A stretch of 64,000 nucleotides of DNA from Caldifarciminota bacterium (lineage in GTDB: Bacteria; Hydrothermota; UBA3073). The notes under the pieces are model-generated. The model did no database searches, was not told the DNA's origin, and saw only the letters and a program-made list of their open reading frames with translations. Shown here in pieces: positions 1 to 64,000 of this stretch (within the stretch, counting starts at the first letter, position 1; each line of letters starts with the position of its first letter). The stretch is taken from the NCBI GenBank assembly GCA_023129165.1, contig JAGMCL010000056.1:1-64000 (forward strand), read 5' to 3'. Made by a program: the position numbers and the translations under genes.

Positions 1-1143
1 ATTGTATTTACTGAAGAGATGTCTGGAGCTATGATGGGTTTTACTGGCAGTGCTATAGAACTTGAGATATACGGAACTTCTTTTGACGAACTTGATAGGA
101 TTGCAAATGAGGTAGAGTCCATTGTAGAGGGCATCCCTGGCACAAGGGATGTGGAGATATCAAGAGAGGAGAAAAAACCAGAAATACAGCTGTTAATAAA
201 TAGAAAGGTTGCACAGAGTGTTGGAATACCTGTGTTTTTGATTGCAAACGCAATAAATGATAATGTGAGAGGGACAGTGGCAAGTATATTCAGGGAAGAG
301 GGTGAGGAGTATAAAATAAGGGTGAGACTTAGAGAAAAGGACAGGGAGACCATAGATGATATTTTGGCAATTCCTCTTCGTACACCATTTGGGAGTGTGG
401 TAAGGTTGCAGGAGCTTGTAGATGTAAATCCTGCATTTGGTCCCAGAGCTATTGAACATAAAGGGCAGCAGAGGGTAATTACTGTAATGTCAAATGTTAC
501 CGGAAGGGATATTGGAAGTGTAACAAGAGATATACAAAGGGAAATTAAAGATATAGTTCTTCCCAAAGGATATAGTATAAATCTTGGGGGTCAAGCAGAG
601 GAACAGAGGAAGTCATTTATGTGGCTGGCAATTGCTATGATTGGAGCAGTATTTCTCGTCTATATGGTAATGGCTTCGCTATTCGAATCATTTATAGACC
701 CATTTACCATTATGTTTACTGTACCATTAGCTATAATAGGTGTTATATGGTTGATGTTCTTAACGAATACAACATTCTCTGTAATGGCATTTGTGGGTGC
801 AATTGTTCTTGTTGGTATAGTGGTTAATAATGGGATAGTTCTAATACACTATATAAACCTTCTGCGGAGAGAGCAAAATGTGGAACTCAGAGAGGCAATA
901 GTACTTGGTGGTAGAAGAAGACTAAGACCCATCTTGATGACTGCTCTTACTACTATATTTGCGATGATTCCAATGGCTATAGGTATGGGAACAGCATCTG
1001 AGATGAGAACACCCATGGCAAGGGCAATAGTGGGCGGATTAACCACGTCTACATTTCTCACACTGGTCTTTTTACCTGTATTATACTTTGTATTTGAAAC
1101 GATAATACAGAGGATTAAGGCAAAGAGAGGTATTAGAAGTTAA
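1..1143 (+). CDS. RND-family (AcrB/HAE1-type) efflux pump, C-terminal part
   Basis: This is the C-terminal part of a proton-driven inner-membrane RND exporter; the reading frame is open from the first base, so the 5' end lies outside the window. The visible part starts in the second periplasmic porter domain (residues about 1-200) and then has the last block of membrane helices, including the segment around LFESFIDPF and the glycine-rich GIVVNNGIVL helix, as in HAE1-family transporters. The protein ends normally with a basic tail. Substrate cannot be read from this fragment. The adaptor and outer-membrane partners are expected upstream, out of view. Family assignment is secure. Confidence 0.9.
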   Translation: MVFTEEMSGAMMGFTGSAIELEIYGTSFDELDRIANEVESIVEGIPGTRDVEISREEKKPEIQLLINRKVAQSVGIPVFLIANAINDNVRGTVASIFREEGEEYKIRVRLREKDRETIDDILAIPLRTPFGSVVRLQELVDVNPAFGPRAIEHKGQQRVITVMSNVTGRDIGSVTRDIQREIKDIVLPKGYSINLGGQAEEQRKSFMWLAIAMIGAVFLVYMVMASLFESFIDPFTIMFTVPLAIIGVIWLMFLTNTTFSVMAFVGAIVLVGIVVNNGIVLIHYINLLRREQNVELREAIVLGGRRRLRPILMTALTTIFAMIPMAIGMGTASEMRTPMARAIVGGLTTSTFLTLVFLPVLYFVFETIIQRIKAKRGIRS

Positions 1144-1553
1144 TAATGTGATGAGATTGCTATGTCCCGATTGTTATCGGGACTCACAATGACAGCCACT
1201 AATTTCTGTCATTGTGAGGAGGCCACCGCACTTCTTGACGGATGAAGCAATCTCATATTGGGGAACTTAGTAGCCGCAGGCTTTATGCCTGCGTTCAACA
1301 TGTGATGAATATTGTCATTGCGAGGAGTGAGAGCGACGAAGCAATCGCATTTTTGGAAGAATTGGTATAGAGGTTGTAGGTACACCTGCCTGACGGCAGT
1401 TAGGGCAAACAAGTCCCTGTTAAAAAAGAAGTTTTACTTGACAAAATATAAATTATATTGTATAATCATTCAGGTTGTATTTTATAAAAACCTATAATTT
1501 ATAAAAAATATATTCGATTTTCTAAATTATTATAAGAAACGGGAGGCTAAGTA
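1144..1553. repeat. Intergenic repeat cluster (REP-like 'CATTGCGAGGAG / GAAGCAATCTCAT')
   Basis: This 410-bp gap has no convincing gene. About 1150-1255 is a long imperfect inverted repeat: GAGATTGC near 1152 pairs with GCAATCTC near 1247, and TCACAATGACAG with CTGTCATTGTGA inside it, plus a nested hairpin CCCGATTGTTATCGGG (1165-1180). A further copy of the family lies at about 1314-1352. The same family recurs at 5606-5630, 12054-12122, 34870-35100 and 43924-44070. The last part of the gap holds the glutaredoxin promoter. Confidence 0.75.
1438..1466 (+). promoter_or_regulatory. Sigma-70-type promoter for glutaredoxin/perR, with an inverted repeat over the -10
   Basis: TTGACA at 1438-1443 and TATAAT at 1461-1466 are exact consensus hexamers separated by 17 bp. 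The -10 lies in a perfect 6-3-6 inverted repeat, ATTATA-TTG-TATAAT (1452-1466), a plausible operator. Its AT-rich composition recalls Fur-family sites, but the half-site order differs from the classical PerR box. Confidence 0.8.
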
Positions 1554-1799
1554 ATGGAAGAAAAAAAGAAGATAAAGGTATATTCGACACCATTCTGTCC
1601 ATATTGTTCTATGGTTAAGGATTTTCTAAAGAAAAAGGGTGTTGAATTTGAGGATATAGATGTATCTATTGATCAGGAAGCTGCCAGGAAAATGATTGAA
1701 AAATCTGGAAGTATGGGTGTTCCACAAATTGAAATAAATGATAAAATTATTGTAGGTTTCGACCAAAATGCTATAGAGAGAGAATTACAAAATGTTTGA
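1554..1799 (+). CDS. Glutaredoxin-like thiol-disulfide protein
   Basis: An 81-residue single-domain thioredoxin-fold protein with the CPYC redox motif at residues 15-18 and the cis-proline segment GVPQIEI that family members use to hold the thiol substrate. It probably reduces cytosolic disulfides, as NrdH/Grx-like proteins do. The start follows a GGGAGG ribosome site. It lies directly downstream of a consensus promoter and 43 bp ahead of a PerR-like regulator, so the two are likely co-transcribed. The physiological reductant is not evident; no dedicated reductase is adjacent. Confidence 0.88.
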   Translation: MEEKKKIKVYSTPFCPYCSMVKDFLKKKGVEFEDIDVSIDQEAARKMIEKSGSMGVPQIEINDKIIVGFDQNAIERELQNV

Positions 1800-1842
1800 T
1801 ATAGTATGTTTAAATAAGGATTAGAAAATGAGGAAAATATAG

Positions 1843-2274
1843 ATGAACAATGAAAAAGAGTTAGCAATGAAAAAACTTAAGGAATATCTCGACAGAAAAA
1901 ATATCCATCCATCATATCATCGTCTGAAGATTTTGAAATATCTAATAAACCATAAAATACATCCAACAGTTGATATGATATACAAAAACCTCTCAAAAGA
2001 AATACCAACTCTATCTAAAACAACCGTTTATAATACCTTAAATCTTTTTCTAAGAAAGGGAATTGTATCAGGTTTAACAATCGATGAAAGTGAAATAAGG
2101 TATGACTATAATACAAAACCACACGTACACTTCAAATGTATTAAGTGCGGCTGCGTGTATGATATACACCTTAAGTGCCCTATATTCGATAAAGAAATTA
2201 TAGAGGGTCATAAAATTACAGAACACCATATATACCTCAAAGGCATTTGTAGTGAGTGCTTAGAAAAAGTATAA
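1843..2274 (+). CDS. Fur-family regulator, PerR-like peroxide sensor
   Basis: A 143-residue Fur-family DNA-binding regulator. An N-terminal winged helix carries the family pattern SKTTVYNTLNLF. The dimerisation half has the structural zinc cysteines (CIKCG and CSEC) and the metal-sensing cluster around RYD, KPHVH and VYDI. Asp rather than Glu in VYDI is the PerR-type choice in the regulatory metal site. The start at 1843 follows GAGGAAAA; an ATG at 1867 is a weaker alternative. Its neighbours are nearly all oxygen or NO defence genes. A PerR-box-like sequence overlaps the promoter just downstream, so repression of hrb-fprA is a reasonable inference. PerR rather than Fur is likely but not proven. 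Confidence 0.85.
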   Translation: MNNEKELAMKKLKEYLDRKNIHPSYHRLKILKYLINHKIHPTVDMIYKNLSKEIPTLSKTTVYNTLNLFLRKGIVSGLTIDESEIRYDYNTKPHVHFKCIKCGCVYDIHLKCPIFDKEIIEGHKITEHHIYLKGICSECLEKV

Positions 2275-2288
2275 CTGCAATATTTTCC

Positions 2289-2317
2289 TTGACTTTTTTT
2301 ACAAAACGTGTTATAAT
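2289..2317 (+). promoter_or_regulatory. Sigma-70-type promoter for hrb-fprA
   Basis: TTGACT (2289-2294) and TATAAT (2312-2317) are separated by exactly 17 bp, 52 bp before the hrb start codon. The -10 is embedded in a PerR-box-like sequence. Confidence 0.85.
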
Positions 2318-2325
2318 TAGTATAT
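2311..2325 (+). promoter_or_regulatory. Candidate PerR box over the hrb -10 element
   Basis: TTATAATTAGTATAT matches the Bacillus PerR box TTATAATNATTATAA at 12 of the 14 defined positions. It covers the -10 hexamer, a position suited to repression. The preceding gene encodes a PerR-like protein. The regulatory link is inference. Confidence 0.5.
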
Positions 2326-2368
2326 GTTATCGTTACAAAGGTGTAATCATATCATCTCATACTAAAAA

Positions 2369-3070
2369 ATGGATATTACAACCTTTCGTAAGATAAATTA
2401 TGGTTTATATGTTATTAGCTCAAAGATGAATAAGAAAATCAATGGGCAGATAGCTAATACAGTTTTTCAGGTAACATCAAAACCACCAACCGTAGCCATT
2501 AGTATAAACAAAGACAATTATACACATAAGTTGATAAATAAAAGCAGGGTTTTCACTATATCTATTTTATCTGAAGAGACACCAATGCAGTTTATAGGTC
2601 GCTTTGGTTTTAAATGTGGAAGGAACATGAATAAGTTCCAGGATGTAAAATATAAATTGGGTACAACTGGTGCACCTATACTATTGGAATATACCATAGG
2701 TTACTTAGAGTGTGAGGTGATTGATAGTCTGGATGTTGGAACACACACGATTTTTGTAGGTAAGGTTTTGGATGCTGCAATCATAAGTGATAAAAATGCA
2801 ATGACCTATGATTATTACCATAAGGTAAAGAAAGGAAAGACACCGAAATCGGCACCTACATATATAAAAAAAGTAAAGGGGATAGAAAAACAAAAGGAGG
2901 TGGGTAAAATGGCAAGGTATAAATGTAAAGTCTGTGGCTATATATATGACCCTGAAAATGGTGACACTGATTCTGGTATCAAACCCGGAACACCCTTTGA
3001 AGAATTACCCGATGACTGGGTATGTCCTGTTTGCGGTGTAGGAAAAGACCAGTTTGAAAAGGAGGATTGA
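2369..3070 (+). CDS. hrb: Flavin reductase-rubredoxin fusion (high-molecular-weight rubredoxin)
   Basis: A 233-residue fusion. Residues 1 to about 165 form a flavin reductase-like FMN-binding domain; residues about 181-233 form a complete rubredoxin with Fe-binding CKVCGY and CPVCG. Moorella Hrb has the same layout and passes electrons from NADH to flavodiiron protein FprA. The FprA gene follows with 1 bp between stop and start codon, supporting a shared NO/O2-reducing pathway. At residue 181 an internal ATG (2909) has a near-perfect AAAGGAGGTG ribosome site, so a free 53-residue rubredoxin may also be made. It is transcribed from a consensus promoter with a PerR-like operator. Confidence 0.92.
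2894..2911 (+). promoter_or_regulatory. Internal ribosome site and start codon for a free rubredoxin
   Basis: Inside hrb, AAAGGAGGTG is followed after a few bases by the in-frame ATG at 2909, which opens exactly the rubredoxin domain (2909-3070, 53 residues). This is the strongest Shine-Dalgarno of the gene. It suggests a relic of two separate genes, or dual translation. Confidence 0.55.
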
Positions 3071-3071
3071 G

Positions 3072-4253
3072 ATGGCTTCAAGAGAAATACTAACCGGGGT
3101 TTATTCGGTTGGAGCAATAGACTGGGATAGAAGATTGTTTGATGAACTCATACCCCTTCCAGATGGAACAACTTATAATTCTTATCTGATAAAAGGCAGT
3201 GAAAAGACAGCGCTTATAGATACTGTAGATCCTACCAAAGAACATGTTCTCGTAGATAACCTTAAGGAATTAGGCATCAATGATATCGACTATATCGTTT
3301 CCAATCATGCTGAGCAGGACCATTCTGGAACAATACCAAAAATGCTTGAGCTTTTCCCAGAAGCAAGAGTTGTAACCAATCCGAAATGTAAGGGTTTACT
3401 TATAGAGTTTCTTCTAATCCCAGAGAGTAAGTTCATGACTGTAGATGATGGGGAGAACCTGTCTTTAGGAGACAAAACACTGGAGTTCATTTACGCACCC
3501 TGGGTACACTGGCCTGAGACAATGTTAACCTATTTAAAAGAGAAAAATATTTTATTCCCCTGTGACCTTTTTGGTTCTCATCTTGCTACAAGTGAACTCT
3601 ATGCCAGTGATGAAGCAAAGGTCTATGAATCAGCAAAGAGATATTATGCAGAGATAATGATGCCATTCAGAAACAGTATCAAAAGACATCTGGAAAGGAT
3701 AGATAATCTGGATATAGAGATAATAGCACCAAGCCACGGACCGATTCACGATAGACCTGAATTTATCCTTGAGGCTTACAAGGAATGGGTTTCTGAGGAA
3801 GTAAAGAATGAGGTACTCATACCCTATGTATCAATGCATGGAAGTACAGAAAAGATGGTCAGTTATCTTATAGATGCTCTTATGGAACGGGATATAATAG
3901 TAAAACCCTTTAATCTGACAAGAACAGATATTGGTGAGCTGGCAATGGCTCTTGTAGATGTCGCCACTATAGTGATTGCCTCACCTACAGTTTTGGTTGG
4001 TCCCCATCCAAGTGTCGTATATGCTACATATCTTGCAAATGCCCTGGGACCCAAGGTAAAATTTGCATCCATTATTGGTTCATATGGTTGGGGTGGAAAG
4101 ATGCTTGAACAGATTACCGGAATGCTTGGTAATCTCAAAGTGGAGATTATAGAGCCTGTTATTGTAAAGGGTTATCCCAGGGAGGAAGATTTCAGATCCC
4201 TGGATAGGTTGGCAGATGAAATCCTTAAAAAGCATAAAAAAATAATAATTTGA
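3072..4253 (+). CDS. fprA: Flavodiiron protein (FprA-type NO/O2 reductase)
   Basis: A 393-residue cytosolic flavodiiron protein that reduces O2 to water or NO to N2O with electrons from rubredoxin. The metallo-beta-lactamase-like domain has the full diiron ligand set: His79, Glu81, Asp83 and His84 in NHAEQDHSG, His146, Asp165 and His222. From about residue 245 a flavodoxin domain begins with the FMN loop SMHGSTEK. The ATG at 3072 is preferred over an upstream in-frame TTG because AAGGAGG lies at the right distance just before it. It is coupled to hrb. The C-terminus ends after the flavodoxin domain, so this is a class A enzyme without extra domains. Confidence 0.95.
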   Translation: MASREILTGVYSVGAIDWDRRLFDELIPLPDGTTYNSYLIKGSEKTALIDTVDPTKEHVLVDNLKELGINDIDYIVSNHAEQDHSGTIPKMLELFPEARVVTNPKCKGLLIEFLLIPESKFMTVDDGENLSLGDKTLEFIYAPWVHWPETMLTYLKEKNILFPCDLFGSHLATSELYASDEAKVYESAKRYYAEIMMPFRNSIKRHLERIDNLDIEIIAPSHGPIHDRPEFILEAYKEWVSEEVKNEVLIPYVSMHGSTEKMVSYLIDALMERDIIVKPFNLTRTDIGELAMALVDVATIVIASPTVLVGPHPSVVYATYLANALGPKVKFASIIGSYGWGGKMLEQITGMLGNLKVEIIEPVIVKGYPREEDFRSLDRLADEILKKHKKIII

Positions 4254-4266
4254 GGAGTAAGCCTAA

Positions 4267-5424
4267 ATGAAGGAAAAATGTCCCATCTGTGGAATGGATG
4301 GTAAAATTAAGGCACATGGTCACTATTTTTGTTCTCAAGGATGTATTTTAAAATACGAGAAAGAGAATAATATCTCATCAGAAAAATGTATTTCGTGTGC
4401 AGTAAAAGTAGGAACATGGTATAGGGAAAGGGTATTCATAGTAGCAATGATTGCAATAATTCTTTTAGCTCTGGGGTATTTTTTACCGTTGCTAAAACCA
4501 TTCTCTTTTGCGTTTATAGATTATCTAAGGATGATCTGGTGGGCAATCCTTGCTGGATTTCTAATAGGCGGAATTATTGATTTCTTTGTCCCGAGACAGT
4601 ATATAGAAAAGTATCTATCCCGACACAGAAAACGGACGATAATTTATTCAATATTCTTTGGATTCATTATGACTGCCTGTTCCCATGGTATTTTGGCAAT
4701 TTCAATGGAGCTTTATAAAAAGGGAGCGAGTACACCTGCAGTTATAGCATTCCTGTTGGCATCTCCATGGGCTAATCTGCCCATAACGATTCTTCTATTT
4801 GGGTTCTTTGGATTGAAGGCAATATTCATCGTTTTATCAGCACTTGTAATTGCAATTACAACTGGGCTGATATACCAGGTGTTAGAAAGGAAGGGATTGG
4901 TGGAGTGTAATAAGTGTGAAATGGGAGAAGATATACCTGTATTGACCGATTTTTCAATTATAGATGATATCAAGAGAAGGTGGAGAGAATGCCAATTTTC
5001 ACCAGGGAGTGTTATAGAAGCCATAAAAGGAGTTTTAATTGGCTCCTGGTCTCTTACTAAGATGGTTTTGTGGTGGTTATTGATCGGTATGATAATAGCA
5101 GCATTTGCACGAGCGTATGTACCTCAACGTTTTTTTACGAATTTTATGGGACCAACCTTTATAGGATTGATGGTAACATTATTGTTTGCTACTATTATAG
5201 AGGTATGTTCAGAGGGAAGTTCTCCACTTGCATTTGAAATTTTTAGACAGACAGGAGCATTTGGAAACAGCTTTGTATTTTTAATGGCGGGAGTGGCAAC
5301 GGATTACACAGAGATAGGATTAATATGGTCAAACATTGGTAAGAGGGCTGCACTCTGGCTGCCAGTTATTACTGTTCCACAGATATTGGTATTAGCGTAT
5401 ATTTATAATAATATTTTTATATAG
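4267..5424 (+). CDS. YraQ/ArsP-type permease with an N-terminal metal-binding knuckle (SO_0444-like efflux transporter)
   Basis: A 385-residue inner-membrane permease. Residues 1-35 form a small cysteine-rich TRASH/YHS-like knuckle (CPICG, then CSQGC), followed by CISC, suggesting a cytosolic metal sensor or chaperone segment. The rest has two repeats of a DUF318-type permease domain with about eight to ten helices and the paired motifs ACSHG and CSEGSSP, as in Cu/Zn or organoarsenical exporters of the YraQ/ArsP family. It starts 13 bp after fprA and may belong to that operon, which would couple metal export to oxidative stress. Substrate is unknown. Confidence 0.75.
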   Translation: MKEKCPICGMDGKIKAHGHYFCSQGCILKYEKENNISSEKCISCAVKVGTWYRERVFIVAMIAIILLALGYFLPLLKPFSFAFIDYLRMIWWAILAGFLIGGIIDFFVPRQYIEKYLSRHRKRTIIYSIFFGFIMTACSHGILAISMELYKKGASTPAVIAFLLASPWANLPITILLFGFFGLKAIFIVLSALVIAITTGLIYQVLERKGLVECNKCEMGEDIPVLTDFSIIDDIKRRWRECQFSPGSVIEAIKGVLIGSWSLTKMVLWWLLIGMIIAAFARAYVPQRFFTNFMGPTFIGLMVTLLFATIIEVCSEGSSPLAFEIFRQTGAFGNSFVFLMAGVATDYTEIGLIWSNIGKRAALWLPVITVPQILVLAYIYNNIFI

Positions 5425-5444
5425 AGATAAAGCCACCAAAATTA

Positions 5445-5495
5445 ATTAGATGTGTTGTGTAGTTAACATCTGAGTAATCAGGTGTAGTGAATATT
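5445..5495 (+). repeat. Dispersed repeat, copy 1 (inverted partner at 37205-37250)
   Basis: A stretch containing GTGTTGTGTAGTTAA, then ATCTG, then GTAATCAGGT, is repeated with about 80-85 percent identity on the opposite strand upstream of the DegV-family gene. Confidence 0.6.
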
Positions 5496-5540
5496 AGATA
5501 CTATCAAAAATAATATGAAATAATATGAAAGCAAAAAGGT

Positions 5541-5598
5541 AGGGGTTCGATTTATCGAACCCAAAAAAGAAACGGGTCGGATAAATCCGACCCCTACA
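5541..5598. repeat. Double-hairpin palindromic repeat
   Basis: Two hairpins, GGTTCGATTTATCGAACC and GGGTCGGATAAATCCGACCC, lie back to back between GTAGGGG and CCCCTAC. Each arm is a stem-loop and the two arms are inverted copies of each other. It could act as a transcription barrier, but there is no following T-run. Confidence 0.65.
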
Positions 5599-5664
5599 AG
5601 AATTAGGGGATGAGCGTGGCAATCTCATTTCTTAACGTTAGTATTGGTATTTAGGAGGTAATAA

Positions 5665-5988
5665 ATGGATAAGAACGAAAAACTGGATATGTTCTGCTAT
5701 CAATGCTCACAGACTGCAAAGGGAACTGGTTGTACTATAAGAGGTGTATGTGGAAAGGAGGCTACAGTAGCACGTTTACAGGATAACCTGTTGCTTACAA
5801 CAAAAGGCTGTAGCTATCCTCTGGAGCCTTTTGGCAATTGGTGTAAAGGGTATTTATTTAGGACCAATACTTCCTGCCCCGCCGATGGCGGGGTGAATGA
5901 CGATATTCTTAAGGTATTAACAGAGAATTATGATTTGCGTCTTATAGGTAATCCGGAAGAAGACATCAAGCGAATGTTGGGTTCGTAA
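5665..5988 (+). CDS. Internally deleted hybrid-cluster protein (mini-Hcp)
   Basis: Residues 9 to about 45 match the N-terminus of Hcp/hydroxylamine reductase, including the four cysteines (11, 14, 23, 29) that bind its iron-sulfur cluster. The last 30 or so residues ([20 protein letters not shown] and on) match the extreme Hcp C-terminus. The roughly 430 residues between, which hold the hybrid cluster, are missing. The frame stays open, and a GC-rich palindrome (5876-5894) sits near the junction. AGGAGG precedes the start. It is either a decaying gene or a small ferredoxin-like product; hydroxylamine reductase activity is not expected. Confidence 0.7.
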
Positions 5989-6068
5989 TCGTGAAGTTAG
6001 TAACATCACATATTTTAAAAGTCTTATAGAAATCTGTGAAATCAGTGGCTAAAAAAGGGGGTAAGAAA

Positions 6069-6533
6069 ATGATTAACTTCAAAGCAAGTGAAATATTTCA
6101 GTTCGCTATAAGGATAGAAGAAAATGGCGAAAGGTTTTACCGCAATATGGCTCAAAAGATTGAAAACACAAATATGGAAAGGGTTTTTACCTTTCTTGCA
6201 AATGAAGAGGTTAAACACAAGAAGACATTTGAAAATATGGTGTCAAAGATTGAGAAATATGAACCTCCTGAGAGTTATCCAGGAGAGTATTTTACGTATC
6301 TACGCGCCTATGCAGATAATATCATATTCAGCCAGAGAAAATTAGAAGAGGAGATGTCAAAAATCAAGGGCGCAATCTCTGCAGTTGATTTTGCTATACA
6401 GCGAGAGCTTGATTCTATTCTCTATTTTCTAGAAATGAAGAATTTCATTCCCGAGAGCCAGCGTAATTTAATCGATGGTATAATAGAGGAGGAACGGAGA
6501 CACTTTGTGAAATTATCCGAACTTAAAAAGTAA
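6069..6533 (+). CDS. Rubrerythrin-like ferritin-fold diiron protein
   Basis: A 154-residue four-helix-bundle protein without a rubredoxin domain. Diiron ligands are visible as a Glu in the first helix (RIEENGERFY), ExxH in the second (EEVKHKK), a Glu in the third and EEERRH in the last. Such proteins reduce peroxide or bind iron in anaerobes. The start at 6069 is chosen because GGGGG lies just before it; an upstream in-frame GTG at 6036 lacks a ribosome site. It is one of three ferritin-like genes within 4 kb, beside desulfoferrodoxin. Confidence 0.85.
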   Translation: MINFKASEIFQFAIRIEENGERFYRNMAQKIENTNMERVFTFLANEEVKHKKTFENMVSKIEKYEPPESYPGEYFTYLRAYADNIIFSQRKLEEEMSKIKGAISAVDFAIQRELDSILYFLEMKNFIPESQRNLIDGIIEEERRHFVKLSELKK

Positions 6534-6552
6534 TGAAGTAATCCCAGATTAT

Positions 6553-6738
6553 GCATTGAACACTTAATAACACTGAATAGTATATCAGACGATCAGAATA
6601 CCTGCCTGCGGTAGGCAGGTCAGTAGGAAGAAAATCAGGACATCAGTATATCAGGTTAGAGATGGTTTACTTCTGATACCCTGATAATCTGATACTCTGC
6701 ATGCTGATCTACTGGTATCCTGATATACTTTGAAAGTT
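6553..6738 (+). repeat. Left copy of an approximately 170-bp inverted repeat
   Basis: This stretch contains CACTGAATAG, the palindrome CCTGCCTGCGGTAGGCAGG, AGTAGGAAGAAAATCAG and many short ATCAG/CTGAT units. It matches the reverse complement of 10434-10608 over nearly its whole length. The pair encloses the dfx-iscS-iscU-rubrerythrin segment. Confidence 0.8.
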
Positions 6739-6821
6739 ACTGACTACAGATTACCAGTAACTATTAGGTGATTTCGGTGTTATTAACGTATAATTTAGCA
6801 CAGTAACTAAGGGGGTATAAG

Positions 6822-7199
6822 ATGACTAAGAAATTGCAGGTCTATAAGTGTGAGATATGTGGAAATATCGTGGAGGTTTTACACACAGGAGTGGGTGAAC
6901 TCGTCTGTTGTGGTCAGCCAATGAAACTCTTGGAAGAGCAGACTGAGGAACAGGGTAAAGAGAAGCATGTGCCAGTGATTGAGAGGATAGATAACAAAAT
7001 AAAAGTGAAAGTTGGTTCTATTCCTCATCCGATGGAAGAAAAACACTATATAGAATGGGTAGAGGTCGTAACAAGGGATGGCATTAGGAGAAAGTTCTTA
7101 AAACCAGGTGATGCACCTGAGATAGAATTTGAACCGATAGAAGAGATAGTTACTGTAAGAGAACATTGCAGCATCCATGGCTTGTGGGTATCGAGATAA
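6822..7199 (+). CDS. dfx: Desulfoferrodoxin (superoxide reductase)
   Basis: A 125-residue two-domain superoxide reductase that converts superoxide to peroxide. The N-terminal desulforedoxin-like Fe(Cys)4 site uses Cys10, Cys13, Cys29 and Cys30. The catalytic centre is complete: His49, His69, His75, His119 and axial Cys116, with Glu47-Lys48 before the first His. A TATAAT-like -10 lies at 6789-6794 and a GGGGG ribosome site before the ATG. It appears to be first in an operon with iscS, iscU, a small membrane protein and a ferritin-like protein (gaps 14-40 bp). The peroxide product would be a substrate for the neighbouring rubrerythrins. Confidence 0.95.
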
Positions 7200-7215
7200 A
7201 AACGGAGGTTTTGAC

Positions 7216-8370
7216 ATGGAGAGGATATATTTAGACCACGCATCGGCAATGCCCATTGATCCGAGGGTATTGGAGTTTGCTGAAAGATATCTTAAAAAAG
7301 ATTTCGGGAATCCTTCATCCCTCTATTCATTTGGATTGGAAGCAAAAAGTGCTATTGAAGAGGCAAGAGGGAAAATTACAGAACTTATTAATGCAGAGAA
7401 GGAGACTTGTATTATCTTCACTTGTGGTGCAACCGAATCGAACAATCTTGCTATCAAAGGAACAGCAATAAGGAACATGGCAAAAGGGAAAAAGGTTGCA
7501 GCAAGTGCCATAGAACATATGTCAGTTCTGAATCCAATGAAAGAGCTTCAAAAAGGCGGCTTCAAGTTGACTATCATACCGGTTGACTCAATGGGTATTG
7601 TCGATATTGATAAACTTGATAGTATCTTGAGCAAAGATACCACAGTAACCTCGATAATGTATGCAAACAACGACATAGGAACAATAGAACCTATAAAGGA
7701 GATAAGTGAAATAGTTCATGAAAAGGGCTTATATTTACATGTGGATGCAACAGCCGCTGCAGGTCGTATACCAATAGATGTTCAAAATGATGGAATAGAT
7801 CTGTTAACACTATCATCTAACGATATGTATGGACCTCAAGGTGCTGGTTCGTTGTATATAAAGCCGGGTATCAGACTACAGTCGATACTGCCGGGTGGTG
7901 GACAAGAACGTGGGCTGAGGTCAGGGACAGAGAACATATTTGCTATTAGTGGAATGGGAGAAGCGGCAAGGATAGCAAAGATTGAAATGTCTCAGGAAAG
8001 CAATCGATTAAAGGTAGTAAGAGATAAACTTGTCACTGAGATATTGAAAATAAACGAATCATATCTCACGGGTCACCCCACAAAACGGCTTCCACACCAT
8101 GCAAGTTTCCGATTTAGTCGTATAGAGGGTGAGAGCATACTTTTAAATATGGATACGCTGTACAATATACAGATATCCACCGGGTCAGCCTGCTATTCAA
8201 GAACATTGGAACCTTCAAATGTTCTATTGGCAATAGGTTTAAAACATGAAGAAGCACATGGTTCAATGGTTATAACTCTTGGACACTCGAACAAGATTGA
8301 ACAAATACCTATAATTACAAAGGCAGTAAAGGAGACGGTTGAAAAGTTGAGGAAACTTTCACCGCTATAA
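7216..8370 (+). CDS. iscS: IscS/NifS-family cysteine desulfurase with Asp replacing the PLP lysine
   Basis: A 384-residue class V aminotransferase-fold protein. It keeps the GATESNN loop, the PLP-stacking His101, Asp177 and the sulfur-carrying Cys326 in STGSACYS. The segment normally SGHK-x-YGPKG reads SSNDMYGPQG: the Schiff-base lysine is Asp203 and its preceding His is Asn. The Gln contacting the PLP oxygen is Ala180. An Asp at the lysine position is also known from Archaeoglobus fulgidus IscS. Either PLP is held without a Schiff base, or the protein is a scaffold partner of IscU. The start at 7216 follows GGAGG. It is 16 bp after dfx and 14 bp before iscU. Confidence 0.9.
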   Translation: MERIYLDHASAMPIDPRVLEFAERYLKKDFGNPSSLYSFGLEAKSAIEEARGKITELINAEKETCIIFTCGATESNNLAIKGTAIRNMAKGKKVAASAIEHMSVLNPMKELQKGGFKLTIIPVDSMGIVDIDKLDSILSKDTTVTSIMYANNDIGTIEPIKEISEIVHEKGLYLHVDATAAAGRIPIDVQNDGIDLLTLSSNDMYGPQGAGSLYIKPGIRLQSILPGGGQERGLRSGTENIFAISGMGEAARIAKIEMSQESNRLKVVRDKLVTEILKINESYLTGHPTKRLPHHASFRFSRIEGESILLNMDTLYNIQISTGSACYSRTLEPSNVLLAIGLKHEEAHGSMVITLGHSNKIEQIPIITKAVKETVEKLRKLSPL

Positions 8371-8384
8371 GAGAGGTGATATAT

Positions 8385-8777
8385 ATGGTACAGATTGGCT
8401 ATAGTAAAAAAGTAATGGAACATTTTATGAATCCGAGGAACGTGGGTACAATAGAAAATCCTGACGGGTATGGAAAGGTAGGAAATCCTGTTTGTGGAGA
8501 CCTCATGGAGATGTATATAAAGGTAAAAGATGATATAATCATAGATATAAAGTTTAAAACATTCGGCTGCGGTTCTGCAATTGCAACGAGCAGCATGGTG
8601 ACTGAGATGGTGAAGGGGATGCATATCGGCGACGCTTTGAAGATAACACGTGATGATGTGGCTGAAGAGCTTGATGGTCTGCCACCACGGAAGATGCATT
8701 GTTCAAATCTGGCAGCAGATGCACTTCACGAGTCAATTAAAGATTATAAAAGAAAGAGGAAAAAGCAGTCTCCATAG
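8385..8777 (+). CDS. iscU: IscU iron-sulfur cluster assembly scaffold
   Basis: A 130-residue scaffold on which [2Fe-2S] clusters are built with sulfur from IscS. All three ligand cysteines are present (Cys37 in NPVCGD, Cys62 in FGCGSA, Cys106 in MHCSN), with Asp39 and His105. The LPPRKMH segment replaces the LPPVKxHC chaperone-binding motif with little change. The ATG at 8385 fits GAGAGG better than the upstream in-frame GTG at 8376. It is paired with an IscS lacking the PLP lysine, so the in vivo sulfur source is an open question. Confidence 0.93.
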   Translation: MVQIGYSKKVMEHFMNPRNVGTIENPDGYGKVGNPVCGDLMEMYIKVKDDIIIDIKFKTFGCGSAIATSSMVTEMVKGMHIGDALKITRDDVAEELDGLPPRKMHCSNLAADALHESIKDYKRKRKKQSP

Positions 8778-8817
8778 ACATGATAGAACCTGAACCTTAT
8801 GCTTTGATAAGAACTTC

Positions 8818-9132
8818 GTGAATTATAACAATCATAAAGAGATTGCAAATAAGGAGTTTGAAATAGAGGGGATAGAAAATTTGGGAAAAGCTGGAACAAT
8901 CATAATAGATAGACTAAAGGAGGTGAATCAAAATAGAGCAAAACTCATTGAGCAGAAAAAACTCATGGATAAAGTTGCGGACGAGAAAGAACTGACGGGA
9001 GAAGATTATAGCTTGATAGGTGACATTCTCTGCAGTCTGAGGTCGAGGAAAGAGAGAATAAATTATCTTTTTATATTTGGATTATCGGCTGTAGCCTTAC
9101 TTCTGGCTATATATTTTGATTTTTTAAGGTGA
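8818..9132 (+). CDS. Small membrane-anchored protein of unknown function
   Basis: A 104-residue protein with a charged, helical, probably coiled N-terminal 80 residues and one C-terminal transmembrane helix (about 83-102, YLFIFGLSAVALLLAIYF). I do not recognise the family. The GTG start lacks a strong ribosome site, so the true start may be further in. It lies between iscU and a ferritin-like gene in an otherwise compact operon, with 40- and 30-bp gaps, which supports it being real. The tail-anchored layout would place the helical domain in the cytosol. Confidence 0.5.
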   Translation: MNYNNHKEIANKEFEIEGIENLGKAGTIIIDRLKEVNQNRAKLIEQKKLMDKVADEKELTGEDYSLIGDILCSLRSRKERINYLFIFGLSAVALLLAIYFDFLR

Positions 9133-9162
9133 AAGATGGCACCTTGTAGCGAAGGAGATATT

Positions 9163-9657
9163 ATGAATATAGAAATATATAACCTTGAGGATTTAATACT
9201 AACTGCAATTATGAGTGAAATAGAAAGCAAGAATGTTTATTCAAAAATCGCCAATACTGTGAAAAATTTTATGTTAAAGGATAGATTTCGATTTCTTGCA
9301 GGAGAGGAGGAAAAACACAGGAAATTTTTTGAATGGATGTTTAAGAAGAACTTTCCCGATAAAAAGATTGTGCTGCCAGAGAAGACTCCTGTTCCCTTAC
9401 CGGAAATAAAGATAGACACAGAGAATTTACCCTTGAGTGATATTATGGAAAGTGCAATGCAGGCTGAATGGGCAGCACATAATTATTATAATCGTATTGC
9501 TGCTAAATTTGACAAGAAACCTGAAGTAAAAAATATGCTTCTCTACATTGCATCGATGGAGATGAGTCATTACAGGATACTTGAGGTTGAGAGAGAAAAT
9601 GCCTTGAGGTTTGAGGATTTTGACGCTGAATGGCCCATGATGCATGTTGGACCATAA
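9163..9657 (+). CDS. Ferritin-like diiron protein (rubrerythrin family, no rubredoxin domain)
   Basis: A 164-residue four-helix-bundle protein. The ligand pattern is Glu in helix 1 (SEIESKN), EEEKH in helix 2, Glu in helix 3 (QAEWAAHNYY) and EMSHYR in helix 4. A proline-rich linker separates the two helix pairs. It probably acts in peroxide reduction or iron handling. The ATG at 9163 is chosen because AAGGAG lies 5 bp upstream; the in-frame ATG at 9136 lacks this. It closes the dfx-iscS-iscU gene run. Confidence 0.82.
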   Translation: MNIEIYNLEDLILTAIMSEIESKNVYSKIANTVKNFMLKDRFRFLAGEEEKHRKFFEWMFKKNFPDKKIVLPEKTPVPLPEIKIDTENLPLSDIMESAMQAEWAAHNYYNRIAAKFDKKPEVKNMLLYIASMEMSHYRILEVERENALRFEDFDAEWPMMHVGP

Positions 9658-9791
9658 ATTGAAGATAGGATTTGTAATTTTAATATTTGATTTTTAATAT
9701 TACATCTGTGGAACTAGATACTGATAAACGAGAGAGATAAGAAGATATTAGGTTAATTGAAGATATAACAAAAAAATAAGGGGGTAAAATT

Positions 9792-10367
9792 ATGATAAGT
9801 TTGAAAGGAACAAAAACAGAGAGGAATCTACTCACAGCCTTTGCCGGTGAATCACAAGCAAGAAACCGATATACCTACTTTGCATCACAGGCAAAGAAAG
9901 AGGGTTGTGAGCAGATAGCAGGAGTATTTCTTGAGACAGCTGATAATGAAAAGGAGCATGCAAAGAGGCTTTTTAAATTCCTTGAAGGTGGTGAGGTGGA
10001 GATATCCGCTTCATTTCCTGCCGGTATAATCGGTGAGACAAAAGATAATCTCAAGTCAGCGGCTGCTGGGGAGAATTACGAGCATACAAAGATGTATCCA
10101 GGGTTTGCTAAGATTGCAGAGGAAGAAGGTTTTTTGGAGATAGCAGCAGTGTTCAGGGCGATAGCAGTAGCAGAGAAACAGCACGAGAAACGATATCTTG
10201 TTTTGCTTGAAAACCTTGAGAAGGATAGGGTTTTCAAACGAGAAAAAGTTGTAAGGTGGAGATGCAGGAATTGCGGGTATATACATGAGGGAACTGAAGC
10301 ACCAGAGAAATGCCCTGCCTGTGCACATCCAAAGGCATATTTCGAGCTGTTAGGAGAGAATTATTAA
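9792..10367 (+). CDS. rbr: Rubrerythrin
   Basis: A 191-residue classical rubrerythrin, an NADH-dependent peroxidase of anaerobes. The ferritin-like diiron domain (about 1-145) has Glu in [11 protein letters not shown], ExxH in DNEKEH, a Glu in ENYEHT and EKQHEK. The C-terminal rubredoxin domain (about 150-191) has CRNCGY and CPAC. Start and AAGGGGG ribosome site are clear. A 134-bp gap separates it from the preceding gene, so it may have its own promoter, which I could not place. It would receive electrons from rubredoxin or Hrb and remove the peroxide made by desulfoferrodoxin. Confidence 0.95.
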
Positions 10368-10394
10368 GGAGAAAGGGGGAATAGTGAGAAGAAC

Positions 10395-10425
10395 TTGTAG
10401 GGACAACCCTCGTGGTTGTCCGATT
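10395..10425. repeat. Palindromic hairpin repeat
   Basis: GGGACAACC and GGTTGTCC form a stem around CTCGT, preceded by GTAG as in the 5541-5598 double hairpin. It lies just left of the right inverted-repeat copy. Confidence 0.5.
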
Positions 10426-10433
10426 CTCCGTAT

Positions 10434-10608
10434 TTTCAAAGCATATCAGGGTACCAGTGGAGCAGTATGCAGAATATCAGATTATCAGAGTATCAGGTGT
10501 AAACTGTCCCTAATCTGATGTGCTGGTACTCTGATTTTCTTCCTACTGACCTGCCTGCCGCAGGCAGGTATTCTGATCATCTGATACACTATTCAATGTT
10601 ATTCAGTA
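10434..10608 (-). repeat. Right copy of the approximately 170-bp inverted repeat
   Basis: The reverse complement of this stretch aligns with 6553-6738 in the same order: ATTGAATAG, CCTGCCTGCGGCAGGCAGG, AGTAGGAAGAAAATCAG, GATAATCTGAT and CTTTGAAA. It separates rubrerythrin from yhcC. Confidence 0.8.
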
Positions 10609-10628
10609 TTTAATTCAATAACGAATAA

Positions 10629-11555
10629 ATGGTGAAGCTCTCTCATCACTTTGGTAGTAAACGATATTATCCGTTTAGCCAATTCTTAAGGGGGAGATTT
10701 GGTTACAGGGTTTATAAATTACCTGTAGATGCAGGTTTTACCTGCCCAAATAGAGATGGCAAAGTTGGCTATGGAGGATGTACCTATTGTTATAACCCCA
10801 GTTTTAGCCCACCCACCTTGAGGGAAGAAGTAAGTATCCTTGACCAGATACAGCTTGGAAAGAGGAAAAAGGGCGGAAAATTTCTGGTCTATTTCCAGCC
10901 ATTTACAAATACCTATGCAGATGTAGATACATTAAAAAGGTTATATGATGAAGCATTACAGGATGATGAAACAGTTGGTCTTTGCATAGGAACAAGACCT
11001 GATTGTATATCGGATGAAATTCTTTTGCTTATTGAGTCTTATGCAAAGAACTACCACGTATGGATTGAGTATGGTCTACAATCTGCCCACGACAAAACCC
11101 TTCGTCTTATAAATCGCTGTCATAGTTTTTCTCAGTTTGAGGATGCGGTTTATAGAACCCAGAATAGGAACATATTTATCTGTACTCATATAATTCTTGG
11201 TCTTCCTGGTGAGACGAGAGAAGATATGCTTGAAACTGCAAGTATATTATCACATCTGCCGATAGACGGAATCAAGATTCATCACTTACAGGTCATAGAA
11301 AATACAAAGATGGCTAAAGATTTCAAGAAGGGGAAATTTAATACACTTTCGTTTGATGAGTACCAATCTCTTGTAGTAGATGTACTTGAATTACTGCCTC
11401 AGAATATGGTTATTCAGCGGCTGATGGGTGATGTCCTGGACGAAAAAATACTCATATCTCCAAGGTGGAATCTTAAAAAACACGAGGTCTTAAACCTTAT
11501 TGACAAGGAACTTATCAGGAGAGATACATATCAGGGAGCAATGTATGAAGATTGA
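10629..11555 (+). CDS. yhcC: TIGR01212-type radical SAM protein (YhcC)
   Basis: A 308-residue radical SAM enzyme with the cluster-binding cysteines CPNRDG...CTYC near residues 39-55, the YhcC arrangement. FQPFTNTYA, the GTRPDC segment and GLPGET are conserved elements of this Elp3-like subfamily. The reaction is not established. Its 3' end overlaps the next start by 11 bp, coupling it to a second IscU-like scaffold. The link may supply its iron-sulfur cluster, which is inference. Confidence 0.88.
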   Translation: MVKLSHHFGSKRYYPFSQFLRGRFGYRVYKLPVDAGFTCPNRDGKVGYGGCTYCYNPSFSPPTLREEVSILDQIQLGKRKKGGKFLVYFQPFTNTYADVDTLKRLYDEALQDDETVGLCIGTRPDCISDEILLLIESYAKNYHVWIEYGLQSAHDKTLRLINRCHSFSQFEDAVYRTQNRNIFICTHIILGLPGETREDMLETASILSHLPIDGIKIHHLQVIENTKMAKDFKKGKFNTLSFDEYQSLVVDVLELLPQNMVIQRLMGDVLDEKILISPRWNLKKHEVLNLIDKELIRRDTYQGAMYED

Positions 11556-11964
11556 TGAAGAAAAATTAACTGCGTTTCTCTATGGTACAAACCTGAAAGA
11601 ATTGAAGAAAATTTACTCTCGAGTTGTAATAGACCATCTTATAAATCCGGAACACTGGGGAATCCTTGGTGATGCAAATAGTTCTGTTAAATTAACAGGT
11701 CCCTGTGGTGATACAATGTATATTTCAATAAAAGTCAGAGATGAAAGAATAACCCGATGTACGTTTGATACCGATGGTTGTATAGCAAGTGTTGTATGTG
11801 GGGATATAGTATCTGAGCTTATAGAGGGTAGTGATATAAAAGAGGCTATGGAGATCAATCAGGATACAATCATAAAGTTCTGTAGTGGATTGCCTGAAGA
11901 AGATAAGCATTGTGTACTACTTGCATCAGATACCCTTAAAAAGGCGATAAAGAAGTTAACTTAA
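11545..11964 (+). CDS. Second IscU/NifU-like iron-sulfur scaffold
   Basis: A 139-residue IscU-fold protein with the three scaffold cysteines: TGPCGD, DGC and KHC. It differs from the iscU at 8385 in having an extra Cys two helical turns after the second ligand (SVVCGD) and a longer N-terminus. The ATG at 11545 follows GGGAG and lies inside the end of yhcC; longer in-frame starts would overlap that gene further. It has no IscS next to it. It may serve the radical SAM enzyme or act as a specialised scaffold. Confidence 0.85.
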   Translation: MKIDEEKLTAFLYGTNLKELKKIYSRVVIDHLINPEHWGILGDANSSVKLTGPCGDTMYISIKVRDERITRCTFDTDGCIASVVCGDIVSELIEGSDIKEAMEINQDTIIKFCSGLPEEDKHCVLLASDTLKKAIKKLT

Positions 11965-12053
11965 AATTAACCGCAGAGGTCGCAAAGGTAATATTAAAAA
12001 TCAAAAAGAACTACACTACAGTTGGCCGCTCGCAATTATACTTACCATCTGGT

Positions 12054-12122
12054 CATTGCGAATATAATGAAGCAATCTCATTACCTTTTTGTCATTGCGA
12101 ATATAATGAAGCAATCTCATTA
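12054..12122 (+). repeat. Two tandem REP-like units
   Basis: CATTGCGAATATAATGAAGC followed by AATCTCATTACC occurs twice in a row, 38 bp apart, as degenerate members of the family seen at 1144-1350. Confidence 0.7.
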
Positions 12123-12137
12123 CCTGGAGGTTTTATT

Positions 12138-12929
12138 ATGAATAAATTTCTTATATTTCTTTTATTGAGTATATTCACCAAACCATTAAGTGCAAATGAG
12201 AATGTTAGATTTACTATAGTCTATAACAATGTTCCCTATAATGAGAATTTGACTACTGCATGGGGTATGTCCTGCCTGATTGAGTTTAAAGATAAGTATT
12301 TATTGTTTGATACAGGAGGTGATGGCTCGATATTGCTTGATAATATGAAGAAATTGGAAATTGACCCAAAGATGATTGATATAGTTATTCTTTCTCATAT
12401 TCATGCAGACCATGTAGATGGTTTATGGAGTTTTCTTGAGGAAAACAAAAACATTGTTGTCTATTTACCCAAGTCCTTTCCAGAGGACTTCAAAAACAGA
12501 ATAACAACTACAGGAGCCATGTGTGTTTCAATAAAAAAAGATACAATGATTTATGAAGACATCTATTCAACAGGGGAGATGGGAGGGATTTGGTTGAAGG
12601 AACAGTCCTTGATAATTGATACTCCAAAAGGTCTTATTGTCGTTACTGGTTGTGCACATCCTGGAGTAGTAAATATTGTGAAGAAAGCAAAAGAAGTGTT
12701 GAATAAAAATGTATATATGGTATTGGGTGGTTTTCATTTAATGGCATATTCTGAGGCTGAGGTAAATGGGATTATCAAAGATTTAAAGGAATTGGATATT
12801 GAGAAAATCGCTCCAAGCCACTGCACAGGAGGAAGAGCAATAGAACTTTTTAGAGAGGCATGGGGAGAGAATTTTTATGACCTCGGCTGCGGCGCTGTAT
12901 TTGAGCTGGGAGATGGGGGGAAACCATAA
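12138..12929 (+). CDS. Exported metallo-beta-lactamase-fold hydrolase
   Basis: A 263-residue protein with a signal peptide (residues 1 to about 19) and a metallo-beta-lactamase domain. The metal motif is SHIHADHVDG; other metal or active-site segments are GCAHPG, GGFHL and PSHCTG. This order matches the MJ0301-like group annotated as dihydropterin ribofuranosylaminobenzene phosphate synthase-like, but the export signal argues against a cytosolic pterin role. GGAGG lies ahead of the ATG. REP-like units separate it from the IscU-like gene. The substrate cannot be predicted. Confidence 0.8.
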   Translation: MNKFLIFLLLSIFTKPLSANENVRFTIVYNNVPYNENLTTAWGMSCLIEFKDKYLLFDTGGDGSILLDNMKKLEIDPKMIDIVILSHIHADHVDGLWSFLEENKNIVVYLPKSFPEDFKNRITTTGAMCVSIKKDTMIYEDIYSTGEMGGIWLKEQSLIIDTPKGLIVVTGCAHPGVVNIVKKAKEVLNKNVYMVLGGFHLMAYSEAEVNGIIKDLKELDIEKIAPSHCTGGRAIELFREAWGENFYDLGCGAVFELGDGGKP

Positions 12930-12944
12930 AGAGCCTAAGAATTT

Positions 12945-13186
12945 TTAACCACAGAGCACGTTCACCCCGTTAGATAATTCTATATCTAACAGGGCAGGAA
13001 GAACGCTGAGTTAAAATAAAATTAGAAGGGATTGAAAGAGAACTTAAGAGATAAAAAACAGGAAATAATAAAGAAAAACTCTTCAAATCCCTTCAAATCC
13101 CTGTTAATAAAGAAAAAATATAAAGGTTTTAAGTTCACTTAGAGGAAGAAAATAAATTATAATATCTCTGTGTACTCTGCGGTTTA
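12945..13186. repeat. MITE-like element with ACCACAGAG terminal inverted repeats
   Basis: TTAACCACAGAG at the left end and CTCTGTGTACTCTGCGGTTTA at the right end form imperfect terminal inverted repeats of a 240-bp non-coding element. A like-sized element with the same ends is at 62395-62634. The right end abuts the DUF1858 start codon at 13191. Confidence 0.6.
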
Positions 13187-13190
13187 AAAA

Positions 13191-13388
13191 ATGAAAAAAA
13201 TCACCGAAGATATGACTATTGAGGATGTCCTGGATAAATATCCAGAAACAGTAAAGGTGTTTATTAAGCTTAAAGTTCCCTGCCTTGTTTGTGGCGAACC
13301 CCTATGGGGAACAGTTAAAGAAACCGCTGAGAAGTACGATGTAAATCTCCCTCTACTTCTTAACCGTCTCAATGAGATTATTGGTTAA
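13191..13388 (+). CDS. DUF1858 protein (hybrid-cluster-protein-associated redox disulfide domain)
   Basis: A 65-residue single-domain protein. It opens with the DUF1858 pattern ITEDMTIEDVLDKYPET and carries a CLVCG redox-type CxxC in the middle. Such proteins often accompany Hcp. Here the nearest Hcp is the internally deleted copy at 5665, so the partner may be elsewhere. No good ribosome site lies before the ATG; the 5' region is the end of a repeat element, which may have replaced the native leader. Confidence 0.8.
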   Translation: MKKITEDMTIEDVLDKYPETVKVFIKLKVPCLVCGEPLWGTVKETAEKYDVNLPLLLNRLNEIIG

Positions 13389-13435
13389 GAAGCCCATCAC
13401 TGTTATACTGATATCCTGATACTCTTCCTTAGGAG

Positions 13436-13456
13436 CCCCGCCTTTGGCGGGGCGAT
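13436..13456. repeat. GC-rich palindrome GCCCCGCC/GGCGGGGC
   Basis: A hairpin with loop TTT in an otherwise AT-rich gap. Related palindromes occur at 5876-5894, 48909-48940, 54682-54706 and 55384-55403. It lies after the DUF1858 gene, but a terminator T-run is missing. Confidence 0.6.
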
Positions 13457-13492
13457 TCTTCACCCCCCTTGATACATCTCACCAAAAAAAAC

Positions 13493-13521
13493 TTGACACC
13501 TATCTATTATTATGTTATAAT
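13493..13521 (+). promoter_or_regulatory. Sigma-70-type promoter of the AbiE operon
   Basis: TTGACA (13493-13498) and TATAAT (13516-13521) are exact consensus hexamers with a 17-bp spacer, about 100 bp before the antitoxin start. A small inverted repeat GTGCT-N6-AGCAC (13591-13606) lies just before the ribosome site and could be an operator or leader hairpin. Confidence 0.82.
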
Positions 13522-13620
13522 ATAGAAACTAAAATTAACTATCAAACTCTTATATTCATTTCTTGGAATTTATAATTATATTTCGTATTAGTGCTGAAAA
13601 TAGCACTTTGGAGAAATAGA

Positions 13621-14241
13621 ATGCAGTACTTAGAATTAAAAGAGGCTTTAAAAGACTTTACAGTTTTTTCTCTTACTGATATTCAAAGAATTGAAAGTGA
13701 TTTCTATAGGAGAAGGCTAAATGAATGGCAGGATAAAGGCTATATAAAGAAGATTATCAAAGGTTATTACATCTTTTCTGATTTAAAACTTAATGAGAAT
13801 GTAATTTTTGAAATTGCAAATAGAATATATAGTCCCTCTTATATCTCCTTTGAAATGGCGCTCTCTTATTATCATTTGATTCCTGAAAGTGTATATGGTA
13901 TGACCTCTGCTTCAACCCGTCGAACTTATAACTTTAAAACTCCTATAGCGAAATTTACATATCGAACAATAAAACCTGATTTCTTTTTTGGCTATGACCT
14001 TATTAAGTATAACAATAAATACTTTAAGATAGCTACTATGGAGAAGGCAATATTGGACTATTTTTATCTAAATCCGAAGATAGAAAAAGAGTCAGATTTT
14101 GTTAGTTTACGGATTAATGAGGATTTATTTTTAAAACAGATAGATAAAGAGAAATTTTATAAATTTATAAACAAGTTTGAAAAGAAAACATTAAACAAAA
14201 GAATAAATTCTTTTCTGGAATTCTTATCTGCTGATTCATAA
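13621..14241 (+). CDS. AbiEi-type antitoxin (type IV toxin-antitoxin)
   Basis: A 206-residue protein with an N-terminal winged-helix-like segment (about 1-60, ending KGYYIFSD) and a C-terminal domain with SYISFEMALSYYHLIPE and MEKAILDYFYL, the AbiEi signature regions. AbiEi proteins repress their own operon and neutralise the nucleotidyltransferase toxin. The ATG at 13621 with GGAGA upstream is preferred over the in-frame GTG at 13591, which lies in an inverted repeat. The AbiEii partner follows after 27 bp, and a strong consensus promoter lies upstream. Confidence 0.85.
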   Translation: MQYLELKEALKDFTVFSLTDIQRIESDFYRRRLNEWQDKGYIKKIIKGYYIFSDLKLNENVIFEIANRIYSPSYISFEMALSYYHLIPESVYGMTSASTRRTYNFKTPIAKFTYRTIKPDFFFGYDLIKYNNKYFKIATMEKAILDYFYLNPKIEKESDFVSLRINEDLFLKQIDKEKFYKFINKFEKKTLNKRINSFLEFLSADS

Positions 14242-14268
14242 GAATCCTGTGAATAGAGAGGTTAAAAA

Positions 14269-15045
14269 ATGTTTGATATAAAACAAATAGAATCTTTTTA
14301 TCCAGAGTATTTAAGAGCTTTTAAGAAAAATCTTCTCCGTGAGTATATACAGTATAAAATACTCGAAATAATATATGATTCAAAGTTTGGGGAAAAGCTA
14401 TCTTTTATGGGTGGAACAGCCATCCGAGTTATACATTCACACACAAGGTTTTCAGAAGATTTAGATTTTGATAATTTAGGTTTGAATAAAGAAGACTTTA
14501 AGCAGTTGGTTGAGTTAATACAAAGGAAATTGAAGTTGGAAGGCTATACAGCAGAAATTAAAAATGTTTTTAAAGGTGCATACAGGAGTTACATAAGAAT
14601 TATTGATGTGCTTTTTGAATACGGACTATCCGGGCATAAAGAAGAAAAGTTATTAATACAATTTGATACTGAACCTCAGGAGTTTGAATATGAACCTGGA
14701 AAGGTAATCATCAATAAATTTGATGTATTTATACGGATAAATGTTGTGCCACTTGATATATTACTGGCTCAGAAAATATATGCTATTTTTAAACGTAGGC
14801 GTGCAATGGGCAGGGACTTCTACGATGCTGTCTTTCTTTTTGGCAAGACAAAACCAAACTTTGACTATCTGAAGTTAAAATTAAAAATCAAGAATATGGA
14901 TTATTTAAAGGCCAGACTTTTGTCGAAATGCGAGAGTTTAGATTTTAAACGCTTAGCAAAAGAAACTGAACCGTTTCTATTTACTCCCGGTGATTCAAAA
15001 AAGGTATTATATTTTTGTGATTACATAAAGGATATTAAACCTTGA
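14269..15045 (+). CDS. AbiEii-type nucleotidyltransferase toxin
   Basis: A 258-residue DUF1814/AbiEii nucleotidyltransferase. Motif I is GGTAIR followed by the two metal-binding aspartates in FSEDLDFD. Motifs III and IV appear as the conserved Lys in LLAQKIYA and GRDFYD. These toxins modify tRNA or another target with nucleotides until the AbiEi partner intervenes. All catalytic residues are present, so it is probably active. The spacer before it contains a piece (ATTCATAAGAATCCTGTGAA) of the island repeat found ahead of other genes here. Confidence 0.88.
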   Translation: MFDIKQIESFYPEYLRAFKKNLLREYIQYKILEIIYDSKFGEKLSFMGGTAIRVIHSHTRFSEDLDFDNLGLNKEDFKQLVELIQRKLKLEGYTAEIKNVFKGAYRSYIRIIDVLFEYGLSGHKEEKLLIQFDTEPQEFEYEPGKVIINKFDVFIRINVVPLDILLAQKIYAIFKRRRAMGRDFYDAVFLFGKTKPNFDYLKLKLKIKNMDYLKARLLSKCESLDFKRLAKETEPFLFTPGDSKKVLYFCDYIKDIKP

Positions 15046-15124
15046 ACACTAACTCCATTTAACTATTTGATATTGTAAACTCGTAGAGAATACAAAACTT
15101 GACGCTCTAATGCAAATAGTTGAG

Positions 15125-15201
15125 CCTGAGTCCAATATTATAGCCCACGCCTGCCTGCCTGACGCCTGCCTGACGGTAGGCAGGCGTGGGAGAGAGTTCT
15201 A
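15125..15201. repeat. Inverted-repeat element with nested CCTGCCTGAC/GTAGGCAGG palindrome
   Basis: TATAGCCCACG on the left and CGTGGGAGAGAGTTCT on the right bracket nested CCTGCCTG palindromes. The same outer ends recur twice at 31855-32140. AGTTGAGCCTGAGTCC just left of it is shared with 24711-24740 and 31829-31852. Confidence 0.65.
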
Positions 15202-16359
15202 ATGAAGATGAAAATAATGGCAAATAAAAAAGAGGGGATAGTAAAATCTGATTATCTTCAATTTCTGAAAGAGATAAAGGAAAAGATTATCTCTGCTCGT
15301 GTTAGTGCTTATCGTAAATTGAATAGAGAGCTAATAAGATTATATTGGGAGATTGGGAAAAATATTGTAGAAAGGCAGGAAAAATTTGGCTGGGGCAGAA
15401 GTGTTGTTGAGAGATTATCAAAAGACCTTATAGCTGAGTTTAAGGGAAGGGAAGGATTTTCGCCAAATAATCTTTGGCGGATGAGGAATTTCTATTTAAC
15501 TTATAAAGATAATCTAAAACTTGCACAGCTTGTGCAAGAAATTCCCTGGGGTCAGAATATAGTAATTATGCAGAGGGTTAAAATACCAGAAGTAAAGGAA
15601 TACTACATTAAAGCAACCATACAATTTGGTTGGAGTAGAAATGTTCTTGTTCATCAGATTGAGGCTGAAGCCTATAAACAAACAAAGATAAAAAAGATAC
15701 ATAACTTTCCTGAGACTCTTCCTGCCCATTTGGCTGAACAGGCAGATTTGACGATGAAAGATACTTACACTCTTGATTTTCTCGATATAGCCGAGCCAAT
15801 CTCTGAAAGAAAGCTGGAAAGAGAGCTTATTTCCAATCTAAAGAATTTCATTACTGAACTTGGTTTAGGATTCTGTTTTATAGGTAGTCAATATTCTCTG
15901 AGATTAAAGGACAAAGAATATTATATTGACCTTTTGTTCTTCCATCGGCACTTGAGCTGTTTGGTGGCATTTGATTTGAAAATAGGAGAATTTAAGCCCG
16001 AATATGCTGGCAAAATGAACTTTTATTTAAATTTACTTGATGATCTTGTTCGTTTGCCCGAGGAAAACCCATCTATAGGAATCATTCTTTGTAAAGACCG
16101 AGACCGTTTGGTGGTGGAATATGCCCTGCGTGGAATTAGAAAACCGATAGGAGTTTCAAAATATAGATTAACAAAGAAATTGCCTAAAAAGTTCGCTAAA
16201 TCACTTCCTTCACCAGAGGAGCTGAAAAAGGGACTAGAGGTACATCATGTTAAACCTGTTACTGAAGGCGGAAAAGATACACCCAAAAATATTAGAGTGA
16301 TATCGGCACGCAAGCATAAAATCATACATAAGAAGAGAAGAGAAAGAGGAAAAATTTAG
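15202..16359 (+). CDS. DUF1016/YhcG PDDEXK nuclease-like protein with an HNH-like C-terminal tail
   Basis: A 385-residue protein. Residues about 25-170 form the DUF1016 N-terminal helical domain (YWEIGKNIVERQ, NLWRMRNFY). Residues about 190-330 form the PD-(D/E)xK domain with YIDLLFFHR and the catalytic-type FDLKIGEFKPEY. The last 45 residues are unusual: LEVHHVKPVTEGGKDTPKNI followed by KHKIIH has the HH...N...H pattern of an HNH endonuclease. The related protein at 27345 lacks this tail. A role in DNA or invader processing is inferred from the island context. The start is uncertain: ATGs at 15202, 15208 and 15217 are all possible. Confidence 0.8.
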   Translation: MKMKIMANKKEGIVKSDYLQFLKEIKEKIISARVSAYRKLNRELIRLYWEIGKNIVERQEKFGWGRSVVERLSKDLIAEFKGREGFSPNNLWRMRNFYLTYKDNLKLAQLVQEIPWGQNIVIMQRVKIPEVKEYYIKATIQFGWSRNVLVHQIEAEAYKQTKIKKIHNFPETLPAHLAEQADLTMKDTYTLDFLDIAEPISERKLERELISNLKNFITELGLGFCFIGSQYSLRLKDKEYYIDLLFFHRHLSCLVAFDLKIGEFKPEYAGKMNFYLNLLDDLVRLPEENPSIGIILCKDRDRLVVEYALRGIRKPIGVSKYRLTKKLPKKFAKSLPSPEELKKGLEVHHVKPVTEGGKDTPKNIRVISARKHKIIHKKRRERGKI

Positions 16360-16386
16360 ATCATATTAGTCCAAAAAAATGGTATC

Positions 16387-16440
16387 GATTCTGTGTAAGA
16401 GTTTGAAATTAAACAAGTAATGAGTAAGCTTATTATTATA
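16387..16440 (+). repeat. Direct repeat left of the RadC/restriction module
   Basis: GATTCTGTGTAAGAGTTTG followed by AAATTAAA and an AT-rich tail is repeated in the same orientation at 23361-23425. The two copies bracket radC through the DUF262 gene. Confidence 0.6.
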
Positions 16441-16559
16441 TAAAGTCTCGGCGTAATGCTATGAAATATAAGAACTTGCAGAGAATTAAAACCAATTGAC
16501 TACAATAGATTGATAATAAGGTAGATTTTAACAAGGAATTAATGAGATAGGGAGAAACA

Positions 16560-17240
16560 ATGACTATCCAAGTCAGAAAGAAAATTAAAGAGATGCCCAA
16601 AATAGAAAGACCGCGAGAGAAGCTTGTCAAATACGGTCCAGATAAGCTCACAGATTCTGAACTTTTGGCAATATTATTGGGCTCGGGCAAGAAGGGACTT
16701 AATGTAATTGAGTTGGCGAAAAGGATTTTGATGAAATTCGGCAAGGATAACCTGCCAAATGTTAGCTATGATAGTTTAAGACATACACTTGGTTTGGGGC
16801 AAGCAAAAACCTGCCAGATTGTTGCTTGTTTTGAATTAGGTAAGAGATTTCTTAAAGATAAAAAATCGCAAATTTACCTCATACCCGAAGATATTTGGAA
16901 GGAACTCAAAGATATAAGAAACCATAAAAAAGAACATTTTGTGGTTTTTTATCTTGACGCCCGAAATCAAGAAATCAAAAGAGAAATTATCTCGGTTGGC
17001 TCGCTGAACGCCAATTTAGTTCACCCTCGGGAAGTCTTTGAGCCCGCGGTCAGGAATTTAGCAGCGCAAATTATTTTAGCTCATAACCATCCTTCTGGCG
17101 ATCCTGAACCATCAGAAGATGATTTGGAGATTAATAAGAGGTTAGTGGAATCTGGTAAAATTTTAGGAATAGAAGTAGTTGACCATATTATCGTTGCAAA
17201 AAATGGATTTGTGAGTTTTAAGGAAAAAGGATTGATATGA
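16560..17240 (+). CDS. radC: RadC-family JAB-domain protein
   Basis: A 226-residue protein with an N-terminal UPF0758 helical region (about 1-95, REKLVKYGPDKLTDSELLAI) and a C-terminal JAB/MPN domain with the JAMM-type site: HPREVFEPA, AHNHPSGDPEPS and the following Asp. The family's role is unclear despite the name; it is often found in mobile and defence regions. It overlaps the methyltransferase gene by 4 bp (ATGA), so it is translationally coupled to the restriction-modification operon, as its first gene. Confidence 0.92.
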   Translation: MTIQVRKKIKEMPKIERPREKLVKYGPDKLTDSELLAILLGSGKKGLNVIELAKRILMKFGKDNLPNVSYDSLRHTLGLGQAKTCQIVACFELGKRFLKDKKSQIYLIPEDIWKELKDIRNHKKEHFVVFYLDARNQEIKREIISVGSLNANLVHPREVFEPAVRNLAAQIILAHNHPSGDPEPSEDDLEINKRLVESGKILGIEVVDHIIVAKNGFVSFKEKGLI

Positions 17241-19225
17241 AAAAGATAGTTTATAAGCTGCCAAGAGAGAAAATTGGCACTGAAGAAGTTTTGGATTTAG
17301 TCTTTAAAGACGCTTCAGTTAAACATGGACTTAAAGAATTTCCGAAGGTAGCTATTGCCAACATCGCAAAGAAAATTTTTAAGAAGGAGAAAGGCAAATT
17401 TTATATTCGTTGTATAAAAAGGGATAAAGACATTTTAGTTTATTCCCCCGTTAAAGCTGCTCCTGAAGAAATAATCCGTCAACTCTGGCTTGAGAATTTA
17501 ATTAAAGAATACGGCTATCCAATAGAAAGAATAGAGGTAGAAAAATCTGTTCAATTTGGTCGGGAAATTCACAAAAAGGCAGCAGATGTTGTGGTTTATA
17601 AAAAGGATAGAATTACTCCCTATATTATTTTTGAGTTAAAAAATCCTGATGAGAGACGAGCCATTGAGCAATTAAAGGGCTATCTGAATGCTGAGGGATG
17701 CGAAATTGGTGTCTGGTCAAATGGTATTGATAAGGTGATTTTATACCGTCCTTATCCTAAGGAGTTTAGTGACACCCTTTCTGATATACCAAATGTAAAT
17801 CAGACCATTGATGACCTCTTTACAGAGAAAAAGACCCTTACTGATATTGATAAAAAGGGGGGAAGAAGCTTTAGCTTGAGACGGATTATTCAAGGAATGG
17901 AGGAATTAGTTTTGGCTAATGCTGGTGTAGATGTTTTTAGTGAAGTTTTCAAGTTAATCTATGCTAAACTTTATGATGAGAAGATGGCACAAGAACGTCG
18001 GGGTGGAGAGGTAAAATTCCGAAAATATAAGGACCCACAGAAGACTTATAGTGAAATCAATGAACTCTTTAAGAAATCAATTGACGAGTGGTATGGCACA
18101 TTCAATAAGATAGAAAAGATAGATATTTCTCCAGAGCATCTTCAAGTCTGTATCGGCCTTTTAGAAAATACAAGACTTTTTGGTTCTGATTTGGAAGTAA
18201 TTGATACTGCTTTTGAATATTTAATGCCCGAGGCGGCAAAGACCAAAAAAGGACAGTATTTTACCCCTCGTCATGTAATCAAAATGTGTGTTAAAATACT
18301 CAATCCCAGAGATGAAAAATATATTATTGACCCTGCTTGTGGTTCTGGAGGATTTTTGATTCATGCTATGTATTGGGTCTGGGAAAGAGATTATAAAAAT
18401 GCTACTCAAACTGCTAAATATTCCTATGCCAACAGATATCTCTTTGGATTAGATTTTGATGATAAGATGAAAAAGATTTCTCAAGCCTTAATGCTCATCG
18501 CAGGAGATGGACGTTCACATGTCTTTAAATTAAATTCACTTGATGCTCGGGATTGGCAGGGTGAAGAGCAAGAAAAAGAAAAGGCGCGGTCAGAACTCCG
18601 ACCGCTCTTGCATCACTTCGGCAATTCTGAACGAGAAAAAGATAATCAAAAGACTTTTCGTTATTTTGACTTTTCTTTACTTTTAACCAATCCCCCTTTT
18701 GCAGGGGAAATCAGAGACCAGGCAATGCTGAGACAGTATTTCTTTAGTAAGGATAAAAAGGGGCATCTAAAAAATAAAGTAGAGCGTCATATCCTTTTTA
18801 TTGAAAGATGCTTAGATTTTTTGGAGCATAGCGGCAGAATGGCAATCGTTTTACCTCAAGGGATTTTAAATAATACTAACACCGAATATATCCGCAACTG
18901 GCTTTTTGATAAAGCGAGGATTTTAGCAGTAGTTGGACTTCATGGAAACACCTTTAAACCGCATACAGGGACAAAAACCAGCATTTTATTTTTGCAAAAA
19001 TGGAATGAGAAAGAACAGCCTCTTGAAGACTATCCTATTTTTATGGCAGTTTCAAAAAAGCCTGGCAAAGATAATTCTGGAGAGTATATCTACAAAAAAG
19101 ATAGGTTTGGCAATCAAATTTTAGATGAAAAAGGCCATCCAATTCTTGAACACGACCTTGACGACATTGCCAAAGGATTTATAAAATTTGCAAAAGAGCA
19201 AGACTTAGATTTTTGGAGGGAATAA
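17237..19225 (+). CDS. Nuclease-methyltransferase fusion of a BcgI-like restriction-modification system
   Basis: A 662-residue protein joining an HsdR-N-type nuclease domain to an HsdM-type N6-adenine methyltransferase. In residues about 85-170 the PD-(D/E)xK site is AADVVVY with FELKN. The methyltransferase follows, with SAM motif DPACGSGGF near residue 365 and catalytic NPPF near residue 484. No helicase or translocase gene lies nearby, so cleavage cannot be type I. The layout resembles BcgI-type enzymes, where one subunit cuts and methylates and a second gives specificity. It is coupled to radC upstream and separated by 1 bp from the HEPN-like gene downstream. Confidence 0.88.
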   Translation: MKKIVYKLPREKIGTEEVLDLVFKDASVKHGLKEFPKVAIANIAKKIFKKEKGKFYIRCIKRDKDILVYSPVKAAPEEIIRQLWLENLIKEYGYPIERIEVEKSVQFGREIHKKAADVVVYKKDRITPYIIFELKNPDERRAIEQLKGYLNAEGCEIGVWSNGIDKVILYRPYPKEFSDTLSDIPNVNQTIDDLFTEKKTLTDIDKKGGRSFSLRRIIQGMEELVLANAGVDVFSEVFKLIYAKLYDEKMAQERRGGEVKFRKYKDPQKTYSEINELFKKSIDEWYGTFNKIEKIDISPEHLQVCIGLLENTRLFGSDLEVIDTAFEYLMPEAAKTKKGQYFTPRHVIKMCVKILNPRDEKYIIDPACGSGGFLIHAMYWVWERDYKNATQTAKYSYANRYLFGLDFDDKMKKISQALMLIAGDGRSHVFKLNSLDARDWQGEEQEKEKARSELRPLLHHFGNSEREKDNQKTFRYFDFSLLLTNPPFAGEIRDQAMLRQYFFSKDKKGHLKNKVERHILFIERCLDFLEHSGRMAIVLPQGILNNTNTEYIRNWLFDKARILAVVGLHGNTFKPHTGTKTSILFLQKWNEKEQPLEDYPIFMAVSKKPGKDNSGEYIYKKDRFGNQILDEKGHPILEHDLDDIAKGFIKFAKEQDLDFWRE

Positions 19226-19226
19226 T

Positions 19227-19994
19227 ATGAAATTTACTAACGACCAGATTAAAAAGATTAAAGATACCTACTTTTTTGTTTCCGATTTCAAGAGAACACT
19301 TGAAATGTGGAGAAAGAAACAAATAGTTGTTGGAAATAGCGTAGTTAGAGAATATGAGAAAACTATTGAGATATTCAATAGAGAAATTCCTGGTGTTTTA
19401 GATGAATTTGATGCTTCAAGTTATATACCTCTTGGTTCAATATTTAAGGGGTTGTTAAACCAAGAGATGTCTTTTGGAATTGATGGTTTATTGATTAGAG
19501 CGATAAAAGACATCGCAGCTTTAAAAACGAAACTTGACTTTGAAGAAACTTCACCAATAGTACCTACTAAAGATTTTTCTTCTGTAAGTGATAGCAATCT
19601 AAGAAAAATCATAGAAAGAGACTACATAGGGCTCAATAAATGTTTAGCAGTAAAAGTATGGAAAGCGGTGATTATTTTGGCTGGCGGTTTAATAGAAGCT
19701 TTATTATTAGATTCATTATTGAAAGATGAAAACAAAGCAAGATCTTCATCAAAAGCGATTTCTCTAAAAAGCAACCTTAAAAAATGGGATTTAGGTGCGT
19801 TATTAGATGTAGCAGTAGATATAGAATTGATAAATCCGGGTGCAGAGAAGCTTTCGGATACCGTCAGAAAATATCGAAATTTAGTTCATCCTGGCAACGA
19901 GTTAAGATCAAGTTTAAAAATCGAACCAGAAGAAGCAAAAATTGCAGTTGAAGTTTTAAATATGATTATTAGAGATTTGCAAGATAAAAAATGA
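19227..19994 (+). CDS. HEPN-like protein embedded in the restriction operon
   Basis: A 255-residue mostly helical protein I cannot place in a named family. Its C-terminal half (about 130-255) ends with RKYRNLVHPGNE, around residues 213-224, a HEPN-type R-x(n)-H motif as in RNase-like domains of defence systems. The N-terminal half is helical without a recognisable motif. It lies between the methyltransferase and specificity genes, overlapping hsdS by 4 bp, so it is produced with them. A toxin that senses restriction failure is one possibility; a simple helper or dimerisation protein is another. Confidence 0.6.
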   Translation: MKFTNDQIKKIKDTYFFVSDFKRTLEMWRKKQIVVGNSVVREYEKTIEIFNREIPGVLDEFDASSYIPLGSIFKGLLNQEMSFGIDGLLIRAIKDIAALKTKLDFEETSPIVPTKDFSSVSDSNLRKIIERDYIGLNKCLAVKVWKAVIILAGGLIEALLLDSLLKDENKARSSSKAISLKSNLKKWDLGALLDVAVDIELINPGAEKLSDTVRKYRNLVHPGNELRSSLKIEPEEAKIAVEVLNMIIRDLQDKK

Positions 19995-21367
19995 CTATTT
20001 ACTCTATTATCAAGAAATCAAAACTTGAAGGTGCACATCGGCTGGATGCAGAATATTACCAGCCAGAGTATTTGGAATTAGAGAAGGAATTATACAGAAC
20101 TGGTACATATAAACTCTGGGAAAATATTAACGGAAAATTTATTACGGGACCATTTGGTTCACAATTCAATGTTGAAAATTATGTCTCTGATACTGAATAT
20201 AGATATATCCGTGGTAAAGATGTTAAAGAATTCTTTTTACTTGATGACGATAATGTCTATATACCAGATAAAGATTTTGAAAGACTTAAAAAATATTCGT
20301 TACGAAAAGATGACATTCTAATTTCAGTTGTTGGAACGCTCGGAAACTCCGCTATCGTCGATAAACCTGCGATACCAGCAATCTTTAGTTGTAAAAGTAC
20401 CGCTTTTCGCACTAATGCAATCGATCCTCATTATTTTATTGCTTATCTTAACTCGCTCTATGGACAGAATCTATTGAAGCGCTGTGTCCGTGGTACTGTT
20501 CAAACAGGGCTTAATATTGACGACCTTAAGTCACTCCCGATTTTTATCCCCTCACAAAAGAAACAAGAAGTTATAACCTCAATTGTTCTCAAAGCAAAAC
20601 AATCACGTTACAATTCTAAATCTCTTTACTCTCAAGCCGAGCAATTGCTTTTAGAAGAATTAAGAATAAGGAATTTGGATTTAGGCGAAGACCTTTTTTA
20701 TACAGTCTCCTCCAAAGAGGCAAAAGAAAAACAGCGTTTTGATGCTGAATACTGGCAACCTAAGTATGAGAGATTAACAGATCTCTTTGTTCAAAAATTT
20801 AAGGGGAAAAAAATAAAAAGTTTAGAATTTATCAAAGTTACTACTGGTCAATATTGCGATAAGTATGAAGAAAAAGGTAAACCTTATATCAGAGGAACTG
20901 ATATTTCTAATGGAACTATTGAAACCAATAATCTTGTCTATATATCAGAAAATAAGCAAATAGAAACTAAAAAAGCTAAAGAAGGTGATGTTGTGGTTAC
21001 AAGGGTGGGTACAATAGGTATATCTGCAAGACTTCCCAAAGAAATTGAAGGAGGAACTTTCAGTGACAACTTGATTCGATTAAATTTTCCTTCAGAAAAA
21101 TTGAATCCCTATTACTTAACATTGTTTTTTAATGGAATCGGTTCAAAATTAATGATTAGAGAAAGTAGAGGAAGTGTTCAACCAAGATTAAACCAAGAAA
21201 CACTGAAAGAAATAGTAATTCCTCTTTTATCTCTCTCTATCCAACAAGAAATTGCTGATTTGGTCCAACGTTCCCACTCTGCTCGAAAGGAAGCGAAGCG
21301 ACTTTTAAAAGAAGCAAAAAGAAAAGTTGAGGGAATGATAGAAAAAGGAGCTAACAAGAGAAGATAG
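19991..21367 (+). CDS. hsdS: HsdS-like specificity subunit
   Basis: A 458-residue DNA-recognition subunit with two target-recognition domains. The first spans about 25-210 (GPFGSQFN, YIRGKDV, GTVQTGLN), the second about 270-430 (YIRGTDI, RVGTIG, GSVQPRLN), each followed by a coiled segment (KAKQSRYNSKS and RSHSARKEAK). Such subunits bind a bipartite site and dock the methyltransferase. A start four bases inside the HEPN-like gene confirms operon membership. The two domains diverge, so an asymmetric target is expected. Confidence 0.92.
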   Translation: MTIYSIIKKSKLEGAHRLDAEYYQPEYLELEKELYRTGTYKLWENINGKFITGPFGSQFNVENYVSDTEYRYIRGKDVKEFFLLDDDNVYIPDKDFERLKKYSLRKDDILISVVGTLGNSAIVDKPAIPAIFSCKSTAFRTNAIDPHYFIAYLNSLYGQNLLKRCVRGTVQTGLNIDDLKSLPIFIPSQKKQEVITSIVLKAKQSRYNSKSLYSQAEQLLLEELRIRNLDLGEDLFYTVSSKEAKEKQRFDAEYWQPKYERLTDLFVQKFKGKKIKSLEFIKVTTGQYCDKYEEKGKPYIRGTDISNGTIETNNLVYISENKQIETKKAKEGDVVVTRVGTIGISARLPKEIEGGTFSDNLIRLNFPSEKLNPYYLTLFFNGIGSKLMIRESRGSVQPRLNQETLKEIVIPLLSLSIQQEIADLVQRSHSARKEAKRLLKEAKRKVEGMIEKGANKRR

Positions 21368-21433
21368 ATGATCCTGATTATGTTTTAAACTTGGAAGCTG
21401 AACTTGATGCAATGAAGAGAATATAAAAGCAAA

Positions 21434-23338
21434 ATGTCAACAAAAAATGAAATATTATCGATTGGTGAGTTGCTTGAGCATTTAGGTGTGTATAGCAAAA
21501 AACAAGACAGTATTACTTGGAAACTTGCCATACCCCAGCGTTCATTTGAATGGGACGAAACACACGTAACAAACTTAGTAGACTCACTTCTTCGCGGGTT
21601 TCCAATAGGAACAATTTTAATTTGTGACACCAAAGAAGCCTATTATGAATTAAATAGTCGAGATAAATTACGTAAGGCAATACTAAAAGGCGAAAAAATT
21701 ACAAGACAAATTTTAGATGGTCAACAACGTTGTGTTTCAATCCTTTCTACTTTTACAAATGGGGGACTCCATGATCAAGAATCAGGTAAGAAAAAGCATT
21801 TATGGATAAACGTCTTACTAAGAAACCCTGAGGCGAAAGAATTCGATGAAAAGCGGGGTCAACGATACTTGTTTCATTGGAGTAGCATTAGTAATCTTAA
21901 TAAATTAAGCTTTGACCAGAAAAGAAACGAAAAATTACCAATCAAATCACTTGATGATGGTTGGGTTTGTTTTTACAAATTAGTTTCTTTTGTTACGGGA
22001 AAATCTTCTGAGTTTTTCAAACAAGACGACTTTTTTGAGAAAACCGTATTACATTTTAATATACAGGCAACTCCAGAACAAACTGAAGTATTTAAACAAA
22101 TTTTGAAAAGAATCCGCAAGACACTTAATGAAAAGACAATACCAATTCATTCATTGCATGACGATGATATAGAAGACTTACATCAAGTTTTCATTCGCAT
22201 TAATGCAGCTGGAATGCCTCTTGGTCCAGTAGATGCTTTCTTTGCAGGTGTCAAGAAATACTGGTCTCATGCGGAAGAACATCTACGCCGAATTGTTGGT
22301 AAAGCATCCATATTTAAGAGAGAACATGCCATCACTCTTTTGGCACGTTGTGCTGGCATGTCGCTCAATGAGAAAGATAATCCTTTCGATCCATATCGTA
22401 TAGGATTAAGGCAATTGACACATGGTGCAACGAATAGACACTATCCACTTATTGTCAGAATGGGAGAACTAACACCCATGAGGGGAACAAATTCGTTCAT
22501 TAACGCTGTCAAATGGATAACAAAAGTTGCAAGGGAACAATTGTTTTTTACTTCAACTTTAATTCATCCTTCTATACTTATGCCAGTTGTGGCATGGGCA
22601 TATCGTTATGATCAAAATTATGGATTACCTTCGCGTAAAAATAGTAGACTTGAGAGGCCAATTATCGCTTTCTTATTTTGGACACAAGTATTTGGAAGTC
22701 ATCAATATGGGAGAGGAAAATTTGACCGCGAGACATTCAAATTAGGATGGGATACAGGAGAGAATGGAGATGCTTTTCCATGGTTTGTTGAAGATTTACA
22801 GCAAATATGCTTTGATTACGATAGGATAAAACCCAAACTGCCGCAAAACCCTCATATCCAGTTTCTCAAATCTGGGTCCACCAATGCCCAAAAAATATTT
22901 GATTTGACAGCTGGCAATAAGTCCTTGTTTCTTAGTTTGTGCCAAAAAATTCCTTTTAATCAATTAAATATCGACTGGGATCATTTAATAGCATATAATT
23001 TTGCTAGGAATAGATTTAAGATAGGTCGGAAGGTGAATTGGGACCATATGTATTGGGTTAGCCAAATAGGCAATTTTTCTGGAATTGATGCACATGCAAA
23101 TCGGATGTTTGGAGACAAACCACCTTCTGAAAAATTCCCTTATTATACAAAAAACATAATACGAGCCAATCCCTTTTTAAATGAAGAAGATATAATAAAA
23201 TGCCAAAAAGTTGAGCAGCTTTTAAAAGAGAAAAAAAAGGATACAGCAGCAGAAGTTCTCTATAGCTTTGTTGCTAATAGAACATTTAGAATATGGAGAG
23301 AGACTTTAAGGCAAATTGGAGCACCACCGCAAAGGTAA
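21434..23338 (+). CDS. DUF262 protein with an HNH-like C-terminal domain (GmrSD/type IV-like)
   Basis: A 634-residue protein. The N-terminal DUF262 (ParB/Srx-like) domain has IPQRSFEWDETHV, the FPIGTIL loop, ILDGQQRCVS and FIRINAAGMPL. The C-terminal part (about 510-600) has DWDHLIAYN and IGNFSGIDAHANRMFGDKP, resembling the DUF1524 His-Me/HNH nuclease pattern D-H...N...N...DK-P. The pair recalls GmrSD-type modification-dependent restriction enzymes, here in one chain. It begins 66 bp after hsdS and may be in the same operon, but its helical middle is unusually long. Confidence 0.75.
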   Translation: MSTKNEILSIGELLEHLGVYSKKQDSITWKLAIPQRSFEWDETHVTNLVDSLLRGFPIGTILICDTKEAYYELNSRDKLRKAILKGEKITRQILDGQQRCVSILSTFTNGGLHDQESGKKKHLWINVLLRNPEAKEFDEKRGQRYLFHWSSISNLNKLSFDQKRNEKLPIKSLDDGWVCFYKLVSFVTGKSSEFFKQDDFFEKTVLHFNIQATPEQTEVFKQILKRIRKTLNEKTIPIHSLHDDDIEDLHQVFIRINAAGMPLGPVDAFFAGVKKYWSHAEEHLRRIVGKASIFKREHAITLLARCAGMSLNEKDNPFDPYRIGLRQLTHGATNRHYPLIVRMGELTPMRGTNSFINAVKWITKVAREQLFFTSTLIHPSILMPVVAWAYRYDQNYGLPSRKNSRLERPIIAFLFWTQVFGSHQYGRGKFDRETFKLGWDTGENGDAFPWFVEDLQQICFDYDRIKPKLPQNPHIQFLKSGSTNAQKIFDLTAGNKSLFLSLCQKIPFNQLNIDWDHLIAYNFARNRFKIGRKVNWDHMYWVSQIGNFSGIDAHANRMFGDKPPSEKFPYYTKNIIRANPFLNEEDIIKCQKVEQLLKEKKKDTAAEVLYSFVANRTFRIWRETLRQIGAPPQR

Positions 23339-23360
23339 TCACATCTGGAGAGAAAAAAGG

Positions 23361-23425
23361 TGATAATTCTGTGTAAGAGTCTGGAATTAAATGGGTTATC
23401 AGTATGCTTTTTATAATAAATATTT
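23361..23425 (+). repeat. Direct repeat right of the restriction module
   Basis: AATTCTGTGTAAGAGTCTGG followed by AATTAAAT matches 16387-16440 in the same orientation, ending in a similar AT-rich tail. Confidence 0.6.
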
Positions 23426-23484
23426 TGTTAATCGCAATTTTACTAAGTGGGTGTTATAAAGCAAGAAATTAAAGTAACAATGAT

Positions 23485-24672
23485 ATGGGTATAAATTTAG
23501 ATATAAATAGGTATATTCAAGAAAGCGATTTCAATAGGGAGATGAAATCCAAGATAAATGATTATCTCCTACAAAGTTCAGATTGTAATTCAAAAAAACT
23601 GTTTGAATATTTAGGTAAACATTATCAAAAACAGGGTTTGTTCAAACTTCTTGACAAGTTAAAAAGTTATGAGGAAAAAGTGGGATTTTTACTTTTCGAT
23701 TATAAAAATCACTATAAACACTCTGCAAATGTTTTTTTATTAGGACTTGTTCTTTATTCTAAATTGGATAAACTAAGAAAAAACTTAGAAAGATTTCCTA
23801 AATTTTCAAAGTTGTCTTCTGAAGAAAAGAGAAATAAATTTCTACTTAGATGGTGTATTGCTGCATGTCTACATGATGTTGCCTATCCAATAGAAATGTC
23901 AATAATAAGTTTCAAGCAATTAATTGATAAATATGCTAAGCGGAAAGAACCTATAATACCTTTGAGATTAAACTTTCATACGATAGTCCCGCTTAACATC
24001 ATTCCGAAGCTTCCTTCCTTGGATGGATTCTGTCTACAAGAGGACTATGTAAAAGATACTGCCTTGAAATTAATCGCTAATTCTTTAACCAATACCCAAG
24101 GGCGACCATCGATACCTTCGATACTGACTTGCGATACAATGCATGAAGTTCTCTTTGAATATGTAAAAGAGTGTTTTGAAAGGGGTATTGTTGACCATGG
24201 TTTATTTGGTGCATTGATTATACTAAAAGAAGCATATATAATGTACAAAAACAATAACTGGAATCCAAGAGGTTTTTACTATCATATTGTAGAAGCAGCA
24301 ACAGCTATATTTTTACACAATACTTATGAGCATCTATTTGTTAAAGAATCTTTCTACGGTTATGGTAAATTAAAGCTTAAATATCCTTGCTCGCTTGGAT
24401 ATCTTCTAATCTTATGCGACCATATAGCTGACTGGGATAAGGTACTTCCCAAGCCAGAAGATGAGAAGATTAATAAGCTTCTTATACAAGAGAATTTTTC
24501 CCTTCACATTGAAAAAGACAAAATAGTATTAAATGTACCACACTATGTATATGAAAAGGGAAAGTATAAAGGAAAAACATATGCCAATCGATTTGGGAAA
24601 AAATTAAACAATATTTTTGATATGAGAGAATTAAAAATAGAGGTTTCTGACGTGGGTTCGTCAGATGCCTAA
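23485..24672 (+). CDS. HD-domain-like protein of unknown function
   Basis: A 395-residue protein. Scattered His and Asp residues suggest an HD-type metal phosphohydrolase: HYKHSANVF, CLHDVAYP, DHGLFGALI, FLHNTYEH and LCDHIADW in this order between residues about 75 and 315, the H...HD...H...H...D layout of HD domains. The last 80 residues have a beta-rich look. No nucleotidyltransferase or sensor domain is visible. Its position after the DUF262 gene in the island suggests nucleotide hydrolysis in defence, as dGTPase-like HD proteins do; this is inference. I do not recognise the family. Confidence 0.6.
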   Translation: MGINLDINRYIQESDFNREMKSKINDYLLQSSDCNSKKLFEYLGKHYQKQGLFKLLDKLKSYEEKVGFLLFDYKNHYKHSANVFLLGLVLYSKLDKLRKNLERFPKFSKLSSEEKRNKFLLRWCIAACLHDVAYPIEMSIISFKQLIDKYAKRKEPIIPLRLNFHTIVPLNIIPKLPSLDGFCLQEDYVKDTALKLIANSLTNTQGRPSIPSILTCDTMHEVLFEYVKECFERGIVDHGLFGALIILKEAYIMYKNNNWNPRGFYYHIVEAATAIFLHNTYEHLFVKESFYGYGKLKLKYPCSLGYLLILCDHIADWDKVLPKPEDEKINKLLIQENFSLHIEKDKIVLNVPHYVYEKGKYKGKTYANRFGKKLNNIFDMRELKIEVSDVGSSDA

Positions 24673-24710
24673 GAGCAAATTAGTCTGTGATAAAAAAACA
24701 AATAAGGAAT

Positions 24711-24740
24711 TGGGGTCAGGCTCAACTATTTGACTTTTTA
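24711..24740 (+). repeat. REP-type 'GGGGTCAGGCTCAACTATTTGAC' repeat
   Basis: GGGGTCAGGCTCAACTATTT occurs here and in reverse orientation at 31829-31852 and, degenerate, at 15112-15132. GGGGTCAGG-type ends are common in repeats moved by REP-associated tyrosine transposases; none is in the window. Confidence 0.6.
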
Positions 24741-24926
24741 ATAGATTAAATGGTCATTGAAAGGAGAGAATTTCGATTGTCAGGGGCGGAATAGTACAAT
24801 TAGAATTATTTAAGAAGTTAGATTATAATTGAACTAAGCACTTTGTCTCTCCGTCGAGAATGGTGGTGTTGGGGTGAGAAATATTAAACATTTTCGAAAG
24901 TGATATTAGAAAAGAGGGGGTGTAAA

Positions 24927-25910
24927 ATGGGAGAGGAAAGAATACTTATGGATGGTGTAAAATATAAGTTGTGGACTCCTGAAGATGAGGTAAAAGAATT
25001 TGAACCAATTGTAGTGGAACACATAGCAGATATTTTGGGGAGTGAAAACGCGATCTTCTTCACAAAACAGAAAATAAGAACACCGAGAGGTATTGGTTCA
25101 ATACCAGATGGCTTTGCCATAGTATTGGATAATACTCCACATTGGTATGTTATAGAGGTGGAACTTTCCCGCCATTCGCCCTATGACCACGCAGAACCTC
25201 AAGCAAAAAAGTTTAAGAATGCGATACAAAGTTCTGAAACACGAAAACAACTTGTTGATGCTATGTATGATGAGGTTAAGAGAGACATGATCAAGGAGAA
25301 ATTGATCAAAGATAAAATTGGCTCCGGTGAGATCCATAAATTTCTATCAGACCTAATTACCATTGATAATCTTACACTGCTAATAGTGCTTGAAGAGGTA
25401 ACTGGAGACTGGAGAGAGGCTTTTGATGATTTTCCCGATGTTAAGATTGTTGAGTTTAAAACCTTTAGAAGGGAAGGTGCTTCAACTGTTCACGCTCATC
25501 TATTTAAACCTTTATACGAGATCAAAATTTCACCTGAGATGAGACCATCGCTGGAAAAAGTTGAACTACAGGAATTACCTGGTAAAGTGCTGCTGGTAAG
25601 ATCGCCTAAAGGACGAATATCTTGGGAGCAAAATCAGCCTTTTTTCAAAAAATACATTAGGCCTTTATACATTAGAGCCATAGAAATGAGAATTAAGGGT
25701 AAAATTTCGGATGTTAATAAAACTATAAGGAAAATTGTGAAAGAGCAGACTGGAATAGAACTCACAAAAGGTTGTATTTCTGGTTTAACATACAAGGGCA
25801 AACAACTTGATAGGGAAATTGGTTCTGTAACGTATTGGAAAAAGCAGGGATTGAGTGAATTTTTAAAAGCAAAAGATAGATGGCAAAATAAAGGATGGAT
25901 ATCTGAGTAA
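24927..25910 (+). CDS. Uncharacterised protein with a PD-(D/E)xK-like N-terminal segment
   Basis: A 327-residue protein I do not recognise. Residues about 30-80 read IADILG...IPDGFAIVL...WYVIEVELSRHS, an order of helix, beta hairpin and acidic strand that resembles restriction-endonuclease-like folds (D, then E-x-E in place of E-x-K). The last 100 residues are basic and may bind nucleic acid. GAGGGGG lies before the ATG at 24927. It stands alone between a REP-type repeat and island-repeat copies. A defence or DNA-processing role is only suggested by location. Confidence 0.5.
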   Translation: MGEERILMDGVKYKLWTPEDEVKEFEPIVVEHIADILGSENAIFFTKQKIRTPRGIGSIPDGFAIVLDNTPHWYVIEVELSRHSPYDHAEPQAKKFKNAIQSSETRKQLVDAMYDEVKRDMIKEKLIKDKIGSGEIHKFLSDLITIDNLTLLIVLEEVTGDWREAFDDFPDVKIVEFKTFRREGASTVHAHLFKPLYEIKISPEMRPSLEKVELQELPGKVLLVRSPKGRISWEQNQPFFKKYIRPLYIRAIEMRIKGKISDVNKTIRKIVKEQTGIELTKGCISGLTYKGKQLDREIGSVTYWKKQGLSEFLKAKDRWQNKGWISE

Positions 25911-25926
25911 TATCAGTAATGTTGGG

Positions 25927-26065
25927 TCTTCAGATTTCAGTTTTTAAGGTAGGAACGGGTTTTATAACTTTCTGCCAATTCATAAGAATTCTGTGAACAG
26001 ATAGATTGGATATTTTTTTGTAAGCATTGATGTTGAGCTTGAGTGATTTATTCCTATTAGGTTTT
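25927..26065 (+). repeat. Island repeat, copy 1 (before the SPL-like gene)
   Basis: Starts TCTTCAGATTTCAGTTTTTA, continues with GGAACGGGT, AATTCATAAGAATTCTGTG and AGATAGATTGGATATTTTTT, and ends near CCTATTAGG. It is followed by about 130 bp of AT-rich sequence before the next start codon. Other copies: 28429, 30111, 31727. Confidence 0.8.
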
Positions 26066-26195
26066 GTTTTGTACGGAAAGAAATTCTTATGTATTTAGTT
26101 TGAAAGATGATGAACATTATCAATTCATTGTAATGCTATAAAATACGAGGTATCAATGAGAAGCTACATTAACTATATATTATAGGAGAAGAAAA

Positions 26196-27290
26196 ATGAC
26201 TACTGAAGATACATTTTTTAAAGGTAAACGACCCTGGTCTAACATTAAAGATACAACTCAAGTAAATACAAATAATCATATAATTAGAGAATCAATTTCT
26301 CTCTATCCACAAGTGAAAAAGAGAACATATAGAAAAAAGATAAATGTGCGTTTTGAAAAGTATAAGATGTTAGATAGTTGTTCAAGAACCTTAGTAAAGC
26401 AAGTTGCAGATGGTTCAATTATCAAACGATTTGATAAAACTCCTTACCCTGAAAAACCTACTAATGTGGTTTGTCCCCATTTCCTTGAACTAAAATGGGC
26501 ATATGGGTGTCCATTTGATTGTTCCTGGTGTTATCTAAAAGGAACCTTTCGATTCAGACCTGAAGGTATAAAACCTGCATATAAGCCTCTTGAAAAGATT
26601 AAATTGCATACTGAAACATTTCTACAAGAAATAGAAACACCAGAAATACTTAACACCGGAGAAATTGCTGATTCTTTAATGAATGAAAATGGAGATAGCC
26701 CATTTTCTAAGTTTATTATTCCAATGTTCGAAATACAGAGCAAACATAAGGTTTTATTTGTTACAAAATCGACAAATGTAAAAAATCTTTTAGAAACACC
26801 CTCTCATAAACAGGTTATAATGAGTTTCAGTCTCAATGCATTTCCAGTAGCAGAAAGGTGGGAAAAAAGAGCACCTCCTGTTAAAAAGCGAATAGAGGCA
26901 GCAAAGAAAATTGCTGATGAAGGTTATGAGATTAGAATAAGGATTGACCCAATGGTTCCAATCGAAGGTTGGGAAGAATACTACACACATCTTATAGATG
27001 AGTTATTCTCAAAAATTATCCCCGAGAGAATTACTTTAGGTTCTCTAAGAGGACTTCAGAGCACAATCAATGGCACAAATGATACCACCTGGGTTAAGTA
27101 CTTAAAAGAAAGTTCTAACTGGGGTAAAAAAATAGAATTTACCACAAGATACAGAATTTATAAAACCATAATTAAATACCTGAAAAATAAATATTCTTAC
27201 AATAATATTGCCCTATGTAAAGAAACAAGAGCAATGTGGGAAAAATTAGGAATGGACTGGAAACAAATCAGGTGCAATTGTGTATGGTAA
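26196..27290 (+). CDS. Spore photoproduct lyase-like radical SAM protein
   Basis: A 364-residue radical SAM protein with the cluster motif CPFDCSWC near residues 109-116 in HFLELKWAYGCPFD, the SplB-like context (C-x3-C-x2-C). TGEIADSL and RIDPMVPIEGW are further SPL-family elements. The C-terminus carries an unusual cluster, RCNCVW. True SPL repairs UV-damaged spore DNA; this is not a spore former, so the substrate is open. Situated in a defence island and preceded by an island repeat, it may repair or modify DNA. GGAG lies before the start. Confidence 0.78.
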   Translation: MTTEDTFFKGKRPWSNIKDTTQVNTNNHIIRESISLYPQVKKRTYRKKINVRFEKYKMLDSCSRTLVKQVADGSIIKRFDKTPYPEKPTNVVCPHFLELKWAYGCPFDCSWCYLKGTFRFRPEGIKPAYKPLEKIKLHTETFLQEIETPEILNTGEIADSLMNENGDSPFSKFIIPMFEIQSKHKVLFVTKSTNVKNLLETPSHKQVIMSFSLNAFPVAERWEKRAPPVKKRIEAAKKIADEGYEIRIRIDPMVPIEGWEEYYTHLIDELFSKIIPERITLGSLRGLQSTINGTNDTTWVKYLKESSNWGKKIEFTTRYRIYKTIIKYLKNKYSYNNIALCKETRAMWEKLGMDWKQIRCNCVW

Positions 27291-27344
27291 AAAGTGAAAT
27301 ATAGCACATGGCAGGCATTGGACTTTTTTCTTGGTGAGGAAAAG

Positions 27345-28421
27345 ATGGCTAAAGAGAAAGAAATAGATATGTCAAGAAAGCAGCAACAGGTTTACGAGAA
27401 ATCACTTTCTTCAATTATCAAGAAGGTCGAAGAAAGTAAACATAAGGCAATTACTACCGTCAATAAACTGCTCATTGAACTTTACTGGTATATTGGCGAA
27501 AGTATTACAGAACTTCAGGAAAAAAGTAAATGGGGGGATGGTGTTGTTGAAAAACTCTCACAGGATTTGAGGATGCAATATCCCAATCAAAGTGGATTTT
27601 CTGTACGTAATCTCTGGAATATGAAACGATTTTATAGAACTTACCGAAGATGTGAAAAACTGCAGGCACTGCCTGCAGAAATTAGTTGGACAAATAATGT
27701 GGTTATTTTAGATAAGACCAAAACGATTGAAGAAAAAGAATTCTATCTAAAAATGTGTCTTAAAGAACGATGGTCTTCCCGGGAGTTACTACGACAGATT
27801 GATTCTGCCTACTATGAACGATTTATGTTATCACAGAAACCAGAAAAACTTATGGAAATAGAACAGAGTAAACTACCTGTGATAGCTCAAGATATTCATA
27901 AACATTTGAGAGATGAGTATGTTTTGGAATTTTTGGATTTATCAGAGACATTCTCAGAAAAGGAACTTCGTAAGGCAATTCTTGATAACCTGCGTGATTT
28001 TTTTCTGGAATTTGGCAAAAACCTATCATTTGTGGGTGAGGAATATCCTCTTGTTATAGATAATGAAGAATTTAGAGTTGATTTACTCTTTTTTCACAGA
28101 GAACTTAAATGTCTTATACCTATTGAATTAAAAATTGGTGAATTCAAACCTGAATATATAGGTAAGATGCAGTTCTATCTTGCTGCTCTCGATGAATTAA
28201 TAAAACTACCTAAGGAAAATCCATCTGTTGGTCTAATTCTATGTCGCTCCAAAAAACAAGGAATTGTCCGTTTTGCTCTAAGTAAGGCGTATAAACCTAT
28301 AAAAATATCTTCTTTTACTACAAAATTGCCCGATAAAAAACTAATTCAGCGGAGATTGGAAATGATTAAAATACCCGAAAAATTCTTAATACAAAAGGAT
28401 AACGGGAAAAAAGAAAGTTAG
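27345..28421 (+). CDS. DUF1016/YhcG PDDEXK nuclease-like protein
   Basis: A 358-residue second member of the DUF1016 family, without the HNH-like tail of the copy at 15202. The N-terminal domain has ELYWYIGESITELQ and NLWNMKRFYRTY; the nuclease-like domain has RVDLLFFHRELKC and IELKIGEFKPEY, with E-x-K complete. The ATG at 27345 follows GAGGA; an in-frame GTG at 27294 directly follows the SPL-like stop but has no ribosome site. The gap to the SPL-like gene is short, so the two may be co-transcribed. Confidence 0.85.
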   Translation: MAKEKEIDMSRKQQQVYEKSLSSIIKKVEESKHKAITTVNKLLIELYWYIGESITELQEKSKWGDGVVEKLSQDLRMQYPNQSGFSVRNLWNMKRFYRTYRRCEKLQALPAEISWTNNVVILDKTKTIEEKEFYLKMCLKERWSSRELLRQIDSAYYERFMLSQKPEKLMEIEQSKLPVIAQDIHKHLRDEYVLEFLDLSETFSEKELRKAILDNLRDFFLEFGKNLSFVGEEYPLVIDNEEFRVDLLFFHRELKCLIPIELKIGEFKPEYIGKMQFYLAALDELIKLPKENPSVGLILCRSKKQGIVRFALSKAYKPIKISSFTTKLPDKKLIQRRLEMIKIPEKFLIQKDNGKKES

Positions 28422-28428
28422 GTTTATG

Positions 28429-28525
28429 TCTTCAGATTTCAGTTTTTAAGGTGGGAACGGGTCTTACACCTGTTTTATGATTCATACGAATCCTGTGGAT
28501 ATGTAGATTGGAATTTTAACAAGAA
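28429..28525 (+). repeat. Island repeat, copy 2 (before the Fic gene)
   Basis: TCTTCAGATTTCAGTTTTTA, GGTGGGAACGGGTCTTA, ATTCATACGAATCCTGTGGA and TAGATTGGAATTTTAACAAG. It is shorter than copies 1 and 3, its right end running into the Fic leader. Confidence 0.8.
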
Positions 28526-28530
28526 AAAAA

Positions 28531-29574
28531 ATGTTTGAACCAAAATTCTTTATTACCAACAACATAAATAATTCTCTTCTTGAGATTGAGAGGGCAAGGG
28601 GATTTCTTGATGCTGCTCAATTAAAAAAAAGTTGGATAAGAAATATGCAGGGCAAGGCTCTTATTCTTGAATCCCATGCATCAACACATATTGAAGGAAC
28701 ACGACTTACCTTATCTCAAGCAAGAAAAATACTCACCGGTAAAAAGGTCGCAGGTGTTAATCCAGATGATAGGAAAGAACTCCTTAATTACAAAGAAGCA
28801 ATCGACTTTGTCTCTAAATACTTAGGAAAAGAGGATTTCATAACTGAAAATCTTATTTGTGATATTCATAAAATCCTTGTAAAAGGAGTAAGAGGTAATT
28901 CAGCAGGACCTGGAAATTATAGGAAAGTTCAGAATTATATAATCAATTCTATATCAGGAGAAATTATATATACTCCACCTCCTCCAGAAAGAGTTTCTTC
29001 TTTAATGAAGGAATTTGTTGTTTGGTTGAATAAGAAATCTAATATTTCACCCGTGCTTAGAGCGGGAATTAACCAGTTCCAATTTGTCCATATACACCCA
29101 TTTCTTGACGGAAATGGAAGGACTGCTCGTCTTCTTTGTACGCTCATTTTATATAAGAATGGATATGATTTTAAAAGACTTTTTTCCTTTTCTGAGTTTT
29201 ATAATAAAAAAAGAAGAAAATACTATGATGCTATTCAATCAGTTAGAAAAAATAATATGGATATGACTGAATGGCTTGGGTATTTTACTGATGGATTGAA
29301 AAGTCAAATGTTAGAGGTGAAAAACAAAGGTGAAATGGTGATTAAAAAGGATATCTTATTAGATAGGGCATTAAAATTTGGACTCGGTAAAAGACAATTA
29401 AGAGGAATCAAATTCCTTATCAGGCAGGGACAGATGCAACCTGCTGAATATATGAAAATTAATCCAGATATAACCCACAGAACCGCACAGCGAGATATAA
29501 AAGAATTATTGGAAAAGGAGTTCATTATAAGGAAAGGTGCAACAAACAAATTGGTTTACTTTCTAAAGATATAA
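28531..29574 (+). CDS. Fic-family AMPylation-type protein with C-terminal winged helix
   Basis: A 347-residue Fic protein. The catalytic loop is HPFLDGNGRTAR, complete with the active-site His. The N-terminal region has HASTHIEGTRLTL, matching the (S/T)xxxEG inhibitory helix of class II Fic proteins, so activity is probably self-restrained. An N-terminal Fic_N-like segment and a C-terminal winged helix (about 280-347, DITHRTAQRDIKELLEKEFI) complete it. It likely transfers AMP to a protein target. A 23-bp tandem repeat follows the stop codon. Confidence 0.9.
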   Translation: MFEPKFFITNNINNSLLEIERARGFLDAAQLKKSWIRNMQGKALILESHASTHIEGTRLTLSQARKILTGKKVAGVNPDDRKELLNYKEAIDFVSKYLGKEDFITENLICDIHKILVKGVRGNSAGPGNYRKVQNYIINSISGEIIYTPPPPERVSSLMKEFVVWLNKKSNISPVLRAGINQFQFVHIHPFLDGNGRTARLLCTLILYKNGYDFKRLFSFSEFYNKKRRKYYDAIQSVRKNNMDMTEWLGYFTDGLKSQMLEVKNKGEMVIKKDILLDRALKFGLGKRQLRGIKFLIRQGQMQPAEYMKINPDITHRTAQRDIKELLEKEFIIRKGATNKLVYFLKI

Positions 29575-29934
29575 ATTTGCGACATATCTTACGACAAACT
29601 TGCGACATATCTTACGACAGTGTGGAAAGGAGGAGACTGGGATTGGACTGAAAAATAAGAATTATTTGTGAGAAATTGGTGGTATAACGGAATAATACCT
29701 GCCTACCGGCAGGCAGGTTTGTCGATGGCGAGAAGGAAGAAAAGAGATTTAATGTGGCGTTATCAAAAAAGAGTACAGACTACAGTATAAAAGGCAATCG
29801 CCGCCTGGAAAAATCCAAACGGCGAAAGAGCTCTTTCTACCATTGGTAGATGAGACATATCAATTATACAATAAAATTTACTAAAAGTCAAGAAAAAAAT
29901 AAAAAAATATGAACCCATGATTATAAGGTGAAAT
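29575..29934. repeat. Gene-free stretch with a 23-bp tandem repeat and a CCTGCC palindrome
   Basis: TTGCGACATATCTTACGACA occurs twice with 23-bp period at 29577-29622, starting at the Fic stop codon. The palindrome CCTGCCTACCGGCAGGCAGG is at 29699-29718. About 29805-29850 has imperfect dyads. A short possible ORF begins at 29935. No credible gene was found. Confidence 0.6.
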
Positions 29935-30110
29935 ATGTCAGAAGGAAAACGAGTAAGATATAGAGATTATATTATAGATTCTTGTCCATGGAAATCTAGA
30001 GGTGAAAAAGAGTGGTCACCAAAAGATAAAGATATCTCTTTGTCTCTTTGTCTCTTAAGAGTCTCTTACAAGTCACTGTTTGAGAAAATAGAAAAAAAAA
30101 TAGGGTCAGG

Positions 30111-30255
30111 TCTTCAGATTTCAGTTTTTAAGGGAAAATTGTGTTTTAGCAGCTGTTTGACAATTCATACGAATTCTATGGATAGGTAGATTGGATATTT
30201 TTTTGTAAGCATTAAAGTTGAGCTTGAGTTATTTATTCCTATTAGGTTTTTTATG
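30111..30255 (+). repeat. Island repeat, copy 3 (before the AlbA_2 gene)
   Basis: TCTTCAGATTTCAGTTTTTA, then a divergent block, AATTCATACGAATTCTATGG, AGATTGGATATTTTTTTGTA and CCTATTAGG. It matches copy 1 over its whole right half, including GAGCTTGAGT. Confidence 0.8.
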
Positions 30256-30265
30256 AGAGAGAAAC

Positions 30266-31621
30266 ATGACAAAATTCATTGATAAGAAAGAATCAGAAAA
30301 CCTCGAGTTTAAAAAATCTGTCGGAGAGTGGAAAGAGATTGTAAAAACAGTTGCTGCATTCTCTAACACAAATGGTGGACGGATAATTGTTGGCGTATCA
30401 AAGTCTGGAAAGATTGTTGGAATGGAAATAGGGAAAAGTACAATTGAAGATTTAACTAATAAAATTGTAGTTAATACCGACCCAAAAGTTTATCCCAAAA
30501 TTGCAGCAGAAAAAATTGGAGAGAAAAATGTTATCGTAATAGAAGTTAATGAATCTACTGATAAACTGGTTTTGGCATTCGGTAGACCTTTCAAAAGGGT
30601 GGGCAAATCTACTATCAGGATGTCCAAAGATGAATATGAGAGAATAATTATAGAAAAGCATAAAGAAGAATTGAGATTTGACAACAGAATCTGTAAGGAA
30701 GCTTGTTGGGAAGATATTGATGATAAGAAAGTTAAGCAGTTTTTAAAAAGAGCTGAAACAGAGAGAAACTATGATATTAAACCTGGAATCGCAGTTAAAG
30801 AGGCATTGGATAGGTTAGATTTGGCTAAAAATGGAAGTTTAACAAATGCTGCTATTCTTTTATTTGCTAAAAAACCTCAGAGATTTTTTTTGCAAGCAGA
30901 AACAAGGTGTGCTCGTTTTAAAGGGACAGAGCCAGTAAAACCGTTTTTAGACATGAAAATTTTTGATGGAGATATAATTGAACAAGTAGACAAAGCTTTG
31001 TATTTTGTATTGGAACACATACCTATGAAGGTTTATCTTGTTGGAAAGGCTGAAAGAGAAGAAAAATATGAGTATCCACCAGATGCTATCAGAGAAGCAA
31101 TAGTAAATGCTATTTGTCATAGAGATTATGAGCCATCCAGTAATGTTCAGATTAGAGTTTTTGACGATAGAATAGAAGTTTGGGGCTGTGGCGCTTTACC
31201 TGAGCCTTTGATCCCAGATGATTTGAAGAAGAAACACAAATCGATTTTGAGAAATCCTTTGATAGGCAATTGTTTCTTTTTGATAAAATTTATTGAAAAA
31301 TGGGGAACAGGAACTAATGATATAATTAATATGTGTCTAGATTTTGGATTACCAGAACCTATATTTGAATATATAGCAGGAGATTTTGTTGTAACATTTA
31401 GGAAATACCACGTTTCTGAAGAAATGTTAGAAAAACTTAGCGAAAGGCAGAAGAAAATAGTAGACTATTTGAAGCAACATAAAGAGATAAACAGAAAGGA
31501 TTGTATTAACCTATTAGGTGTATCAAAAAACACTGTAATTAGAGAAATTTCTGATTTGCAACAGAGGGGAATAGTTAAAAGGATTGGAAGAGGTAAAAGT
31601 ATTCGTTATATTCTTAAATGA
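30266..31621 (+). CDS. AlbA_2/Schlafen-like ATP-binding regulator with winged helix
   Basis: A 451-residue protein of the AlbA_2 (former AAA_4) family. Residues about 8-125 form the AlbA_2 domain (ENLEFKKSVGEW, FSNTNGGRIIVGV). The middle (about 260-370) is a GHKL-like ATP-binding region with REAIVNAICHRDY and FIEKWGTGTND. The last 65 residues form a winged helix (LGVSKNTVIREISDLQQRGI). Members are transcription regulators or nucleic-acid-acting proteins common in mobile regions. Three 11-bp tandem repeats follow its stop codon. Confidence 0.85.
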   Translation: MTKFIDKKESENLEFKKSVGEWKEIVKTVAAFSNTNGGRIIVGVSKSGKIVGMEIGKSTIEDLTNKIVVNTDPKVYPKIAAEKIGEKNVIVIEVNESTDKLVLAFGRPFKRVGKSTIRMSKDEYERIIIEKHKEELRFDNRICKEACWEDIDDKKVKQFLKRAETERNYDIKPGIAVKEALDRLDLAKNGSLTNAAILLFAKKPQRFFLQAETRCARFKGTEPVKPFLDMKIFDGDIIEQVDKALYFVLEHIPMKVYLVGKAEREEKYEYPPDAIREAIVNAICHRDYEPSSNVQIRVFDDRIEVWGCGALPEPLIPDDLKKKHKSILRNPLIGNCFFLIKFIEKWGTGTNDIINMCLDFGLPEPIFEYIAGDFVVTFRKYHVSEEMLEKLSERQKKIVDYLKQHKEINRKDCINLLGVSKNTVIREISDLQQRGIVKRIGRGKSIRYILK

Positions 31622-32169
31622 GACAATTGGGACGAATATGGGACGAATATGGGACGAATATAAATTTAAATGTTGTCCCATAGATCGGTTTCAAAAAGAC
31701 CAAAAACAAAAAGAATCAGGGTCAGGTCTTCAGATTTCAGTTTTTAAGGTGGGAACGGGTCTTAACCTCGGTGAAATAGCTCATCTTGTAGTAGATTGCT
31801 TACTATACCTTGATGAAGATGAAAATAATGTAAATAGTTGAGCCTGACCCCAATATTATAGCCCACGAAGTACACGGAATACACTAAATAAATAAAAATA
31901 GAACTTTCGTGAACTTTGTGTCTTTCGTGGGAGTGAGTTCTCAATATTACCACAGTAGGTAGTAGGCCTAAAGAGTAGAGTATGAGGCTATGCGAAAATG
32001 ATTAAAATAGCCCACGCATGCCTGCCGGTAGGCAGGAAGTACACCCTGATACAGTCGTTCCTCCATACGGGGCAGGCGGAATACACTAAATAAAATAGAA
32101 CTTTCGTGACCTTCGTGTCTTTCGTGGGAGAGAGTTCTCTGTAATCTGTGGTTAATTTTTCTTTTATAT
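31622..32169. repeat. Gene-free repeat stretch after the AlbA_2 gene
   Basis: GGGACGAATAT occurs three times in tandem (31629-31661). Island repeat copy 4 starts at 31727. A reversed GGGGTCAGGCTCAACTATTT copy is at 31829-31852. Two elements with ends TAGCCCACG and CGTGGGAG-GAGTTCT follow (31855-31942 and 32008-32136), the second holding a nested CCTGCCGGTAGGCAGG palindrome at 32020-32036. No gene was seen. Confidence 0.7.
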
Positions 32170-33051
32170 ATGAAGACTTATCTTGATTGTTTTCCATGTT
32201 TTCTCAGGCAGACACTTCAAACTGCTCGTGTTGCCACAAAGGATGAGGTATTAATAAGAAAGGCTCTTGATGAGGTTTGCCACATTCTTACTGAAATTTC
32301 TCTTGACGCTTCACCACCTGAGATAGGGAGAGAGGTTTATAAGACTATAAACAGGGTAATGGGCAACGAGGACTTATTTTATTACATAAAAAAGGAGCAT
32401 ACAAGGTATATGCTAAGACTTTATCATGATATAAAGAAAAGGGTAAAATCCTCTTCTGACCCTCTACTTTCAGCGATAAGGCTTGCAATAGCAGGAAATG
32501 TTATAGATTTTGGTTCCAATCCAGATTTTGATATTATTGGGATAAAAGAAGAGATAGAAAAGGCATTCGATTATCAATTCGCAATATTCGATTATGATAA
32601 ATTAAAAAGTACATTAAAGAATACAGACTATATTCTTTACCTTGCTGATAATGCAGGCGAAACGGTGATGGATAAAATATTAATAGAAGAGCTTAAAAAA
32701 CCTGTAAAGTATGCAGTGAAGGGTAAATCAATTATAAATGATGCAACAATTGAAGATGCTCAAGACGCAGGTATTCATGAGGTAGCTGAGATTATATCAA
32801 CCGGAAGTGATGCTCCTGGAACCATTCTCAAATACTGTTTGAAAGAGTTTATTAGTATCTACAGAGAAGCTAAAATAATAATATCCAAGGGGCAGGGAAA
32901 CTATGAGGTTTTATCAAAAGAAGACCGACCTATATTTTTCCTCCTAAAGGTAAAATGTCCAATAGTAGCAAGAGATTTGGGAGTCAAGAATGGGGATATA
33001 ATATTGAAAGGAACGGATAACAGACAACAGACCATAGACAAAGAACAGTAG
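32170..33051 (+). CDS. DUF89 damage-control phosphatase (ARMT1-like, CxxC subfamily)
   Basis: A 293-residue DUF89 protein, a metal-dependent phosphatase family that clears harmful phosphometabolites. The N-terminal CFPC motif and RQTLQ mark the prokaryotic subfamily with extra cysteines. Metal and phosphate residues lie in GNVIDFG, LADNAGETVMDK and KGQGNYE. The last ten residues (NRQQTIDKEQ) come from an ACAGACAACAGACCATAGAC repeat, so the native C-terminus may have been replaced. No ribosome site is obvious. The neighbours give no clue to the substrate. Confidence 0.85.
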   Translation: MKTYLDCFPCFLRQTLQTARVATKDEVLIRKALDEVCHILTEISLDASPPEIGREVYKTINRVMGNEDLFYYIKKEHTRYMLRLYHDIKKRVKSSSDPLLSAIRLAIAGNVIDFGSNPDFDIIGIKEEIEKAFDYQFAIFDYDKLKSTLKNTDYILYLADNAGETVMDKILIEELKKPVKYAVKGKSIINDATIEDAQDAGIHEVAEIISTGSDAPGTILKYCLKEFISIYREAKIIISKGQGNYEVLSKEDRPIFFLLKVKCPIVARDLGVKNGDIILKGTDNRQQTIDKEQ

Positions 33052-33150
33052 GGCGTCCCAGTGAAATATGCTTCGCATTTCACGGGATAAATAGGGCGTC
33101 CCAGTGAAATATGCTTCGCATTTCACGGGATAAATAGGGCGTCCCGATAG
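33051..33150 (+). repeat. 43-bp tandem repeat with internal hairpin
   Basis: GGGCGTCCCAGTGAAATATG begins at 33051 and again at 33094, with a third partial unit at 33137: a 43-bp period. Each complete unit contains GTGAAATATGCTTCGCATTTCAC, a hairpin. A degenerate continuation to about 33310 has GAAACATTACACATGGCAAG-like units, then AATAACTAATAACCAAT-type tandem repeats up to 33390. The 33052-33416 gap has no gene. Confidence 0.8.
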
Positions 33151-33416
33151 AATAGTTGAAACATTCCACCCCGTACATTGTTACTACAGGGCAGGCCACG
33201 ATGTAATATGAACAAAATAATTACATATGGCAAGCGGGATAAATAGGACGAGAAACGGGGAATTGAAACATTACACATGGCAAGCATAGTAAGCCCAGTA
33301 TGCTACACTACAGGACAGGTAGGGTAAACAAATAACTGATAACCAATAACAAATAACTAATAACCAATGACAAATAACTCAATGACTAAATAACTTATTT
33401 TCTGGGGGGAATTAAT

Positions 33417-34349
33417 ATGTCAATAAACAAGAGTTATATATATGGTCCTGTTCCATCAAGGAGGCTTGGGTTTTCCCTGGGATTAGACCTCGTACCGTAT
33501 AAAACCTGTTCCTATGACTGTATATACTGTCAGTTGGGTAAAACCACTAACAAAACTGTAGAAAGGAAGGAATATGTGAATAAGGATATTATACTTTCAC
33601 AGCTTGATGAAGTACTCAAGTGCGACGAACAAATCGATTACATCACATTCTCTGGTTCTGGAGAACCAACACTAAATTCATCGATCGGGGATTTAATAAA
33701 AGAGATTAAAAAGATGACACAGATAAAGGTTGCAGTACTTACCAACGGTTCTTTACTGAGTGATGGAAAGATAAGATATGAACTAAATCCTGCAGACCTT
33801 GTTGTCCCTTCCCTTGATGCTGCATTACAAACGACCTTTGAGAGAATTAATCGTTCTGATTCCTCTATTGAATTTGACAGGATGGTAAATGGATTGCTAA
33901 AATTCAGAGAAGAGTTCAAGGGATTAATCTGGCTTGAGGTGATGCTTATCAAAGGTATAAACGATACCATCAAAGAGATAGGTCTCTTCAAATCAATTAT
34001 ATCCAAGATAGTACCTGATAAAATTCACTTGAATACTGTAGTACGCCCACCAACTGAAAAGTATTGTCTACCAGTACCAGAAGATGAATTGACAAGGTTT
34101 AAGAGCTTTTTCGGTAAGAACTGTGAGATTATTGCAGAATCCAGGATAAGTTCAAAGAGACGTAAACGAAAAGATCTTGGAAATAAAATACTTGGACTCA
34201 TAGGAAGACGTCCCTGCACCCTTTCGGATATTTCTACATCTTTAAGCGTCCATCCAAACGAGGTAATAAAATACCTGGATATACTTCAAAAAGATAATAA
34301 GATAATATATGTTGAATTCGGGGAAAAAGGATATTATAAACCAGTGTAG
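33417..34349 (+). CDS. Radical SAM protein (COG0731-like) with C-terminal winged helix
   Basis: A 310-residue radical SAM enzyme with cluster motif CSYDCIYC near residues 31-38, preceded by YGPVPSRRLGFSLG, typical of the COG0731/TYW1-related bacterial family. TFSGSGEPTLN is the SAM-contacting stretch. From about residue 245 a winged-helix segment (LGLIGRRPCTLSDISTSLSV) suggests nucleic-acid contact. It overlaps the following DUF123 gene by about 40 bp. GGGGGG lies before the start. The product is unknown; wybutosine synthesis is unlikely in a bacterium. Confidence 0.85.
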   Translation: MSINKSYIYGPVPSRRLGFSLGLDLVPYKTCSYDCIYCQLGKTTNKTVERKEYVNKDIILSQLDEVLKCDEQIDYITFSGSGEPTLNSSIGDLIKEIKKMTQIKVAVLTNGSLLSDGKIRYELNPADLVVPSLDAALQTTFERINRSDSSIEFDRMVNGLLKFREEFKGLIWLEVMLIKGINDTIKEIGLFKSIISKIVPDKIHLNTVVRPPTEKYCLPVPEDELTRFKSFFGKNCEIIAESRISSKRRKRKDLGNKILGLIGRRPCTLSDISTSLSVHPNEVIKYLDILQKDNKIIYVEFGEKGYYKPV

Positions 34350-34755
34350 AACATATATACTTTTTATATACCTTGATACAGATAGCAACATTGTTATTGG
34401 TCAACTTGGAAGTTACCATTTTTTTAAAGGCAGCTATACATATGTGGGTTCTGGTAAGAAAAATATAAACAAAAGGATAGAAAGACACTTGAAAAAGGAG
34501 AAGAAATTTTTCTGGCATATAGATTATTTTCTACAACGCGCAGAGGTAAAAGATATATGGGTGGGCGAGAAAGAAGAGAGTGAGGTTGCAAGGATTTTAG
34601 TGACTGAACTTGAGATTCCTGTATATGGTTTTGGTTCAACAGATAAGGTGAGAGATAAATCCCATCTTTTCTTTGGTAACCCATCGAAGAAGCTTCTAAG
34701 AGATATGGGTTTTTTAAAGTTTTTTGTATGCGAGAATAAAGGACAAGATTACTGA
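34309..34755 (+). CDS. DUF123 (GIY-YIG-like) protein
   Basis: A 148-residue DUF123 protein, a GIY-YIG-nuclease-like family. Recognisable parts are TYILFIYL, GSYHFFKGSYTYVGSG with the Y-x-G motif, NKRIERHLKKEKK and WHIDYFL. The start is uncertain: the ATG at 34309 lies inside the preceding gene with a weak ribosome site, but no later in-frame start precedes the domain. Function is unproven; nuclease activity is inferred from the fold. Overlap with the radical SAM gene suggests co-expression. Confidence 0.72.
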   Translation: MLNSGKKDIINQCRTYILFIYLDTDSNIVIGQLGSYHFFKGSYTYVGSGKKNINKRIERHLKKEKKFFWHIDYFLQRAEVKDIWVGEKEESEVARILVTELEIPVYGFGSTDKVRDKSHLFFGNPSKKLLRDMGFLKFFVCENKGQDY

Positions 34756-35158
34756 ATAGTATTACCGAGGTAATGCCTATCCAGCCTACTGTCAGGCTGG
34801 TGGTATATTTAGATGTCGGAGGACAGGCAATCTATAGTGTCGGGACTGGGAAGTCCCTCCTACAATAAAAAGAAGAGATTGCTTCGCTAACACTCGCAAT
34901 GACAGATCGTGGGAAGAGATTGCTTCGCTCATTACATTTGCTCGCAATGAAAGAGGACTACTCATGTCATTGCGAGGAGACCGTCGCACTTCTTGACGGA
35001 CGACGAAGCAATCGCATATAACGATAATTGTTAACAAAGAATGAGATTGCCACGCTCATCCCCAATTCCAGAAGGACAGGGGGATTCACTCGCAATGACA
35101 TCTTCTATCCTGTCAAGGCAAACAAAAGTTGAAATAATCGCATGTTGAAGGGGAAATA
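34756..35158. repeat. Gene-free REP-like repeat cluster
   Basis: Several units of GAAGCAATC/GATTGCTTCG and CTCGCAATGACA/TCATTGCGAGGAG lie at 34870-35100 in both orientations, plus ATTACCGAGGTAATG and CAGCCTACTGTCAGGCTG at 34762-34802. No gene was found. Confidence 0.75.
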
Positions 35159-36289
35159 ATGTTAATTACATTTCAAATATTAATTCTCACTTGTTTAATT
35201 TGTTTGTTATTAAATTTAGTATACAATTTAAAGACAATGGAAAAACCTGCAAATTTTAAGATTGAAGATAAAGATTATCCTCTAATCTCTGTATTAGTTC
35301 CGGCTAGAAATGAAGAGAGAAAGATAAAAGATTGTATTTTATCCCTTCTTAAACAGGATTATCCGAATCTGGAGATTATTGTACTCGATGATAACTCAAA
35401 AGATAGAACATATGAGATAGTAAAAGAGATTTCAAAGGCTAATAAAAAATTAAAAGTTTTAAAAGGAAAGGTACTCCCTGAGCACTGGACAGGTAAGAAT
35501 TGGGCATGTTACCAGCTTTTTCAGGCATCTAAAGGAGAATGGCTTGCTTTTACTGATGCAGATACAATTCATAAACCGAATTCCATTTCTTCAGCTCATA
35601 GAGTAGCCATAAAAAATGATTCTCAGTTTGTTACATATATCCCGGGTTTAATTACGAAAAAACTGTCAGAGGGATTAATTTTGCCAATCATGCACTTTTC
35701 ATTTCTGTGTTTGTTTCCATTAGGATTAATAAACAGGTTAAAAGACCCAAGGATATCCCTGGGAATAGGTCCCTTTATGTTTTTCAGAAAAGATTTTTAT
35801 TATAAAATTGGTGGTCATAAATACATTAAGAATGAGATTGTGGATGATATTATATTAGCCAGGAATGTTAAAAAGAGTATGGGAAAAATTTCAATTGTAG
35901 ATGGTTCTGATACTTTAGAGGTTAGATTTTATAGAGGATTTAAAGAGATATGGAAAGGTTTTTCGAAAAATGCATATGGTGTGTTTGAAAATTCCCCCTT
36001 TAGAGTTTTAATCACTATTACAGTAAATTACTTTCTATTTATATATCCGTATTTCTTATTTATAAAATCATTGAATACCAAAAATTTTATTTCTATATCA
36101 GCCTTCCAAGTGACGATTATTTCAGCAATGAAAATCTTATTAGCCATAAGATTTAATACAAGCATATTTTTAGGGCTATTACATCCTTTGTCGTGTATAA
36201 TATTTCTTTTAATTCTTATAAATTCGTTTAGACTCTGGGTAGTAGAAAAGGGAGTAGAGTGGAAGGATAGATATTATCCCATAGAATAA
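35159..36289 (+). CDS. Membrane-bound family 2 glycosyltransferase
   Basis: A 376-residue GT2 enzyme anchored by an N-terminal helix (1-22) and about three C-terminal helices (about 285-370). The catalytic domain has VLVPARNEE, LDDNSKD, the metal-binding FTDADT, and IVDDIILARNVKK near residue 235. This order resembles CrtQ/HpnB-like transferases that act on lipid-type acceptors. GAAGGGGA precedes the ATG. It stands alone after a repeat cluster; the acceptor is unknown. Confidence 0.85.
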   Translation: MLITFQILILTCLICLLLNLVYNLKTMEKPANFKIEDKDYPLISVLVPARNEERKIKDCILSLLKQDYPNLEIIVLDDNSKDRTYEIVKEISKANKKLKVLKGKVLPEHWTGKNWACYQLFQASKGEWLAFTDADTIHKPNSISSAHRVAIKNDSQFVTYIPGLITKKLSEGLILPIMHFSFLCLFPLGLINRLKDPRISLGIGPFMFFRKDFYYKIGGHKYIKNEIVDDIILARNVKKSMGKISIVDGSDTLEVRFYRGFKEIWKGFSKNAYGVFENSPFRVLITITVNYFLFIYPYFLFIKSLNTKNFISISAFQVTIISAMKILLAIRFNTSIFLGLLHPLSCIIFLLILINSFRLWVVEKGVEWKDRYYPIE

Positions 36290-36334
36290 TAACTAATAAT
36301 TTAGTGTTGGATCTTTTATAATTACATAAAATTA

Positions 36335-37186
36335 TTATTCTGGTAAGAGATGATATGCTATATCCCATGCCTTCGGTCCTATATGCGTTCCTGTTACAAC
36401 ACTCATTCTTGTTCTGATTAATTCTACTATATCAAATTCATCTCTCAACCTCTCTTCTGCCTTATTAGCCCATTCATCGTTTAATGCATCCTCAATTATC
36501 GCAAAAACCTTTTTTCTTCCAGTATTTTCTATTTCCTTTTTTATTTTCTCGATTATCCAGTTTAATCCCTGAGCAGGTGTTCTTACCTTACACACAGGTG
36601 TAGTTAGACCTTCTTGTGTAGTTAGAATTGGTTTTATTGAGAGCAATCCTCCTACAAGTGCCTGTGCTTTTCCAATTCTCCCTCCTTTTGCCAGATATTT
36701 AAGTGTATCAAATACCGCAAAAATATCTATATATTCTTCCTCACTCTTTACGCCATCTATGATCTCTTGCATCCCTTCTCCACGATCTCTTCTCTGTGCC
36801 GCCTCCATTGCAAGTAGAGTTTGCTTACCAAGTACAGTTAGCGAATCATATACATAAATCTTATCTTTACCGAATCTTTCACTAACTTTTTTGGCGTTAC
36901 CGTATCCCTTACTCAACTTGTTTGATATCGTGAAATGTATTACATTATCATGAGTTTTCAGAACCTCTTCATAAATTTTTGCAAAGTCCTCAGTTGATGG
37001 TTGAGAGGTTGTTGGTAACACATCTTTAATCATGATATTTTGATAGTAATCAGTATAATCGAAGCCAAAATCTTCTTTATATGACCGACCACCGTATATT
37101 ACATAATATGGTACTAAGATTATACCATACTTATTTGCCATCTCTTTTGTCAAACTTCCTGTACTATCACTGAGAACTGCAATCAT
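36335..37186 (-). CDS. DegV-family fatty-acid-binding protein
   Basis: A 283-residue DegV protein, a cytosolic lipid carrier that in Firmicutes (as FakB) presents fatty acids to a kinase. The N-terminal AVLSDSTGSL and the TSQPSTEDF loop bind the carboxylate; TLKYLAKGGRIGKA and LLSIKPIL are core signatures. No FakA kinase is nearby. GGGGGG lies before the start. The promoter region contains a 9-2-9 palindrome. Confidence 0.9.
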   Translation of the reverse strand: MIAVLSDSTGSLTKEMANKYGIILVPYYVIYGGRSYKEDFGFDYTDYYQNIMIKDVLPTTSQPSTEDFAKIYEEVLKTHDNVIHFTISNKLSKGYGNAKKVSERFGKDKIYVYDSLTVLGKQTLLAMEAAQRRDRGEGMQEIIDGVKSEEEYIDIFAVFDTLKYLAKGGRIGKAQALVGGLLSIKPILTTQEGLTTPVCKVRTPAQGLNWIIEKIKKEIENTGRKKVFAIIEDALNDEWANKAEERLRDEFDIVELIRTRMSVVTGTHIGPKAWDIAYHLLPE

Positions 37187-37197
37187 ATTACCCCCCT

Positions 37198-37250
37198 GGT
37201 ATAATGTTCATTATACCTGATTACCCAGATATTAACTACACAACACCTTT
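37198..37250 (-). promoter_or_regulatory. Inverted repeat at the degV promoter, in a dispersed repeat
   Basis: GGTATAATG-TT-CATTATACC (37198-37217) is a perfect 9-2-9 inverted repeat and contains a TATAAT -10 candidate on the minus strand; no good -35 is seen. The flanking 37218-37250 repeats 5445-5495 in inverse orientation. Operator or mobile-repeat end are both possible. Confidence 0.45.
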
Positions 37251-37416
37251 AGTTAAGAAAAAATTACTCAGATTAATTTACAAATCTCTTTACCTGACAA
37301 CTTTTATTACCAATCCGTTAGCTAACGGATAACTAATAATCCAGTATGAAGTTTAGAAGCCTTTAAATATGAAAGTAATTGATTTCCACCATCCTAATCT
37401 TTATAGGATGTCTTTT

Positions 37417-38295
37417 TTATTCACTTTTTCTAAAATAATCTCTTATCTTGGGCTCTGGAATTATAGGTTCAATTGCTGGTCTTTCTGATTTTATTGGTTT
37501 TTCTATCTTTACCCTGGGAGCAGTTGGGGGTCGTAGAACTTCTTCAGATGCTCCGTCTTCTATTATGAATACATATTCGACTACAGATGGAACAAATGCA
37601 CTGACACTTGCTATATAAAATAGCATATCTTGTGATTTTTTTATATCTTTTATCGTTCCTATAGGTAAACCTTTTGGGAAAATGCCACCGAGACCAGAGG
37701 TAATTATAGTGTCACCGGAATTTATTGATGAGCTTAGAGGTACATTATAAAGGTAGAGTCCGTTTTTCTGACGTAGTATACCAACAGCACTTGTACGGGA
37801 GTCCATAGCAGATGCTGTAAAACCCTGTTCATTAAGTGTTTCAATTTCAGAAATATCTTTATCTCCACCTGTTACTACACCCAGGAGACCCTTAGCAGTT
37901 ATACAAACCATTCCTTTTGTAATGCCATCATTATAGCCTTTATTTATAAGAATAATGCCCTCGTTTGGATATGGGGAAATACTTATTACCTCAGCAGCTA
38001 TAACATCATTAGATGAGTTGTTTTTGAAAGAAAGAAGCTCTTTAAGTTTTACAATTTCTACCTTGTACGATTTGAGTAATTCTTTCTCTATTGTTACCTC
38101 TACGAGCTTTTTTCTTAAAGTAATGTTTTCCCTTCTGGCATCTAATATTGATATGGAATAGAATATTGGTCTCTGTAAAAGTGATATTATTCTGGCTGAA
38201 GCAAGTTGAAATCTTTCACCGGATGTTGTGCTACCCCATATTATTAAGAGTATCGATATAAATATAAGAGTCAAAAATAATCTGTTTGAACTCAC
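37417..38295 (-). CDS. mreC: Rod-shape-determining protein MreC
   Basis: A 292-residue MreC, the periplasmic scaffold that links MreB to cell-wall synthesis. An N-terminal transmembrane helix (about 7-22), a coiled coil (about 55-95) and the beta domain with AEVISISPYPNEGIILINKG and the GLLGVVTG segment are all recognisable. A proline-rich tail of about 40 residues follows the domain. The GTG start follows GGGGAGG, 2 bp after the mreB stop. No mreD or mrdA lies downstream, where other genomes usually have them. Confidence 0.92.
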   Translation of the reverse strand: MSSNRLFLTLIFISILLIIWGSTTSGERFQLASARIISLLQRPIFYSISILDARRENITLRKKLVEVTIEKELLKSYKVEIVKLKELLSFKNNSSNDVIAAEVISISPYPNEGIILINKGYNDGITKGMVCITAKGLLGVVTGGDKDISEIETLNEQGFTASAMDSRTSAVGILRQKNGLYLYNVPLSSSINSGDTIITSGLGGIFPKGLPIGTIKDIKKSQDMLFYIASVSAFVPSVVEYVFIIEDGASEEVLRPPTAPRVKIEKPIKSERPAIEPIIPEPKIRDYFRKSE

Positions 38296-38297
38296 TT

Positions 38298-39317
38298 TTA
38301 CTTTCCTCCCCTTGAAAGTATTTTGTAGTAGTGTTCAAAGTTATCTAATATCTTACCTGTGCCTATAACTACACACTCTACTGGACTCTCGGCAAGTTTT
38401 ACTGGAAGACCTGTCTCTTTTGAAACGAGTTCTGAAAGACCTCGAAGTAAGGCACCCCCTCCTGTCATTATAATCCCCGAATCTACGATATCTGATGCAA
38501 GCTCTGGTGGCGTTTTTTCTAACGCATCTCTAACAGATGCGATTATTCTGCTCAATGGTTCCTGTAGTGCAGACCTTACCTCCTCAGCATTTACCTTAAC
38601 AATTCTTGGTAATCCTGCAACCAGGTCTATTCCCTTAACCTGCGTTTCATCGTCTGCAGAGGTTGGGAGTGCAGAACCTATGGTTATTTTTACCTCTTCG
38701 GCAGTTGTCTCTCCTATAAGCAGATTATACCTTTTCTTTAAATATTGCACGACAGCATCGTTCATTTCATCGCCTGCTACCCTTACAGAGACTTGAGTTA
38801 CGATATCTGATAAGGCGATAACTGCTATTTCAGTTGTACCCCCACCAACATCTATAATCATATTTCCAGAGGGAGCTTCAATAGGCAAGGCAACACCGAT
38901 TGCTGCAGCAAGTGGTTCGGGAACAAGATAAACCTCTCTTGCGCCAGCATGTTCTAAAGAATCTCTAACTGCACGGCGTTCCACAGCTGTTATACCTGAA
39001 GGAACTGACACAACAACCCTTGGTCTAATAAGGAGTCTTCTTGCTTGAACCTTTGATAACAGCACTCTTAATAATTCCTCAACCATCTCAAAATCAGCAA
39101 TAACACCATCTTTCATAGGTCTTACGGCATTTATGCTGTCTGGTGTTCTACCGAGCATTCTTTTTGCCTCGAGACCAATTGCTATTGATTTATTTGTGGA
39201 TACATCGATTGCTACAACTGTTGGCTCGTTTAAAACAATTCCTTTTCCTTTAACATATATCAAGGTTGTTGCCGTACCCAGGTCTATACCGATATCATTA
39301 CTAACGAGCCATCTCAT
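38298..39317 (-). CDS. mreB: Rod-shape-determining protein MreB
   Basis: A 339-residue actin-like filament protein that guides lateral wall synthesis. The nucleotide sites are DIGIDLGTATTLIY, PSGITAVERRAVRDS, the IDVGGGTTEIAVI phosphate loop and MTGGGALL. The start at 39317 follows a GGGGGG ribosome site; the longer in-frame ATG at 39341 would sit before it. It lies 58 bp after endoQ, possibly in the same transcript. Confidence 0.95.
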   Translation of the reverse strand: MRWLVSNDIGIDLGTATTLIYVKGKGIVLNEPTVVAIDVSTNKSIAIGLEAKRMLGRTPDSINAVRPMKDGVIADFEMVEELLRVLLSKVQARRLLIRPRVVVSVPSGITAVERRAVRDSLEHAGAREVYLVPEPLAAAIGVALPIEAPSGNMIIDVGGGTTEIAVIALSDIVTQVSVRVAGDEMNDAVVQYLKKRYNLLIGETTAEEVKITIGSALPTSADDETQVKGIDLVAGLPRIVKVNAEEVRSALQEPLSRIIASVRDALEKTPPELASDIVDSGIIMTGGGALLRGLSELVSKETGLPVKLAESPVECVVIGTGKILDNFEHYYKILSRGGK

Positions 39318-39375
39318 ATGTCCCCCCCAAAAATGCATCATAATTAATTAAAAATCAAAAATTAAAATATAAATT

Positions 39376-40605
39376 TTAAAATAGTGATAATTGCTTCTCT
39401 TCATTTATTTCTTCTTCTACAATCTTTACCTCGCCATATACTCCATCGTATCCTGGTAAGACTGTAACCTTACCATCTCTAACTCTGATTATTGCTTCAG
39501 CAAGTCTTTCTCCCACAAGAGAATCAAGTTCCTCATATTGAGCATCAATCAGACATGAAAATTCATTACCAAATTTGTTAATAAGCTTACGATATTCTCT
39601 TTCTACAGTCAATGTTTCAGTGCCAACGGAAAGTACCTTGCTTATTATCTCTCTCAACGGAACTAAATGCTTGAATGGAATTGCGTTTTCAGGTATTTGA
39701 TTCTCTTTTCTATCAGATAACTGATATATACGATGAAGCACTCCTATAGTAATCTTTCTACCACACTTTGGACATATGTTATTGTGGTTTATTGCCTCGT
39801 CAGGTGCTATCCTTACATTACACTTTCTGTGTCCATCATAGTGGTATTTGCCCTCCTCAGGAAAAAATTCTATAGTATAGAGTAATCGCTTTTTATCTTT
39901 ATTCTTCAGAGTATCCATAATTTCGAAATAGTCTATATTACAATCGAAGCAATTTGCCTCTCTTCCAAGGTTGTGCGGTGAATGTGCATCAGAGTTTGAT
40001 ATTAGTGTAAATCTGTCAAGTTTTGAATTGCGCCAATTCATCTGGGGATCTGATGAGAGACCTGTTTCAAGAGCGAATATTTCATCTGTATAGTCTTCGA
40101 AGCATTCTTCGATACTATCGAAGCCCGAAAAGGCACCAAAGAGTGAGAAATGTGGAGTCCATATATGTGCAGGCACAATAAAGGCATCTTTCGATACCTG
40201 ACGTATTATATCAACCATATCCCTTGAATCGAGGGAAAGAATCGGTCTGCCATTTGATTCAAGTTTCCCGTATTTATAAAGCGCTTCTGATACCCTATCT
40301 GCATCATCAAACGATGGCACAAAAACTATATTGTGTATTTTTCTAAACTTACCCTTTTTTGCATACATATTACAAACCTCGACTTCAAGAATAAAATATA
40401 AACCATTATAAGGGAAAAGTCCATTTTGATTTTGGGTAAGTTCAGATTTGAGATGTTCTCTCCAGAGCGTATGTGTAAAGTCACTGGTAGCGACAATAGT
40501 TAACCCTTTATTTTTTGCTGCTTCTGCTATATTTGGTAGTATCATCTCTTTTGAGGTTGCCCTTGAGTACTTAGAATGTATATGTAGGTCTGCGTAAAAT
40601 CTCAT
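39376..40605 (-). CDS. Endonuclease Q (PHP-family deaminated-DNA repair nuclease)
   Basis: A 409-residue EndoQ-like PHP-domain nuclease; archaeal and Bacillus EndoQ cut 5' of uracil, hypoxanthine or abasic sites. The metal sites are DLHIHSKYSRATS, TSDFTH, EVEV and SNSDAHSP. A zinc-ribbon-like segment follows (CNVRIAPD, CPKCGRK). The C-terminus is EEKQLSLF; QLSLF is the canonical bacterial beta-clamp-binding peptide. The start at 40605 follows GGGAG; a TTG at 40629 is weaker. It lies 1 bp after mutL, a repair pairing. Confidence 0.9.
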   Translation of the reverse strand: MRFYADLHIHSKYSRATSKEMILPNIAEAAKNKGLTIVATSDFTHTLWREHLKSELTQNQNGLFPYNGLYFILEVEVCNMYAKKGKFRKIHNIVFVPSFDDADRVSEALYKYGKLESNGRPILSLDSRDMVDIIRQVSKDAFIVPAHIWTPHFSLFGAFSGFDSIEECFEDYTDEIFALETGLSSDPQMNWRNSKLDRFTLISNSDAHSPHNLGREANCFDCNIDYFEIMDTLKNKDKKRLLYTIEFFPEEGKYHYDGHRKCNVRIAPDEAINHNNICPKCGRKITIGVLHRIYQLSDRKENQIPENAIPFKHLVPLREIISKVLSVGTETLTVEREYRKLINKFGNEFSCLIDAQYEELDSLVGERLAEAIIRVRDGKVTVLPGYDGVYGEVKIVEEEINEEKQLSLF

Positions 40606-40606
40606 A

Positions 40607-42154
40607 TTATCTCCCAAATCTCCTTGCAAGTTCCTCCAGGCTCCATTTTATCATTATAGGTCTTCCATGTGGACAGAAGTAGGGATTTTCTGTAGCAAAG
40701 AGTTTGTCTATTAGTGTATTCATTTCCTCAGGAGTTAACTTATCACTCTGTTTGATTGCTCCTCTGCAGGAGAGTATCTTGGCTACATCGGAAAACGGTT
40801 TTGCATCCTTTATCTCATAGAGTATTTCTTTGAATTCATATTCAGAAAGGTCTTTTATAAATGAAGAGATACTTATTATTCTGACGGTTCTTTCTCCAAA
40901 TTCCTCTATTTCAAATCCAAATTTTGTAAGAGTACTCTGCACCTTTTTAAAAATCTCATATTCGTTTGGAGAGAGAGTGATAATCAAAGGAAAGAGAAGC
41001 TTCTGAGACGAGGGTTTTCCTCTCATAATCTTTTCATATAATATTCTCTCATGAGCAGCATGTTGATCGATAATAAGGACACCGCTCTTTGTTTGTGCAA
41101 GTATATAGGAATTATGTAATTGCCAGAAGGCTGTGGGTTCCATCTCCCACTCATAACCAGTCTCTTTTATAAACATACCAGTTCCTATACCTAACCTTTT
41201 CCTTATTGTATCAAATATAGCTCCATATATTAAATTCTCATCAGAAAATCTGACCTCTTCTTTTCTTGGGTGAACGTTTACATCCACTGTTTCTCTGTTA
41301 AGAGAGAGATTTAAGACGAATGACGGTGACCTATCTTTTATTGGTATTCCATAACCATTCCTGATAGCGCTTCGAATGAGGTAATTCCGCACTGGTCGTC
41401 TGTTGATAGATATGTATTCAATTCTCCCTTTCTCTTTCATATATTCTGGCATTGAAACATAACCATTGAGATTTATACCATTTTTCTGAAAATCTATGTA
41501 TACCATCTCCTTTGTAATCTCCTCTCCAAAAATCTCTTTTATCCTGTCCTGAGGACTATTTTTTTCAAAGTGAATGGTTAATGTCTGATCATGAAAAAGA
41601 GAAAATGAAATTTCAGGATATACAATAGCAAGGTTAATTATAGTTTTTTTTATTTTATCTCCCTCAATATAATCGGATTTAAGGAATTTTCTCCTCGCTG
41701 GTACATTGAAAAAGAGGTTTCTTATAATTATTGTTGTTCCTCTTTCACGTGGTTTTGGCATAATCTCCTCGAGGTTTCCTCCTCTTATTCTCAAGTAGAT
41801 GGCATCATCTTCCTCAGTTTTTGTATGTATTTCCATTATTGATACTCTTGCTATACTTGAGAGTGCTTCACCCCTGAATCCGAGTGTATTAAAATTTTTC
41901 AAGTCATCAATACTTTCTATCTTGCTTGTTGTGTGTGAATTAAAAGATAATTTTGCATCTTCCTCAGCCATACCTTCACCGTCATCTGTTACAGAGATAT
42001 AGTTCTTGCCACCCCTTGAAAAGGATACAGTTATCTTCTTTGCCCCAGCATCTATGGAGTTCTCAATGAGTTCTTTTACAACGGACGATGGTCTTTCAAC
42101 GACCTCACCAGCGGCAATCTTCTGTATGGTATCTTCATCAAGTATTTTTATCAT
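40607..42154 (-). CDS. mutL: DNA mismatch repair protein MutL
   Basis: A 515-residue MutL. The N-terminal GHKL ATPase has AAGEVVERPSSVVKELIENS, DAGA, DDGEGM and TLGFRGEALSS. The C-terminal domain carries the endonuclease motif DQHAAHERILYE and the FCPHGRP element, so it is a nicking MutL of the MutH-less type. The linker is short. The ATG at 42154 lies within the rseC end (17-bp overlap); a longer in-frame start is possible but would overlap further. No mutS is nearby. Confidence 0.95.
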   Translation of the reverse strand: MIKILDEDTIQKIAAGEVVERPSSVVKELIENSIDAGAKKITVSFSRGGKNYISVTDDGEGMAEEDAKLSFNSHTTSKIESIDDLKNFNTLGFRGEALSSIARVSIMEIHTKTEEDDAIYLRIRGGNLEEIMPKPRERGTTIIIRNLFFNVPARRKFLKSDYIEGDKIKKTIINLAIVYPEISFSLFHDQTLTIHFEKNSPQDRIKEIFGEEITKEMVYIDFQKNGINLNGYVSMPEYMKEKGRIEYISINRRPVRNYLIRSAIRNGYGIPIKDRSPSFVLNLSLNRETVDVNVHPRKEEVRFSDENLIYGAIFDTIRKRLGIGTGMFIKETGYEWEMEPTAFWQLHNSYILAQTKSGVLIIDQHAAHERILYEKIMRGKPSSQKLLFPLIITLSPNEYEIFKKVQSTLTKFGFEIEEFGERTVRIISISSFIKDLSEYEFKEILYEIKDAKPFSDVAKILSCRGAIKQSDKLTPEEMNTLIDKLFATENPYFCPHGRPIMIKWSLEELARRFGR

Positions 42155-42545
42155 AAATCGTAATGATTTTTGGTTTAAATGTTTTCTTATCTCTTTGAAT
42201 CTTATCAATCCATTTTAGAGCTATAAACCACGCAATAAGTAGTATTAATCCAATGAGACCAGCTATCCCTTCGCCAAGCAGACGATAAAAGATAATAAAT
42301 CCACCAAAAAGTAGTACTATTGGGATGATGAATATAAGGGATAAAGATAGATAGAAGCCTCTGCGTGGTATCTTTAGTGTTACCTTATCGCCTAATTTAG
42401 CTCTTATTTTATTCTCAGCTTTTACTATCCTTTTTTCTCCACCACTACAGAAAGCCTTTGCTGTGCAGGTTATACAGCCTTCAGGATTTACCTCTACAAG
42501 AGCATCCTGTCCATCTATTTTAATTATAATCCCATCTTCCTGCAT
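42138..42545 (-). CDS. RseC/MucC-family membrane protein
   Basis: A 135-residue SoxR-reducing/RseC-like protein. The cytosolic N-terminal part has the cysteine-rich GCITCTAKAFCSGG near residues 23-36, a probable iron-sulfur or redox site. Two transmembrane helices (about 66-88 and 94-112) follow. Homologues act with Rnf-type complexes or sigma-E signalling; none is nearby. It begins the mutL-endoQ transcript, downstream of a consensus-like promoter. Confidence 0.82.
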   Translation of the reverse strand: MQEDGIIIKIDGQDALVEVNPEGCITCTAKAFCSGGEKRIVKAENKIRAKLGDKVTLKIPRRGFYLSLSLIFIIPIVLLFGGFIIFYRLLGEGIAGLIGLILLIAWFIALKWIDKIQRDKKTFKPKIITIYDKNT

Positions 42546-42557
42546 AAATGTTTTTTA

Positions 42558-42586
42558 ATTATACCACAATTTTTCGAAAAAATCAA
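42558..42586 (-). promoter_or_regulatory. Sigma-70-type promoter for rseC-mutL-endoQ
   Basis: On the minus strand TTGATT (42586-42581) and TATAAT (42563-42558) are separated by 17 bp, just before the rseC start codon. The spacing and -10 are ideal; the short leader would be only a few bases. Confidence 0.75.
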
Positions 42587-42702
42587 GATAAAAAACTTAT
42601 TATCAATTCGATGAACTTGGATAGAAAATATTTCTTAAACAGGGATTTAAAGAGATTTAAAGAGATATTTATTTCTTTTTAAGTAGATTTCTTAAGATAA
42701 GT

Positions 42703-43872
42703 CTAAGAAATATTATTTTCAGAGAATGCACCCCTGGAAGGAGTTACTTCGTAGAATTGAGGGGTTAACCCGGTCTTATTCATATAATCTTTAAAAATTT
42801 TATCCTTCAATGGTTTCATACTGCTCTCTTTTAACAAAAAGAGAACACAACCACCAAATCCAGCACCTGTTAACCTTGCTCCAAAGACTCCATCTACACT
42901 CTTACCAGTTTCAACCAGAAAGTCAAGTTCTTCTGAGCTAACCTGGTAAAGTTCTTTCAAGCTTTGATGAGACTGGTTCATTAGCTCTCCAAATGTTATT
43001 GTTTTCCTATGTTCAAGTTCTACTACAGCCTTTATAACTCTTTCATTCTCTGAGACAACATGCATAACTCTTTTTATTAAAGTAGGGGGAAGGTAAGAGC
43101 CATATTTCTTTATATCATCAGTTGTCACATCTCGTAACGCATTTATCTTTGGTAAATAAGTCTGTAGGAATTTTAAAGCCTCGCTGCACTCTTTTCGCCT
43201 TTCATTATAGGCAGAATTTGCTAATTCTCTCTTTACCATTGAATTACAGACAAGAAATGAAAAACCCGGAAGAGATACTCGAACATTGCTATAATCTAAT
43301 GTTCTACAATCAATAAAAAGGGCATATCCCTTTCTTGAAAGGAGGGATGCATACTGATCCATAATTCCACATTCAACGCCAACAAACTCGTTCTCTGCCC
43401 TTTTCGCAAGTTTTATTATCTCCAGTGGTTGTATATTAATCCCATATAATTCTTTAAAAGACAGAAGGGTGGCAATTTCTACTGATGCGGATGACGAAAG
43501 ACCTGCACTCTCTGGCACCTCTCCATATATCACTGCGTCTATACCGCCTATTCTATACCCTTCATCGATAAGAACCTTTGCAATACCCCTCTGGTAGTTA
43601 CTCCATCTATTTATCTCCACATATTCAATGGAGTCAAGGTTAAATTCGTCACCCTCTCCATATTTCAAGTCAAAGAGTCTTACCTTTTTATCTTCTCTCT
43701 TGGAGGCTAATATAGTGGTACATTTATCGATGGCTATGGGAAGCACAAAACCCTCATTGTAGTCTGTATGCTCACCAATGAGATTCACCCTTCCAGGAGC
43801 CTTAACAATGATTGAAGGCTTATTCAAGAAAAATTCTTCAAACTTATTTATTAACTGGTTGTCGGTTATCAT
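42703..43872 (-). CDS. galK: Galactokinase
   Basis: A 389-residue GHMP-family kinase that phosphorylates galactose at C1. The galactokinase signature GRVNLIGEHTDYNEGFVLP lies near residues 27-45, the ATP loop GLSSSASVEIA near 125, and GAGFGGC near 340. GGAG lies before the start. No galT or galE is adjacent, but a GH36 alpha-galactosidase-like gene is 5 kb away on the same strand and could supply galactose. Flanked by REP-like repeats. Confidence 0.95.
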   Translation of the reverse strand: MITDNQLINKFEEFFLNKPSIIVKAPGRVNLIGEHTDYNEGFVLPIAIDKCTTILASKREDKKVRLFDLKYGEGDEFNLDSIEYVEINRWSNYQRGIAKVLIDEGYRIGGIDAVIYGEVPESAGLSSSASVEIATLLSFKELYGINIQPLEIIKLAKRAENEFVGVECGIMDQYASLLSRKGYALFIDCRTLDYSNVRVSLPGFSFLVCNSMVKRELANSAYNERRKECSEALKFLQTYLPKINALRDVTTDDIKKYGSYLPPTLIKRVMHVVSENERVIKAVVELEHRKTITFGELMNQSHQSLKELYQVSSEELDFLVETGKSVDGVFGARLTGAGFGGCVLFLLKESSMKPLKDKIFKDYMNKTGLTPQFYEVTPSRGAFSENNIS

Positions 43873-43923
43873 GAAGATTACTCCTATAAATAATAAAACG
43901 ATGTCCTAAACACTGGTCTATTC

Positions 43924-44070
43924 CGTCATTGCGAGGAGTCTGTTGTATTTCTTGACGGACGAGGAAGCAATCGCATTTAAGCAAAGATAGTTATAGAAAT
44001 ATGAGATTGCCACGCTCCTGTTATTCGCTCGCAATGACAGATTGTCAGTATGGGATTGCTTTGCAATGTA
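43924..44070. repeat. REP-like repeat cluster upstream of galK
   Basis: TCATTGCGAGGAGTC with GAAGCAATCGCAT and ATGAGATTGCCACGCTC with CTCGCAATGACAG lie head to head, same family as 1144-1350. Confidence 0.75.
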
Positions 44071-44092
44071 ACTATTGACTTTGAAAATTAAT

Positions 44093-45574
44093 TTAGGATG
44101 ATGATTTTATGGATTTTATGTAGTCATCAGGTCCAAAGGGTTTACCTGTAATTTTCTCGATCTTCTCAAACCAGGGAGTTAGACATCCGTCACTGTACAG
44201 ATTTTTTGTGATGTAATTTATAACATCAGGATTTCCAAGAATCATACCAAATTTTTTTCTTAAAGAGGTGTATAACTGCTCCTTTATCAAACCAGAAATA
44301 ACATAGCTATGTGAATACATGGGATATGTAAGTACAAAATAGTTGGATGCCCAGCTCTTACCATTCGCTTCGATGAGTAGATATTTTTTGAACATTCTAT
44401 TCCAAAGTTCATTCAGGTCAGATTCGGGATTTTTATAAACCTCAATCTCAAAATTTGACCACATAATTATATTCCTCATTCCCTGTATTAGATTAGTTAT
44501 ACGAGATTCCATAAAATTCTTAATTTCAGCATGGCGGAGAGTTGTGTGTGATTTAAGCCACTCAGGAAGAGAAGGAATGACTCCCCATATATCTGCCATG
44601 CCTTCTGAGAAAGCTCCTTCACATTGTCTTAGGAGAAAGGAATCCTGTTTAATAGAGGCACCATGTATAGCATGTCCAAATTCGTGGTATGTGGCACCAT
44701 ACCATACATGTCCATCCTTTGGATTTAACAATATCCTCATATCATCTGGAATTTTAATACCGAAACAGAGACCACCATAGGGTATATCAGCAAATCTAAT
44801 GTTTATTTTCAAGAGGTCAAAGTTTAAACCAAAGCCCTCAACTGTTTTTTTAAGAGACGGGATTATATTATTTCTTGGGAAGTATTTATCCGGTAGGGAG
44901 GTCATTCTTTGCAGCATGAAAGAAATATCCCATGGCATAATTTCCTTAACACTCAGTTCTTGCCTGGCAGAAATTAAAAAATTTTTGTATTGTTTCTCTG
45001 TATTCTCTCTTATCTCCTCGAAAATCGAAAGAAGTCTATCGAGTGGAATTCCTAAAAGTGAAAGAATGCATTGGGGATAATTTTCAAACCCTAATTCTTT
45101 CGCAAGATTATTTCTTATCGAGAATAATTTTCTTCCTTCATCTTCTAATAATTCACCAAGGGGGTTGTCACAGAGATAAGCTTCTCTTCGCACATCTCTA
45201 TCTTCGTCCTTCCGCATCACTTCTCTAACTTCAGTTCGCTGCATCTCTTTTCTTGCTATGTTTGGCTTGAATTTCATTAATTTATCATTAAGATTGTTAT
45301 TTCTTTTTGATACTTCAGGATTTAAGTCTATATATGCTCTTAGTAATAATTTTGAGAGGACTTCTCCTCTTCTCTTAACTATAGAATTTGTAGAAGACTC
45401 TGCTACTTTTTGACTGTATTTAAGAAGACCAGGTTCGAAGAGCTTTTCTCTCAACTCATCATCAAATTTGTTCATATCCCAGTCTTTTATCTTGATATAT
45501 TTCTCATAACTGGCAAGTGATGCCTTCTCACTATGAGATTCTAACCATTTATCGATTGCGTCAATTCTTTCCAT
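44093..45574 (-). CDS. M3-type zinc oligopeptidase
   Basis: A 493-residue gluzincin metallopeptidase. The zinc motif HEFGHAIHG is followed by EGAFSEGMADI, which supplies the third ligand Glu, as in M3/M2-like peptidases. The chain lacks a signal peptide, so it acts in the cytosol. It is shorter than classical oligopeptidase F. GGGGGG lies before the start. It starts right at the end of a membrane-protein gene, so it probably belongs to that unknown transcript. Confidence 0.85.
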   Translation of the reverse strand: MERIDAIDKWLESHSEKASLASYEKYIKIKDWDMNKFDDELREKLFEPGLLKYSQKVAESSTNSIVKRRGEVLSKLLLRAYIDLNPEVSKRNNNLNDKLMKFKPNIARKEMQRTEVREVMRKDEDRDVRREAYLCDNPLGELLEDEGRKLFSIRNNLAKELGFENYPQCILSLLGIPLDRLLSIFEEIRENTEKQYKNFLISARQELSVKEIMPWDISFMLQRMTSLPDKYFPRNNIIPSLKKTVEGFGLNFDLLKINIRFADIPYGGLCFGIKIPDDMRILLNPKDGHVWYGATYHEFGHAIHGASIKQDSFLLRQCEGAFSEGMADIWGVIPSLPEWLKSHTTLRHAEIKNFMESRITNLIQGMRNIIMWSNFEIEVYKNPESDLNELWNRMFKKYLLIEANGKSWASNYFVLTYPMYSHSYVISGLIKEQLYTSLRKKFGMILGNPDVINYITKNLYSDGCLTPWFEKIEKITGKPFGPDDYIKSIKSSS

Positions 45575-45575
45575 A

Positions 45576-46193
45576 TTACCCCCCGATTTTCAACCACTCT
45601 CTCAAGAGAAATTGTATCCTGTCAATGAAGACAGCAAATCTTGTCATTACTGTATTGCCAAAAAATGCTCCAAAGGAAATCATAAGTAGAATCCTACCAA
45701 GTTCGGATACCTTTTTAATGGGACGAAACTTATATTGAAAGGAAAAGAAGAAATAAGAGAGAACACATAGTAGAGTAATAACAAAAAATATATTGTTGAA
45801 CGAGTTTAATGGCTTGAAGGAAGAAGTAATCTGGGGCATCATAACAACAAATACACCCTTGAATGTCATACCTGCTCCTGCACCTATTGTGAAACCAATC
45901 ACAATTCTTGAGAGCCAATGATATCGTTTTGAATACTGGAAATACCAGAGGAGACCACCCAATAGTGCAAATACCCACAGCCAACCATAGGGTGTTACTC
46001 CCTGAAATCCGGCAATCATTGGGTCCCACCATTTCGGCTTAAGGACATCTATCCAGGTCTTTGAAACAGTAAATCCTATAGCAAGACCAAGGAAGATGTG
46101 CTCAAAGAGGCGATAGAAAGGATTTTCCTTAATAAGAAATGAAAATATCGCCAGGGTGCATATAGCAGCTATCCAGACTTCAAATGTTTCCAT
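45576..46193 (-). CDS. Polytopic membrane protein of unknown function (membrane gene set, 4th)
   Basis: A 205-residue integral membrane protein with about five to six helices: 5-22, 28-48, 68-85, 95-118, 133-150 and 168-185. No catalytic motif is visible. It carries the strings HIFLGLAIGFTVSKTW and GAGAGMTFKG, and is the last of four membrane genes. The 240-bp gap before it is filled by a MITE-like element. A subunit of an undescribed membrane complex is likely but unproven. Confidence 0.6.
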   Translation of the reverse strand: METFEVWIAAICTLAIFSFLIKENPFYRLFEHIFLGLAIGFTVSKTWIDVLKPKWWDPMIAGFQGVTPYGWLWVFALLGGLLWYFQYSKRYHWLSRIVIGFTIGAGAGMTFKGVFVVMMPQITSSFKPLNSFNNIFFVITLLCVLSYFFFSFQYKFRPIKKVSELGRILLMISFGAFFGNTVMTRFAVFIDRIQFLLREWLKIGG

Positions 46194-46207
46194 AATAGAT
46201 TACGTTT

Positions 46208-46432
46208 GCCACTGATTACACAGATTTATTTAATCAGTAAAATCACTTAAAACCAGTGCAATCTGTGTTTCCAGAAAACTCGGGCTTAGTTCTCTGTATA
46301 TTTTCATCCCAATACCAATGATCTTATAAGTTAGCTCTTCATAAAGAAATTCTTTTTTCCTTTGCCTCATAGTTTTTGATTACACGGATTTAATAAGTCA
46401 ATTCAATCAGTGTAATCTGTGTAATCTGTGGC
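46208..46432. repeat. MITE-like element with GCCACTGATTACACAGATT ends
   Basis: GCCACTGATTACACAGATT on the left and AATCTGTGTAATCTGTGGC on the right are imperfect terminal inverted repeats around about 225 bp of AT-rich, gene-free sequence. It lies inside the four-membrane-gene set. Confidence 0.6.
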
Positions 46433-46437
46433 TTCAA

Positions 46438-47271
46438 CTATTTAGAGATTATTTTCTTCTCCCTTCTCTCAGCCCAGAATCCTATATTTGCCAGGATTAT
46501 TAAGATAACAATAAGAAGGTGAACCATAGACTGGGGAACGATGAGTTCTGTACCAAGCTCCTTAATATTTAGAAGTCGTTCATACTCTGCTGCCCCTCTC
46601 ACACCTACAAGTAATCCACAGAGCTGTTTAGAATCGAGAAAGGGATACATAGCAGAAGAGACTATTGCAGAAGAGCAGAATCCTATATAGGTCCCGTAGA
46701 CACCCTGTACAAATCTAAGCCAGTCTTCAGATGGCCAATAGGCAATTGCGCAAACCATATAGATATCATGGATATCCTCTATATCTTTCATTACCGGGAT
46801 GCTGTCAATTGGAGTTCCTTTTATATCCTTTTTTACTACACCTTCGATATCCCTTGCCAGTGCCTGTATCATAGCTGCTTCACCAGGAAGGTATCCAAAA
46901 TTACACCAGTCTATTCCATATTCCTTCTTATATTTCTTTGCTACCTTCTGTGCAACTTCTCTACCAAATCCTGTGCCCTGGGGAATTCTTGACATAATAG
47001 CAAATTTAGTACCCTTCCTCATAAGGTGTTCCATTACCGCCTCTGTTTGTGGCCAGTTCTCTCCTCTGTTTCCTGCATCCCAGGTACAGTCAAGGAGAAT
47101 GATTTTGTCCTCAGGGCATTGCTCAATTATTGTATATACACCATTCGTTTCCCGACTTATAAATATTGGAAAGTGAATCTTAACAATGAATGGTAAAACT
47201 ACTGCAATAACGACCAGAAGGTATATAAGCCTTCTGTCGATTTTACCAAGTATTACAAGGAATTTTCTCAT
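46438..47271 (-). CDS. Membrane-anchored protein with large soluble domain (membrane gene set, 3rd)
   Basis: A 277-residue protein with an N-terminal helix (about 15-32) and a C-terminal helix (about 245-265). The 200-residue domain between probably lies outside the membrane. It has alternating beta strands and helices (DKIILLDCTWDAG, TKFAIMSRIPQGTGFG), a Rossmann-like look, and a PGEAAMIQALARDI segment. I do not recognise a family. The ATG at 47271 forms an ATGA overlap with the preceding gene, indicating coupling. A longer in-frame start is unlikely. Confidence 0.6.
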   Translation of the reverse strand: MRKFLVILGKIDRRLIYLLVVIAVVLPFIVKIHFPIFISRETNGVYTIIEQCPEDKIILLDCTWDAGNRGENWPQTEAVMEHLMRKGTKFAIMSRIPQGTGFGREVAQKVAKKYKKEYGIDWCNFGYLPGEAAMIQALARDIEGVVKKDIKGTPIDSIPVMKDIEDIHDIYMVCAIAYWPSEDWLRFVQGVYGTYIGFCSSAIVSSAMYPFLDSKQLCGLLVGVRGAAEYERLLNIKELGTELIVPQSMVHLLIVILIILANIGFWAERREKKIISK

Positions 47272-47933
47272 TTCAGTTCCATACCTTTCTCTAAAGATAA
47301 CCATATACGCAAAGCCATTGCAATCATTCCCATATATATGCCGAACATAACAGCACGATATGCTGCAGTATTGGCTATCCAGAGAAGCCATGCAGATACC
47401 CTTGGAAGTTGGATAACAGGTGGTAAGGCTTTTGTCATCCACAATCCGATGGGGACCTGTCCCAACATTATTATACAGGCAGAAACTACCATCACTGTTG
47501 CTTCCAAGGTTTTTACTCTCATTGCTCTATATGCAGAAGTAACCATGAAAAGGGCAAGCAATGAGAATATTGTGGCACCTATAGGCATATACATATAAGT
47601 GAAAAGAATTCCATAAAAACGCTTTACTAGAGATGTGGGGTGATAAGTATCTGTAAAGCAAGCAATAATCATTGCGAACATCGCAATAAAGAACGCTGCA
47701 CTATATATCCAACCTGGTTTCAGTTTCTTAATCTTTTTACCATGAGATATAGAAAGGTTAATAAGACCCAACCCAACGGCAAATGCACCTAATACCATGA
47801 TGAGATTTCCCATAGGAACTATGAAGGAAGAGAGATATGTGGAATGACCATTAATCTGTTCGGGTAGCACAAACTCCAGGAAGTAGTACAGTCCTCCTAA
47901 AAAGGTGATTATTTTTACTATTTTCACTTTCAT
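47268..47933 (-). CDS. Polytopic membrane protein of unknown function (membrane gene set, 2nd)
   Basis: A 221-residue protein with about six helices and short loops (for example 34-60, 75-97, 108-130, 140-165 and 180-210). No known transporter motif is seen. It overlaps the next gene by 4 bp and lies behind a MITE-like element that separates it from the DUF6754-like gene. Confidence 0.6.
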   Translation of the reverse strand: MKVKIVKIITFLGGLYYFLEFVLPEQINGHSTYLSSFIVPMGNLIMVLGAFAVGLGLINLSISHGKKIKKLKPGWIYSAAFFIAMFAMIIACFTDTYHPTSLVKRFYGILFTYMYMPIGATIFSLLALFMVTSAYRAMRVKTLEATVMVVSACIIMLGQVPIGLWMTKALPPVIQLPRVSAWLLWIANTAAYRAVMFGIYMGMIAMALRIWLSLEKGMELK

Positions 47934-47947
47934 ATTTTATCTTTTCA

Positions 47948-48105
47948 GGACGCAGATTTTCGCAGATTATTAAGATTTTTTATATTTCTTAAAATTTATT
48001 ATATACTATATTTACAATTATAAAAAAAAAGAGGCAATTATGTTTTTTATAGTTAATTATTTATAGTTAAATTTTTATCCTGTATATCTGCGTTCATCTG
48101 CGTCC
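47948..48105. repeat. MITE-like element with GGACGCAGAT ends
   Basis: GGACGCAGATTTTCGCAGAT at the left and ATCTGCGTTCATCTGCGTCC at the right are terminal inverted repeats of a 158-bp AT-rich element. A related element lies at 48903-49106. Confidence 0.65.
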
Positions 48106-48112
48106 AACATAT

Positions 48113-48874
48113 TTACAAAGATAGCAATTTTACAAACCATCCAGAACTAATTGTTGCAAATATGATTCCTATAACCAGAAGTATAAATACAACGATCTTT
48201 CCTATATCCTGTCCCACTACACTTCCTTTTATAATAGGTTCGTCAGAAAGATATGCAGATGCAGCATACAATTCTTCGCCTATAAGTGTATAATCACAGG
48301 TTACAAGGAAGAAAGGGATTTGGAAATATGAGTCAGATGCAGCTATCTGGATTGCTCCTAAATTTCTACCTGTTTCAGCAATAATAAGAGATTCAAAGCC
48401 ATACATGCCAAAGAAAAAGTGTGCTCCTGTATTCTCTCTTATCATAGTGCCTGCCACTGCAGAGCCCCATGTTGATTGGTTATCTGAGTAGAATCTGATG
48501 TTAGTCGCATCGAATAAATCAGGTCTACCACCTAATTCGTAAGCATCCCTTACATACTCCTCAACAACCGGATAGATTTCGGGTCTGAATATTGGAACAA
48601 TGGTTTTGATACCATAACTTGCCGCAAGTTTAACCACACGCGATAGAACAGAGAGAGAGGCAAGGGTGGGGGCATCGAAACTTCCAAGACCAAGACTGAA
48701 TAAAATAGGACTTCCGAGTTCTGTTGCTCGACCTACTGCCTCATCAACTGCCTCAAGCCCTGGAAGTCGACGTAAAAAGAGTTTGCGTCCTATTTTAGCG
48801 GAAAATATCTTATAGAGTATGGCAAAACATATTCCAAATAAGAGTATTCTTACTGTCCAGGTTGCATGCTCCAT
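48113..48874 (-). CDS. DUF6754-like membrane-anchored protein (membrane gene set, 1st)
   Basis: A 253-residue protein with one N-terminal helix (about 8-26) and one C-terminal helix (about 225-247). The domain between has SPILFSLGLGSFDAPTLASL, IKTIVPIFRPEIYPVVEEYV and QSTWGSAVAGTMIRENTGAH, which I recall from DUF6754-type proteins of uncultivated bacteria; this match is from memory. The ATG at 48874 is chosen; an in-frame TTG at 48892 is possible. It appears first in a set of four membrane proteins ending with an M3-type peptidase. Confidence 0.6.
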   Translation of the reverse strand: MEHATWTVRILLFGICFAILYKIFSAKIGRKLFLRRLPGLEAVDEAVGRATELGSPILFSLGLGSFDAPTLASLSVLSRVVKLAASYGIKTIVPIFRPEIYPVVEEYVRDAYELGGRPDLFDATNIRFYSDNQSTWGSAVAGTMIRENTGAHFFFGMYGFESLIIAETGRNLGAIQIAASDSYFQIPFFLVTCDYTLIGEELYAASAYLSDEPIIKGSVVGQDIGKIVVFILLVIGIIFATISSGWFVKLLSL

Positions 48875-48902
48875 AGTAATATTAAGAATCAAAAATGTTC
48901 TT

Positions 48903-49106
48903 TAGGACGTCCCGCCGATGGCGGGATCCCGCCAGAGGCGGTGACAGATTTTCGAAGATTATTAAGATTTTTTTTCTTTTTTTTAATTATTTAAAAATGT
49001 ATTAATTTTTTTATCCTGTATATCTGCGTTTACCCTGTTAAATATGCTGCTACCAATAATCGCTTAATCAAATTCTACATTTATTTAACAGGGTGAATCT
49101 GCGTCC
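48903..49106. repeat. MITE-like element with nested GC palindromes, reaching into the GH36 3' end
   Basis: It starts AGGACGTCCCGCC and ends AATCTGCGTCC, with CCCGCCGATGGCGGG and CCGCCAGAGGCGG in tandem at 48909-48940. Its right end overlaps the last codons of the GH36-like gene, which read DADSPC before the stop. Confidence 0.55.
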
Positions 49107-50620
49107 AAAATTTTTACAAATCCTCCCTGCTCTACCTGAACAGGATTTGAGAACTTTTTCTTAGATTTGAGGGTGAAATCTCTATTATATACCTCCATAA
49201 CCTTTAAATCGTCTGGAATTTCGAGATAGATTTTATTTGCCTCTGTTCCATTGAGAATATAAAGTTCTTTTAAATTTACGAATTTCAATGATACTGGTTT
49301 GTAAAGGGCATAGATTGCCTTCTTTCCTTTCCTTGCTCCAAGATATGAACCATCTATGGACGCATCAAAATCACCAAATAGTATATCCCTGTATTGTCTG
49401 TGGAAACCAACCCAGTTTTTGATAATATTTTTTACCTCTCCGGTGAGTTTCTCAAGATCTATGGATATAGTGGGTACGAAAAATACAGAAAATATCATAT
49501 GCTTAGCTATATTTTCTAATTTTTCGTCCTTATGCCAGTAAATATAGTCTGTATGCGTGGGAACATCTGGTGTAAATGCTCTAAGGCGTATACAGTTTTC
49601 AAGGTTTTTCTCGAAGTCTAGTGGTGTATCAAACCCACGATATACTGCGCCTACTTGTAGACCGAAAAGATTTGCGTAATTCTGTCTGAATTCAAATAGG
49701 AGATTCTTTCCAATTTTCGGAAGTCCCTTATAAAAATCTAAAAGCCCATCTCCAACTGGTAGGGCATCTACGAAGTCTATTTTAAACCCATCCAGTTTAT
49801 TCTCGTTATATAAAGAATTCATTTTGTCAAGGATGTAATTCAGCGCCTTTTTCTTGGCAGGGGAGAGCCATTTTACTCCATAACTCTCCTTACCAATGAG
49901 ATGAGAGCCTAAATTATTATATGTCTTCGATTGTTTTCCCACCATAAACGGTGCAATCCACAGAAGGAGTCTCATGTCCATATCCCTGAGTTCTCTTGCA
50001 AGTTTAATCATCTGGGGGAATTTTTTCTTTGATACCATCCAGTCGCCTGTTTGAGCGTAACTTCCCCATTTTCCCCTTTTATCAAAAAACCATCCATCAT
50101 CTATAATAAAGGTAGTTAGTCCAAGTTCCTTTGCGATTTTTGCATTTTTAAGGCACCAATTCTGATTTACTGTATGATGAATACCATACCAGCTGCAAAA
50201 GACAGGTTCATAAGCTTCTTTTGGAAATTGAGGTGGATTCATTCCTACAGCTTCTCTATATTCTTTAATAGAGTAAATCCAGGAGTTTCTGTCTTCTGTT
50301 TTGTATATGTGAATTTTATCCTTTTTCCTCATATTCATCTCAATTTTATAGTTACCATTCTCCTCATTTAGAGATATTTTTACCTTAAGATGTCTGTCCT
50401 GTTCAATAAGTCCAATAGCAAATCTTACCCTTTCATCTCGTGAAAGGAAAAGTATGAGAGGAATACCCTTATGAGGTCCTGTTTCAAATTCATATCCCCA
50501 GGGAAGTCTCTTATAACCAGAAGATGTGAATATTATAGCAACATCCAGTATAGGAACCTCGAAAATGAATTTCTTCCCTTCTATTAAATTTATTCCATCC
50601 TTAAGATTTTTCAATTCCAT
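49085..50620 (-). CDS. GH36/GH-D clan alpha-galactosidase-like glycosidase
   Basis: A 511-residue cytosolic glycosidase. TTFIIDDGWF and WMVSKKKFP are GH36/GH27-type substrate-binding elements; the catalytic nucleophile is the Asp in GFKIDFVDAL. The DxW motif is replaced by PVFCSWYG. It is shorter than family alpha-galactosidases because the N-terminal beta domain is reduced. Its last codons (DADSPC) come from a MITE-like repeat. Together with galK it could form a galactoside route. Raffinose-type or alpha-N-acetyl specificity cannot be excluded. Confidence 0.82.
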   Translation of the reverse strand: MELKNLKDGINLIEGKKFIFEVPILDVAIIFTSSGYKRLPWGYEFETGPHKGIPLILFLSRDERVRFAIGLIEQDRHLKVKISLNEENGNYKIEMNMRKKDKIHIYKTEDRNSWIYSIKEYREAVGMNPPQFPKEAYEPVFCSWYGIHHTVNQNWCLKNAKIAKELGLTTFIIDDGWFFDKRGKWGSYAQTGDWMVSKKKFPQMIKLARELRDMDMRLLLWIAPFMVGKQSKTYNNLGSHLIGKESYGVKWLSPAKKKALNYILDKMNSLYNENKLDGFKIDFVDALPVGDGLLDFYKGLPKIGKNLLFEFRQNYANLFGLQVGAVYRGFDTPLDFEKNLENCIRLRAFTPDVPTHTDYIYWHKDEKLENIAKHMIFSVFFVPTISIDLEKLTGEVKNIIKNWVGFHRQYRDILFGDFDASIDGSYLGARKGKKAIYALYKPVSLKFVNLKELYILNGTEANKIYLEIPDDLKVMEVYNRDFTLKSKKKFSNPVQVEQGGFVKILDADSPC

Positions 50621-50745
50621 CAGGGCCTCCTGAGTTATATTGAGATTTAGAATTCTCTATATATATATTATACCAAGAAATACTGCTTGTCAACTAAAAT
50701 GTGAGAAAATAACATCTTCTCTGAAGATGTGTTAACTGGTTACAA

Positions 50746-51354
50746 TCATCTCTGGTGAGCGGAGATTGTATGTGTTTTGTTTTTTAGAACGCGGTTAATC
50801 CCCGTTAAATATCTCTTCGCTTCGGATTTGCAATCGTCGCAGAGGTTCAGATTAAATACACCGGATGTCCAGAAGAATGGTATCGACTTATTCATAACAC
50901 ATCTTGTTCCGTTCTTGTGGTCTTTCGCACCGAGGTTATGGCAGATCTCATGCTTGGTAATATTTGCCTCGGGCCAATCGCAAAGCCACCATTTTGGGTT
51001 TGGATCTATAAGGCAATACTTACCCCCAAGATAGGCTATGCCATTGTGTTCATCATATATATCGGTTATTCCAAGGACTATTCCCTTGGGGTCCGGGAAT
51101 TGTCTCGATAGGTCCGCAAGTAGGTCGGTGGTGTCTGAAACGACCCACCTGCACCCTTTAAGCTCTATATTGACTACGATGCCCAATTCATCCTCGAGGG
51201 AAGAGTCTACCCTACTCATAAATTTGTCCGTATACACAAATGCATTCTCATCACGCCCCTCACACCAGACCTTATAGCTCTGATCCCAGACAACATCTAT
51301 CCTAATCTCTCCCTCACGATAGAATGTTACTAGTATGAGAAGAAAAAGAACCAT
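50746..51354 (-). CDS. Secreted archaemetzincin-like metalloprotease
   Basis: A 202-residue protein with a signal-peptide-like N-terminus (about 1-14). The metal centre reads HEICHNLGAKDH, then CVM, exactly 17 residues, and CDDC. This tracks the archaemetzincin pattern HExxHxxG...C...CM-x17-CxxC, with the usual third-ligand HC shifted to DH. The CxxC and the following zinc-site cysteines suggest a second structural zinc. Export of an archaemetzincin-like enzyme is unusual. A mainly metzincin fold is expected; the substrate is unknown. Confidence 0.72.
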   Translation of the reverse strand: MVLFLLILVTFYREGEIRIDVVWDQSYKVWCEGRDENAFVYTDKFMSRVDSSLEDELGIVVNIELKGCRWVVSDTTDLLADLSRQFPDPKGIVLGITDIYDEHNGIAYLGGKYCLIDPNPKWWLCDWPEANITKHEICHNLGAKDHKNGTRCVMNKSIPFFWTSGVFNLNLCDDCKSEAKRYLTGINRVLKNKTHTISAHQR

Positions 51355-51363
51355 AATTTAATG

Positions 51364-51579
51364 TTATCTATGTAAAAGGTCACATGCCATCAGCAAAAAG
51401 ACACTCGATGTCCAGGTAAAAGCGGGGTCACAATATCCTTCACCGGTAATGGCGTCGTAGTTTTCGTATATTCCCTCCTTTCCATTCACCATATTGCAGA
51501 AACTCAGCAGCTTGCTACTGCATGCATCACCAAGGTAATGTCTACCTGACGGTAGGCAGGCACTCCAGTTTTGGCCCAC
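51364..51579 (-). pseudogene. C-terminal remnant of a GH63-like glycosidase
   Basis: The last 35 residues (YENYDAITGEGYCDPAFTWT and on, SSVFLLMA) match the tail of GH63/MGH1-type glycosidases. The first 35 residues come from repeats (GGCAGGCA palindrome, TACCTGACGG, CTACTGC). So only the tail of a large enzyme remains, behind the GH65 gene. A repeat insertion or deletion removed the rest. Confidence 0.6.
51515..51570. repeat. Short repeat 'CTTGCTACTGCATGCAT...AGGCACTCCA', copy 1
   Basis: GCTTGCTACTGCATGCATCA, CCAAGGTAATG, TACC-TGACGGTAGGCAGG and CACTCCAG occur here and, variably, at 54790-54930 and 61021-61083. In each case it sits at the boundary of a minus-strand gene. Confidence 0.65.
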
Positions 51580-51591
51580 TTTGTTTAATTG

Positions 51592-53868
51592 CTACTGCGA
51601 CTGACATAAGGGTGTCGTGATTTTTTCTCCTGTGATTTTCTTCATACTTCCTCTAACACCAATTTCTACTTCTTCTCCATCTTTTGTCCATGCTGTCAAG
51701 GTCTTGTGAGTTATTTCCACAATTATCCCTTTACCTTGCCATCTTATGCCAAATTTGAGTTTTTGCCATTCCTTAGGTAGGTGAGGGTCGAAATATAAAT
51801 GTCCACCTTGAATACGCATACCAGCAAATCCGTTTACTACCGCCTGCCATGTGCCCCCTGCAGAGGCTGCATGAAAGCCAGATGCAGTGTTTCCATGGGA
51901 ATCATCTAAATCGATACGGGCACTCTTAAGAAAATGTTGATATGCAATATCTGGGTATCCAATCTTACTCGCCACTATGGAAGAGACACTTGGACCCAAC
52001 GATGAGCGGTAAGCTGTGTATGGCTCATAAAAATCGAAGTTTCTTTTCTTCTCATCAGTAGAGAATCGATCGCCCAAAAGATAGTGTAGTAAGACCACAT
52101 CAGGTTGTTTTATTACTCTCGTCCTTTGTAATTTTCCCCAATCCCTCCACTCGGATGGAATTTTGGGAAATCCCTTTCGGGATGGTTCTAACTGTAGCTC
52201 TTTTAGATTGAAATAACCCTCAAATTGCTCATAGATTCCGCTTTTCTCATCATAAAGAATCAAAATTTTATCCGCAATTTCATGCCATCTTTCCACTTCA
52301 TTTGATGTCACTTTGAGTTTCTTCACAACATCAGAGGCCTTGAATTTCTTTGCATAATCTGCCGCAGTCTTCAGGTTCCACTTAGCCATAAAATTGGTAT
52401 AAGCCTCATTATTACAGTGCTCGTGAATCTCATCCGGGCCTATCACCCTTTCGATAACATACCTTTTTATCTTTTTGTCAAAATGGGCTCGTGAAGCCCA
52501 AAATCTGGCAGTTTCAACTAAAATCTCAAGTCCATAATGTAGTAAAAATTCTCTATCCTGTGTAGCTTTATAATAATACTCAACTCCATAAGTTACATCA
52601 GCCACCACATGATGTTCCTCTTCTGGTATATGAATTGTAATGGTTTCACCAAATGGAGATCCGAGTTCCTTTGGACAAACTTCAGTTCCCTCATCAGCAC
52701 TCTGCCAAGCAAATTGTGCTCCTCCGAAACCACTGAGTTTAGCATTCTTTCGTGCGCCATCCAATGTATTATATCTATACATCAAAAGTGCTTTTGCAGT
52801 AGTAGGATCTGTGTAGATAAAGAACGGCAACATATAAATTTCAGTATCCCAGAAAGCATGACCCCAATACCCTTCTCCATGTAAGCCTTTGGCTCCAATA
52901 CTCACTTTTTCATCTTCAGGATTTGCACATTGAATAAGATGAAATAGGTTAAATCTTAGAGACTTTTGCGCAAGTTCATTCCCTTCAATCTCTATAGATA
53001 CGTTCTCCCATTTCTTCCACCATGCAAGAACATGTGTACTTTCAATCTCTCTGTATCCACGAACCACAATCTCTTCCAATTTATCTAACGCTGACTTTCT
53101 TACATCCTTTGTATCACGTGAGGTATAAAAGGTAGCATATTTACAAAACTCATATTCTTTTCCCATTTCTGCATGAAAAGTCAGCACATTGGATATGTAA
53201 TCCCTATCATATTTTACATCTTGTCTGTAGGTCGTATTCAAGCTAATATTTGTAGCTTCTCCAACAATGATATTACTGCCATGGGTCTTCATCTCAAGGT
53301 ATATGCTATGACCTGCTTCCTCTCGCTTCACAAGTTCAAAATGCTTATTTTTGAGCTGATTGGTAAACCCAGTGGAGCTGAAGACATATCCATTGATTCC
53401 TCCCTCCATGATTATATTGCCACTGTAGTTTTCTGGCATCAATCTCCCATAAACGAGACCCTCGTGTTTTTCTTCAAGATGTACAAGCCTCACCGTTTCA
53501 ACCCTTGTGATTTTCCTTTTCGGGCTTTTCCATCTTATCCTTTCGTACAGGATTCCCTGGCGCATATCCAATGTCCTCTTATATTCTAAAAGTTTTCCTT
53601 TCTCAAAACTGATTGTCTCGTTATCGGCCGTTAATTTCAGGTTGGTCCAATCTGGGGCATTAGCAAGGGAAGTCTTTACCTCCAATGTTCGATCGAAGAC
53701 ACCCGCAAAATATGTTACTGGATGACCATATCGTGTCTCCCATACCAAATTTCCACGCACCCCAATATAGCCATTAGCAAGAGTAAAGAGAGTCTCGTAG
53801 AATTGCGTCTTCTCGGGTTCATATCTTTCTTGGGTAATACACCATGAATCATAGGATAGTCCCAACAT
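51592..53868 (-). CDS. GH65 disaccharide phosphorylase (kojibiose/maltose/trehalose type)
   Basis: A 758-residue cytosolic GH65 phosphorylase that splits alpha-glucosides with phosphate into beta-glucose 1-phosphate and glucose. The catalytic acid is the Glu in GPDEIHEH. Phosphate contacts lie in HGNTASGFHAASAGG. FWDTEIYMLPFF is the substrate loop. The N-terminal beta domain and C-terminal sheet are complete. A beta-phosphoglucomutase-like gene overlaps its 5' end, the usual partner that converts the product. Which disaccharide is used cannot be told. Confidence 0.92.
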   Translation of the reverse strand: MLGLSYDSWCITQERYEPEKTQFYETLFTLANGYIGVRGNLVWETRYGHPVTYFAGVFDRTLEVKTSLANAPDWTNLKLTADNETISFEKGKLLEYKRTLDMRQGILYERIRWKSPKRKITRVETVRLVHLEEKHEGLVYGRLMPENYSGNIIMEGGINGYVFSSTGFTNQLKNKHFELVKREEAGHSIYLEMKTHGSNIIVGEATNISLNTTYRQDVKYDRDYISNVLTFHAEMGKEYEFCKYATFYTSRDTKDVRKSALDKLEEIVVRGYREIESTHVLAWWKKWENVSIEIEGNELAQKSLRFNLFHLIQCANPEDEKVSIGAKGLHGEGYWGHAFWDTEIYMLPFFIYTDPTTAKALLMYRYNTLDGARKNAKLSGFGGAQFAWQSADEGTEVCPKELGSPFGETITIHIPEEEHHVVADVTYGVEYYYKATQDREFLLHYGLEILVETARFWASRAHFDKKIKRYVIERVIGPDEIHEHCNNEAYTNFMAKWNLKTAADYAKKFKASDVVKKLKVTSNEVERWHEIADKILILYDEKSGIYEQFEGYFNLKELQLEPSRKGFPKIPSEWRDWGKLQRTRVIKQPDVVLLHYLLGDRFSTDEKKRNFDFYEPYTAYRSSLGPSVSSIVASKIGYPDIAYQHFLKSARIDLDDSHGNTASGFHAASAGGTWQAVVNGFAGMRIQGGHLYFDPHLPKEWQKLKFGIRWQGKGIIVEITHKTLTAWTKDGEEVEIGVRGSMKKITGEKITTPLCQSQ

Positions 53869-54643
53869 CTACACCTCCCTTTTCGATAAATCTCCGTTTT
53901 AGATCTTCATATGTTAGTTCATTTAGATTGTTTACTATCACATCGGCACCAGCTTCTAATAAATCCTGAAATCTACCCATCCTTATTACTCCCACGGCAA
54001 ACATCCCAATATTCTTTGCTGAAATAATCCCGATGGGTGCATCTTCGAAGACAATGAAATGTTTTGTACTGTAACTTTCTTTCAATCTTGTCGAAGCATA
54101 CTTGAGTAATTCCATTTTATTGTCTTTTAAACCGCAGATATCTACATCAAATATAGAGTATAGTGTATCAATAGAAGCAATAAAATCATATCTTTTACCT
54201 ATCTTTTCCTGTAAGGTTTTAAGATCAATATTTACAAGCATCGACTTTGCGTTTTTTGAGGATGAGGCAGCCGCCTGCCTTATTCCGTGTGCTTTGCTTT
54301 CCAGAATTAATTTCACTGCATCGTAAAATACGCCAAATTGCTTTTTTGCTATCAATTGTCTTATGAGCTTGTTCTTTTGCGAGCAGAAGTGTTCCAGAAT
54401 CTCCTTACGCTCCTTTTCTGTTCCGGCTCCGAGTTTCTCATAGATGCCGTAGTGTTCAAGTATGTTGTTACCACCTTCATAGCGTGGGCGGGATGCAACC
54501 CAATTCATATAAAACTCTGAAGTAAAGTCCTTTATACCCCACTCATGAGATCTGAGAGTCTCACGCCACGCTTCTTCGTGTGGAGAATCAGCAACCACAC
54601 CGTCTATATCCCAAATAAATCCTACTTCCTTTTCGAAACGCAT
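53849..54643 (-). CDS. pgmB: HAD-family beta-phosphoglucomutase-like protein
   Basis: A 264-residue HAD phosphatase/mutase. Motif I is WDIDGVVADS with both aspartates, motif II ASSSKNA, motif III a Lys, and motif IV FEDAPIG. RPRYEGGNNILEHYGI fits the variant linked to GH65 enzymes. It would isomerise beta-glucose 1-phosphate to glucose 6-phosphate. It overlaps the GH65 start by 20 bp. The ATG at 54643 follows AAGGAG; a GTG at 54688 lies in a palindrome and is not preferred. Confidence 0.85.
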   Translation of the reverse strand: MRFEKEVGFIWDIDGVVADSPHEEAWRETLRSHEWGIKDFTSEFYMNWVASRPRYEGGNNILEHYGIYEKLGAGTEKERKEILEHFCSQKNKLIRQLIAKKQFGVFYDAVKLILESKAHGIRQAAASSSKNAKSMLVNIDLKTLQEKIGKRYDFIASIDTLYSIFDVDICGLKDNKMELLKYASTRLKESYSTKHFIVFEDAPIGIISAKNIGMFAVGVIRMGRFQDLLEAGADVIVNNLNELTYEDLKRRFIEKGGVDVGTIL

Positions 54644-54659
54644 ATCCAGAATCTCCTTT

Positions 54660-54706
54660 GAAAAATTTTTAGCACGTTCACCCCGCACCTATGCATAGGT
54701 GCGGGG
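54660..54706. repeat. GC-rich palindrome upstream of pgmB
   Basis: CCCCGCACCTATGCATAGGTGCGGGG, preceded by AGCACGTTCA, lies directly before the gene. The same AGCACGTTCACCCCG start occurs at 12956. The 54707-54930 gap holds short-repeat copy 2 (54865-54930, ATTACCAAGGTAATG). Confidence 0.6.
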
Positions 54707-54930
54707 CAGGGATTTTCGCAGATTGCCAGGATTTTTATAATTTCTTTCGCTCATGTTTGCGGATCTAAAACCTAAGCAAGAGTTCGGAGTACAGTAGCTT
54801 GTTACTGCCTACTTAAATTTTGAACCTTTTCAGACTTCATTTGTAAAAACGCCAATAAGAGCGTTGATGAAAATGCATTACCAAGGTAATGCATTTCAAG
54901 CCAAGGTATCAGCAAGCTGATGCACTCCAG

Positions 54931-57900
54931 TTATATTGTCTCCAATAATACCCAGAATTTTCTTGTTTTGTTGCTTTCAAACCTATAATCTTTTTCCTTC
55001 CGCATATCGATTCTCTCATCTTCGTCTAAATCAACGAGAGTGATTTTGTATCCTCCCGGAAGATTATGGGATTTCCATTTAAGTATGCAATCTCCCTCAA
55101 CCTTGTTAGTCCTTAGTATAAAACTCCAAACCATCCTCCCTGTAGATTTTCCTCTTATATCGTATGCATAATTACCTTCCTCATGTCCCCATTCAGGGTG
55201 GGGAAAGAAGGAATAGACAAAGGCAAGGGATGTATCTGGAAGAGGTGGTTTTTCAACATCAAGGAAATCAAACCCATCATTAGCATTTGAAGATACCCCA
55301 ATAAAGTTCTCATTGTCTTCTATTCCTCCAGCTTTACAGATAAGCTGAATATACCACCCATCTCTCTTTGCAGTGGCAAGTTTACCCCGTCTCTGGCGGG
55401 GCCACTGCACTCCTATCTTCTCTTCCCTCTTCTCAATTGGGACAGGGGGGATTTTTAGTGTATGGTTATAGTAACCCCACGATTTCGCAGCCTTGACAAA
55501 GTAACCTTGCCAGGGTAGGAATCTGTCTGTGAGTTTATAACTTCCATCTTTGAATTCCCAGAGCCACGGTTCCATCCACCTATTTTCCTGTGCTGAGGAA
55601 AGGTCTGCTTCCCTCGAGAAGACTGCCCAGTCAATCCATTTACAATATGCTTGACTCCAGTCTACAGGAAAGTCGAATGGGTTTCCTATCATATTCCAGC
55701 CATTCTGGAGGTCAATAGTGAACGACATATTGGATGGCGGAGGTACACCCGTTATCTCCAGTTCAACAAGGGTATCAGCTAAATAGCTTTTACCAGGCAA
55801 AAGACTCGTTACCTCCTCATAATTGTCATTCTTCCATGTCTTAAGTTTCAGGGATTCCACCTCTTCTGACTCAAGATAAAAGGGGATAGAAAATACCCCT
55901 TTAAAGGGTTTGATAAACCTCTTTTGCAATACAATGTTTATAGACGGACTATAAGTGGATGTAACCTCAATTATTTCTTCTTTTATTTCATATCCCTCTT
56001 TTGATGCCATGAAGGTATATCTTCCTGGTGAAAGATTATAGTCAAAGATTCCATTTTCATCCGTTGTTTTTACATCTATGAGTTTATTGGTTTTTGTAAG
56101 GATTTCAATTTCTACATTCTCAATTGGTTCATACCAGTAGGGAGAAGTAACCATTCCCTTGCCGGGCAGTCTTAAAGGAGCAATGAATGGATTGCCAAAT
56201 AGTGTTATACTTACGATTAGAGTTGTCGGTTCTTCTTTTGTCCATATCTTATGTATTTGATCTCTGTTGTAAGCCTCCTTTTTATACTCAAGATAACTTT
56301 TACCTAAGGTCATTCCCTTCTCAAAACCTGTATAAATGTATTCATGATCACCTGTTCCCATAGGTCTTGTTACAGCAAGTACGCATTGTGACATAGAATT
56401 ACCAAACAGATATGCAGCTGGAAGGGAATATTCCTTACCTACCTCAACAAAATTTCCAGCACTACATCCCCATATAAATATCATTAATCCACCCTGTGGT
56501 ATCTCTCTTATCCTCCAGGAATAAATGTTCCTGTTCGGGTCTTTGTTTGTCTGATGGAAGAGACTTGAGGCGTGTGTGAATATCTCCACAACCTCATATC
56601 CTTCACGCAATCTTTTGAGATAGTCTTCTCCAGGGGCAAAAAGCCATCTTGAGCCAATAGTCTCTACATTCTCATTCCCATAGAAAGAGGCAAGCACCTT
56701 ACCTGTTATAAGTGCAGAGCCACTGAAGTCATTATCACACCAAACTAATGCCCTATGTGGAGGGACAAGTTGTCCTATATAATATTTATGACATTTATCA
56801 AAAAACCTTTTCAGATTTTCTATTTTATCTCCTGGGGGTCTTATCCATGAAACCCAGATCTGTGGTTCTCCCTTTTTACCCCAGAAATGATGGTCAAGAT
56901 ACCCATCACCAGTCGAATCAGTAAAGGTTCCCTCTAAATCCTCATAATAAAGTGAAATAGGAAACTTACCATAAGATGCCTTAAACATTGGTGTCGGTAT
57001 ATCACCCACAAGGACTGCGCCTGTTATTGAATCCTCTGTATAGCAGGTTTTTAGGAATTCACGTACCTCCTCTGGTTCTCTCCATTCCCCGTAGTAAATT
57101 CTTAGATGTGCTGGGAACTGGGATTCTACATCAGTTTTATATTCTCTTAATTTTATATCAAGGGAATCTTTTAATGAGATATCAGCGAGTATGACAACAT
57201 TTTCCTCAAAAGAGGTATCTTTATATGCAAAGTAAGGAGTATATAAATAGGCACCAAGGAATGGTTTATTTTTTAAAGTTTCAGGCTCTACTGTTACCTT
57301 TTTAAATAATGGGTTTGATACCTCCTTTCCTTTCTGTAGTTCTATTATGAGTGAGTAGTCACCTGGAATCTCTGGTGGTTTTAAAGTGAGTTTTATTTCT
57401 ATTGTATCTCTTTGAACAACATCCGATGATAAGGAAAATGTGTCTTTCTTTACATTAAGTTTACGATTATCCATCCATGAGCAAACAATCTCCATTTTTT
57501 CTTTTAGCCATTTCTTTTTTCCTGTATTCTTTAAAGTAAGTGATATAGGTGTTAAACCTTTTATTGTCTCATTTATTTCTACATCATTATAATCGATACT
57601 ATAAAGTGGTTGTTTACTTGAGAATGCATACAGATAACCATCATCTGCAGTAATATATAGAAAGCCATCAGCAACAACCGGAGAACCATTGACGAATTCT
57701 CCTATCTCATAGCTCCACAGAGAATCTCCCTTGAGGGCATCCAACCCATATACCTTTTTATCCCTTGAACCCACAAAGACTATGTCTCCTGCAACGATAG
57801 GAGATGAGGTGACTATATCCTCTGTCTTGTATCTCCATATAGTCTCACCCGTCTTCTTATCGATTGCATAGATATACCCCTCATCACACCCCACATACAC

Positions 57901-58710
57901 CATTCCGTGAGCAACTGCAGGAGATGTATTCACGATACTCCCTAAATCACTTTTCCATAACAGAATTCCATCTTTTGCATCTACAGCGTATACTTTATCA
58001 GAACAGACAAAAACAGTATTATCTGATACTGCAGGAGTATCCATAATTCGAAATCTGGTTTTATATCTCCATATCTCCTTTCCAGTGGAAAGCTCAAAAG
58101 AATACAAAATACCATCAGTTGCTCCCACAAACAGGTTATTCTTTGATATGGCAGGTGATGAACAAATGCGTCCACTCAAATTACTATTTTTCCAGATTAG
58201 ATTTCCATTTTGAGATAGGCAGTATATACAATCTTCAGCAGTAAAATAAAGCCTATCTTTAATTTTTAGAATTGACGAACTAATGCCAATTTCCGTTTTG
58301 TATACCCACACCAGACTATCTTTGTGAAAATGATATACATTCCCATCATAAGCTGATACATATATATTATCTTTATCTATTGTAGGGCAACCAAACCCCT
58401 CGTACCATCTATCTCCACACTTATATCTCCATTCGAGGTCACCAGTTTTTGCATCTATACAGGAAAGCCATTTTGAGCCTATATATAATTTATTTCTCGA
58501 AACTGCGATAGATGCTGAACCTTCTTCAGATTCCTCTTTCTGTGGATATTTATATCTTAAAAATAGAGGTAGTTGTAATTTTTCCTTTGTATAGGCTATA
58601 TTCTGGATATCCTTCCTCGGCATAGACCAATCCGATGAAAAGGCGTTAGATGCTATCAGTAAGGTGATTATTCCAAAAAGTATCTTAATTATTGACTTCA
58701 TATTGTTCAT
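54931..58710 (-). CDS. Secreted PQQ-propeller and C25-like caspase-fold protease
   Basis: A 1259-residue exported protein (signal peptide about 1-26). Residues about 60-370 are PQQ-like beta-propeller repeats with WRYKTEDIVTSSPIVAGDIV-type units. A linker domain follows. A C25/gingipain-like caspase fold (about 500-860) has EIFTHASSLFH, with catalytic His near 712, and FIWGCSAGNF, with Cys near 748. Then come a carboxypeptidase-regulatory-like domain (PIENVEIEILTKTNKLIDVK) and a GWNMIGNPF domain. No FlgD-like sorting tail is visible. A GC palindrome lies in frame at 55384-55403. An extracellular protease or sensing role is inferred. Confidence 0.85.
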   Translation of the reverse strand: MNNMKSIIKILFGIITLLIASNAFSSDWSMPRKDIQNIAYTKEKLQLPLFLRYKYPQKEESEEGSASIAVSRNKLYIGSKWLSCIDAKTGDLEWRYKCGDRWYEGFGCPTIDKDNIYVSAYDGNVYHFHKDSLVWVYKTEIGISSSILKIKDRLYFTAEDCIYCLSQNGNLIWKNSNLSGRICSSPAISKNNLFVGATDGILYSFELSTGKEIWRYKTRFRIMDTPAVSDNTVFVCSDKVYAVDAKDGILLWKSDLGSIVNTSPAVAHGMVYVGCDEGYIYAIDKKTGETIWRYKTEDIVTSSPIVAGDIVFVGSRDKKVYGLDALKGDSLWSYEIGEFVNGSPVVADGFLYITADDGYLYAFSSKQPLYSIDYNDVEINETIKGLTPISLTLKNTGKKKWLKEKMEIVCSWMDNRKLNVKKDTFSLSSDVVQRDTIEIKLTLKPPEIPGDYSLIIELQKGKEVSNPLFKKVTVEPETLKNKPFLGAYLYTPYFAYKDTSFEENVVILADISLKDSLDIKLREYKTDVESQFPAHLRIYYGEWREPEEVREFLKTCYTEDSITGAVLVGDIPTPMFKASYGKFPISLYYEDLEGTFTDSTGDGYLDHHFWGKKGEPQIWVSWIRPPGDKIENLKRFFDKCHKYYIGQLVPPHRALVWCDNDFSGSALITGKVLASFYGNENVETIGSRWLFAPGEDYLKRLREGYEVVEIFTHASSLFHQTNKDPNRNIYSWRIREIPQGGLMIFIWGCSAGNFVEVGKEYSLPAAYLFGNSMSQCVLAVTRPMGTGDHEYIYTGFEKGMTLGKSYLEYKKEAYNRDQIHKIWTKEEPTTLIVSITLFGNPFIAPLRLPGKGMVTSPYWYEPIENVEIEILTKTNKLIDVKTTDENGIFDYNLSPGRYTFMASKEGYEIKEEIIEVTSTYSPSINIVLQKRFIKPFKGVFSIPFYLESEEVESLKLKTWKNDNYEEVTSLLPGKSYLADTLVELEITGVPPPSNMSFTIDLQNGWNMIGNPFDFPVDWSQAYCKWIDWAVFSREADLSSAQENRWMEPWLWEFKDGSYKLTDRFLPWQGYFVKAAKSWGYYNHTLKIPPVPIEKREEKIGVQWPRQRRGKLATAKRDGWYIQLICKAGGIEDNENFIGVSSNANDGFDFLDVEKPPLPDTSLAFVYSFFPHPEWGHEEGNYAYDIRGKSTGRMVWSFILRTNKVEGDCILKWKSHNLPGGYKITLVDLDEDERIDMRKEKDYRFESNKTRKFWVLLETI
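55384..55403. repeat. GC-rich palindrome inside a coding region
   Basis: CCCCGTCTCTGGCGGGG lies in frame in the 54931-58710 gene, encoding part of QWPRQRRGKLATA. It matches intergenic palindromes of the same family. Confidence 0.5.
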
Positions 58711-59059
58711 AGGCTTATCATTTATATTAAGTATCTAACCACAGAGCATATAAAGCTAAATTAAAAATCAAAATGTAAATATCAAAATTACATATAAAAA
58801 TGTAAAAATTAAGGATGAGTCCATGAGAGCACAAAGATTATAAAAATATTATTTATCTCAAAACTAATAGAATGTCCTACTTCCTTATATCCATAACTGC
58901 TGATAGGTTTTATCTTAGTTGTAAATATTTATTAATTAACAACTTTTATCCGATATAGTAAAATATTGAAGTCTTTTAAAAATATTTGATTTTTGCATTG
59001 TATATTTAATATTTGATGTTTGATATTTAATATTTAATATGACATATACGTTTACACAT
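58711..59059. repeat. Gene-free AT-rich stretch between two secreted-protein genes
   Basis: This 349-bp gap starts with ATCTAACCACAGAGCATATA, a left end like the ACCACAGAG element family. It contains TTGATGTTTGATATTTAATA near 59010 with several ATATTTAATATTTGAT units. No gene was seen. Confidence 0.55.
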
Positions 59060-60955
59060 TCATTTTTCCAGTCTTGCATCTGCCCAGTTTGCCCAGTCCC
59101 AACTTTTCTCCCCATCACCGTCAGTAACGATGAGTTTCAATTCATCCACTTCAATAACATCTATCTCCACTGGTTTTGGTTTATCACTCCCATTCATTGT
59201 ATTGCTTTCAAATACATTTTTTTTATCCACAAATACCTCAAATACACAACTTCCCTTGCCATTCGTTGCATCATCTATCCCAATTATGGTTTTGAATGTC
59301 TTATAGCATTTATCTAATTTGTAAATTACAGTAGAATTAGAGTGCACTCCAATACCTCTCTCATAAGTTTTTTTATCAAGATGTATAAGTTGATTACGAC
59401 AGTTCCTATCAGGCTCGAAACTTCCCTCTACCTCTATAGGAATGAGGTCGCTTAAGAATGTTATACCTGGAGGAGAGATTCTCAAGAAAGAGGTTTTATA
59501 GATTGTATATGGACTCCTATGTGCCTTTATAAGAATACGATGTTTCCCGGGGATAAGACCATCCAGTTTTCCCCTGTATATCCCATTTTCTGGAGCCAGC
59601 ATAATATCCTTGTCTCCTATACTTGCTGTTATCTCAACAGGAAGATTACAGACACGCTTGAGGGTCAGGGGATTATTATCGACGCTTTTGTCAAATCCAA
59701 GTTCTCCCCATTCCTGACTACTCTTTACAGGCTCGATTTCACTCAGGTATATAGCAGAACCGTCTTTTCGTATTATCTTTGCATCAGCCCAATCGGCGTG
59801 GTCACAGGTTATACCATTACCCCCATCCTTTACCACCAGTTTTAATTCCTTTCTACTAAAAAGAGAGATGCTTATAGTTTTTGCTGGTTCTCCTCCATGC
59901 ATGATTCCGCTACTGTATCTTTTCTTGCCATCTATATAAATTAGAAATTCGATACTTCCATTATTCCCTGTCTCACAATCCACTCCAATAAATGACTCAA
60001 ATCCGTCAAATTCTCCACCAAGTTTGTAAATAATCTCTGACTTTGCATGGGTACCCAGTCCCCTTTCATAAGAGGTATCTCCAATGACACTGCATAAAAT
60101 ATTTTCTCCCTCGATTTCCACAGTAATATCCCAGTCAAGTTTATTAAGAGCAACAAGGTATTCAGAATCCTGGATATCTATTATAGGGTATCCCCATTCT
60201 ACAAATCTTGGATTTAAATTCTTACCTGAAAAGACGGATAGATAGTATATAAAAAGGTTAAACTTTTTCTCGGGTGACTTCGGAACTTCCTCTTCCTTAA
60301 GTTCAGTAAACATTCTAAATGTCCTTTTTACTGGCTCCCAGCCAATATCCTGTTTGACCTTTAAGAATTTATCAAGTGAGGGGTCATTGTGATGGAACCA
60401 GTCCTCGACGTATACTTCCTCACCAGCAAGTTTAGCCTGTTCCTCATAGTAGTCATCGAGTGTTAAACCTTTAATATCCGTATAATCATACCATTTATCC
60501 CTCTGAAGAATCTTTGATTTCAGCTTCTCAGCAGCATACACCATCTTGTAGTTTGCAAAGAATTCAGCTTCCCAGACCCATTGATAATCGAGGTCGAAGT
60601 CATGGCTTATCTCATGGATGATACCAAAACTCCAGTTTCCTTTATTTATATCCTTAAACTCTTTTGCTACCCAGGGACTATGCCATTTAATTGGATTTCC
60701 CGCAACTGCCCATCCTCCTGGATACTCATCTACAGATTCGATTGTTATCTTCTCACCATTATACGGCGCATCACCGACCAAATCAGTATAAGATTCGTAA
60801 ACCATATCCAGTTTATCTATCCAGGCATCTGGATCTTTAAGGACCTTAAGTTCTTCACTCTTTACCTTAAGAATGATATTGTTTCCTTCAATTGTAACCA
60901 TTGTATCCTGTGGACTAAGTAGTAGAATTGTAATAAGGATTGATTGTAAAATCAT
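59060..60955 (-). CDS. Secreted M60-like metallopeptidase with two NPCBM domains
   Basis: A 631-residue exported protein (signal peptide about 1-17 from the ATG at 60955, which has GGAG upstream). The peptidase part has HEISHDFD with the third ligand Glu in VWEAEFF, as in M60-like gluzincins. Two NPCBM-type carbohydrate-binding domains follow: RGLGTHAKSEIIYKLGG (about 300-410) and RGIGVHSNSTVIYKLD (about 530-625). Together they suggest attack on glycoproteins or mucin-like matter. It lies between the caspase-like protein and a sugar-binding lipoprotein. Confidence 0.82.
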   Translation of the reverse strand: MILQSILITILLLSPQDTMVTIEGNNIILKVKSEELKVLKDPDAWIDKLDMVYESYTDLVGDAPYNGEKITIESVDEYPGGWAVAGNPIKWHSPWVAKEFKDINKGNWSFGIIHEISHDFDLDYQWVWEAEFFANYKMVYAAEKLKSKILQRDKWYDYTDIKGLTLDDYYEEQAKLAGEEVYVEDWFHHNDPSLDKFLKVKQDIGWEPVKRTFRMFTELKEEEVPKSPEKKFNLFIYYLSVFSGKNLNPRFVEWGYPIIDIQDSEYLVALNKLDWDITVEIEGENILCSVIGDTSYERGLGTHAKSEIIYKLGGEFDGFESFIGVDCETGNNGSIEFLIYIDGKKRYSSGIMHGGEPAKTISISLFSRKELKLVVKDGGNGITCDHADWADAKIIRKDGSAIYLSEIEPVKSSQEWGELGFDKSVDNNPLTLKRVCNLPVEITASIGDKDIMLAPENGIYRGKLDGLIPGKHRILIKAHRSPYTIYKTSFLRISPPGITFLSDLIPIEVEGSFEPDRNCRNQLIHLDKKTYERGIGVHSNSTVIYKLDKCYKTFKTIIGIDDATNGKGSCVFEVFVDKKNVFESNTMNGSDKPKPVEIDVIEVDELKLIVTDGDGEKSWDWANWADARLEK

Positions 60956-61020
60956 TTTAACTCCTAAAATCTTAAAAATGAAATAAAACAATAATTCATA
61001 AAATTTCATTCCTTTGGAGT

Positions 61021-61083
61021 GCAATAGCTTGCTATTGCATGCATTACCAAGGTGATGTCTACATCGCCTTGGCGAGGCACTCC
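61021..61083. repeat. Short repeat 'CTTGCTATTGCATGCAT...AGGCACTCCA', copy 3
   Basis: GCAATAGCTTGCTATTGCAT, TACCAAGGTGATG and CGCCTTGGCGAGGCACTCCA lie between the M60-like gene and the lipoprotein gene. Confidence 0.65.
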
Positions 61084-61114
61084 ATATTCTTAAATGTATG
61101 AATTGAATTTGTGC

Positions 61115-62356
61115 CTACATTTCTTCTTCAAGTAGTTTATTCACCTTTGGGACTATCTCTCTACATACCTCTTCTGCACTCTTATGGTTTAACCAGACCT
61201 GGTCAAGTTCAGTACTTATTATATTCGCCATCTCACGCCACTGAGGAACAGTGGGTTCCAGTCGTCCATATTTGACTGTTTTCAAGAATACCTCACCATT
61301 ATCTGGAGGCTTATCAGGGGTAAGGAAGTCTTCCGAATAGGCTATCGATTTAATAGAAGGGACACCAAGTCCCATCTTTGCAATTATTCTATTCCCCTCT
61401 TCACTAGATAAAAACTTGGCTAACATATATGCTTCTTTGGGATATTTGCATTGAGCTGATATAACAAAGGCTACTGTGGCAATCGAAGTTGCTCTACATT
61501 TGTTCTTTGGTATTGGTGCAACATCCCAAACAAAGTCCTCTATTGTTCTGAAGATTGGAACGCGCCATCGACCTGTTATTATCATAGCCACTTTTCCTGT
61601 AGTGAATAAATCTCTTTGTGCAATTTGTGCAGGAGTAGGAGCAACACCATACTTCCACCGCATATCAGCAAGAAACTGCAGAGCTTCTACTGTTTCTGGT
61701 GCGTCAATAACACATTTCTTTCTATCCTCGGATAATATCCTTCCTCCATTTGACCATATCCAGGGAAAGAGTGGGAATATCCATGATGTATGAAAGTAAA
61801 TGCCAAATTGCTCTGGTTCACCATCTCCATTCAAATCTTTTGTTAAACTCTGTGCAGCCCCCAAAAGAATTTGCCAATCCCATGACTCATCGGGATAAGG
61901 AATTCCTGACTCATCAAATAGATCTTTGTTATAGTAAAGTACAAGTGGAGTCCAATCCTTTGGGAAACCATAAAATTTCCCCTTATATTCAAAACCTTCG
62001 AGAAGCACTTTAAAATAATCACCGGAATTCCAGAGAGTATCATCATTTAAGAATGGATTTATGTCTACAAGTGTGTTGGCATAGGCGGGTATGTCCACTG
62101 CCTCAAGGTAGAAGACATCTGGAGGTATACCTCCACCTATCATAACCTGTAGTTTATCCTGGTAATTGTTTGCGTGGATGAGTTTGACGCTAATTCCTGG
62201 GTTTTCTTCTTCGAATGCTTCTGCCATCCTGTCCATTATCTTTATCTCCTCTGCATCACCCCAGTAGAGTAAACTCAGTTCTATTCCTTGCTTCTCTTTT
62301 TTGGCACAACCAAGAAGTAGAATAAATATAAGAATAAATAAGTGTGCTTTATTCAT
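61115..62356 (-). CDS. Sugar ABC transporter substrate-binding lipoprotein
   Basis: A 413-residue family 1 (MalE/UgpB-type) solute-binding protein. The lipobox LLGC (Cys at 17) makes it a lipoprotein. The N-terminal LSLLYWGDAEE and ENPGISVKLI are typical, followed by PPDVFYLE and MIITGRWRVP. AAGGAGGA precedes the start. No permease or ATPase gene lies next to it, so it depends on a transporter elsewhere. Sugars freed by the neighbouring glycosidases are likely ligands. Confidence 0.88.
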   Translation of the reverse strand: MNKAHLFILIFILLLGCAKKEKQGIELSLLYWGDAEEIKIMDRMAEAFEEENPGISVKLIHANNYQDKLQVMIGGGIPPDVFYLEAVDIPAYANTLVDINPFLNDDTLWNSGDYFKVLLEGFEYKGKFYGFPKDWTPLVLYYNKDLFDESGIPYPDESWDWQILLGAAQSLTKDLNGDGEPEQFGIYFHTSWIFPLFPWIWSNGGRILSEDRKKCVIDAPETVEALQFLADMRWKYGVAPTPAQIAQRDLFTTGKVAMIITGRWRVPIFRTIEDFVWDVAPIPKNKCRATSIATVAFVISAQCKYPKEAYMLAKFLSSEEGNRIIAKMGLGVPSIKSIAYSEDFLTPDKPPDNGEVFLKTVKYGRLEPTVPQWREMANIISTELDQVWLNHKSAEEVCREIVPKVNKLLEEEM

Positions 62357-62394
62357 TTTTTATCCTCCTTGTAGAATAGGTAGTATGCAAAATC

Positions 62395-62634
62395 TAACCA
62401 CAGAGGGCATTTTGCGAAAAGCGAAGAGGGAAAAGCGAAAGGTGATAAACCTCTATTCCTTCTATATTCTCGCAAGGCTAAAGCCTTGCCCTACATTTCA
62501 ATTCCTCGTCTATCTTCTATTGTCGTAACGAGGACGTTGTTCCTACCACCTAACTACTACAACCTATAATATTAAACTTTCCGATTTCATTTAACATTTT
62601 ACATTGTTCTATTACTCTGTGTCCTCTGTGGTTA
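62395..62634. repeat. MITE-like element with TAACCACAGAGG ends
   Basis: TAACCACAGAGG on the left and CTCTGTGTCCTCTGTGGTTA on the right bound 240 bp with AAGGCTAAAGCCTTGCCCT inside. It is nearly the same length as 12945-13186. The 62357-62697 gap holds no gene. Confidence 0.65.
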
Positions 62635-62697
62635 ATTTTAGTCTTTTGTCCCACACCTATTCTTTTTAATACTCCAATTAAGAGCGGTTATCCCATT

Positions 62698-64000
62698 CTA
62701 TTTGATTTTTACTATCTTTCGAGTAGTTTTAGACTTATCAGTAGAGAGTAAGCAGAAATATATTCCAGCTGGAACCGTTCGTTTGTATTTATCCCTTCCA
62801 TGCCAGGTGATTGGTGAATGTTCATTAGTTATGTTTTCAAATGTTCTTATTAGTCTACCTGATATATCATATATTTTGAGATTGGCCTTTATATTATTCG
62901 GCAGTGAATATGCTATATTGACCTCTGACCTCATGGGACTGGGATATGCTGGAAGGACATCAAGTCTCATCGGTATTTCCTCAACACCGGTCTCAAGAAT
63001 AACAAGGATACAGGGCTCATTATATACAGGTTCATCGGGGTCATTGGACGTTATCCGTAGGGTATCATAGTAGACACCACCAGTAAGACCTTCATTTGAA
63101 GCAATTACAGTGACCTGAACAGAATCTCCCTGAGGGACATTAAAGGACTCGGGAGTCACTTCCTTTATCCATGATTCATTCCATGTTATGTCTGTAACTG
63201 ACAATATCCCGCTCTCAATATTTTTTACCCACATAAAGGAGGTATCATGAATTATTCCGACTCCACCAATAACAGCCCTTACTCCAAATGCATATCCATA
63301 TCCATAGTCAGACATCGAGGTCCAGTCCCCTGGTTCACCACCAAGATTCCCAAATGTATGAGTATCTACAGTATTCTCGTCATAACCAATTCGCCAATCA
63401 GGGGAACCAGTTGGACCGATAATATTATATATTACTCCAATCCAGAATGGGTCTGGCACAGGGATTGTGTCCAGAGAAAGAGAAAACCATTCATCTGCTG
63501 TAGGGGCTGCTAAATTCATATCAACCCATATTGGTGTTTCCCCGGAATTGGGTAAACCACTATTGTCTTCCCAGACATACAACCTGAAGGAAGAACCTGC
63601 AAACTCAGGAAAATAGAGCATCGTACTATAAAGATTTGTAGGGGTATGGGAAAACTTCGTTGCAAAACCATAGATCTCACTATCATCCGGGGTAAATCCA
63701 CCTGAACTTGTCAATCCTATACTATTTTCAAAGCTGCCATCATCATAATATAAGGTCTCTGGATCAGAGATTGAGGGAATTGGGTGATAGGAGTTCTTTG
63801 TTAGACTTATAGAACTCGTTACAGGACTTGCCTCTATTTTCACATCCACAACTCTCTTTGCTTCTTTTACGTATTGTGGAGAGGACCCAATATATTTTAT
63901 ATTTTTATCTTTACTTCCAAGAATCTCAAAATAGAGCGAATCAGGATATACAAAGATGTCTGGTTCTGCACCTGTTGGAATAACAAGGGCTCGTATCATC
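62698..64000 (-). CDS. Secreted protein with C-terminal FlgD-like sorting domain, N-terminus outside the window
   Basis: At least 433 residues, open to the window edge. The middle has beta-sandwich-type sequence with FATKFSHTPTNLYSTMLYFP and DPFWIGVIYN, and an Ig-like domain with VPQGDSVQVTVIASNEG. The last 80 residues read RLDVLPAYPSPM, IAYSLPNNIKANLKIYDISG, then VPAGIYFCLL, the FlgD-like Ig sorting domain of T9SS-type or related exported proteins. Its role cannot be deduced. Confidence 0.85.
   Translation of the reverse strand, partial: MIRALVIPTGAEPDIFVYPDSLYFEILGSKDKNIKYIGSSPQYVKEAKRVVDVKIEASPVTSSISLTKNSYHPIPSISDPETLYYDDGSFENSIGLTSSGGFTPDDSEIYGFATKFSHTPTNLYSTMLYFPEFAGSSFRLYVWEDNSGLPNSGETPIWVDMNLAAPTADEWFSLSLDTIPVPDPFWIGVIYNIIGPTGSPDWRIGYDENTVDTHTFGNLGGEPGDWTSMSDYGYGYAFGVRAVIGGVGIIHDTSFMWVKNIESGILSVTDITWNESWIKEVTPESFNVPQGDSVQVTVIASNEGLTGGVYYDTLRITSNDPDEPVYNEPCILVILETGVEEIPMRLDVLPAYPSPMRSEVNIAYSLPNNIKANLKIYDISGRLIRTFENITNEHSPITWHGRDKYKRTVPAGIYFCLLSTDKSKTTRKIVKIK

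Follow-up and report, generated by a model that had tools for sequence, protein, structure and literature searches.

A lysine-less IscS homologue encoded between superoxide reductase and IscU genes, and its Asp-type relatives in bacteria and archaea

We analysed a 64,000-nucleotide stretch (hereafter, the window) of a Caldifarciminota bacterium genome (GCA_023129165.1, contig JAGMCL010000056.1, positions 1–64,000 of the forward strand). Within it, an iscS homologue follows dfx, the gene for the superoxide reductase desulfoferrodoxin, after 16 nt and precedes the scaffold gene iscU by 14 nt (Table 1), the arrangement that a preceding, sequence-only reading of this DNA had described as an operon. 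The iscS ORF, running from an ATG at 7216 to the end of its stop codon at 8370, is real, and its product belongs to the aminotransferase class V family (PF00266; 238.6 bits, cut-off 21.5), while scoring below the cut-offs of the NCBIfam equivalog models for NifS (419.9 versus 530.75 bits) and IscS (387.5 versus 643.2 bits). The three genes are probably co-transcribed; matches to promoters and terminators over the dfx-iscS-iscU stretch did not rise above those in shuffled sequence.

The trio forms part of an oxygen-defence island. A search upstream of dfx found no PerR or Fur box; the best PerR-like sites, each with two mismatches (at 2311, 8823 and 9477), carry little meaning in this AT-rich sequence. 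Alignment of the upstream region with those of two related genomes (G001 and G002) revealed no clear conserved palindrome, G002 being too divergent. The intergenic region before dfx (6560-6760) contains imperfect CTGATA/CTGATAC repeats, which recur near 10450-10500. The hybrid cluster protein N-terminal domain encoded upstream has similar matches in the corresponding island of relatives. Further along (13591-15045), a 216-aa ORF without a family match is followed by a gene for an AbiEii-type nucleotidyltransferase, and the two look like a type IV toxin-antitoxin pair.

Table 1 Features of the dfx-iscS-iscU locus and its surroundings, in window coordinates.
Feature	Position	Strand	Evidence or remark
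Glutaredoxin	start 1554	+	same island
Fur/PerR-family regulator	1843..2274	+	PF01475; same island
Flavin reductase-rubredoxin fusion	2369..3070	+	PF01613, PF00301
FprA-like flavo-diiron oxidase	3117..4253	+	PF19583 ODP
ArsP-like permease	start 4267	+	same island
Hybrid cluster protein N-terminal domain, stand-alone	5665-5988	+	107 aa; Cys motif present
Rubrerythrin-family protein, upstream of dfx	6069..6533	+	PF02915, 45.8 bits
dfx, desulfoferrodoxin (superoxide reductase), directly upstream of iscS	6822..7199	+	TIGR00320, 195.8 bits (cut-off 146.9); PF06397, PF01880
iscS ribosome-binding site, GGAGG	7204..7208	+	sequence
Asp-type (lysine-less) IscS homologue	7216..8370	+	384 aa; PF00266; best PDB matches 4eb5, 4r5f
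Ala180 codon (E. coli Gln183)	7753..7755	+	alignment
Asn202 and Asp203 codons (E. coli His205 and PLP Lys206)	7819..7824	+	alignment
Cys326 codon, retained loop Cys (E. coli Cys328; A. fulgidus Cys321)	8191..8193	+	alignment
Val352 codon, substituting E. coli Arg354 (substrate side)	8269..8271	+	alignment
iscU scaffold (NifU_clost TIGR03419 type)	8385..8777	+	profile matches; three Cys and Asp ligand all present
Small ORF	8818..9132	+	104 aa; no family match; also in G002 (L038)
Rubrerythrin-family protein	9136..9657	+	PF02915, 63.7 bits
Rubrerythrin with rubredoxin-like domain	9792..10367	+	NF045767, over cut-off
Second, divergent IscU-like protein	11545-11964	+	Cys and Asp ligands retained; also in G001

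The substitutions were read from an alignment of the window IscS with E. coli IscS and Archaeoglobus fulgidus IscS2. The lysine that forms the Schiff base with PLP in cysteine desulfurases (EC 2.8.1.7) is replaced by Asp203 (GAT, 7822-7824) and the preceding histidine by asparagine, within an SSND motif spanning residues 200-203, and the glutamine at the PLP oxygen contact has become alanine; on these points, as on retention of the catalytic loop cysteine, the alignment agrees with the sequence-only reading. A third loss had escaped that reading: the arginine that grips the substrate carboxylate in IscS-type enzymes is a valine. Much of the remaining pocket is retained, including His101 (E. 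coli H104), Asp177 (D180) and Ser200 (S203), together with Thr73 (Thr76) and Thr238 (Thr243) of the PLP cup. The window IscU in turn possesses the full ligand set of three cysteines and an aspartate (C37, D39, C63 and C106), as do the IscU partners of relatives.

An AlphaFold2 model of the window IscS (mean pLDDT 85.4, falling below 50 in the Cys loop, residues 325-332) matched IscS structures with TM-scores of about 0.9, and a fold search with this model ranked 4r5f, 4hvk, 4eb5 and 4eb7 first. By sequence, too, A. fulgidus IscS2 (4eb5) and its D199K variant (4r5f) come nearest among solved structures, at 51% identity. The parallel to Archaeoglobus drawn previously from the Asp alone holds for both sequence and fold. 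The two proteins have in common the SSND motif, the Gln-to-Ala exchange, the loss of the arginine (to leucine in IscS2, to Val352 here), the loop cysteine and an IscU partner (IscS2 structures 4EB5, 4EB7 and 4HVK; D199K, 4R5F). They differ in that IscS2 is archaeal, whereas the window IscS comes from a bacterium whose genome also encodes a Lys-type paralogue, and lies behind dfx in an oxygen-defence island. With E. coli IscS, NifS and human NFS1 it shares fold type I, the loop cysteine and an IscU partner, but Lys206, His205, Gln183 and Arg354 of the E. coli enzyme are all replaced.

IscS proteins of this kind are already known from Archaeoglobus and Methanosarcina. According to PMC7585200, the exchange of Lys for Asp leaves A. 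fulgidus IscS without desulfurase activity, and the protein donates a cysteine ligand to the [2Fe-2S] cluster in IscU; Methanosarcina acetivorans IscS1, encoded with IscU1, likewise lacks the catalytic lysine, was insoluble on expression and was proposed to work like its A. fulgidus counterpart. In the complex with IscU D35A, as described in PMC9769115, the cluster is ligated by three IscU cysteines and Cys321 of IscS. A figure legend in the same paper indicates that PLP is drawn in the A. fulgidus complex 4EB5, so loss of the lysine need not entail loss of PLP binding.

To what extent are these residues shared? Nine close relatives within the WOR-3 phylum (L008-L016; 70-96% identity) all carry the motif, and the same residues occur in every Asp-type row aligned; their identity across independent genomes rules out a sequencing or assembly error as the source of Asp203 and answers the check on relatives proposed in the sequence-only reading. 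The exact DNA pattern occurred in 14 of 147 genomes of the phylum, a count from which some known carriers are missing. Scanning GTDB species genomes returned at least 118 Asp-type loci; judged by record titles, 82 of the matches listed are archaeal and 35 bacterial, and the taxa among them include Bathyarchaeota, Methanobacteriota, Thermoplasmatota, Promethearchaeota, Rokubacteria, Thermodesulfobacteriota and Myxococcota. Chance hits of a degenerate pattern were ruled out, all 80 loci checked encoding an IscS homologue. The sequence-only reading had the residues right but treated the protein as a local oddity; it belongs to a large family that spans both domains.

Conservation was assessed in 104 Asp-type rows of less than 90% identity, drawn from the matches listed. 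Since SSND served as the search key for most relatives, the invariance of Asn-Asp is circular and is not counted as evidence; no such selection applied to the missing Gln and Arg or to the conserved Cys, His and Asp, and the two losses do count. Among these rows, equivalents of Cys326, His101 and Asp177 are present in 104/104, while none has Gln at position 180 or Arg at position 352. Lys-type rows, in contrast, have Lys and His in 49/49, Gln in 48/49 and Arg in 48/48 cases. Comparison of the window iscS with three relatives gave dN/dS values of 0.12, 0.17 and 0.10, indicative of purifying selection and ruling out a decayed pseudogene.

In an unrooted tree of 64 rows, computed with the trait columns removed, a branch starred at 98 has all Lys-type rows on one side and the Asp-type rows with one Gln-Asp row on the other, the window IscS grouping with IscS2 on the latter side. 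Constraining the Asp-type rows to a single group gave a tree of higher likelihood, which was not rejected (p-AU 0.743). The near universality of lysine in this fold suggests that it is the ancestral state. The window protein falls in a starred 25-row clade comprising WOR-3 bacteria, Aminicenantes, Desulfobacterales, Myxococcota, Methanosarcinales, Methanothrix and Thermoplasmata, its nearest row there being archaeal (L154; 85% identity). This mixture of bacteria and archaea points to transfer between domains; mis-binning is unlikely as a general cause, because one member lies on a 1.8 Mb archaeal record (L107) and another on a 2.5 Mb bacterial one (L085).

Gene neighbourhoods set the close Asp-type relatives apart. 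Where at least 5 kb was in view, oxygen-defence genes (dfx, rubrerythrin, FprA or flavin reductase) lay within 4 kb of 20 of 26 close Asp-type loci (dfx in 15), as compared to 12 of 70 other Asp-type and 0 of 21 Lys-type loci. An iscU gene directly downstream was found for 25/28, 53/83 and 5/22 loci, respectively. Fisher tests of close Asp-type against Lys-type loci gave p-values of about 2e-6 (IscU) and 2e-8 (oxygen defence), values that overstate the strength of the association because the loci are not independent, the close group including near relatives and counting one locus twice (L038, L084).

The window genome also encodes a canonical Lys-type IscS (G000:C71:13915-15054; SGHKLYGPKG) with Gln and Arg retained, whose neighbours include a MerR-like gene but no iscU. 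A second IscU, on contig C24, has no adjoining iscS, and there is one SufB-type protein. The only IscS adjoining an IscU in this genome is hence the one predicted to be inactive. Across the 50 genomes carrying an Asp-type IscS, 19 contained the exact Lys-type motif, and protein searches with motif reading identified Lys-type proteins in many of the remaining 31. The Asp-type protein was the only strong IscS match in 16 (G155, G156, G160, G163, G164, G166, G171, G173, G175, G176, G183, G186, G188, G189, G192 and G194), an absence of the Lys-type that is provisional because these are draft genomes; five of them (G156, G163, G175, G176 and G183) had no other IscS match above 35 bits.

Taken together, we consider it fairly probable that the window IscS is a dedicated partner of IscU, devoid of desulfurase activity of its own, that serves Fe-S cluster assembly or repair under oxygen stress. 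It would be a catalytically retired desulfurase homologue that keeps the fold, the mobile Cys326 loop and most of the PLP pocket; having lost the Lys for the Schiff base, the Gln that contacts PLP O3' and the Arg facing the substrate carboxylate, it is expected to be unable to liberate sulfur from cysteine. That it is no normal PLP desulfurase, as the sequence-only reading had it, is thus suggested by three lost residues and by analogy to the published A. fulgidus protein. Docked to IscU, it would offer Cys326 as fourth ligand during [2Fe-2S] formation, as published for IscS2, and the window pair has the parts needed for such action in Cys326 and the IscU Cys/Asp set. Sulfur may be delivered from another source, as sulfide or persulfide, for instance by the Lys-type IscS on C71; a PLP-independent route or another donor, as put forward earlier, is plausible. 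We infer the inactivity, the cysteine ligation in this species and the sulfur source from these comparisons. The dfx/rubrerythrin/FprA island suggests that clusters would be supplied or repaired under oxygen or superoxide stress, a plausible role deduced from synteny, for which linkage to dfx is not proof. Against the proposed IscU partnership, the Lys-type IscS could feed any IscU, Asp-type groups in Rokubacteria and some Thermoplasmata have no adjoining iscU, and the pocket may still bind PLP, judging by the 4EB5 legend in PMC9769115.

Cys326 could instead act as a carrier in a persulfide relay, loaded with sulfane sulfur by the Lys-type IscS, by a rhodanese or by polysulfide and passing it on to IscU without ligating the cluster. 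The universal loop cysteine among the matches listed (104/104 non-redundant members) and the Lys-type IscS of this and many other genomes fit such a relay, but at least 16 of the 50 draft genomes have no second strong IscS and Cys321 is a cluster ligand in the A. fulgidus structure (PMC9769115), and we regard the relay as unlikely. Less probable again is a regulatory pseudoenzyme that binds IscU and holds or releases clusters in response to superoxide: the island does include a Fur-family regulator gene, yet many archaeal Asp-type members reside in plain iscSU pairs, oxygen-defence genes accompanying just the 12 of 70 other loci noted above. An enzyme that binds PLP non-covalently and acts on cysteine or some other substrate, with Asp203 or a different residue as its base, would make sense of the largely retained PLP cup (His101, Asp177, Thr73, Ser200 and Thr238) and of the PLP drawn in 4EB5 (PMC9769115, legend); it is quite improbable given that the Gln183 and Arg354 equivalents are gone from every one of the 104 rows among the matches listed and that A. 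fulgidus IscS is reported inactive in PMC7585200. Finally, the sequence-only reading had named a canonical iscS elsewhere, with this copy unexpressed or recently decayed, as the finding that would count against it: the canonical copy exists (C71), but a decaying duplicate is refuted by dN/dS of 0.10-0.17, by the absence of frameshifts and by the recurrence of these residues in different phyla and in both domains, and is extremely improbable.

Extending the favoured reading of an IscU partner without desulfurase activity to the whole family is more tentative. Asp-type IscS-IscU might constitute a widespread Fe-S module that receives its sulfur as sulfide or from a distinct donor; one branch of it would be a mobile oxygen-stress repair unit that moves between anaerobic archaea and bacteria together with genes for superoxide reductase, rubrerythrin and flavo-diiron oxidase. 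We rate this as possible, somewhat short of even. If an IscS unable to draw sulfur from cysteine can serve IscU, then ligating the cluster or docking IscU would be functions distinct from the enzyme activity of IscS, and many anaerobes may assemble Fe-S clusters from sulfide. Natural lines with repeated Lys loss would offer ready-made tests of this distinction, and the linkage to superoxide reductase names oxygen stress as the condition in which to look for a phenotype.

A two-gene IscS-IscU unit without ISC chaperones has been described as MIS (MisS-MisU; Garcia et al. 2022, as covered in PMC12442378). The window pair resembles it, ORFs and families between 5665 and 11964 including no HscA, HscB, IscA or Fdx; MisS, however, is described there as a homologue of the active kind of cysteine desulfurase, whereas the window IscS, without the lysine, is predicted from its sequence to be inactive. 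As far as the searched literature shows, the bacterial members, the triple-loss signature, the size of the family and its cross-domain spread are new, as is the tie of one subclade to oxygen-defence genes. Searches for dfx and rubrerythrin together with iscSU yielded nothing relevant in that literature, which leaves out most subscription papers.

Lysine-less IscS proteins of other kinds also came to light. In Rokubacteria, a full iscR-iscS-iscU-iscA-hscB-hscA-fdx cluster (L249:5653-6882 and L250:13198-14436) encodes an IscS with Leu or Met at the PLP lysine (TAHL/TAHM) and Gln for His104, Gln183 and Arg being retained; roughly 5 kb on, a Lys-type IscS is encoded with an IscU-like gene, and there is an Asp-type IscS elsewhere. 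The tree places the TAHL/TAHM protein next to E. coli IscS, a separate loss of the lysine. A second group, from the window's own phylum, has Gln-Ser or His-Thr at the His-Lys site (SAQS in L018, L019, L029 and L030; SSHT or SAHT in L020, L023 and L028), with Gln and Arg lost and Cys retained, and looks like an independent loss because it is nested among Lys-type rows. In Desulfobacterales, a further lysine-less IscS (ASNP; G180, L262:3947-5152) adjoins an IscU. Related WOR-3 genomes split at this very position, with TAHL in G025 (L254:4309-5604), TAHK in G036 (L255:3949-5133) and an IscU beside both, possibly reflecting a recent loss of the lysine.
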